This document shows positions 1 through 34,920 of a stretch of 34,920 bases of DNA, piece after piece. The notes under the pieces are model-generated. The model searched no databases and had not been told where the DNA came from. It was given only the letters and a program-made list of their open reading frames with translations. The DNA is from an uncultured Paraglaciecola sp. (GTDB lineage: Bacteria; Pseudomonadota; Gammaproteobacteria; Enterobacterales; Alteromonadaceae). Each line of letters begins with the position of its first letter. The stretch's first letter is position 1. Position numbers and translations under genes: made by a program. The stretch covers positions 1 to 34,920 of the forward strand of contig NZ_CAJWCF010000050.1 of NCBI RefSeq assembly GCF_913020055.1, given 5' to 3'.

Positions 1-356
1 AACTTTTCACCCGTGACTAAACTTGGGCACCACTTATCTTTAGCGGCTCTTGTACCCCAGGTGGCGACCATCCATGTGGCCATATTATGAATGGTGAGCA
101 TGGCAGTAGTAGTAGTACAGCCCATAGCCAGTTGTTCAAAAATAATAGAAGAATCTAAACGGCTTAAACCCATGCCGCCTTCGTCTTCTGGTGAATACAA
201 ACTACAAAAGCCTAACTCACCGGCTTTTTGAATCACCTCTTTTGGAAAAATATGTTCTCTATCCCACTTCGCAGCATGGGGCGCTAATTCCTGTTCAGCA
301 AACTGTTTGGCTGTATCGGCAAAGGCTTGTTGGTCATCGGTCAAGTCAAAATTCAT
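1..356 (-). CDS. Acyl-CoA dehydrogenase (isobutyryl-CoA dehydrogenase-like), N-terminal part
   Basis: The gene runs off the left edge; 118 codons are present, starting at the ATG at 354-356. The visible protein begins MNFDLTDDQQAFADTAKQFA and contains the typical acyl-CoA dehydrogenase N-terminal helical domain, with the segment ELGFCSLYSPEDEGGMGLSR followed by a TTTTAMLTIHNMA stretch. The FAD-dependent family oxidises acyl-CoA to enoyl-CoA. The gene starts 9 nt after the mmsA stop on the same strand, so the two are almost certainly co-transcribed. Next to mmsA the likeliest substrate is isobutyryl-CoA in valine degradation, but the substrate is inferred from context because the catalytic C-terminal half is outside the window. 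Further valine genes probably continue to the left. Confidence 0.88.
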   Translation of the reverse strand, partial: MNFDLTDDQQAFADTAKQFAEQELAPHAAKWDREHIFPKEVIQKAGELGFCSLYSPEDEGGMGLSRLDSSIIFEQLAMGCTTTTAMLTIHNMATWMVATWGTRAAKDKWCPSLVTGEK

Positions 357-365
357 AATAACGTC

Positions 366-1862
366 CTACTTCAACGAGATAGTCATATTCGGGCCTGAAG
401 GAATATCATCTTCAAACCAACGAGCAGTAACGGTTTTTGTTTCAGTATAAAAGCGTACCGCTTGTTTACCATAGGCATGTAAATCGCCATAAAACGAGTT
501 TTTCCAACCAGTAAATGAGAAAAATGGTAGAGGTACTGGAATAGGCACGTTAATACCTACTTGACCCACTTCAATCTCATGTTGGTACTTGCGTGCAGCA
601 GCACCACTGGCAGTAAAGATAGACGTACCGTTTCCGTATGGGTTGCGATTCACTAGGGCAATGGCCTCTTCTAATGTATCCACTGTCATACAACACAAAA
701 CTGGGCCAAAGATTTCTTCTTGGTAAATCACCATGTCTTCACTTACATCAGCAAAAACAGTTGGTCCTACCCAGTTTCCATGTTGGTAACCTTCTTCATC
801 TAAAATAAAATCAGAACCATCGAATAAACAAGTTGCACCTTCATCTTTACCTTGTTGAATAAGCGACAATACTTTTTGTTTAGCTTGTGGACTAATTAAC
901 GGGCCAAAACCAGCGGACTCGTCGTTCCATAAGCCTGGTTTAACCGCTCTTAGTAGCTCAGTTAATTCACCAATCCACTCTTTCGACTCACCCACAAATA
1001 CTGCAACAGAAATAGCCATACAACGTTGCCCTGCAGCACCTACAGATGCGCCAACCAAGTTATTAATCACTTGCTGTTTATTTGAATCAGGCATGATAAC
1101 CGAATGATTTTTCGCACCGGCAAAACACTGGGCTCGTTTCATATTGTCGGTGGCTGTTTTATAAATATGCTGCCCTACTGGCACCGAACCAACAAAGGAC
1201 ACAGCACGGATGTCTGGATCTTTTAGTAATGCATTCACTTGATCTTTACCGCCATGCACAACATTTAATACACCTTCTGGTGCGCCAGCTTGAGTAAACA
1301 ACTCAGCCAATTTCATTGGGGTAAGAGGATCTTGCTCTGACGGCTTGAGAATAAACGTATTGCCACAAGCAATCGCCATCGGAAACATCCAAAGTGGGAT
1401 CATCGCAGGAAAGTTAAAGGGAGTAATACCTAAACACACCCCTAGTGGTTGAATATAACTATAAGTATCAATGCCTCGGGCCACATTTTCAGCGGTTTCG
1501 CCCATCATCATTGAAGGAATATTCATTGCTTGCTCTACGACCTCAATACCACGCCAAACGTCTCCTTTTGCATCAGCAAAGGTTTTGCCTGTTTCACTGC
1601 TTAGAATAGTCGCGATTTCATCGTGATGTTCTTTTAGCAATTGCTGATAACGCATCATGACTCTTGCTCTTTCTGAGGCGGGCACCTCTTTCCACTCTTC
1701 GAACGCCGCTTTTGCACTCGCTACAGCTAAAGATAATTCTGCTTCAGTTGTGCATGCCAATTCTGCAATCACTTCATTATTCGCGGGATTAGTCACTGGT
1801 ATATTTGACGAGGAAGACGAAGCTATCAACTCGCCATTGATCAGGGATGGAACAAGCTGCAT
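366..1862 (-). CDS. mmsA: Methylmalonate-semialdehyde dehydrogenase (CoA-acylating)
   Basis: The 498-aa protein belongs to the aldehyde dehydrogenase superfamily and matches the MMSDH family in length. It converts methylmalonate semialdehyde with NAD+ and CoA to propionyl-CoA and CO2, the last step of valine catabolism. The active-site Asn lies in TPFNFP (N150) and the catalytic Cys in GQRCMA (C281); the segment [10 protein letters not shown] is also typical. The ATG at 1862 is preferred over an in-frame upstream start at 1901, because homologues begin near [11 protein letters not shown] and an AGGA ribosome-binding sequence precedes 1862 at good spacing. It is the first gene of a minus-strand unit with the acyl-CoA dehydrogenase 9 nt downstream. 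The upstream palindrome at 1911-1926 suggests control by a LiuR-type regulator. Confidence 0.95.
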
Positions 1863-1910
1863 AAATAATCCTAAGTAGTTTATATAGTACGAGGCTAACA
1901 AATTTTTACC

Positions 1911-1926
1911 TTTACGTTAACGTAAA
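1911..1926. promoter_or_regulatory. Perfect 16-bp palindrome, candidate LiuR operator
   Basis: TTTACGTTAACGTAAA is a perfect inverted repeat 48 nt upstream of the mmsA start, in the divergent gap with the response regulator gene. From memory it matches the recognition pattern of LiuR, a MerR-family regulator of branched-chain amino acid degradation in gammaproteobacteria. A weak -35-like TTGTTT on the minus strand lies just before it, so the palindrome could sit in a long MerR-style spacer. Assignment to LiuR is inferred from the motif and the valine genes it precedes. Confidence 0.7.
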
Positions 1927-2081
1927 GCAAACAATTTAGTTTAGACCAACTGTTTCGTTAGCTATACAACCACAAACTATAGGTTTAAGCCGAACTGAGG
2001 ATGGATACGCAAAAAATTGATTATTTTTATCACGTCTGCCTGCTATGCTGCTGAATATCTGTAGAAAAATAGTCCGTTCAT

Positions 2082-3755
2082 ATGTCACTTGCTAAAGTTA
2101 AAGTCGCCGTTGTAGAAGACAATGGAATGGCTCGCGCCAATATACGAAATCATTTACTGGATATGGGGTTTGGTCAAATTAGCTGCTTCAGCAATGGCCG
2201 AGAACTAAAAGCCAATATGAAAAATCAGAAATTGGATCTTCTGTTGATGGATTTTCACCTTGGTCAAAATAAAAATGGTGTCGAAGTCGTACAAGACTTA
2301 CAAAAGCAGAAAAAAATAACCCACTCCACTTGTGTCATGTTTATTACCTCTGACCGGTTGCCGCTGATTATCGGGCAGATTGTAGATGTACATCCGGAAG
2401 CATTAGTAGTCAAACCTTACACAATACGCAATTTAGCTAAGAATATTTCTAAATGTCTCAACCTACATAAATATTTAATGCCCATTTACAGATTGATGGA
2501 TGATGACAATTATTCAAAAGCGTTAACCCAACTTGACCAATTAATAGAAAAAAATGCCCAACCCAAGAAAAAAAGTGCCATGGTTAAACTGCGCGCTAGG
2601 CTACTCACTAAATTGGGTCACTATTCTGAAGCCGCGGAACTGTATCGAGGCATTTTGCAACAATCCAACAAAGTTATATGGGCCAAATGGGGCTTGATTC
2701 AAAACCTTTTTTTGGACGGCCATGTTGATGAAAGTGAAACCTTACTGCGCGAACTGACAGAGTCAGAACTCACCAATGATAAAGCCTGTGAATGGTTAGC
2801 ACGTATTAGTGTGAACAATAATCAATATAGTAAAGCCGAAAACTACATGCAGAGAATCCGCGAAGGCGAACTATCAATCCCTGCCGCTCGATTAAAAGCC
2901 TATATTTATCAAGCACAGGAACGCGGCGAAGAAGCGATAACATTGTTAGAAAAAAAACGCGAGTCCAACCGCTCTATTCGTGAACGTTATGATGAAATAT
3001 CCCTCGATCTGGCCCGATGTTATATTGCTGAAGCCGAACAAAAACCTAAAACCCAGTGCACTGCAGATTTACAAGTGGCGAAATTTCTAATTGGTGCTGC
3101 AGGTAGAAAACTGTCCGATCCTAGTTTGAACATTAGAAAAGACTATATGTTTGCCATGATCGCATTCATGGAAGGCAATGTGGCTAAAGCCAATGAAATA
3201 TTAGCGCGCCCCGGTATGAGTGAATTACAGGACGCTGAAATATCCACTATTACCGATGCAGTTCAAGCATGGCGAAATGCTGGTGATACTGAAAAAGCCA
3301 AAAAGTTTTTAAAACTTAGCCAAGACAAACTGAAAGATATTGAAGACGGCAATGAAAAAACCGTTTCTGGAATATTGATTGCAAAAGGCGAAGAAGCCAT
3401 TGGCGAAAGAAGACCGCAAGCGCTTGAATTTAATAAGATTGGATTACAAAAATACACCAACAAAAATTTTGTGGGCGCAACGGACGACTTCTATCAAGCG
3501 TATTTACTTTTCCCCAGAGAACTCGCTTTTAGTCTCAATTTATTGCAAGGATTAGTAGACGCTGAGTTATTGACCTACAAAAAAGTCAACACTCTAGAGT
3601 TTTTAGCCGAACTACAAAACCGCGAACTCAATGAAGGCAATCAAAAACGTTTGGACGAAATCGTCAACCGTATCACCAAGAAAAAAGACGTGTATTTTAT
3701 TGCCAGTGAAAAAGAAGAACAAGATAACGACGCTGAAGAAGAAAGCGACTCATAA
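2082..3755 (+). CDS. Response regulator with REC domain and TPR-like repeats
   Basis: The 557-aa protein starts with a CheY-like receiver domain (about residues 7-120). It shows the acidic pair in VVEDN, phosphoacceptor D57 in LLLMDFHLG, the hydroxyl residues at T89/S90 and the conserved Lys in VVKPY (K111). The rest, about 130-520, is helical with TPR-like signatures such as YSKALTQLDQLIEKN, YSEAAELYRGIL and YSKAENYMQRI, and ends in a highly acidic tail. There is no DNA-binding, HD or GGDEF output domain, so signal output is probably by protein-protein contact. No histidine kinase is adjacent. It is divergent from mmsA and convergent with lysC. I recognise the architecture but not a specific function. 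Confidence 0.88.
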   Translation: MSLAKVKVAVVEDNGMARANIRNHLLDMGFGQISCFSNGRELKANMKNQKLDLLLMDFHLGQNKNGVEVVQDLQKQKKITHSTCVMFITSDRLPLIIGQIVDVHPEALVVKPYTIRNLAKNISKCLNLHKYLMPIYRLMDDDNYSKALTQLDQLIEKNAQPKKKSAMVKLRARLLTKLGHYSEAAELYRGILQQSNKVIWAKWGLIQNLFLDGHVDESETLLRELTESELTNDKACEWLARISVNNNQYSKAENYMQRIREGELSIPAARLKAYIYQAQERGEEAITLLEKKRESNRSIRERYDEISLDLARCYIAEAEQKPKTQCTADLQVAKFLIGAAGRKLSDPSLNIRKDYMFAMIAFMEGNVAKANEILARPGMSELQDAEISTITDAVQAWRNAGDTEKAKKFLKLSQDKLKDIEDGNEKTVSGILIAKGEEAIGERRPQALEFNKIGLQKYTNKNFVGATDDFYQAYLLFPRELAFSLNLLQGLVDAELLTYKKVNTLEFLAELQNRELNEGNQKRLDEIVNRITKKKDVYFIASEKEEQDNDAEEESDS

Positions 3756-3773
3756 AAACAAACAGCAAAGTTA

Positions 3774-3837
3774 AAAACAAGGCCCTATCAATGTATGAGC
3801 CGCAGCTATTTTGAGCCTTGTTGTTTTAGTGTAAATG
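3774..3837. terminator. Possible terminator between convergent genes
   Basis: The inverted repeat AACAAGGC / GCCTTGTT (left arm near 3776-3783, right arm near 3825-3832) is followed on the plus strand by TGTTTTAG. It lies 20-80 nt after the response regulator stop. The loop is long, about 40 nt, so support is modest. Confidence 0.35.
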
Positions 3838-3905
3838 TACGTTGTAGCTATGAAGTATCGCTAGGTCGCTCCGTGAATGGAAACGACCCGCCTGGATTTA
3901 CGATC

Positions 3906-5276
3906 CTACTCAAACAAATCCCTGTGCAACGCACACACTACATCCCGACTATCCGTATCATTCACAAGAAGTGAAAGGTTATGGGGATTCGCGCCATAAC
4001 AAATCATGCGTAAATTGTAATCAGCCACCGCTGCAAAAATTTTGCTAGAAACACCTGCGGAACTGTGCATGTTATTCCCAACCACCGTTATCAGGTCGTA
4101 GTTTTCTTCTACTAACACATCACAAAACTGACTGAGTTCTTCAATTGTTTCTTGATTAAGTCGTGCAAGCACAGAATTAGCGGGGTTATCTAGGGTAAAA
4201 GACACCGAGATTTCAGATGTAGTGATTAAATCAACACTGAGTTTGTGTTCAGCAATGATGGTAAAGACTTTTTGTAGGAAACCTTGGGCATACATCATTT
4301 TAGGGGTTTTAACCGTTACCATTACCTGTTCTTTACGGCGTGTTATAGCCCGATAAGAGGGTTCAGTTTCACAATCTCGAACAATCCATGTACCGCCTTT
4401 TTTAGGCTCTCTACTTGAACCAACAAATACTTTTATATCTTGTCTAAGTGCGGGTTCCATCGTAGCGGGGTGTAATACTTTGGCACCAAAGGTTGCCATT
4501 TCTGCAGCTTCTTCAAAGCTAAGTTCTGGTAATGGGCGAGCAGCCTCGGTGATCCTTGGGTCGGTGGTGTAAACACCGATCACATCGGTCCAAATTTCAC
4601 AGGATTGTGCATTCAATGCTTCAGCTAACAAAGCGGCGGTAAAATCTGAACCACCACGGCCAAGGGTAGTGGTATTTCCCTGTTCATCTGCACCAACAAA
4701 TCCTTGGGTAACTAACACCGTATCAGCAAGTGCAGGTAACATCAGTTGTTTTGCTGCCATGCCAATTTGTTCTAAATTGGGCACAGCCTGACCAAACTCA
4801 CTGTCCGTTATAAGTACATTGCGTACATCAAAGTTTTCAGCTTTTACAGCATATTCGTTGAGAACGGCACTGAACAACAACGAAGACATTCTCTCACCGT
4901 GAGATAACAAGGCATCTTTTAAATCCGCACGATGGATAATTTCTTCATGCAATGCTAAATCGGACAAAGAATTTTGTAACTGTTGTAATTTTGACTCTAC
5001 TTCATCGACGTTTTGTAACGCCTGCAATATAGCCATTTGAATAGCGTCTATATCAATTAGCTTTTGTTTAATTTGCTCTTTAGACATGGCTGTATGTGCA
5101 ATATCAACCAACAGATTAGTGACGCCAGCTGAAGCGCTGACCACCACTACTTTTGTATTCGGATTATTTTTAATAATATTGGCGCAATTTTGCATAGCCG
5201 CAAAATTTGCTACGCTAGTACCACCAAATTTGGCTACATTTAAGTTATTCTTTACGTTTTCAGACACTGAATTCAT
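3906..5276 (-). CDS. lysC: Aspartokinase III, lysine-sensitive type
   Basis: The 456-aa protein aligns along its whole length with E. coli LysC. It shows the N-terminal kinase motif VAKFGGTSVAN, the aspartate-binding/catalytic segment TTTLGRGGSDFTAALLAEAL, FGAKVLHPATMEPA and VDLITTSEISVSFTLD in the first ACT domain, and it ends RMICYGANPHNLSLLV...LHRDLFE like LysC. It phosphorylates aspartate, the first committed step to lysine, threonine and methionine; the two C-terminal ACT domains suggest lysine feedback. No homoserine dehydrogenase domain is fused. The ATG at 5276 is preferred over an in-frame GTG at 5288, though neither has a strong ribosome-binding sequence. No lysine riboswitch can be fitted into the 167-nt upstream gap. 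Confidence 0.93.
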   Translation of the reverse strand: MNSVSENVKNNLNVAKFGGTSVANFAAMQNCANIIKNNPNTKVVVVSASAGVTNLLVDIAHTAMSKEQIKQKLIDIDAIQMAILQALQNVDEVESKLQQLQNSLSDLALHEEIIHRADLKDALLSHGERMSSLLFSAVLNEYAVKAENFDVRNVLITDSEFGQAVPNLEQIGMAAKQLMLPALADTVLVTQGFVGADEQGNTTTLGRGGSDFTAALLAEALNAQSCEIWTDVIGVYTTDPRITEAARPLPELSFEEAAEMATFGAKVLHPATMEPALRQDIKVFVGSSREPKKGGTWIVRDCETEPSYRAITRRKEQVMVTVKTPKMMYAQGFLQKVFTIIAEHKLSVDLITTSEISVSFTLDNPANSVLARLNQETIEELSQFCDVLVEENYDLITVVGNNMHSSAGVSSKIFAAVADYNLRMICYGANPHNLSLLVNDTDSRDVVCALHRDLFE

Positions 5277-5443
5277 TACTCGTTGCACTAACCGCTGATG
5301 AGCATAAAAGTAGCAGTTTTTGGTTATAATTAAAAAGTAAAAATTAGGGTATGAAACAGCTTTTTTGGAATAGTATATTCGTCTTGAACAAATACCTTAT
5401 GGCTTACTCAGGTAAAGCCGTTGCTTAAACTTTAAATAAACCT

Positions 5444-5887
5444 TTATTTAATAGGAATTTGTACAGTATCTCCTACTTGAATACCGTTTATCGCAAACCA
5501 CCCTTGGTTCATTTCCCAAGCGTAAAGCACAGGTTCAGAAGAACCGATGGAAGTTAAATCGTGCGGCTGCATGGCTTTGATATCAGTAATTTTTCCATCA
5601 GCACGAATAAACGCCACATCTAGGGGGATAAGCGTATTTTTCATCCACATACCAGCGCGCTTAGCCTGTTTGAAATTAAATAACATGCCACAGCTGTCAC
5701 ACATTTCTTTTCTAAACATCAGCCCTTGGGCACGCAACTCAAACGTATTGGCATATTCTAATGGGTAGATATGTTGTTTCACTTGGACTTGGATCTGAGG
5801 AAATACAACATCAGTTTGCTCAGCAAAACTCAGGCTAGAAACAAAGGCGAGTAAAACAACTAAAACGGGCAAACGAAGTTTAAACAT
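5444..5887 (-). CDS. Secreted DUF192 family protein
   Basis: The 147-aa protein has a clear N-terminal signal peptide (MFKLRLPVLVVLLAFVSSLS, then FAEQ), so it is probably periplasmic. The mature part matches the DUF192 family: ELRAQGLMFRKEMCDSCGMLF, then GMWMKNTLIPLDVAFI and VLYAWEMNQGWF near the end. DUF192 proteins have a small beta fold and no firmly established biochemical role. The two cysteines in CDSC may form a disulfide or bind metal, but that is only suggested by spacing. It lies 35 nt downstream of a small lipoprotein gene on the same strand and may share its transcript; lysC follows after 167 nt. Confidence 0.85.
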   Translation of the reverse strand: MFKLRLPVLVVLLAFVSSLSFAEQTDVVFPQIQVQVKQHIYPLEYANTFELRAQGLMFRKEMCDSCGMLFNFKQAKRAGMWMKNTLIPLDVAFIRADGKITDIKAMQPHDLTSIGSSEPVLYAWEMNQGWFAINGIQVGDTVQIPIK

Positions 5888-5922
5888 ATCTATAATTTCT
5901 TAAAAACAATTAGGCTGCTAGG

Positions 5923-6156
5923 TTACAGTTTTTTACAAGAACAACCCATATCTTTATCGCTGGTTTCCCACTCTTGAAAATCTCCTTGCGCACATCTCTG
6001 CTCTAATATTCTGCATTCTTGGGCTGTATATTTAACTTGAGTATCGGCCCCATCAGCAACCGCACTGCCCACCATTTGCCTAACATGGCTTTTTGTACAG
6101 CCGGTGCCCAAGATTATTACGGCCGCAAACAACATTATTTTTAGTGATAATTTCAT
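5923..6156 (-). CDS. Small putative lipoprotein
   Basis: The 77-aa product has a lipoprotein signal sequence, MKLSLKIMLFAAVIILGTGC, with lipobox LGTGC and predicted lipidated Cys at residue 20. The mature part of under 60 residues has four more cysteines (ECRILEQRC and MGCSCKKL), which could form disulfides in the periplasm. I recognise no family. The gene is on the same strand as and just upstream of the DUF192 gene, and downstream of the acnB terminator. The clean signal peptide and Cys pattern make it a credible real gene despite its size. Confidence 0.75.
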   Translation of the reverse strand: MKLSLKIMLFAAVIILGTGCTKSHVRQMVGSAVADGADTQVKYTAQECRILEQRCAQGDFQEWETSDKDMGCSCKKL

Positions 6157-6235
6157 TTTTAGTCCAAATCAAAAATTGTTAATCATCTGAATAGTAAAGC
6201 GGCAAAAAGTTCAGCGCTGAATTAAGAATAGGCAT

Positions 6236-6270
6236 AAAAAAGCCGGTACAGCTAAGCGACTGCACCGGCT
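6236..6270 (-). terminator. Rho-independent terminator of acnB
   Basis: Read on the minus strand, an 11-bp stem (AGCCGGTGCAG / CTGTACCGGCT, one imperfect pair) with a loop of about 8 nt is followed immediately by a run of six T. It starts 17 nt after the acnB stop. Confidence 0.82.
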
Positions 6271-6287
6271 GTATTTACTCGTTAAAG

Positions 6288-8900
6288 CTAAGCAATATTA
6301 AGCGCTGGAATAATATTCGATTTTGCAGCTTCTTCGGCTTTTTTGAATGCGTCCATACGGTCGAAATTTAAGTATTTAAACACTTCAGCTGACATAGACT
6401 CAATCTTACTGGCATAAGACATATATTCTTGTGTAGAAGGGATTTTCCCCATAATCGCGCCTACAGCGGCTAGTTCAGCTGAACACAAATACACATTTGC
6501 ACCGTCACCTAATCGGTTAGGGAAGTTGCGCGTAGAAGTAGAAAGCACGGTTGAATTGGCCTCAACCCTTGCTTGGTTACCCATACAAAGTGAACAACCA
6601 GACATCTCAAGACGTACGCCGGCTTTAGCATAAATATCGTAGTAACCTTCTTCAGTTAACTGAGCCTGATCCATTTTGGTCGGTGGAGACATCCATAAAC
6701 GGGTTGGCAATGTGCCTTCAAATTGTTGTAACAACTTACCTGCAGCGCGGAAGTGCCCGATGTTAGTCATACAAGAACCAATAAAGACTTCATCAATTTT
6801 GTTACCTGCTACGTCTGATAAGGTTTTGGCATCATCAGGGTCGTTCGGGCAACATAAAATCGGTTCTTTAATCTCCGTTAAATCAATTTCGATTGTTTCA
6901 ACATATTCTGCATCAGCATCTGCTTGCATCAATTCAGGTTTGGCTAACCACTCTTCCATCTTACGCGCACGGCGTTCTAATGTGCGAGCATCACCGTAAC
7001 CTTCGTTAATCATCCAACGTAACATAGTGATGTTAGAGTTGAGGTACTCAGCGATAGACTCATCAGACAGTTTGATAGTACAACCCGCTGCCGAACGCTC
7101 GGCTGAGGCATCAGACAGCTCAAACGCTTGCTCTACAGTTAAGTCGCTCAAACCTTCGATTTCTAAAATTCGGCCAGAGAAGGCGTTTACTTTACCTTTT
7201 TTAGCAACGGTTAATAAACCTTGCTTGATACCGTATAAAGGAATGGCATGCACCAAGTCACGTAAGGTGATACCTGGCTGCATTTCACCTTTAAAACGTA
7301 CCAAGATGGATTCAGGCATATCAAGTGGCATAACACCTGTGGCTGCAGCAAACGCCACTAATCCAGAACCCGCAGGGAATGAAATACCTAAAGGGAAACG
7401 GGTATGAGAATCGCCACCTGTACCCACAGTATCAGGCAACAACATACGGTTTAACCACGAGTGAATAATTCCGTCACCGGCAAGTAGCGATACACCACCA
7501 CGGTTCATAATGAAATCTGGCAAGGTATGCTGAGTTTCAATATCGATAGGTTTTGGATAAGCGGCTGTATGACAGAACGATTGCATGGTTAAGTCAGCAG
7601 TAAAGCCTAAACAGGCTAAGTCTTTAAGCTCATCACGGGTCATAGGACCGGTTGTATCTTGTGAGCCAACGGTGGTCATTTTAGGTTCGCAGTATGTACC
7701 AGGGCGAATACCGTCTACGCCACATGCACGGCCAACCATTTTTTGCGCTAACGTATAACCTTTACCTGTATCAGTAGGTTGGTAAGGCTTGCGGAATAAA
7801 TCAGATGGCCCTAGCCCAAGCGACTCACGGGCTTTTTCAGTTAAGCCGCGACCAATGATTAGGTTAATACGGCCACCAGCGCGCACTTCGTCAAGTAAGA
7901 CATCAGACTTGTATTGATATTCAGCTAATACTTCGCCAGTTGTTGAATTAGTAATTTTGCCTTCCAGTGGGAAGATATCAATTACGTCACCCATGTTCAT
8001 TTTTTCAACGTCGGCTTCAAATACTAACGCCCCTGCATCTTCCATGGTGTTATAGAAAATCGGCGCTACTTTACTGCCAATACAAATACCGCCACCACGT
8101 TTGTTAGGTACACCGGGTAAATCTTCACCAAAAAACCATAAAACAGAGTTAGTGGCTGACTTACGTGATGACCCAGTGCCTAAAACGTCCCCCACAAAAG
8201 CAACCGGATGTCCTTTGGCTTTTATCTCTTCAATTTGTTTGAGTGGCCCTACTTCACCGTGTTTTTCAGGGGTTAAACCATCCCGGGTCATTTTAAATGC
8301 AGCCCGGGCGTGTAAAGGGATATCGGGGCGAGACCATGCATCAGGTGCAGGAGACAAATCATCAGTATTGGTTTCGCCCGTCACCTTAAATACTGTAGCA
8401 GTGATTTTTTCTGGCATGTCTGCTCGAGAGGTAAACCATTCAGCATCAGACCAAGACTCGATAATGTCTTTTGCATAAGCATTACCAGCTTTTGCTTTTT
8501 CTTCTACATCATGGAAAGCATCAAACATTAACAATGTATGTTTAAGTTCTTCAGCAGCCAATTCAGCTAAGTCTGGGTTATCAAGAGCCGCAACTAAGGT
8601 GACGATGTTATATCCACCGTGCATGTTACCTAACAATTGAATGGCCGCATCTTTAGAAATCAAAGGAGAAGTGGCTTGGTCTTCAATAATTGCGGTCAGA
8701 AAACCGGCTTTAACATAAGCGGCCTCATCCACTCCTGGGGGAACCCGCTCTGATAGTAATTCTAATAATGTTTGTTCTTCACCAGCTGGTGGTGTTTTTA
8801 ACAACTCGACTAAATCAGCAACTTGCTCTGCATTAAGCGGTTTAGGTGGAATACTTTCTGCAGAGCGTTCTGCAACATGTTTACGATAGGCTTCTAACAC
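6288..8900 (-). CDS. acnB: Bifunctional aconitate hydratase B / 2-methylisocitrate dehydratase
   Basis: The 870-aa protein matches E. coli AcnB (865 aa) end to end: N-terminal HEAT-like domain, then the swivel domain (VTGETNTDDLSPAPDAWSRP, GTGSSRKSATNSVLWF), then the catalytic core with GSQDTTGPMTRDEL, QSFCHTAAYPKP and GTGGDSHTRFPLG. The [4Fe-4S] cysteines lie in GSCMTN and CSLCMGNQAR. It interconverts citrate and isocitrate, and can dehydrate 2-methylisocitrate in propionate metabolism, which fits the valine genes nearby. The start is a GTG at 8900: homologues begin at VLEAYRKHVAERSAE, and a GAGGG ribosome-binding sequence lies 8 nt upstream. An ORF extension to 8963 is not used. It is followed by its own terminator and is therefore probably monocistronic. 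Confidence 0.97.
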   Translation of the reverse strand: MLEAYRKHVAERSAESIPPKPLNAEQVADLVELLKTPPAGEEQTLLELLSERVPPGVDEAAYVKAGFLTAIIEDQATSPLISKDAAIQLLGNMHGGYNIVTLVAALDNPDLAELAAEELKHTLLMFDAFHDVEEKAKAGNAYAKDIIESWSDAEWFTSRADMPEKITATVFKVTGETNTDDLSPAPDAWSRPDIPLHARAAFKMTRDGLTPEKHGEVGPLKQIEEIKAKGHPVAFVGDVLGTGSSRKSATNSVLWFFGEDLPGVPNKRGGGICIGSKVAPIFYNTMEDAGALVFEADVEKMNMGDVIDIFPLEGKITNSTTGEVLAEYQYKSDVLLDEVRAGGRINLIIGRGLTEKARESLGLGPSDLFRKPYQPTDTGKGYTLAQKMVGRACGVDGIRPGTYCEPKMTTVGSQDTTGPMTRDELKDLACLGFTADLTMQSFCHTAAYPKPIDIETQHTLPDFIMNRGGVSLLAGDGIIHSWLNRMLLPDTVGTGGDSHTRFPLGISFPAGSGLVAFAAATGVMPLDMPESILVRFKGEMQPGITLRDLVHAIPLYGIKQGLLTVAKKGKVNAFSGRILEIEGLSDLTVEQAFELSDASAERSAAGCTIKLSDESIAEYLNSNITMLRWMINEGYGDARTLERRARKMEEWLAKPELMQADADAEYVETIEIDLTEIKEPILCCPNDPDDAKTLSDVAGNKIDEVFIGSCMTNIGHFRAAGKLLQQFEGTLPTRLWMSPPTKMDQAQLTEEGYYDIYAKAGVRLEMSGCSLCMGNQARVEANSTVLSTSTRNFPNRLGDGANVYLCSAELAAVGAIMGKIPSTQEYMSYASKIESMSAEVFKYLNFDRMDAFKKAEEAAKSNIIPALNIA

Positions 8901-8996
8901 AATATAACCCTCTAAATTGACCCCGAAAAATTCACAATATCTGGAGTGTAGGAATGTAACCATACAAGTATAAGGGTTATTAGCAAAAAGTTAAAT
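8901..8996 (-). promoter_or_regulatory. acnB promoter and 5' leader (copy A of a duplicated region)
   Basis: This stretch upstream of the acnB GTG contains a -10-like TATACT (plus positions 8967-8972) and a weak -35-like TTAACT with a 16-bp spacer. It also holds a block GGGGTCAATTTAGAGG (8909-8924) containing the ribosome-binding sequence. The same elements, in the same order and at nearly the same distances, recur at 12157-12254. The block 8964-8991 matches 12223-12250 with one mismatch in 28, and 8909-8924 matches 12165-12180 with one mismatch in 16. Conservation of these parts while the linkers diverge supports real regulatory function. Confidence 0.65.
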
Positions 8997-9103
8997 TGGC
9001 TGAGTTGCTCAAGTATTCTCGAACTACTTCGTTATGGAATTTTTATCTGGCGATACTGCGACGTGTATTTTTGGATAACTGAATGAGGATGTAAAAACAA
9101 AGG

Positions 9104-9139
9104 TAAAGTAAAACAAGCCGAGAGGCTTGTTTTACTTTA
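9104..9139 (-). terminator. Rho-independent terminator of the second aconitase gene
   Basis: A perfect 16-bp inverted repeat (arms 9104-9119 and 9124-9139, core ACAAGCC / GGCTTGT) with a GAGA loop lies 19 nt after the stop of the AcnB-like gene. On the minus strand the descending arm is T-rich. It separates this gene from acnB, so acnB needs its own promoter. Confidence 0.75.
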
Positions 9140-9158
9140 ATTTATGAAATGAGCTAAC

Positions 9159-11966
9159 TTAGCTAGGATCGGCAATTCTTACTGCAACGGCCGGTGCTGA
9201 TGTTAATTCATGAGTGGATGGAGCAAAATCAGTTAGGTTAATACCTTTAACCGCAGCTGTATACTCATCCATTGAAGGGAAGCGACCAAGCATGCTTGAA
9301 AGCACAACCAATGGTGTAGAACCCAGTAGTGATTCACCTTTCTTCTCGGCTGAATCTGCTACAACACGACCTTGGAACAAGCGAGTTGAAGTAGCAATAA
9401 CGGTGTCACCTGGCTCAGCTTTTTCTTGGTTACCCATACATAAGTTACAACCAGGGCGTTCTAGGTACATGATATTTTCGTACTTAGTACGTGCTTCGTT
9501 TTTAGGCGATGCATCGTCAAATTCAAAGCCTGAATATTTCTGTAAAATTTCCCAGTCACCTTCAGCTTTAAGCTCATCAACAATGTTATATGTGGGTGGT
9601 GCTACCACTAATGGTGCTTTAAATTCAATTTTCCCATTTTGTTTTTCAATGTTACGGAACATTTGTGCAATGATTTGCATATCACCTTTATGCACCATAC
9701 AAGAACCAACAAACCCTAAATCAACTGATTTATCTTTGTAGTAAGATACAGGGCGAATAACGTCATGGGTGTAACGCTTAGATACGTCTTCGTTGTTTAC
9801 ATCTGGATCAGCAATCATTGGCTCGTTAATTAGATCTAAATCAACTACCACTTCTGCATAATACTTTGCATTGTTATCTGGTGTTAACGCTGGCGTAGTA
9901 CCTGACTGAATACCTTCAATACGCTTGTTAGCAATATCGATAAGTCCTTGCAGCGTTTTGGTGTGATTTTCCATACCTTTATCGATCATGATTTGGATAC
10001 GGCTCTTAGCAATTTCTAATGATGCAACTAAGGTATCATCCTCTGAGATACAGATTGAAGCTTTTGCTTTCATCTCTGCAGACCAGTCAGTGAAGGTAAA
10101 TGCTTGGTCAGCTAGTAAAGTACCAATATGTACTTCGATTACGCGGCCTTGGAAGACGTTTTCGCCACCAAATTGTTTAAGCATTTGCGCTTGAGTGGAA
10201 TGAACAACATCACGGAAATCCATGTAGCTTTTCATTTTACCTTTAAAGGTCACTTTTACAGACTCAGGAATTGGCATTGCCGCTTCACCTGTAGCAAGTG
10301 CTAAAGCTACTGTGCCGGAGTCAGCACCAAATGCGACACCTTTAGACATACGAGTGTGAGAGTCACCACCAATAATGATAGCGCGGTCGTCCACTGTGAG
10401 ATCATTCAATACTTTATGAATTACATCAGTCATTGCCGGATAAACACCTTTAGGATCACGTGCTGTGATAAGGCCAAAAGCGTTCATAAAACTCATCAAT
10501 TTAGGAATATTAGCTTTTGCTTTACTATCCCAAACTGAAGCCGTGTGACAACCAGATTGATAAGCACCATCAACGATTGGAGAAATAGTTGATGCAGCCA
10601 TTGCCTCAAGCTCTTGGCATGTCATTGGTCCTGTGGTGTCCTGAGAACCAACAATATTGACTTTAACACGCACATCCGAACCTGCGTGTAATGCACTTTT
10701 AGAGGTTACACCAACAGCATTTCTATTAAAGATTTTTTCAACTGCGGTTAAACCTTGGCCTTCAATTGAGGTTTCTTTTGCAAGTGCAAATACTGCCGGA
10801 GCGTCTACACCTAAGGCTTCAGCAGCGAATGTTTGCAGTTTTTTACCAAATACCACAGCGTAAGAACCACCAGCTTTCATGAATTCTACTTTTTGCGGGG
10901 TAAAGGCTGACGATATATCAGCCAGCTCTTGGCTGCCGTTGAATAACTTCTTGGCTTTAGTATCAATAGTTAATACTGTTCCAGTTGCGACTGAGTAGGC
11001 TTCTTCTAGGACTGTATCGCCATTTTCGTCAACCACTGTATTGCCATTTGCATCGACTTTCTTAACCCAGTTTTTAAGATCAAGACCAATACCGCCGGTG
11101 ACATCAACCGTGGTTAAGAATATGGGAGAAATACCATTTGTACCCGCTACCACTGGTGCAATGTTTATAAATGGTACATATGGACTGGCTTGCTTACCGG
11201 CCCACAGTGCTACGTTATTCACACCAGACATACGAGATGAACCGACACCCATAGTGCCTTTTTCGGCGATTAACATCACTTTCGCGTTAGGATGTTGAGC
11301 TTGTAACGCTTGAATTTCTTTTTGCGCTTCTGGCGTGATCATACATTGGCCGTGTAATTCACGATCTGCACGAGAATGAGCTTGATGACCAGGTGATAAT
11401 AAGTCAGTTGAAATATCACCTTCACCCGCTATATAAGTCACCACTTCAATTTTTTCAGCTACTTCAGGTAATTTTGTAAAGAATTCAGCTTGGGCGTAAC
11501 TTTCTAATAAATCTTCAGCAACCGCATTGCCTGCTTTTAAAGCAGCTTCAAGGCGAGCTGTATCAGCGTCGTATAAAAACACTTGAGTTTTTAGTACGTC
11601 AGATGCTTTAGCAGCTAGTGCAGTATCGTCACCTAATGCAAGGTCAAGTAACACTTCGATTGAAGGGCCGCCTTTCATATGTGATAACAATTCAAAAGCA
11701 AATTCGACTGATATTTCAGCAACAATCGCTTCGCCAAGGATGATTTCCTTTAAGAATTTAGCTTTTTCACCGCCCGCACTGGTTGTTCCCGGCAAGGTGT
11801 TATAGATGAAGAAATTAAGCGACACTTCTCTGTGCTCATGAGCCGAGTCTTTAATTTGCTCGATAATTTCAGCTAATAGATCAGCGCTATCAATTGGCTT
11901 AGGTGCCAATCCCAAATTTTTCTTACGACTTTCAATTTCTTTTAAATATTCTACAAACAAACTCAT
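9159..11966 (-). CDS. Divergent AcnB-family aconitase (second aconitase B)
   Basis: The 935-aa protein has AcnB domain order (HEAT-like, swivel, core) but is clearly divergent from the acnB product next to it. Catalytic features are kept: GSQDTTGPMT, GGDSHTRMSKG, GSCMVHKGD and PGCNLCMGNQEKA with the three Fe-S cysteines. The swivel motif reads GDISTDLLSPGHQAHSR and the adjacent segment GTMGVGSSRMSGVNN, with an insertion around residues 290-330. From memory these match the AcnB of Bacteroidota rather than of gammaproteobacteria, which would mean horizontal acquisition. It probably catalyses citrate/isocitrate or 2-methylisocitrate chemistry. The ATG at 11966 is preferred over a GTG at 11972 because GAGAGG lies 5 nt upstream of it. 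A candidate acnB-type promoter lies 260 nt upstream. Confidence 0.92.
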   Translation of the reverse strand: MSLFVEYLKEIESRKKNLGLAPKPIDSADLLAEIIEQIKDSAHEHREVSLNFFIYNTLPGTTSAGGEKAKFLKEIILGEAIVAEISVEFAFELLSHMKGGPSIEVLLDLALGDDTALAAKASDVLKTQVFLYDADTARLEAALKAGNAVAEDLLESYAQAEFFTKLPEVAEKIEVVTYIAGEGDISTDLLSPGHQAHSRADRELHGQCMITPEAQKEIQALQAQHPNAKVMLIAEKGTMGVGSSRMSGVNNVALWAGKQASPYVPFINIAPVVAGTNGISPIFLTTVDVTGGIGLDLKNWVKKVDANGNTVVDENGDTVLEEAYSVATGTVLTIDTKAKKLFNGSQELADISSAFTPQKVEFMKAGGSYAVVFGKKLQTFAAEALGVDAPAVFALAKETSIEGQGLTAVEKIFNRNAVGVTSKSALHAGSDVRVKVNIVGSQDTTGPMTCQELEAMAASTISPIVDGAYQSGCHTASVWDSKAKANIPKLMSFMNAFGLITARDPKGVYPAMTDVIHKVLNDLTVDDRAIIIGGDSHTRMSKGVAFGADSGTVALALATGEAAMPIPESVKVTFKGKMKSYMDFRDVVHSTQAQMLKQFGGENVFQGRVIEVHIGTLLADQAFTFTDWSAEMKAKASICISEDDTLVASLEIAKSRIQIMIDKGMENHTKTLQGLIDIANKRIEGIQSGTTPALTPDNNAKYYAEVVVDLDLINEPMIADPDVNNEDVSKRYTHDVIRPVSYYKDKSVDLGFVGSCMVHKGDMQIIAQMFRNIEKQNGKIEFKAPLVVAPPTYNIVDELKAEGDWEILQKYSGFEFDDASPKNEARTKYENIMYLERPGCNLCMGNQEKAEPGDTVIATSTRLFQGRVVADSAEKKGESLLGSTPLVVLSSMLGRFPSMDEYTAAVKGINLTDFAPSTHELTSAPAVAVRIADPS

Positions 11967-12084
11967 ATACACCTCTCAAGGGCTATAACAGACTACTAAA
12001 ACGATAATTAGCAGGATAAAATTTTTGTCGACAACTTATTGGATTTTCTATCCTTTAAGCTTCGTTTGGTAAAATAAGTAATAT

Positions 12085-12156
12085 TTACTTATGTGACTCA
12101 AAAGGAATAATCGCCGCTACACGCTTAAACACGTGTTTTTGATAGGTACCTAACAC
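12085..12156 (-). pseudogene. Relic of the acnB 5' end (23 codons, or a leader ORF)
   Basis: Read on the minus strand from a GTG at 12156, this encodes VLGTYQKHVFKRVAAIIPFE and ends in TAA at 12085. The acnB product starts VLEAYRKHVAERSAESIPPK. Ten of the first 18 residues match, at the same register, and the DNA is roughly 60 percent identical over the first 53 nt. The ribosome-binding sequence (TAGAGG) and the promoter region upstream also match acnB. I read it as the truncated start of a former acnB copy. It could also be translated as a short leader peptide 118 nt before the AcnB-like gene. Confidence 0.75.
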
Positions 12157-12254
12157 GATTAATTCCTCTAGATTGACCCCTAACCATAACTACTAGTGTT
12201 TGGAGTTCTGGAATGAAACCGCACAAGTATAAGGGTTATTAACAAAAAGTGGAA
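12157..12254 (-). promoter_or_regulatory. Second copy of the acnB promoter and leader (copy B)
   Basis: This copy has the conserved block 12223-12250 with -10-like TATACT (plus positions 12226-12231), the intermediate block near 12200-12220 (TGGAGT..TGGAATG.AACC on the plus strand), and GGGGTCAATCTAGAGG (12165-12180) before the relic GTG. It lies upstream of the AcnB-like gene on the same strand, so it is the best promoter candidate for that gene. No terminator is seen between it and 11966. The -35 region (TCCACT at a 16-bp spacer) is weak in this copy. Confidence 0.65.
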
Positions 12255-12349
12255 TTGTGTAGAGTATTTGTTTATCTATAATCAGTATTCATTTAAGTTA
12301 TAAGTTACTGAAATTTACAGTTTTTTAACAAAATAAACACTGAGTCGAG

Positions 12350-13471
12350 CTAATCGGGCACAACTCGAAGTACTTTACCTTGAGCGCTATCAGTTAATAT
12401 ATAAATAGAACCATCAGGGTGAACACGAACATCTCGAATTCTTTGTCCTAGTTCTTTAAACAAAGAGACCTGTCCTAGCACTTTCATATCGTCCATTTGC
12501 ACCCAACGTACTTCTTTAAATTTGAGCACGCTCACCAAAAAATCACCGTTGAGTGTTTTAAACATTTCACCAGAATGAACAGCCATACCTGAGGGTGCGA
12601 TCGACGGTGTCCAGTCTATAAACGGTTGCTGCATATTTGGATATTCGGTAAATGGGCTAATACGCCCACCAATATAATCTTTACCATAGGTGATGACAGG
12701 CCAACCGTAATTGACTCCTGCTTGAATAATATTTAGCTCATCCCCGCCGTCAGGACCATGTTCGTTAGAAAAAATAACGTCTCGCATGGGATCGTATAAA
12801 ATAGCTTGTGCGTTTCTGTGCCCATAACTGAACACATAGTTACTCAATGAATCCGCTTTTTCATTTAAAAATGGGTTGTTTGAGGGAATGCTCCCATCGT
12901 CATTAATCCGTATTACTTTACCAAGATGATTGTTAAGTCTTTGGGCATCCTCTCGATAATCGAACCCATCACCGCTGGTAATCAGTAATGTGTTGTCCGG
13001 TAAAAAAGTCATACGCCCAGCAAAATGTACTGGGGTATCTTTATAGGGGCTAACAGTAAAAATGGTTTGTTGCTGAATAAGCTGATTACCATTTAACTTA
13101 GCTCGCATAACCTGCAAAGCGTTTTTGTCATCTGTACCAACAACATAGGATAAATATAACCAACCATTGGTTTGATAGTTAGGATGTAGCACCAAATCCA
13201 ACACCCCGCCTTGCCCTTTCACATAAATATTTTTTGGCAGTCCAGCGAGGGGCTCTGAAACATCATTTTTACTGACTATTCTGATTTGACCTGTGCGCTC
13301 AGTAACCAGTAAATTACCATCAGGTAAAAATGCTAATGACCAAGGAAAGTTTAAATCTTCGGCGATGGTTTCGATTTCATAACTTGGAAAGGATAACGCC
13401 TCTGCTTTCGCTGAACCTAATGACAAGATAAAGGCAAAAGTCAGACTATAAATAAAAACTCGAAAATGCAT
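12350..13471 (-). CDS. Periplasmic PQQ-dependent sugar dehydrogenase (YliI/Asd-like)
   Basis: The 373-aa protein has a signal peptide (hydrophobic stretch then SAKAEALSF), consistent with a periplasmic enzyme. The mature part is the glucose/sorbosone dehydrogenase six-bladed beta-propeller. Signatures are NFPWSLAFLPDGNLLVTERTG, GQGGVLDLVLHP, the catalytic-region HFAGRMTFLPDNTLLITSGD, then YSYGHRNAQ-type VFSYGHRNAQAI, EHGPDGGDELNII and NYGWPVITYG. Its length equals that of E. coli YliI, a PQQ-dependent aldose sugar dehydrogenase. Substrate and actual PQQ use are not shown by sequence alone, and no PQQ synthesis genes are nearby. It is transcribed towards the aconitase region with no clear terminator, so some read-through there is possible. 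Confidence 0.88.
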   Translation of the reverse strand: MHFRVFIYSLTFAFILSLGSAKAEALSFPSYEIETIAEDLNFPWSLAFLPDGNLLVTERTGQIRIVSKNDVSEPLAGLPKNIYVKGQGGVLDLVLHPNYQTNGWLYLSYVVGTDDKNALQVMRAKLNGNQLIQQQTIFTVSPYKDTPVHFAGRMTFLPDNTLLITSGDGFDYREDAQRLNNHLGKVIRINDDGSIPSNNPFLNEKADSLSNYVFSYGHRNAQAILYDPMRDVIFSNEHGPDGGDELNIIQAGVNYGWPVITYGKDYIGGRISPFTEYPNMQQPFIDWTPSIAPSGMAVHSGEMFKTLNGDFLVSVLKFKEVRWVQMDDMKVLGQVSLFKELGQRIRDVRVHPDGSIYILTDSAQGKVLRVVPD

Positions 13472-13654
13472 AACTTGCTCGCTTATGGACAGTAAAAAAA
13501 TTCACACCAAAATATCTCAAACTCTTTTGAATACAACACGTTGAGACGATATGGTTACAAACTTCAATTAGTAACTGAGTTGATCTTAGTTCACAGTTAA
13601 CGCATGATTGCCTAGTTCCTAGATCAATGCAATTGCCCAAATTAAGCGACTCAT

Positions 13655-14110
13655 ATGAAATTTAAGTTTTACCTCAGACTTTGTAGCCATTTTCTCATTG
13701 CGACAATTTTTGCATTTGTATTAGCCAGCCTTTTCCATAGTCAATTTGTTATGGCCGAATTAACGTCAGTGGGAGTCACAATTAGTTTTGTAGACAGACT
13801 GAGCATGAGTTTGGATGATTTAATTGGCTTATATCCACGTTATGGTGTCGTCATCGCCGTCAGCTTTTTAGTCGCCTTTTGTATCTCAGCACTGTTACTT
13901 AAACGCTTTAAGTTTCCTTCCTCAGTTGTTTATTTTATAGGCGGCGGATTTGGCGTTGCTACAGCACTTGTAGCCATGCATCCGATTTTAGACATTACTC
14001 TGATTGCAGGCGCCAGGAGTACTTTAGGGTTTATCTCTCAATCCTTAGCAGGCGCAATGGGAGGATGGGTGTTCAGTCATTTACGAAATGCCCGCAAAAA
14101 AGTCGCTTAG
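13655..14110 (+). CDS. Conserved-looking small integral membrane protein, function unknown
   Basis: The 151-aa protein has an N-terminal hydrophobic segment (about residues 13-33) and then three more, around 62-82 (VVIAVSFLVAFCISALLL), 91-107 and a Gly/Ala-rich one near 112-140. It ends in a basic tail, RNARKKVA, suggesting an inner membrane protein with about four helices and a cytoplasmic C-terminus. I recognise no family. It is divergent from the sugar dehydrogenase gene and ends 16 nt before the convergent LysR gene. Coding is supported by length, membrane pattern and clean spacing. Confidence 0.72.
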   Translation: MKFKFYLRLCSHFLIATIFAFVLASLFHSQFVMAELTSVGVTISFVDRLSMSLDDLIGLYPRYGVVIAVSFLVAFCISALLLKRFKFPSSVVYFIGGGFGVATALVAMHPILDITLIAGARSTLGFISQSLAGAMGGWVFSHLRNARKKVA

Positions 14111-14126
14111 TTTAACGACTGAGCTT

Positions 14127-14999
14127 TTATTCAGAGAAATGCGCGAGTAAATGGTCAATCGCCAATCGCGCTCTCATAGGTAAAAAGCGACGGTCTTGGT
14201 ACACCACCCAACTATAAGACTCGCTACGCCAAAATGGTTTTAATACTGGAATTAAGCGTCCTTGCTCAGTTGCACGCAAGAAATTATGTTGTGGCATATA
14301 GGCAATACCTAAACCTTGTTCACATGCGTTAACCACAGCATGGGCATTATTACTCTTCCAACGCCCCTGCACTTTTACGCTCTGTTCTTGTTCTCCATTT
14401 ATAAATATCCAATGGTCATTATTCGAAATAATACAGCTATGGGCTTTTAAGTCATTTGGATGTTTGGGTATCCCATGTTCAGCCAAATAGGAGGGACTGG
14501 CCACCGCCATCATTGGATGGGCTAATAACTTTCGAGCAACCAATCCAGAATCCTGTAATTTGCCATATCGGATCGCAAAATCGATACCGTCTTCGACAAA
14601 ATTAACCGGTTTACTATTAAAATCAATATCAATGGATAATTCAGGATGTTGCAAGGCGAATTCCATTAATACTGGTGCCACTTGCTGCTCAGCAAAGGTG
14701 CCAGCAGCGCTGACTCTTAACGTGCCAACCAGCTTAAGTTGCTGAGAATTAATCTGTTCGTTGGCTTGTTGTAATCCAGTGACTAAGTCTTTGCATTGAT
14801 GGTAATAACTTAATCCAGCAGATGTGAGGCTTACCAATCTAGTTGTACGTGCAAACAACGCACAACCTAAACGTTTCTCCAGTTTTGAGATTTGTCTACT
14901 AACATGGCTTGTACTGCAACTCAGTTGTTTTGCGGCTGCCGAAAAACCTTGGCTCTCAGCAACACAAACAAATTCAATGATACCTTCGAAATTTTCCAT
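14127..14999 (-). CDS. LysR-family transcriptional regulator
   Basis: The 290-aa protein has an N-terminal winged helix-turn-helix (residues 1-60: FVCVAESQGFSAAAKQLSCS, SHVSRQISKLEKRLGCALFARTTR) followed by the LysR substrate-binding fold from about residue 90 (GTLRVSAAGTFAEQQVAP, FAIRYGKLQDSGLVARKL, GLGIAYMPQHNFLRA). It resembles the subgroup of LysR proteins that often regulate a neighbouring oxidoreductase or DJ-1-type gene. It is divergent from the DJ-1/PfpI gene across 128 nt that contains inverted repeats fitting LysR boxes, so it most likely controls that gene and itself. The effector is unknown. Confidence 0.93.
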   Translation of the reverse strand: MENFEGIIEFVCVAESQGFSAAAKQLSCSTSHVSRQISKLEKRLGCALFARTTRLVSLTSAGLSYYHQCKDLVTGLQQANEQINSQQLKLVGTLRVSAAGTFAEQQVAPVLMEFALQHPELSIDIDFNSKPVNFVEDGIDFAIRYGKLQDSGLVARKLLAHPMMAVASPSYLAEHGIPKHPNDLKAHSCIISNNDHWIFINGEQEQSVKVQGRWKSNNAHAVVNACEQGLGIAYMPQHNFLRATEQGRLIPVLKPFWRSESYSWVVYQDRRFLPMRARLAIDHLLAHFSE

Positions 15000-15007
15000 A
15001 ACTGACT

Positions 15008-15058
15008 ATTGTTGCCATATAACAACAGTAATTTGTCATTTCGCCATATTGTTGTCAA
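15008..15058. promoter_or_regulatory. Candidate LysR binding sites in the divergent gap
   Basis: ATTGTTG (15008-15014) and CAACAGT (15023-15029) form an interrupted inverted repeat. A second site, TTGTTGTCAA (15049-15058), is a short inverted repeat of the same bases. Both contain CCATAT next to the GTTG/CAAC half-sites. Dyads of this kind with T-N11-A spacing are typical of LysR regulators. The sites begin 9 nt from the LysR start codon, which would fit autorepression and control of the gene at 15128. Confidence 0.55.
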
Positions 15059-15127
15059 TACGCTGAAGAATTAATATAAGCCGAAGATAAAGAAAGTGCA
15101 TCACAAGACCAATTAAAGGTAATTAAA

Positions 15128-15802
15128 ATGAAAAAAATACTCATCCCTGTGACTAATCATGCAACCTTAGGCACAACCGACCAAGCCAATGGAACATACT
15201 CACCAGAGCTTACCCATGCATTACATGTGTTGTTAGAAGCTGGGTTTGATTATGATATTGCATCGATCAAAGGTGGTGAAGCACCACTTTATGGTACTGA
15301 TATTGAAGGCGATAACGTAAACAATGACTTATTAAACAACCAAAATTTACAAAGCAAAATCAAAAATACTATCCCGGTATCCAGCGTAAATATAGAGGAT
15401 TATGACGCTGTATTTTATCCAGGTGGGTTTGGGCTACTTACCGACTTAGCCAGCAACAAAGATTTTGCAGCACTGAGTGCCAAACATTATGAAAACGGCG
15501 GCATTATTGCTGCTGTTTGTCATGGCCCCGCAGCCTTGCTACCCATCACATTAAGCAACGGCGAAAGTTTATTGTCCAACAAATCTGTTACGGCCTTTAC
15601 CCGTGAAGAAGAAATAGATTTTGGCACAATAAACGACATACCTTTTCTATTAGAAGAGTCACTTGCTCGCAGCGCTGCTCGTTACAGTAAAGTACAACCC
15701 TGGGGTGAATTTGTTATAGAAGACGGACGTATTATTACAGGGCAAAACCCTACTAGTGCACACGCTGTGGGTGTAGCCTTAGTCAAACAGTTAGCCAAAT
15801 AA
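15128..15802 (+). CDS. DJ-1/PfpI family protein (type 1 glutamine amidotransferase-like)
   Basis: The 224-aa protein has the class I glutamine amidotransferase-like fold of the DJ-1/PfpI superfamily. The nucleophile elbow is AAVCHGPAALLP with C131 followed by H132, and the Glu that usually pairs with the Cys is in SPELTHAL. VFYPGGFGLLTDL and the C-terminal GRIITGQNPTSAHAVG are also typical of the Hsp31-like branch. Such proteins act as glyoxalase III/chaperone-type stress proteins or have no known substrate. A GGTAATTAAA stretch precedes the ATG. Control by the divergent LysR protein is likely. Confidence 0.9.
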   Translation: MKKILIPVTNHATLGTTDQANGTYSPELTHALHVLLEAGFDYDIASIKGGEAPLYGTDIEGDNVNNDLLNNQNLQSKIKNTIPVSSVNIEDYDAVFYPGGFGLLTDLASNKDFAALSAKHYENGGIIAAVCHGPAALLPITLSNGESLLSNKSVTAFTREEEIDFGTINDIPFLLEESLARSAARYSKVQPWGEFVIEDGRIITGQNPTSAHAVGVALVKQLAK

Positions 15803-15811
15803 AAGTGCATA

Positions 15812-15845
15812 TGTAGAGAGCGAAAATTGTTTTTCGTTCTCTACA
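15812..15845. terminator. Bidirectional terminator
   Basis: A near-perfect 15-bp stem (TGTAGAGAGCGAAAA and TTTTCGTTCTCTACA, one mismatch) with a 4-nt loop sits between the convergent DJ-1 gene and the RNase H-like gene. Confidence 0.72.
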
Positions 15846-15852
15846 AACTCAA

Positions 15853-16341
15853 CTAAAACTCCTCTCGTAATGCTCGCCTAGAAGCCTTATCAACCAAAGC
15901 AAACACTCTATCAACATGCTCTTTTTTGCTAGACACTTGATGACCGACTACCTTCACCAATTCACATTTTAGGATAGCGGTTAATCGATAAAACTCTTGG
16001 TACAATTCATAATTATTTAGCCGTTTTTTGTTGCTTGATAAATATTTATTCTGCTCAAGAGCAACACGTCTTTCTGGCAAACTAATAATATTTTGTGAAT
16101 CGGTATAAATGGTGATTAACACATCGCTTTGGCTATTCAGAGAAATAACTTCTTGCAGCGACCACAACAAGCCTTGCAATTCTAATTTAGTCGAACTGGT
16201 GTTTTCAAAACGTTTAATTTTTACGCTATTTTTAAGCTGGTCTATGGACCCGTTTTGATCGGTTACAATCAAGTAGGCAGCATACCCAACCTTTAACTGA
16301 GTATTAACACTGCCATCAGTGAAAACCTGAATGTGATGCAT
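15853..16341 (-). CDS. RNase H-like domain protein
   Basis: The 162-aa protein has the RNase HI fold signature: FTDGSV with the first catalytic Asp, TKLELQGLLWSLQ with the catalytic Glu, YTDSQN with the second Asp, and HVDRVFALVDKAS with a candidate fourth acidic residue. Preserved acidic residues suggest an active nuclease on RNA-DNA hybrids. The sequence is not close to classical RnhA: it lacks the basic handle region and is compact. The ATG at 16341 is chosen over a GTG at 16347 because AGGTG lies just upstream. It stands alone between a bidirectional terminator and a long gap, so context does not help define its role. Confidence 0.75.
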   Translation of the reverse strand: MHHIQVFTDGSVNTQLKVGYAAYLIVTDQNGSIDQLKNSVKIKRFENTSSTKLELQGLLWSLQEVISLNSQSDVLITIYTDSQNIISLPERRVALEQNKYLSSNKKRLNNYELYQEFYRLTAILKCELVKVVGHQVSSKKEHVDRVFALVDKASRRALREEF

Positions 16342-16772
16342 TTTCACCTGCTAATAATTTTTCGCTAAGCCAAGAATGAGCTTAATATCATTTCTTAAAA
16401 AGTGAGTCTACATACTACATGAGTCTGCAACAGGTGAAACACTTTACCCAATACCCAAGTCCAATTTGAGCGAAGCAGTTAATTCTATTAAAACCTCAAG
16501 GCATAACAACATAGAGGAAATTTATAAAAACAATCAAAGTCAGCTTGAAATACATTTGGATTTTGTAATCTTTTATTCACAGTACTTATAACCAAGATAA
16601 TATCGTTAATATGATTTAACTTTTTTTTTTGTGTATAAACCCGTGTCTGTCAGACCAATAATTATAAAATACCAGCACAACTGGCACTATACACTTTTGT
16701 ACATGACGCTATAAACTTCATATAGCTAATTTGGCCGCAGAAATATCAAGATAACCACTATTGGATTAAATT
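16342..16772. other. Intergenic gap before pckA
   Basis: This 431-nt AT-rich gap separates the divergent RNase H-like and pckA genes. It has a T-run near 16621-16630. A weak sigma70-like pair on the plus strand, TTGTAA (16563-16568) and TATAAC (16587-16592) with an 18-bp spacer, could serve pckA. No ORF, RNA gene or convincing regulator site was found. Confidence 0.4.
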
Positions 16773-18422
16773 ATGACAATCGCAGAACAGCAGCCTTACT
16801 CATCAACAAATACCAGATTAGATAAAGTTCGCGCGCATTTAGAAAGCATTGGCCTAAAAAACTGTACCGATATAATACATAACCCTAGTTACGAAGCATT
16901 GTTTGCAGCCGAAACCGATGAAAAATTAACTGGTTTCGAAAAAGGCACAGTCGTAGATTCAGGCGCAGTAAATGTTGACACTGGAATTTATACAGGCCGC
17001 TCACCAAAAGATAAGTTTTTGGTTATGGATGAGACAACCAAAGATAGCGTATGGTGGAGGACTGCAGAAAATAACAATGACAATAAACCGATTTCAGCTG
17101 ACACTTGGCAAGCGTTAAAAGAAATCTGCCAAGAACAACTTTCGGACTCTAAACTATATGTGGTTGATGCCATTTGTGGAGCCAATGCGAATACAGCACT
17201 TAAAGTCAGGTTTATCATGCAAGTTGCTTGGCAAGCGCACTTCGTGAAAAACATGTTTATCCGCCCAACAGAAGAACAACTTGATAATTTTGAGCCTGAT
17301 TTTGTGGTTATGAATGCATCAAAAGCTTCACACAAAGATTTCGAAAAACATCAGACTAACTCCGAAACCTGTGTGGCATTTAACTTGACTGAGAAAATGC
17401 AATTAATTGCCGGGACTTGGTATGGCGGCGAAATGAAAAAAGGCATGTTCTCAATGATGAACTACTTTCTTCCTCTTCAAGGCATAGCATCAATGCATTG
17501 CTCGGCCAATGTGGGTAAGGATAATGATACCGCTATATTTTTTGGTTTATCAGGAACCGGCAAAACAACCCTTTCAGCCGATCCTCAGCGAGCATTAATT
17601 GGTGACGATGAACACGGTTGGGACGATGATGGTATCTTTAATTTCGAAGGCGGTTGTTATGCCAAAACAATCGATTTAGACGCTGATAAAGAACCAGAAA
17701 TTTTTAAAGCCATTAGACGTAACGCCTTATTAGAAAATGTTGTGATAAAAGGCAATGTGCCTGACTACTTTGATAACTCTAAAACAGAAAATACCCGCGT
17801 TTCATATCCCATTGAACATATTGAAAATCGTGTGTTAGGCATAAGTAAAGCGGGACATGCAAAAAAAGTAATATTTTTGACCGCAGACGCTTTTGGCGTA
17901 TTCCCGCCTGTTTCACGTTTAACCAGCGAGCAAGCGAAGTATCATTATTTGTCAGGTTTCACTGCAAAACTGGCGGGCACAGAGCGTGGTATTAACCATC
18001 CCACTCCTACCTTTTCATCATGTTTTGGACAGGCATTTCTAAGCTTACATCCGACCCAATATGCCGAGGTACTTGAGCAAAGAATGGCTGATGCTGGCGC
18101 GCAGGCTTATTTGGTCAACACAGGATGGAATGGCACAGGCAAACGTATAAGCTTAAAGGCAACTCGCGCTATTATTAATGCAATATTAAGCGGAGAAGTT
18201 GAAGATTCTGAATGTGAAATACTTCCCTATTTTGACCTTGCCTTCCCCAAAACATTATCGGGGGTAGACAGTCACCTTCTAGATCCTCGTAAAACATATC
18301 CAAACACAGATGAATGGGAAAAAGAGGCAAAGCAGCTAGCTGAATTATTTATCAATAACTTTACTAAGTTTACTGATAATGACGAAGGCAAAGCGATTAC
18401 CTCGGCTGGCCCTCGTTTATAA
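16773..18422 (+). CDS. pckA: Phosphoenolpyruvate carboxykinase (ATP)
   Basis: The 549-aa protein is of standard length for the ATP-dependent enzyme, which converts oxaloacetate and ATP to phosphoenolpyruvate, CO2 and ADP at the start of gluconeogenesis. Clear motifs are TGRSPKDKF for oxaloacetate binding, [14 protein letters not shown] with the metal-binding Lys/His region, the kinase P-loop [11 protein letters not shown] (residues 258-268), the Mg/Ca-binding IGDDEHGW and a C-terminal [11 protein letters not shown]. The ATG at 16773 follows TTGGATTAAATT; the ribosome-binding sequence is weak. It is monocistronic by spacing. Together with AcnB and valine breakdown genes it fits growth on amino acids or acids rather than sugars. 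Confidence 0.97.
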
Positions 18423-18774
18423 CTTATATGATCGCGCCTAAGTATCTTAGGCGGTTGGTTAACAACCGCCTAATTCTCAAGCAATTAACACAGCATCATT
18501 GCTTGAGGTCATCCTATTATTGTTAACAACCCCAGCCATGCAACAACATATATAATCACTTACCAAGTCGCCTCTCCGTTACACCATTAGCGTTTGAACC
18601 ACGCTTTCCCCAGACAAGTTGTCAGTAGTGTCTGAAATAAACGGCTTGTTCTGCACCATCAAAATGTCCTCAACCAATCACATCGTTTATTTATCGAACA
18701 GCAATAATGGTTGATTTTTGTACTCATAGAGAGTTAGATAAGTGACACATGGATAGATAATAAGTGAGTGGATT
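18423..18774 (+). other. Intergenic gap after pckA with two inverted repeats
   Basis: This 352-nt gap carries two consecutive hairpins just after pckA (listed separately) and otherwise no ORF or recognisable site. A weak repeat CAGACA...TGTCTG lies near 18612-18636. The promoter of the Sel1-repeat gene should be in the last 100 nt but is not obvious. Confidence 0.4.
18448..18507 (+). terminator. Two tandem hairpins downstream of pckA
   Basis: TAGGCGGTTG (18448-18457) pairs perfectly with CAACCGCCTA (18463-18472). CTCAAGCAAT (18476-18485) pairs perfectly with ATTGCTTGAG (18498-18507). Neither has a long T run, so they may end transcription inefficiently or protect the mRNA 3' end. Confidence 0.5.
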
Positions 18775-19461
18775 ATGCGTTACGTTAAATTTTTAATAGT
18801 ACTGATTTTTATTATTGGTAATACAAATACGGCCTTTGCAGAAAAATATCAGCAGAAAAATTCGGAGTTTTGTGGTGAAAAAAGCTGCGAGTTTCTTTTC
18901 AAAGAAATGAAAAAATTCGCAAGAAATGGCAGCCCTATTGCACAAGCTACATTATCAATGATGTATGCCGAAGGCATAGGCACTGAAATGGATAAAGGAT
19001 TAAGCTTTAAATATATCAAAAGAGCAGCAAACAATGGTCTTCCAATTGCAGAATATACCTTGGGTATGTTGTATCGAAAAGGCCAAGTAGTTGGCAAGTA
19101 CGGTAAGGATGCTGATTATTGGTTGCGAAGATCTGCAAAAGGAAACTTTAAACCCGCCGTCGATTTATTGATTAATGAGAATAAACTCGTAGTTGCAGCA
19201 ACTAATAATTATCAAGCAGCCGTTTATACAGCTAACCCTGAAGAAGGTATTGAAATTATTGAGGTTAATGCTGATAAATTTTCATTAACAGATTTTTATG
19301 ATCTGCTAAAAAGTGAAGGTTATAATAGTCCAAGCCAAACAGGATCTCGGATTAAAGGAAGAGGTTGCGGAGATGGCGGAGCAGCATGCAACTTTGTAGA
19401 CATTAATTCTAAAGAAGGCGCACTTCGGTTTCTTCTTTTTACCTTTAAAGTCAATTTATAA
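18775..19461 (+). CDS. Secreted Sel1-repeat protein
   Basis: The 228-aa protein has a signal peptide (MRYVKFLIVLIFIIGNTNTA, then FAEK) and then two Sel1-like repeats, at about 55-90 (GSPIAQATLSMMYAEGIGTE) and 91-130 (GLPIAEYTLGMLYRKGQVVG), ending in YWLRRSAKGNFKPA. The C-terminal 90 residues are of no recognised family and include a GRGCGDGGAACNF segment. Sel1 repeats form helical solenoids that bind other proteins, so a periplasmic scaffold role is plausible but unproven. The gene is more AT-rich than pckA by eye. It stands alone. Confidence 0.75.
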   Translation: MRYVKFLIVLIFIIGNTNTAFAEKYQQKNSEFCGEKSCEFLFKEMKKFARNGSPIAQATLSMMYAEGIGTEMDKGLSFKYIKRAANNGLPIAEYTLGMLYRKGQVVGKYGKDADYWLRRSAKGNFKPAVDLLINENKLVVAATNNYQAAVYTANPEEGIEIIEVNADKFSLTDFYDLLKSEGYNSPSQTGSRIKGRGCGDGGAACNFVDINSKEGALRFLLFTFKVNL

Positions 19462-19490
19462 ATAGTCCTTGTTAATAGCGATTTCGCGAG

Positions 19491-19516
19491 AAGGGCAGAG
19501 CCATAAATCTGCCCTT
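19491..19516 (+). terminator. Probable terminator after the Sel1-repeat gene
   Basis: AAGGGCAGA and TCTGCCCTT form a perfect 9-bp stem with an 8-nt loop, 29 nt after the stop. The following sequence is only moderately T-rich. Confidence 0.5.
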
Positions 19517-19716
19517 GCCTCTTATTGCCTTTTCACTATCCCAATTCTCCTCAAACTTATTTTTAAGATTTACATCCACTAAATTTCTATCCAACTTTGA
19601 AAACACTTAATTGACCAAATACCTCAAGTAACTATTTGATTGGATTACGATAAGTGATTCGGAAATTCTAATATGCATTTACCTTGATTATTTAATTACT
19701 CCCAACCAATACGCAT

Positions 19717-19735
19717 GCAAATGATAATCATTCCC
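19717..19735 (+). promoter_or_regulatory. Fur box upstream of the TonB receptor
   Basis: GCAAATGATAATCATTCCC matches the classic 19-bp Fur consensus at about 15 positions, including the full central ATGATAATCATT. It lies 71 nt before the receptor ATG, so iron-replete repression of the receptor and the following PepSY gene is expected. Confidence 0.82.
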
Positions 19736-19806
19736 ATTTACAACACTCAAATACTTTTGTACCATGTACTTCTCGTTTTTAAACCAGTTTTTACGGAATA
19801 CGTTAC

Positions 19807-21945
19807 ATGAGTACAACCACTAAATTACAACCTCTTACTTTGGCCGTATTGGTAGCACTAGGCGCAATGCAAACCTCACATGCAAATGAAGAAAACCTTG
19901 ATGATATTGAGAAAGTCACTGTTACCGGCAGTTATTTAGAAGGCTACAATGCGCATAGTGCCAGTGGTGCATCACGCATGGAGTTAGCGATTGAAGACAT
20001 CCCCCAGTCAGTATCAGTCATCACTAGTGCACAATTGCAAGACTTCCAACTTACCGATATTAATCTTGCACTAGATACTGCTACGGGGGTTAACGTTGAG
20101 CGTATCGAAACCGACCGTACTTATTACACAGCCCGTGGATTTGATATTACTAACTTTCAAATTGATGGCATTGGATTACCACTGACTTCTGGTAACAACC
20201 ATGCTGGTGACGATACGGCGGTTTATGATCGCATTGAAGTTATCCGTGGTGCCAATGGCCTAATGACTGGTGTGGGTAATCCATCTGCTACAGTTAACTA
20301 TATTCGCAAGCGTCCTACTGCTGAAAACAACTTACAAGTGAAAGGCACCTTAGGTAGTCATGCACTGAATCGTATAGAAGCAGATGGATCATATCAGTTC
20401 AATGAGACATTTTCGGCCAGAGCAGTGCTGGTCAATCAAGACCAAGATTCTTATTTAGACCGCTACAACCGTAAAAACCAGCTAGCTTATATCTTCGTGA
20501 ATGCGAACTTGTTTGAAGATACCCAGTTATCTTTTAGTCATAGTTACAACAACAGTGATGCCACCGGAAATTTATGGGGCGCTTTACCTCTTTTCTATAC
20601 CGACGGCAGCGCGACTGATTATGACCGCGGCACCAGTACAGCGGCAAATTGGTCGAACTGGCAGGTTATCAACAATAATTCAGTTGTTGAATTGAGCCAT
20701 ACCTTTAGCAGTGACTGGCGTTTACGTGCCACCTATTCGCAAAAAAGAACCAATGAAGACAGTGAGCTGTTTTATGTATATGGCACACCCGACCGCGAAA
20801 CTGAACTGGGTTTAACGGGATACGCCAGTGAATATATTTTGGATGACAAACACGACTTATACGATATGTATGTAGAGGGTGACTTCAGTTTATTTGGTCG
20901 TGATCATCAAGTCGTCGCTGGGGTTAACTATTCAAAAATGAGTTACACCGACCGTTCGCTTTATGACTTCACTACAGGTAATGGTTTCCCGGCGATCCCC
21001 AATCTAAACACATGGGACGGTAACGCAGTATTTCCAACATTCACTGATGGTCAAACTGGCAGCGACGTAGTACAAAAACAAAAAGCGGCCTATGTCACTG
21101 GACGTTTTAACCTGATTGACGATTTACATGTATTAGTCGGTGGGCGTTATAACAAATGGGAGGCTGTGGGTGAATCTTATAGTGTTAGCCGTGATGTGAC
21201 AGATGATGACTTTATTCCATATTTCGGTGCCGTTTATGCAATCAACGATGATATTAATGTTTATGCCAGTTACACCGAAACCTTCCAAGCGCAAAACGAG
21301 CTTGATATCAACAACCAACAACTTGCTCCAGTTGTAGGAGAAAGCCAAGAAATTGGGGTAAAAACCAGTTTATTCGAAGGCAGTGCCGTTGCGAGTTTTT
21401 CTTATTTTGATGTGCAACAAACTAACTTAGCCATTGCAGACCCTGCAACGGCCAACTTACCCCCTACTGCGCAGCGCTATATAGGTAGTGATGGCATTGG
21501 CAGTCATGGCTTTGAGTTTGATTTGGCCGGTGAGGTATTACCAGGCCTGAATACCAGCATAGGTATTACCGACTTTTCAATTTCTGGTAATGAGCTGGTA
21601 GCTAACTACACACCAAGCACCATGATTAAATTAGGTGCGGTTTATGATGTGGCTGAAGTAGCGGGTTTGTCTGTTGGTTTGAACGTGCGTTGGCAGAATG
21701 ACATCTCTAGAAATCAAGGAGTAGTTGGCGCTGAGTTTGCTAATGCCGGTGAAGCTATTGTCACCCAACAAGACGCCTATGCCGTTGCAGATTTATTAGT
21801 GAAATATGAAATAAACAACAATATTTCGATTAATTTCAATGTGTTTAACCTCACCGATGAAAAACACCTGACTAGCTTGTATTGGGCGCAAAGTTATTAC
21901 TCTGCACCTCGTACTGTTAGTGCCACCCTTTCATGGTCACTTTAA
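19807..21945 (+). CDS. TonB-dependent siderophore receptor
   Basis: The 712-aa outer membrane protein has a signal peptide ending near SHANEEN, then a plausible TonB box (EKVTVTGSY). The plug domain (about 55-165) contains DIPQSVSVITSAQLQDF, YTARGFDITNFQIDGIGLP and VYDRIEVIRGANGLMTGVGNPSATVNYIRKRP, all hallmarks of ferric hydroxamate/catecholate-type siderophore receptors such as FhuE or FpvA. The remaining about 540 residues form the 22-strand barrel, ending in APRTVSATLSWSL; the last residue is Leu rather than the usual aromatic. It imports ferric siderophores using TonB energy. The exact ligand is not evident. A Fur box precedes it and a PepSY protein gene follows 32 nt downstream. Confidence 0.93.
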   Translation: MSTTTKLQPLTLAVLVALGAMQTSHANEENLDDIEKVTVTGSYLEGYNAHSASGASRMELAIEDIPQSVSVITSAQLQDFQLTDINLALDTATGVNVERIETDRTYYTARGFDITNFQIDGIGLPLTSGNNHAGDDTAVYDRIEVIRGANGLMTGVGNPSATVNYIRKRPTAENNLQVKGTLGSHALNRIEADGSYQFNETFSARAVLVNQDQDSYLDRYNRKNQLAYIFVNANLFEDTQLSFSHSYNNSDATGNLWGALPLFYTDGSATDYDRGTSTAANWSNWQVINNNSVVELSHTFSSDWRLRATYSQKRTNEDSELFYVYGTPDRETELGLTGYASEYILDDKHDLYDMYVEGDFSLFGRDHQVVAGVNYSKMSYTDRSLYDFTTGNGFPAIPNLNTWDGNAVFPTFTDGQTGSDVVQKQKAAYVTGRFNLIDDLHVLVGGRYNKWEAVGESYSVSRDVTDDDFIPYFGAVYAINDDINVYASYTETFQAQNELDINNQQLAPVVGESQEIGVKTSLFEGSAVASFSYFDVQQTNLAIADPATANLPPTAQRYIGSDGIGSHGFEFDLAGEVLPGLNTSIGITDFSISGNELVANYTPSTMIKLGAVYDVAEVAGLSVGLNVRWQNDISRNQGVVGAEFANAGEAIVTQQDAYAVADLLVKYEINNNISINFNVFNLTDEKHLTSLYWAQSYYSAPRTVSATLSWSL

Positions 21946-21977
21946 TAAAAAGTAGCTTGCAAAGAGGCAAACAGTAA

Positions 21978-23090
21978 ATGAGAAAATCCCTGTTTAAATG
22001 GCATTCTTATCTGGCCTTATTTGCCATGTTGCCGGTTTTGATAGTATGCATTACCGGCAGTATTTTGGTCTTTAAAGTCGAGATTGACAGCTTGTTAAGG
22101 CCGCATCATATGGTGGTGAATGCGAATCAAACAAGTGCCAGAGTCAACCTTGATTCTATGATGACTAGCATTACACAATCCTATCCAGAGCATGTTTTGG
22201 CTGGATGGGAGTTGTTTGATGACAAATCTCGGTCAGATACCGCCTATGTCATCAAAAAAGGCACTGAGACTTGGTTCAAAATATACATTGACCAGTATTC
22301 AGGCGCGTTATTGTCTGAACCTAAAGAAATGGAGCATTACATAACCGATTGGTTATTAGAGCTACATTACGCTTTTTTGTTGCACTTTAATGGCACCATT
22401 ATTGGGGTGTTTGTTGGCCTAATTATGTTATTCTTAGGGATAAGTGGCATCATTTTATACCGAGGTTTCTGGCGTAAGGTTTTTACTCTGCGCTTAAAAG
22501 CGGCTCGCCGAATGTTGTTCAGTGATATTCACAAAATGGTGGGCATTATTGCCAGCCCAGTGTTTATTCTGATTTCATTTACTGGCGTGTATTGGAACCT
22601 GTCGATTATTTTGCATGAAGTATTGGAACACGTTGAAAAAGAACATGTTTTCATCACCCAGCCATACCATTCTGCAACTATATCCTTTGAAGCATTAAGA
22701 CTGAATACAGCAAGCCAAATCAGCAGTTATCAACCTTACTATATGGCTATTCCGAATGAACCTGAGATGGATATTACCTTTTTTGGAAAAGTGGATACTA
22801 ATAACCCACTCATCAGTGAGTACGCCAGTATGGTCACATACAGCCGAAAAACAGGAGAGTTAGTAACGGCTTATGATATTAGGGATGCAAGTGTTTGGGC
22901 AAAGTTTGATGACAGCACTCGTAAGTTGCACTTTGGATATTTTGCTGGAATTTGGTCAAAAGTTATCTGGTGCATTATTGGTTTGTCACCCGTGTTGTTG
23001 GCGATAACCGGTTTGCTGATGTATTTACTTAGGCGTTCACCTAAAAAACAAAGGCGAGCAAGAACTCTGGCTCAAGAATTAGCTAACTGA
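21978..23090 (+). CDS. PepSY-associated transmembrane protein (possible ferric-siderophore reductase)
   Basis: The 370-aa protein has an N-terminal helix (LFKWHSYLALFAMLPVLIVC, then ITGSILVF), a periplasmic PepSY-like region, and further helices near 140-165 (IIGVFVGLIMLFLGISGIIL), 190-215 and 330-350 (VIWCIIGLSPVLLAITGLLM). This is the PepSY_TM family architecture. Conserved His residues in the helices (KWHSYL, LHYAFLLHF, DIHKMVG, LHFGYF) could ligate haem, as proposed for related reductases such as FoxB. Close linkage after a Fur-regulated TonB receptor suggests that it reduces or handles the imported ferric siderophore in the inner membrane. The ATG follows an AGAGG sequence about 10 nt upstream. 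Confidence 0.87.
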   Translation: MRKSLFKWHSYLALFAMLPVLIVCITGSILVFKVEIDSLLRPHHMVVNANQTSARVNLDSMMTSITQSYPEHVLAGWELFDDKSRSDTAYVIKKGTETWFKIYIDQYSGALLSEPKEMEHYITDWLLELHYAFLLHFNGTIIGVFVGLIMLFLGISGIILYRGFWRKVFTLRLKAARRMLFSDIHKMVGIIASPVFILISFTGVYWNLSIILHEVLEHVEKEHVFITQPYHSATISFEALRLNTASQISSYQPYYMAIPNEPEMDITFFGKVDTNNPLISEYASMVTYSRKTGELVTAYDIRDASVWAKFDDSTRKLHFGYFAGIWSKVIWCIIGLSPVLLAITGLLMYLLRRSPKKQRRARTLAQELAN

Positions 23091-23111
23091 AGAAAACGAT
23101 AGAAAACAAAA

Positions 23112-23151
23112 GTTTTAATACCAATCCAACACACTGGGTTGGTATTAAAAC
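23112..23151. terminator. Bidirectional terminator
   Basis: A 17-bp inverted repeat with one mismatch (GTTTTAATACCAATCCA and TGGGTTGGTATTAAAAC, 6-nt loop) lies between the convergent PepSY and ygiQ genes. The arms end in A/T runs on both strands. Confidence 0.72.
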
Positions 23152-23171
23152 GAATAGTGTTTCAATCTGCT

Positions 23172-25469
23172 TTAACGAGGTTTGCGATTTTTATTCTTTG
23201 GCTTGGCATGACTCGCCTTCTCAGACTTGGCCGCTTCGTTGTGTGGTTGGTTATCACTAAAACGGGTTAACCCTTTTTGCGCTTTGTTGGCATTAGTAGA
23301 CTTACCTTTAGCAAACGCCTTATTACCTGAACGTTTAGCGAATTCTTTTTGGTCACGGCCTTTTAGCTCATTGCGGCTTTCAGCTGGCACTAAACACTTA
23401 GGACTATTACCAATCAAGTGAGCTTTGCCCATTTCTTTAAGTGTTTTTCGCAATACTGGCCAATTAGCCGGATCGTGATATCGTAAAAAAGCACGGTGTA
23501 AACGGCGATGAATTTCGCCTTTAGGCACCTCAACCTCTTCACTTTTGTGATTCACTTTATGTATCGGGTTTTTGCCGGTGTGATACATAGTGGTGGCATT
23601 AGCCATAGGTGATGGATAGAAATTTTGTACTTGGTCTAGTTTAAAGTTGCGCTCTTTGAGCCATAACGCCAAGTTCAACATATCTTCATCTTCAGTGCCC
23701 GGATGCGCTGAGATAAAGTAAGGAATAAGATACTGGTCTTTGCCCGCTTCTTTGGTGTACTTATCAAACAATTCTTTAAACTTGTCGTAGGTACCCATGC
23801 CCGGCTTCATCATTTTATCGAGGGGCGCTTTTTCAGTATGTTCAGGAGCTATTTTTAAATAACCACCTACATGGTGAGTCACCAATTCTCTTACGTAATT
23901 AGGATCTTCAATCGCTAGGTCGTATCTTACACCAGAGGCAATTAATACTTTTTTAACACCTTCGACATCACGGGCTTTACGATACAGCTCCACCGTTGGC
24001 GTTTGATCGGTATCTAAATGTCCGCAGATTTCTGGCCAAACACAGGACAATCGACGACAGGCTTGTTCTGCTTTAGGGCTTTTACAACGTAACTTATACA
24101 TGTTCGCCGTTGGGCCACCAAGATCGGAGATAACACCGGTAAAACCGGGTACTTTGTCGCGAATTTCTTCTATTTCGCGAATAATGGATTCTTCAGAACG
24201 GCTTTGAATTACTCTACCTTCATGTTCGGTAATCGAACAGAAAGTACAACCACCAAAACAACCACGCATGATATTCACCGAGGTTTTGATCATGTCGTAT
24301 GCGGGTATCTTAGCTTTGCCATAACTAGGATGAGGCACGCGGGCATAAGGTAAATCAAACACCGCATCCATTTCTTCGGTTTCTAATGGATAAGCGGGTG
24401 GATTGATCCAAATAATGCGATCACCGTGGCGTTGAACAAGTGCTCTAGCACAACCAGGGTTGGTTTCTTTATGTAAAATACGTGAGGTATGAGCGTAATG
24501 GGTTTTTTCAGCGCGCACTACGTCATAGGCGGGCAACATCACATAGGTTTTGTCCCAAGGTTTCACTCTTTGGGTTTTAGAAGTAAAAGGCTGAACGACT
24601 ATTGGCTGGGCTTTTTGCTCTTCAATAGCCGCTTGCCTTTCGGCTTCAGACTGCACCGCACATTTATCTTCGATAGTCTCGTAAGGGCTAATAATAGCTT
24701 CAATTTTACCAATGCTGTCTAGGTGGGTTGAGTCCACTCCCTGCCAACCGGGTAACGGCTCTTTACGAATAACTGCGGTACCACGAATATCTTGCATTTG
24801 ATCTATGGTTTCACCAGCAGCAAAACGATGTGCCATTTCAAGCAAAGGACGTTCAGCATTACCAAACATCAACATATCGGCTTTTGAATCAAACAACACA
24901 CTACGGCGCACTTTGTCTGACCAATAATCATAATGCGCAATACGCCTTAAACTGGCTTCAATACCGCCAATGACTACAGGCTTTTTGTAGGCTTCTTTAC
25001 AACGTTGGGTATAAACCGTCACTGCGCGGTCGGGGCGTTTTCCACCTTCATTATGTGGGGTGTAGGCATCATCATGACGTAATTTTCGCTCAGCCGTATA
25101 TCGATTGATCATCGAGTCCATATTGCCCGCGGTCACGCCAAAAAACAGATTCGGTTCGCCAAGTTGCATAAATTCGTCTTTGCTATGCCAATTAGGCTGA
25201 GAAATAATCCCCACTCTGAATCCCTGCGCTTCCAACGTACGGCCAATTACCGCCATGCCAAAACTTGGATGATCCACATAGGCATCACCTGTCACCAAAA
25301 TAATGTCGCAACTGTCCCAACCTAATTTATCCATCTCTTTGCGTGACATAGGTAAAAAAGGTGCAGGCCCAAAACACTCCGCCCAATATTTGGGAAAAGA
25401 AAACAAGCCGCGATCCGCTTTCATACGGGCAACAGGTTTGGATCGAGAGGCGGGTTGAATAGTTGGCAT
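23172..25469 (-). CDS. ygiQ: YgiQ family radical SAM protein
   Basis: The 765-aa protein aligns throughout with E. coli Ygi[21 protein letters not shown] near the start, [20 protein letters not shown], and [20 protein letters not shown]. The radical SAM cluster motif is CFGGCTFCS within [39 protein letters not shown] lies near the end, followed by a Lys/Ala-rich tail. The family is widespread and has no experimentally settled reaction that I know of; an N-terminal vitamin-B12-binding-like part (residues 40-120) has been proposed. The start at 25469 ([12 protein letters not shown]) is preferred over an upstream in-frame ATG at 25505 because it is nearer the family start and has AGAGACC upstream. 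Confidence 0.95.
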
Positions 25470-25554
25470 AATGGTCTCTAAAAAATGCAGCGACGTGCTG
25501 TACAAAAAATCGGCGGGATTATAGCAGAAATAGATTGTATTGGTGAGGCAATAA

Positions 25555-26316
25555 TCACCCCAAAATTAACAAGGTTAAATGGGCAACCATATGCGCCAAC
25601 ATCGCACATTCAAGTCCACGCTTGTAAAAAAGCCAACCTGCAATACAACCAAAAAGTGCGTTGCCTACTATGATGTACAAATAAAAATATATGTTGGGAG
25701 TTTCAGTCAACATTAATGCAACTGGCAGATGCCCTACTCCAAACAATAATGCTGACAACAAGATAGCAAACACATAATTGTATAAGTTTACCTTACTAGT
25801 GTTTGTTTGGCAGACTTTGTAACAACACCAACTAAAAAATGACATTAACCCCCAGCGCACTAATATCTCTTCAGTAATGCCACCATAAAGCAATTTGGTA
25901 TACCAAGGAGGGTTAAAATGCTCGCTTGCCTGTAAATAATCAATTGGTAGAAAATCTGCCAACAAGTAGAAAAAAACAACTAAACAAATCCCACCAACAA
26001 CCCCTCCGAATATAGCGGGTAGCAGAATATCCGTGAGCTTTGGCAGATGCGTTGATACGCCACATAATCTATCAATAATTGGAGTCGCTAAACTCACCCT
26101 TTTTGCAAAAACGCACCCTAACGCCACCATCAACAATAACAACACACTGCTTTGAATAACGGATATCACTTGTACCCAAAATATTGATATGGGCAGTGGC
26201 TCTGGTGACAAAGAAGTGAGTTGCGGTATAAGTGAAATAGATGACAATATGCCAATAAAGCCCAGTGAAAATAAAACTAAGTATTTAGATTTATCAGACC
26301 TCAAAGGCAATGCCAT
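25555..26316 (-). CDS. CPBP family intramembrane metalloprotease
   Basis: The 253-aa protein has about six to seven hydrophobic segments. It shows the CPBP (CAAX protease/Abi) motifs: EE at 149-150 with Arg 154 in [12 protein letters not shown], His in FGVGHLPVA (H195), and a last motif [13 protein letters not shown] (H242/H246). These are the expected metal-binding and catalytic residues of a membrane-embedded glutamic-type or metalloprotease. It is the last gene of a minus-strand unit, 13 nt after ybjQ, with an anti-sigma factor gene two genes upstream. That context makes a role in envelope signalling possible, but the substrate is unknown. Confidence 0.88.
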
Positions 26317-26329
26317 GGTGTATTCCCAA

Positions 26330-26668
26330 TTAGCCTTCTATTTCAGGTTCAAGTTTCACTGCCGTACCAAACACCAAAATTTCTGCGGCACTCTGCGCTA
26401 CCATAGAGGTGGTAAAACGCACATCTATAATGGCATCGGCGCCTAAACTTTTGGCTTCATCAATCATACGGTCAATGGCTTGTTCGCGACTTTCGGCCAT
26501 TAACTTGGTGTATTCATGAATTTCTCCACCCACAAGATTTCTCAGTGAGGCCAAAATATCTTTGCCTAGATGCCGGGCACGAATGGTATTACCACGCACT
26601 AAACCTAAGTGTTGAATTATCTCTCGGTTAGCAATTTGGCTACTGGGCACAACTAACATGTTGTTCAT
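26330..26668 (-). CDS. YbjQ/UPF0145 family protein
   Basis: The 112-aa protein matches the YbjQ (UPF0145) family of small pentameric proteins with a proposed heavy-metal-binding domain. Signatures are LGLVRGNTIRARHLGKDILA, LVGGEIHEYTKLMAESREQA, and AKSLGADAIIDVRFTTSMVAQSAAEILVFGTAV. Function is not established. Its ATG overlaps the anti-sigma stop codon (TTATGA) and is preceded by AAGGTGG, so translation is probably coupled. It lies between the anti-sigma and CPBP protease genes in one transcription unit. Confidence 0.92.
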   Translation of the reverse strand: MNNMLVVPSSQIANREIIQHLGLVRGNTIRARHLGKDILASLRNLVGGEIHEYTKLMAESREQAIDRMIDEAKSLGADAIIDVRFTTSMVAQSAAEILVFGTAVKLEPEIEG

Positions 26669-27111
26669 AAATCCACCTTGTTATATTTATCGGTTTTACT
26701 GATGATTAAACGCTGACGTAATACTGTTAAAAACAATCCAATACCGCCGCCCCAGATTAAGCTCATGACGATTTTACTGTATAACGCAATGCTGCTATCA
26801 AACCAAAAATGGTAAACACCAAATACAATACTAATTAACACGCCACTGACAATGGCAAACCAAGCGAAATCAAACATTCGTCTTGAGGTTAAGTCTTGTA
26901 ATACCGCATCCATTTTTTGTTGCTCTAGATTAGGATAATAAGTCTGGCTAACCGCACCTTGTATCTGCTTCAATTGTTCATAGGTTTGGCTACAACTATG
27001 ACATTGACTAAGGTGTACCGATACACGCTGACTCTCTTGCTGGCTTAATTCTCCATCCAAAAAGCCTGATAACTGTTCGCCAATATGTTCACATAAACTG
27101 GTTTTTTTCAT
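26665..27111 (-). CDS. Zinc-finger (zf-HC2) anti-sigma factor, membrane-anchored
   Basis: The 148-aa protein has an N-terminal anti-sigma zinc finger: CEHIGEQLSGFLDGELSQQE followed by VHLSQCHSCS, giving the Cys/His-x3-Cys-x2-Cys pattern typical of ZAS/zf-HC2 domains. Two hydrophobic segments follow, about 83-103 (FAWFAIVSGVLISIVFGVYH) and 112-133, so it should be held in the inner membrane and sequester the sigma factor encoded just upstream. The start codon lies 2 nt after the sigma gene stop, and its ribosome-binding sequence GGAGAC sits inside the last sigma codons. The pairing with the ECF gene is therefore firm. The signal that releases it is unknown. Confidence 0.9.
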   Translation of the reverse strand: MKKTSLCEHIGEQLSGFLDGELSQQESQRVSVHLSQCHSCSQTYEQLKQIQGAVSQTYYPNLEQQKMDAVLQDLTSRRMFDFAWFAIVSGVLISIVFGVYHFWFDSSIALYSKIVMSLIWGGGIGLFLTVLRQRLIISKTDKYNKVDL

Positions 27112-27113
27112 GA

Positions 27114-27617
27114 TTAGTCTCCAACTGTTTCGGTTAACAGCGTTTTTAATGCCAAACGAGCGCGATGTAGCCCAGACATCACAGTACCTTTGGGTATATC
27201 TAAAACTTCAGCGATTTCCAAATACGACATTTGGTGGTAATCCTTCAATAACACTAACTCCCTTTGTTGCTCGGGTAATACAGCCAAAGCTGCTTGTATT
27301 TTTTGATTGAGTTGTGTTGTTTGTGCGGCTTGCTCGGGATCAGTAGCCAGATTTGTTTCAAAGACATGTGGCACTTGCTCATCAAACTCTTCAGTTTGAT
27401 GGCGTTTCTTCTCGCGCAACTTATCTATCGATTTATTCCGTACAACACGGAAAAACCAAGGTTTAAAATCGGCACTGCTTGAATTAGGAGCACCGCGATG
27501 AGCAATGGCAACCGACACTGAGTCCTGCAGCGCATCTTGCGCGTCAGATGTCTGCCCTAGTATTTGCAAGGCTAATTTAAACGCCCCTTGGGTAACCTTT
27601 GCTAATGTGTCTTGCAT
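27114..27617 (-). CDS. ECF-type RNA polymerase sigma factor
   Basis: The 167-aa protein has region 2 (ALQDSVSVAIAHRGAPN, FKPWFFRVVRNKSIDKLREK) and region 4 (LAVLPEQQRELVLLKDYHQM, SYLEIAEVLDIPKGTVMSGL) of group 4 sigma factors, and lacks regions 1 and 3. It is first in a unit of sigma factor, anti-sigma, YbjQ protein and CPBP protease. An AGGGATTGAG sequence precedes the ATG. The upstream sequence has an ECF-like element that may allow autoregulation. The regulon is unknown; the neighbouring membrane proteins suggest envelope stress. Confidence 0.94.
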   Translation of the reverse strand: MQDTLAKVTQGAFKLALQILGQTSDAQDALQDSVSVAIAHRGAPNSSSADFKPWFFRVVRNKSIDKLREKKRHQTEEFDEQVPHVFETNLATDPEQAAQTTQLNQKIQAALAVLPEQQRELVLLKDYHQMSYLEIAEVLDIPKGTVMSGLHRARLALKTLLTETVGD

Positions 27618-27664
27618 CTCAATCCCTAATTAAAACTGACCAATAACCAACGTGACTATATCTA

Positions 27665-27691
27665 TAACGTCCCAGCTTTGGGGTTTATTCC
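27665..27691 (-). promoter_or_regulatory. Candidate autoregulated ECF promoter
   Basis: On the minus strand, GGAATAA and CGTTA are separated by 15 nt and end about 48 nt before the sigma factor ATG. This resembles the GGAA...CGT form of ECF promoters. It is a single motif match without comparison to relatives. Confidence 0.35.
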
Positions 27692-27745
27692 ATAGATTGC
27701 AAAATAAATTTATTACACCCATTTGTTGACAACTAAATAAACCTT

Positions 27746-27782
27746 CTCTACATTTGTAGACATAAGATCGACAAATGTAGAG
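27746..27782 (+). promoter_or_regulatory. BlaI-type operator pair
   Basis: CTCTACATTTGT (27746-27757) and ACAAATGTAGAG (27771-27782) are exact inverted copies. The left arm also sits inside a perfect palindrome TCTACATTTGTAGA (27747-27760). BlaI/MecI repressors bind TACA...TGTA dyads. The right arm ends 6 nt before the blaI-like ATG and overlaps its ribosome-binding region, fitting autorepression. Confidence 0.8.
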
Positions 27783-27788
27783 ATAGAA

Positions 27789-28187
27789 ATGACAACCGAC
27801 ATAAAACTCAGTGAATTTGAATTAGATGTAATGAACATTCTTTGGCAAGCCGGTAAAGCGTCTGCGCCCGAGGTACATGAAAAAATTAAATTGGATAAAG
27901 ACGTTAGTTACTCAACGGTCAAAACCATAATCGACCGACTCGAACAAAAAGTAGCAGTCACACGGGCCGACCAACAAGGTCGCACTATTTATTATGCTCC
28001 AGCGATTGAACGTGAAGCCCTATCCCCTCCTTTACTCAAAGGTTTTTTAAAGCGCATGTTTGCCGGAGACCCAAACAAAATGGTGGCGCAGTTACTTGCC
28101 AACGAACAACTTAATAACAGCGAAATCGAGCAACTAGAAAACATGTTAGCAGCGCATAAAGCTAAAAATAAGAATTCAACTGAATAG
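27789..28187 (+). CDS. BlaI/MecI/CopY family transcriptional repressor
   Basis: The 132-aa protein has the winged-helix domain of the family: ELDVMNILWQAGKASAPEVH, DVSYSTVKTIIDRLEQKVAV, and TIYYAPAIERE. The C-terminal part, about 80-132, is the dimerisation region where cleavage by the partner protease is expected in BlaR1-type systems. The stop lies 10 nt before the M56 peptidase gene, so the two form an operon. Its presumed operator lies directly upstream. Regulated genes beyond this operon are not evident, and no beta-lactamase gene is nearby. Confidence 0.93.
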   Translation: MTTDIKLSEFELDVMNILWQAGKASAPEVHEKIKLDKDVSYSTVKTIIDRLEQKVAVTRADQQGRTIYYAPAIEREALSPPLLKGFLKRMFAGDPNKMVAQLLANEQLNNSEIEQLENMLAAHKAKNKNSTE

Positions 28188-28197
28188 TGAGGCGATA

Positions 28198-29775
28198 ATG
28201 ACAACTTATCTAACTATCACCCTAATGATCAGCAGTCTATGTGGTTTAGCCATTCTGCTATTAGGCGCAGCGCCTGCCCGATTGCGTTTTTATATTTGCC
28301 TGATGTTATTGGTTACTTGGCTTACCCCTTGGCAATTATTGCAACTTGAGGCGGCATCTAACACTTTCACTTTACCGCTCAATATTCTAAGTGAATTCAA
28401 TTGGGTAAATTCCGCAACCGTCACCCAAGACACTCCGGTAGTTACCCCGTTAACCGAACAATCATCTCCTGCATGGCTAACATTTGACGGGTTATGGCAG
28501 GCTGCATTCATCATAGGCTTAGTATTGTTTTTCAAAGATCTGGTGAGTTATCTAAAGTTACATAAACGCTGGGTAAAACACTCAAAACTAGATAATCAAA
28601 CATGGAAAACAGCACAAATAACCCAGCCTTACTGTGATATTCGTCGCATCAAGTCAGACTCTCCAGGCATGGCTACCGGTCTGACTAAACCCATTATTTG
28701 GCTTGACAGTGAACAACATGACATCGACAAAATTCGCACTATTGTGTTGCACGAATTAACCCATATTCGCCAGCATGACCCCTATTGGTTATGGGTGATT
28801 AACCTTGTGCAGCGCTTGTTTTGGTGGAATCCATTGGTTTGGTTTACCGCACATTACGCTAGGCAACAAATAGAATTAAGCTGCGATGAGCAGTGTAAAA
28901 AGCATTTACCCGAAGGCAGTTATCAACTGCAGTTGATTAAACTGACATTACAGGTGAATAAGCAGCAACAGACACTGAAAATGCCCGCAGTTTTACAAAT
29001 GAGTGGTACACCGGCATTTAATTTACAGCGAATTAATAAACTCAATAAGGAACATAAAATAAAAAAACGATATGTAGTAGTGATGGCGGCGTTATTGTCG
29101 CTAACGGGATGGATTGGCTTTTCAAATGCTACAGTCAATACAGAACAACTTGGTAATAATGGAGCTCAAACAGCGAGTCTTGTTGATGTGCTCAAGACGA
29201 TTAATAACAAAGATTTTACTGGGGCACAATCTCAGTTAAATTACTTAGCTAATAATGTGCACAACTTCGACATCTCAGAACAGGCCAAAATTTGGAAACT
29301 GAACGCTCACGTATTATATGAGCTAGATGCCAAAAACCCACAGATAATAGCCTATATGGATAAAGCGATAGCCCTTGAAGACTCGTTAGCTACAAGTGAA
29401 CTTTTAGCCATTCTTCATATGGCACAAGCTTTTGCAGCAAGCCAAGAAAGATGGGACAAACAACTTAGCTACGCAAGCAAATGGTTTGAAATAGCTGATG
29501 ATAATGTAGACAAGAAAAATCAATTATTTTTGACCGCAGTTTCACACTTTTATTTAGAACAACATGCAAGGTCGGCTACATTATTAAATCAGTTAGTTTC
29601 TATCAGCGAAACTCAAGGATTTCAGCCTCAAGAACAGTGGTTAAATCTGTTAATAGCAAACCATCTGGCGAATGAGGACTCGATTGAAGCCGTTGCGATT
29701 CAAGAAAAAATAGCCATATTGTACCCAACAGAGAAAAACCAAAAGCAACTAGAGAGTATGTCTCAAATGCTTTAA
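28198..29775 (+). CDS. M56 family membrane metallopeptidase with C-terminal TPR-like domain
   Basis: The 525-aa protein has N-terminal helices (about 6-24, 29-48 and 98-112), then a cytoplasmic zinc protease domain with HELTH at 185-189 and the third ligand Glu in IELSCDEQC (E226). A further helix follows at 291-308. The C-terminal about 215 residues, presumably periplasmic, are helical and TPR-like (LLNQLVSISETQGF, EQAKIWKLNAHVLYELDAKN, LAILHMAQAFAASQ). BlaR1/MecR1 carry a penicillin-binding sensor at this position; here it is replaced. It probably cleaves the BlaI-type repressor in response to a signal sensed by the TPR part. The GAGGCG ribosome-binding sequence is well placed before the ATG. 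Confidence 0.88.
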   Translation: MTTYLTITLMISSLCGLAILLLGAAPARLRFYICLMLLVTWLTPWQLLQLEAASNTFTLPLNILSEFNWVNSATVTQDTPVVTPLTEQSSPAWLTFDGLWQAAFIIGLVLFFKDLVSYLKLHKRWVKHSKLDNQTWKTAQITQPYCDIRRIKSDSPGMATGLTKPIIWLDSEQHDIDKIRTIVLHELTHIRQHDPYWLWVINLVQRLFWWNPLVWFTAHYARQQIELSCDEQCKKHLPEGSYQLQLIKLTLQVNKQQQTLKMPAVLQMSGTPAFNLQRINKLNKEHKIKKRYVVVMAALLSLTGWIGFSNATVNTEQLGNNGAQTASLVDVLKTINNKDFTGAQSQLNYLANNVHNFDISEQAKIWKLNAHVLYELDAKNPQIIAYMDKAIALEDSLATSELLAILHMAQAFAASQERWDKQLSYASKWFEIADDNVDKKNQLFLTAVSHFYLEQHARSATLLNQLVSISETQGFQPQEQWLNLLIANHLANEDSIEAVAIQEKIAILYPTEKNQKQLESMSQML

Positions 29776-29792
29776 CTAAAGCCAATTAAATA

Positions 29793-29831
29793 CAAAACAC
29801 ATAACGAGTTAAAAACTCCTTATGTGTTTTG
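29793..29831 (+). terminator. Terminator after the M56 peptidase gene
   Basis: A long hairpin, CAAAACACATAA pairing with TTATGTGTTTTG plus an inner GAGTT/AACTC stem with one C-C mismatch, lies 18 nt after the stop. The descending arm ends in TTTT. Confidence 0.75.
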
Positions 29832-29891
29832 CTATTTAAGAACTTTCAATCCGTAACTTAGCTTAAAAATATTTTGTAAAAGGAAACCATC

Positions 29892-30788
29892 TTGGCCAAT
29901 AAAAATGTCGTCCGAAAGTATTTGTCATGTTTATTTCTTTCTATACTTCTTTGCACTGCCACTTTGAGTTACAGCTCACAGCCCCTGCATTTAAAAGGTC
30001 TGTACGAGGACATAACAATAGGTGAGATAGATGGCGTGAAATTATCAATCAACCTAGCCTTCCCGCAAACACTCAGTGCACAACCTCGACCAGTACTGAT
30101 AATGATCCATGGTGGTGGTTTTTTAAAAGGTGATAAAAGTAATAATAATCTACGTATTCAAAAAATGACTCAATTGGGTTTTGTTGCTGCTAGTGCTATG
30201 TATCGATTTGCACCAGAACACAAGTTTCCTGCGGCACTTGATGACATAAAATTGGCGATCCGTTTTTTAAAAGCTCATGCTGCTGAATACCATATCAATC
30301 CACAACGGATTATTCTTAGCAGTGCTTCAGCCGGTAGCTACTTAGCGGTAATGGCCGGAGTGACAGGGAATTCCGATGCCTTTGATGATCATGGTTTGTA
30401 TACTCAATTTGATTCATCTGTGCACGCAATAACAGGTCAATCATCGCCTATCGCAGATTTTAGACTAGCGAAATATTTAGAGTTCTCATTACTAAAACGT
30501 TTGCTCGAACACAATTCAACTAATCATCAACAACGTCTAGCGGCCTTATCCCCCGTCACCTATTTAGATCCCCAAGATCCGCCTATGTTTTTAACACATG
30601 GTGATGCAGATCCTATTGTACCTGTTGAGATGAGTCGTGAATTTGTCCGAGAACTAGCAAAAACAGGTCACAGCTATGAGTACCACGAATTGGCAGGTGG
30701 CACTCATAGCTACAGTCAATCCGTTCCTGATAAAGCAAAAGCAGTATCCAAGCGGTATAGAAAGTTTATCGAAAAGTGGGCAGAATAG
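29892..30788 (+). CDS. Secreted alpha/beta hydrolase (esterase/lipase-like)
   Basis: The 298-aa protein has a signal-like N-terminus (VVRKYLSCLFLSILLCTATL, then SYSSQ) and the esterase fold of the hormone-sensitive lipase/BD-FAE type. The oxyanion motif is HGGG at 73-76, nucleophile S146 is in SSASAG, the acid is D240 in HGDADPIVP, and the base is H272 in GGTHSY. The first Gly of the usual GxSxG is Ser here. It probably hydrolyses short acyl or acetyl esters in the periplasm or outside; the substrate is unknown. The start is a TTG at 29892 with GGA 8 nt upstream; no suitable in-frame ATG precedes the catalytic domain. It is a monocistronic gene between two hairpins. Confidence 0.87.
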   Translation: MANKNVVRKYLSCLFLSILLCTATLSYSSQPLHLKGLYEDITIGEIDGVKLSINLAFPQTLSAQPRPVLIMIHGGGFLKGDKSNNNLRIQKMTQLGFVAASAMYRFAPEHKFPAALDDIKLAIRFLKAHAAEYHINPQRIILSSASAGSYLAVMAGVTGNSDAFDDHGLYTQFDSSVHAITGQSSPIADFRLAKYLEFSLLKRLLEHNSTNHQQRLAALSPVTYLDPQDPPMFLTHGDADPIVPVEMSREFVRELAKTGHSYEYHELAGGTHSYSQSVPDKAKAVSKRYRKFIEKWAE

Positions 30789-30816
30789 AACGAGCGAATG
30801 AAATGAATCGCTCGTT
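30789..30816. terminator. Hairpin between convergent genes
   Basis: AACGAGCGA (30789-30797) and TCGCTCGTT (30808-30816) form a perfect 9-bp stem with a 10-nt loop directly after the esterase stop. It may serve both convergent genes; the T run is weak. Confidence 0.55.
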
Positions 30817-30846
30817 AACTATTTGAGCAGGAAACCCGCATTTAAA

Positions 30847-32124
30847 TCAATTCTCGATTGATTCCAATATCTCAGTAGTTTCTTCCTGCACAACATTCAA
30901 AGGAGCCTGTTTCACACCTTCAACCGTTTCTAGTGATGGATAGCCATCAGCAATTAAACCAATGGTCACTTGAAACTCACGTACACCTTTACGCGTAGCT
31001 GGCCCCAAAATACCGTCAGCTTCACCTACATCAAAGCCTAGTTTGTTTAGCTTATCTTGGAATTGCTGCATTTCTGCAACGGTATAATTAGGTAAGTCGG
31101 GTAGAGGTTTTGATAAATTACCATGACCTGAAATTCGGTCGGCTAAGTGGCCTACTGCGATGCCGTAATATTCAGAATTGTTCCAACGTAGAATCACATC
31201 AAAATTGGGGTAGATGATAAACGCTGAGGCTTTATGCCCAGCAGGGATAAGCAATGCTGCTTTTAAATCACTGTCGCCAAGGGATTTACCACTGACTTGG
31301 GTTACTTGTTTTTCTGACCAAAAAGACAAAGGTTGAGGTTGTGATTTGCCTGCTAATTGATAATCGAAACTGTCTGGCAATAAGACTTCTCGGCCCCATC
31401 TAAAGCCAGTTTGCCAGCCTAAATTTTGTAAAAAGTGGGCTGCAGATGTCAGTGCATCTAATTCATTATTCCATAAGTCTACTTTACCATCGCCATCGCC
31501 ATCTCTGGCATATTTCATATAGGCTGTAGGCATAAATTGGGTGTGCCCCATGGCCCCAGCCCAAGAGCCAATCATGTCTTTTGGAACTAGGTTTTCACGC
31601 TCAAGCAACAACAATGCCTGCACAAGCTCGTCGGAGAAATATTCACTTCTTCTCTTATCACAGGCCAATGTGGTTAAAGCCGCAATAGTAGGAATTTTAC
31701 CTTTGATACCACCAAAATTGGTTTCAAGCCCCCAAAACGCAATCAGGTAATGGGCTGGCACACCGTATTGTTGAGTAAGTTTAGATAAAAACTCACGATG
31801 TTCAGCTAGTTTTTCACGGCCTTTATCCACTCGCCAATTGGTCACGCGTTTTGAAAAATAACCAGTAAATGTTTGCACAAATTCTGGTTGATTACGGTCG
31901 TAACCTAGAATTTTAGGCAAAGGTTTAGTTTGCCCCAGAATATCTACGGTGGTGCTTTCAGACACGCCTGCATTACGAGCCTGTTGCTGTAAGCGCTCGA
32001 TACATTGTGGAAACCCATCCGCTTCTGGCGTTTCATTTTCCTGAGCGTGAGAAACACTAGCCAATGACGTTAGCCCAGCAGCGATAATAATTGTTCTAAA
32101 TGAAGAAAAAGAAATCAAAGTCAC
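30847..32124 (-). CDS. Lytic murein transglycosylase, MltB family
   Basis: The 425-aa protein has a signal peptide (TIIIAAGLTSLASVSHAQEN). It then carries the MltB/SltB catalytic domain (about 36-330) with the catalytic Glu in FWGLETNFGG (E134) and SWAGAMGHTQFMPTAYMKYA, ending in a peptidoglycan-binding-1 domain (about 346-405: LNKLGFDVGEADGILGPATR). It cleaves the glycan strands to 1,6-anhydro products in the periplasm. The signal sequence has no lipobox Cys, so it is probably soluble rather than a lipoprotein. The start is a GTG at 32124 close to a GGA; an alternative TTG at 32118 has better spacing from that GGA. It lies just downstream of a peptide deformylase gene. Confidence 0.92.
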   Translation of the reverse strand: MTLISFSSFRTIIIAAGLTSLASVSHAQENETPEADGFPQCIERLQQQARNAGVSESTTVDILGQTKPLPKILGYDRNQPEFVQTFTGYFSKRVTNWRVDKGREKLAEHREFLSKLTQQYGVPAHYLIAFWGLETNFGGIKGKIPTIAALTTLACDKRRSEYFSDELVQALLLLERENLVPKDMIGSWAGAMGHTQFMPTAYMKYARDGDGDGKVDLWNNELDALTSAAHFLQNLGWQTGFRWGREVLLPDSFDYQLAGKSQPQPLSFWSEKQVTQVSGKSLGDSDLKAALLIPAGHKASAFIIYPNFDVILRWNNSEYYGIAVGHLADRISGHGNLSKPLPDLPNYTVAEMQQFQDKLNKLGFDVGEADGILGPATRKGVREFQVTIGLIADGYPSLETVEGVKQAPLNVVQEETTEILESIEN

Positions 32125-32185
32125 TATCCAAAAAGTTTGAGAAATTGTTGTTCGAGTCTTATGCTACCCGACTTAGTAAAAATCG

Positions 32186-32704
32186 TTAAGCAAATTTCTG
32201 CATCCATACATCATTCGCCATTATATTTTCTGTACTGCTAATATGATCAAGCCATGTTTTGCCAATTAGATGGTCAAATTCGTGTAAAAAGATACGTGCG
32301 ATAAAACCTTCAAGTTTGATATTTTGCGGCTGACCTTGTCTGTCCAAATACGCCACATCGACCGAATCTGAGCGTTCAATACGCCCGCGCAATCCCGGCA
32401 CAGACAAACACCCTTCCCACTCCCACACCGTGTTTTCACTACTTTGTTGAATCACAGGGTTAATCAATACCAAAGGTTGCATATCGGGCGCGTCGGGATA
32501 TCGAGGGTTAGGCCGAGAAGCAATAATCATAATGGCTCTAGGGTCAAATACTTGCGGCGCAGCAATACCAATGCCATCGGCCTCAAGCATTGTCGCCAAT
32601 AATTCATCAATAAAACCATTCAGTGATTCATGCTCAAACTCAGACTTTGAAATCTGTATAGCTGACGTTCTAAGTATTTCCTCACCTACATGCGCAATTC
32701 TCAT
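32186..32704 (-). CDS. def: Peptide deformylase
   Basis: The 172-aa protein has all three deformylase motifs: GIGIAAPQV (44-52), EGCLSVPG with metal ligand C99, and HEFDHLIG with H141, E142 and H145. It removes the formyl group from the N-terminal Met of new proteins. The housekeeping def gene is normally next to fmt; here the neighbours are a lytic transglycosylase and an ABC exporter, so this is probably an additional copy. That is inferred from context only. The ATG is preceded by AAAGAGATG. The residues suggest an active enzyme. Confidence 0.93.
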   Translation of the reverse strand: MRIAHVGEEILRTSAIQISKSEFEHESLNGFIDELLATMLEADGIGIAAPQVFDPRAIMIIASRPNPRYPDAPDMQPLVLINPVIQQSSENTVWEWEGCLSVPGLRGRIERSDSVDVAYLDRQGQPQNIKLEGFIARIFLHEFDHLIGKTWLDHISSTENIMANDVWMQKFA

Positions 32705-32758
32705 AATTCATCTCTTTTTTGTATCCGTTCGCTCGAAGCCCGCGACCAGCAGTTACTT

Positions 32759-34507
32759 TTAATTCACCAACTGTAATTGTGCAAATTCACGATACAGTGC
32801 ATTACTTTCTACCAACTCTTGATGCGTGCCTATTGCGACTATTTCCCCCTTGTCCATCACCACAATACGATCAGCATTTATGACAGTCGCCAGCCTATGA
32901 GCAATAATGATAGTGGTTTTGTCTTTCATTAATTCTTCTAAGGCTAACTTCACATGTTGTTCATTTGAAGCGTCCAAAGAACTAGTGGCTTCATCTAACA
33001 GCAATATTGGTCGGTTTGCCAAGATAGCCCTAGCAATGGCAATACGCTGTTTTTGCCCACCGGATAAACGCACACCACGCTCACCCAAGTTAGTTGCATA
33101 ACCTTCTGGCAACTCACAAATAAAATCATGAGCACGGGCGGCCTTGGCGGCGTTTTCAATATCCAACTGACTGGCATTGGTGCGACCGTAAGCAATATTA
33201 TCTTTTACACTGCTAGCAAAGATTACTGATTCTTGTGGCACTAAGGCATATTGATCCCGCAGCGCAGCAACATCGAGCATTTTAATGTTTTGTTTTTCCA
33301 ATTCAATCTGACCACTACTGACATCATAAAAACGCAGTAATAATTGAAACAAAGTAGACTTACCCGCGCCACTAGGCCCAACCAAAGCAATACGCTCGCC
33401 ACTTTTAACCTTCAAGTTCAGGTTTTTTATCACAGCAACGGAATCAGCTTGAGGATAATGAAAATTCACATTTTGTAATTCAATGTCACCACTGACTTTA
33501 TTTGGCAGTTGAATAGGTGACGCTGGCGATTCGATACTGGTTTGAGTGTTGAGTAATTCCATTAATCGTTCACTTGCACCGGCTGCCTTTTGAACTTCAC
33601 CAATCACTTCACTAATGGTGGCCACTGCCCCACCGGCCATCACAGCGTAAAACATAAATGCGGTGAGTTCACCCGCGCTCAACTCTCTGCTTAATACTTG
33701 CTGTGCACCTACCCATGCCACTAGTGTGATGGCGATAATGCTAATAGCCATAATACAAGCCACCAGCAAGGCACGGAATTTAATCCGTAAATGTGCGGCC
33801 CCCATTACACTCTCGATGCGAGTCTGAAACAGTGTTTTGTCTATTTCTTCATGGGAATAGGCCTGTACTGTGTGGATTTCATGTAAGGTTTCATCAACAT
33901 AGGCGCCCACATCAGCCACCTTGTCTTGGCTGTTTTTAGAGTACAATCTGACTTTAGCACCAAAAACTCTAATCGGTAGCAATACTATTGGCACTGCAAT
34001 CAGTACATACAAGGTCAACATTGGGCTTGAAAAAAGCATTAAAAATAATGCACCAATAAAAGTAATGCATGAACGCAACCCCATGGATAATCCCATGCCC
34101 ACCACAGACTGCAATAATGTGGTGTCTGCGGTAAAACGAGAAATCACTTCCCCGGTGCGCGTTTTAGCAAAAAATGCAGGTGATAAGGTCAACAAATGCC
34201 CATACACATTTTGCCTTATGTCTGCACTTACTCGCTCGCCTAACCAAATCATCCAGTAAAATCGAAAATAAGCTGCGATACTGCCAATCAGCGCAATACC
34301 CATCACCAAAAACATAGTTTGATCTAGTTTGTCGGCGTTGTTAGCAATAAAACCTTCATCCACCACCGCTTTAATACCTTGGCCTAATAACAACCACGAC
34401 GCCGCACCTACAATTAATGCTGAAATGGCAATTGCCACTTTTGATTTATAAGGACGAAGTTGACCAAATAGCCATCTCATTACGGTGCTGGTTTTAGGGG
34501 ATTGCAA
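32759..34507 (-). CDS. ABC exporter, fused membrane and ATPase domains (MsbA-like half-transporter)
   Basis: The 582-aa protein has a type I exporter membrane domain of six helices (about 22-310) and an ATPase domain (about 340-575). The ATPase carries Walker A GPSGAGKST, the Q-loop in YALVPQESVIFA, the signature LSGGQKQR, Walker B ILLLDEATSSLD and the switch His in IIIAHRLAT. Such half-transporters act as homodimers exporting lipids, peptides or drugs across the inner membrane. It resembles MsbA and LmrA-type proteins, but no MsbA partner gene (lpxK) is nearby, so the substrate is open. The start is a TTG at 34507 with GAGAG at good spacing; the ATG at 34480 lacks one. Confidence 0.91.
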   Translation of the reverse strand: MQSPKTSTVMRWLFGQLRPYKSKVAIAISALIVGAASWLLLGQGIKAVVDEGFIANNADKLDQTMFLVMGIALIGSIAAYFRFYWMIWLGERVSADIRQNVYGHLLTLSPAFFAKTRTGEVISRFTADTTLLQSVVGMGLSMGLRSCITFIGALFLMLFSSPMLTLYVLIAVPIVLLPIRVFGAKVRLYSKNSQDKVADVGAYVDETLHEIHTVQAYSHEEIDKTLFQTRIESVMGAAHLRIKFRALLVACIMAISIIAITLVAWVGAQQVLSRELSAGELTAFMFYAVMAGGAVATISEVIGEVQKAAGASERLMELLNTQTSIESPASPIQLPNKVSGDIELQNVNFHYPQADSVAVIKNLNLKVKSGERIALVGPSGAGKSTLFQLLLRFYDVSSGQIELEKQNIKMLDVAALRDQYALVPQESVIFASSVKDNIAYGRTNASQLDIENAAKAARAHDFICELPEGYATNLGERGVRLSGGQKQRIAIARAILANRPILLLDEATSSLDASNEQHVKLALEELMKDKTTIIIAHRLATVINADRIVVMDKGEIVAIGTHQELVESNALYREFAQLQLVN

Positions 34508-34612
34508 AGTATTTCTCTCGTCAATTTAGCAAGTAGATTTAGTATGGGGGCACTGGGCAGTGATTACGATACGCCAGTCAAAGTAAAAAGTATCAAACTG
34601 TTGCAGGCGGTT

Positions 34613-34656
34613 TACCCATACCCCGCTGAAATGCATATTTTGCGGTTGTATGGGTA
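34613..34656. other. Long inverted repeat in the divergent gap
   Basis: TACCCATAC (34613-34621) and GTATGGGTA (34648-34656) are perfect complements, with inner arms CCGC and GCGG. They form a nested hairpin that lies about 55 nt before the next gene on the plus strand and 106 nt from the ABC exporter start. It could be an operator or an RNA leader structure. As it lies between divergent genes, a terminator role is less likely. Confidence 0.45.
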
Positions 34657-34711
34657 TATCCTTCAACCCTATACTGGAAATTAGTTTACCGTTTCTCAAA
34701 CAAGGATATTT

Positions 34712-34920
34712 ATGAGTAGCAGCAGTTACCTGACAAACAAACAACAACCCGCAGTCACTAAAATGGATATGTCCATGAAAGTGGCATTGTTAATTGGTGC
34801 AGCGTTACTACTGTTTCTGTTTTGGTTTTATCCGAACCTTATTCGTTTGAGTTTATACGCTGGTTGTATAGTGTGTTTGGGCTTGTTTTTACCTCGCCAA
34901 GCAGGTTGGGATATACGAGC
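34712..34920 (+). CDS. Start of a membrane protein gene, function unknown
   Basis: The gene runs off the right edge after 69 codons. The visible protein begins MSSSSYLTNKQQPAVTKMDM and then has a hydrophobic stretch, VALLIGAALLLFLFWFYPNL, followed by a second, YAGCIVCLGLFLP. This suggests an integral inner membrane protein with a short cytoplasmic N-terminus. AGGA lies 6 nt before the ATG, a good ribosome-binding sequence. It is divergent from the ABC exporter, with 204 nt and a hairpin between. No family can be named from this fragment. Confidence 0.7.
   Translation, partial: MSSSSYLTNKQQPAVTKMDMSMKVALLIGAALLLFLFWFYPNLIRLSLYAGCIVCLGLFLPRQAGWDIR

Follow-up and report, generated by a model that had tools for sequence, protein, structure and literature searches.

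Probable displacement in situ of acnB by a divergent aconitase gene, with takeover of the resident promoter, in Paraglaciecola

Introduction

Gene displacement in situ, which is reportedly described by Omelchenko et al. 2003, brings a homologue of other descent into the place of a resident gene while the neighbouring genes remain unchanged, and the usual grounds for inferring gene displacement are trees and gene order, with no further evidence. The locus analysed in the current study fits this description and differs from it in two respects: the resident left its promoter and first codons behind, and it was first displaced rather than lost, the stages of the process surviving in sister species. 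The term itself is used in PMC2783167, which has Omelchenko et al. 2003 among its references. Concerning the locus itself, no report was found among the literature matches listed, which were judged by title and the start of the abstract and for which most subscription journals lay outside the scope.

A second general concept that bears on the locus is promoter capture, or regulatory switching. Here too a gene would come under the promoter of a resident locus, with the difference that the captured promoter derives from a gene of the same presumed enzymatic role, so that regulation may be inherited together with the job. The enzyme concerned, here termed AcnL, matches AcnB (bifunctional aconitate hydratase 2; TIGR00117, PDB 1L5J) over nearly its full length and with the cysteine motifs kept, but is only approximately 35% identical to the resident AcnB and falls below the cut-off of the equivalog model TIGR00117 (361 bits versus 1287).

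Results

The window, that is the entire 34,920-nucleotide stretch of DNA that was analysed, is one contig, C50, of an incomplete genome that totals 4.6 Mb in 185 contigs (genome label G000). On its minus strand a PQQ-dehydrogenase-like gene (hereafter the PQQ gene) is followed by AcnL, acnB, a gene that we take to be DUF192-like, and an aspartokinase gene (aspK). The relevant features are the following, with changes per column where these were calculated.

12350-13471, minus strand: PQQ-dehydrogenase-like gene
12270-12305, minus strand: upstream element of the putative ancestral acnB regulatory region, kept before AcnL (0.28 changes per column)
12225-12257, minus strand: putative relic acnB promoter core with a weak -35 (0.36 changes per column)
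12226-12231, minus strand: -10 box TATACT of the relic promoter core
12157-12224, minus strand: relic acnB leader, unconstrained (1.15 changes per column)
12085-12156, minus strand: relic acnB N-terminal codons, a GTG frame of 23 codons of which approximately 18 are alignable
12014-12079, minus strand: AcnL's own upstream/promoter region, decayed in the window's lineage
11993-12014, minus strand: hairpin in the 5' leader of AcnL, conserved across AcnL genes from other genera
9159-11966, minus strand: AcnL, a divergent AcnB-type aconitase, intact (NF006690, 953 bits; cut-off 782)
9104-9139, minus strand: terminator-like site after AcnL (16-bp stem, T-rich tail)
8967-8994, minus strand: promoter-like site of the displaced, intact acnB (TTAACT-16-TATACT)
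6288-8900, minus strand: intact acnB, displaced copy, GTG start assigned by homology (TIGR00117, 1490 bits)

The terminator-like stem occupies the interval between AcnL and acnB, which suggests that acnB uses a promoter of its own. AcnL can be aligned with E. coli AcnB (1L5J) over residues 7-914. It keeps the motifs GSCM and PGCxLCMG, whose cysteines presumably hold the Fe-S cluster, and it scores above the cut-off of the AcnB family NF006690. Proteins of Flavobacterium and Chryseobacterium are 80-81% identical to AcnL, and among 196 genomes sampled from the family, 67 are listed with an AcnL of nearly full length (79-100% identical).

The leader hairpin lies approximately 30 nt ahead of the AcnL start codon. 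In an alignment of 25 AcnL leaders from several genera (25 of 39, the 14 omitted being near-duplicates or having misplaced starts or long or odd leaders), 91.4% of cells are paired and two-sided changes occur in four of the seven pairs. The window's own leader folds no better overall than its shuffles (z -0.92), and a comparison of 8000-13600 with Rfam gave no match to any known family (E up to 1). As a candidate DNA operator, the hairpin pattern was searched genome-wide with at most two mismatches and gave 57 sites per strand versus 23 in a reversed control; the pattern had an 8-base spacer and most leaders have one of 9, so that these counts carry little weight. The hairpin is possibly an uncharacterised cis-regulatory RNA element.

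An earlier note on this DNA, made from the sequence alone, had claimed that the region just upstream of acnB recurs ahead of AcnL, and this was borne out: positions 12085-12344 are a second copy of the acnB promoter, leader and first codons. The two blocks on which the claim was based match as described (8964-8991 and 12223-12250 at 27 of 28 bases, 8909-8924 and 12165-12180 at 15 of 16), they stand in the same order with gaps of 39 and 42 nt, and the two acnB 5' copies are direct repeats approximately 3.2 kb apart. Local alignment of the two upstream regions scored 144, a value to be compared with at most 71 in 2000 dinucleotide shuffles. The GTG frame that had been read as an acnB N-terminus was recovered as well, VLGTYQKHVFKRVAAIIPFESHK* spanning 12156-12085 with 23 codons and then a stop, as was the intact second aconitase behind it, the ATG of AcnL being located at 11966, 118 nt beyond the relic frame. 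In the window the relic can be recognised as AcnB-like up to about codon 18, while the relics of G002 and G012 extend to acnB codon 40-41.

The search for AcnL covered 22 genomes of the genus, of which five contain both AcnL and acnB, six AcnL alone and 11 acnB alone. The PQQ gene is followed by acnB in G003, G007, G016 and G018, whereas the order PQQ-AcnL-acnB-DUF192-aspK is found in G000, G002, G004, G012 and G013, and PQQ-AcnL-DUF192-aspK in G019 and G020, the latter with an extra gene between AcnL and DUF192. The newcomer consequently occupies the resident's place, PQQ-AcnL-(acnB)-DUF192-aspK standing against PQQ-acnB-DUF192-aspK. BLASTN with acnB 5' regions returned matches ahead of AcnL for each of the seven PQQ-linked genomes and for none of the remaining four. 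The earlier note would have been refuted by a lack of similarity in related genomes, and the similarity is present in every PQQ-linked AcnL locus; the note's simplest reading, that an acnB copy once stood here, was lost except for its 5' end and left a promoter that now drives the second aconitase, fits these comparative data.

The seven loci, when aligned, have a common structure consisting of the upstream element, promoter, leader, up to 40-41 acnB codons and AcnL's own upstream sequence, of which approximately 110 bp is recognisable, and this common junction argues for a single event. Since homology of the relic extends back in the direction of the PQQ gene just as in G003, the relic represents the original acnB 5' end and, judged by this alignment, the intact downstream acnB is the displaced copy. 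The duplicated 5' segment measures approximately 250 bp (247 bp in G002, 249 bp in G012 and 265 bp in G013, the left limit being set by eye). The resident gene is reduced to a 5' relic at its old place, and in the window the displaced acnB remains intact; acnB is absent from G019 and G020, in which the terminator after AcnL is kept and homology restarts in the region downstream of acnB.

A small lipoprotein-like gene was observed between acnB and DUF192 in G000, G002, G004, G012 and G018. By eye, this gene likewise comes after AcnL in G001, G008, G015 and G021, which have AcnL alone, so that AcnL would be in acnB's place there too.

Tandem duplication of acnB, followed by replacement of most of the first copy with AcnL, would likewise leave the 5' end of one acnB before AcnL and an intact acnB after it, with the same takeover of the promoter. 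The spacer that separates AcnL from acnB in G012 does contain a weak match to approximately the last 19 nt of acnB (89% over 19 nt, E 0.009, as one hit in 16 queries against five spacers), but apart from this match no convincing acnB 3' remnant was found in the five spacers by tblastn or blastn, tblastn with six acnB proteins giving one C-terminal match, on the opposite strand, at E 0.69. This variant of the route is a possible one, on which we place limited weight, insertion of AcnL with a partial duplication being preferred.

The earlier note had offered as an alternative that the 23-codon ORF is functional, which would make it a leader peptide or attenuator controlling AcnL, and a GTG start with an open frame behind a plausible ribosome-binding site is indeed present in the window. 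However, the ORF is deleted in two of the seven genomes, G004 and G020, where the relic leader is also mostly deleted, and its start or frame is broken in G012, G013 and G019, so that the frame is not conserved across the relatives. In pairwise comparisons of G002, G012 and G013 the relic ORF differs at all codon positions (21/10/12, 15/12/10 and 14/6/9 differences at positions 1/2/3, of 40), while the matching codons of intact acnB differ almost only at the third (2/0/14, 3/0/16 and 1/0/11 in the same pairs). A role as leader peptide is thus highly improbable.

The relic promoter and the upstream element behave differently. Parsimony over five taxa gave 0.28 changes per column in the element and 0.36 in the promoter core as against 1.15 in the relic leader and 1.07 in the relic ORF, approximately three to four times fewer, with core and element limits picked after the alignment had been viewed. 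The blocks of the earlier note were fixed beforehand, and the first of these (12223-12250) yielded 0.46, compared with 1.12 for leader and ORF together (permutation p = 1.4e-4). The second (12165-12180) shows no special conservation in the relatives (0.94 versus 1.12, p = 0.26, leader and ORF in this comparison including the block itself). The mean difference between these genomes is 0.17 in the promoter core and 0.14 in the upstream element, compared to 0.44 at four-fold sites of three housekeeping genes. TATACT or TATAAT is present in all seven relics. The relic -35 is weak, and the relic promoter site of the window is absent from the list produced by a consensus promoter scan, which performed at chance level (7 hits versus 9.4 in shuffles).

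With regard to the upstream element, local scores against acnB upstream regions were 54 for G003, 42 for G018, 34 for G007 and 26 for the outgroup G016 with the G013 relic element, its own copy scoring 72; it stands out clearly in the first two of these genomes, less so in G007, and is weakly recognisable in G016. Before the window's displaced acnB it is not recognisable (local score 18 versus 72 for its own copy). The window's intact acnB accordingly possesses a core without a recognisable element, and AcnL would hold the more complete ancestral control region. In the outgroup G018 the element (12270-12305 in the window) has, by eye, the look of an inverted repeat, TTATCACTA..TAGTGATTA.

It could be argued that gene conversion between the two copies, being direct repeats, keeps the relic promoter acnB-like. 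Against this, the relic cores of G000 and G002 differ at 1 of 33 sites, the two relics resemble each other more closely than either resembles the acnB in its genome, and both share CCAC where their acnB copies differ (by eye). Furthermore, G019 and G020 have retained the relic promoter and have no acnB, so that it is there neither serving acnB nor copied from it. Gene conversion consequently has next to no likelihood as an explanation, and the degree of conservation indicates that the resident acnB promoter is kept by selection.

Whether the likeness to acnB is merely historical, AcnL being driven by a promoter of its own, bears on the fate of AcnL's own upstream region. In G000, G002 and G004 the relic promoter plus element varies in 4 of 69 columns and AcnL's own region in 23 of 64 (p = 2e-5); in G012, G013 and G019 the corresponding values are 10 of 69 and 5 of 65 (p = 0.28), and the contrast between the two groups is significant (Fisher p = 0.0015). 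The conserved own upstream region of the latter three genomes, where it is intact beside the relic promoter, would favour the historical reading, as would the weak relic -35. However, the relic promoter and element change more slowly than the adjoining relic sequence by the factor given above, and AcnL's own promoter region has decayed in three genomes of the window's lineage (G000, G002, G004) and been deleted in a fourth (G020). In G020 the relic ORF, the leader and the promoter region belonging to AcnL have all been cut out, so that the acnB promoter directly adjoins the hairpin and ribosome-binding leader of AcnL. G012, G013 and G019 contain the GGTAAACT (GGTA) motif that belongs to AcnL's own promoter region, and G000, G002, G004 and G020 lack it; since 42 of 98 surveyed AcnL loci also lack it, its absence alone is weak evidence. 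We regard the historical reading as unlikely, and conservation suggests that the acnB-derived promoter now probably drives AcnL.

The acnB tree agrees largely with the species tree (gyrA+rpoB+leuS, with rpoB missing in G000 and gyrA or leuS partial in G012 and G014). G003 is without AcnL yet nested with G019, G012 and G013 (support 1.00 from all sites and 0.53 when the data are restricted to codon positions 1+2), and it is paired with G000 in the PQQ tree (1.00) and the g13655 tree (0.97), against the species tree; these conflicts indicate that the locus has recombined. G003 was considered as proof of loop-out of AcnL, but exchange of the locus is equally possible there, given the weak support at positions 1+2 and the PQQ/g13655 pairing.

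The AcnL tree mixes genera and splits the genus of the window. AcnL of G012, G013 and G019 is on a long branch, being 80-82% identical to that of the window and less similar to it than the genes of several other genera, which may reflect faster evolution or another origin.

A comparable outcome was found in a second lineage, the family of 42_54_T18, of which 15 genomes were examined. Ten of these have an acnB of full or nearly full length, and in G210-G213 AcnL stands in acnB's stead, preceded by a broken acnB 5' end that reaches codon 67-72. This end lies 37-45 nt before AcnL in the three loci measured (L237, L241 and L242), with the same pattern in G213, which leaves no space for AcnL's own promoter region. 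Promoter alignment with the acnB of relatives is loose in this lineage, so that promoter takeover is putative there. L242 (G212) also carries acnB fragments on the opposite strand, approximately 520-1200 nt upstream of AcnL, with 77-82% identity to AcnB of the window, which points to decay of acnB near AcnL on more than one occasion.

A wider scan for relics covered 98 of 108 further AcnL loci, ten being missed by the length and motif filter and some genomes occurring twice. Same-strand acnB 5' relics were detected only in L223 (= G013), L237, L241 and L242, by a protein-level scan that misses relics as short as the window's own. Another recurrent pairing of the two enzymes was noted in 24 of the 98 loci (L075, L078, L089, L093 and others), where an acnB start lies head to head with AcnL at a distance of 260-1046 nt. 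In L219, with AcnL and acnB in tandem, the best local match between the two upstream regions is 9 bases.

Discussion

Based on the comparison of these genomes, we consider it likely that this locus arose by gene displacement in situ and that the newcomer took over the resident promoter. The ancestral order would have been PQQ gene, acnB, lipoprotein gene, DUF192 and aspartokinase. AcnL, probably foreign and carrying at least approximately 110 bp of its own upstream sequence, would have entered just after acnB codon 40-41, with duplication of approximately 250 bp of the acnB 5' region, which would have left a complete acnB with its promoter downstream. Gene order, junction and duplication can be read from the aligned sequences; for the recombination route and the foreign origin of AcnL we rely on inference. 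The stranded acnB codons would then have decayed freely, the acnB promoter and upstream element remaining under selection. The promoter region that AcnL had brought along underwent decay or deletion in the lineage of the window, and its role probably passed to the promoter derived from acnB, transcription being deduced from conservation; later, acnB would have been lost in G019 and G020, leaving AcnL alone.

More tentatively, and with considerable doubt on our part, the acnB locus of marine gammaproteobacteria may be an exchangeable aconitase slot, with repeated entry of Bacteroidota-like genes, promoter takeover, possible loop-out and enzyme switching. If so, AcnL would enter at the acnB 5' end and thereby gain acnB's promoter and regulation, and the flanking acnB 5' repeats would allow loss of AcnL by recombination, possibly in G003.

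The kind of event described here is already known, and its preserved stages together with the second occurrence make this locus a good test case. In sister species AcnL's own promoter is found intact beside the old one, decayed or deleted, and the old enzyme is found lost. Given these surviving stages and the like outcome in a second lineage, the handover of regulation by a displaced gene of central metabolism becomes testable.
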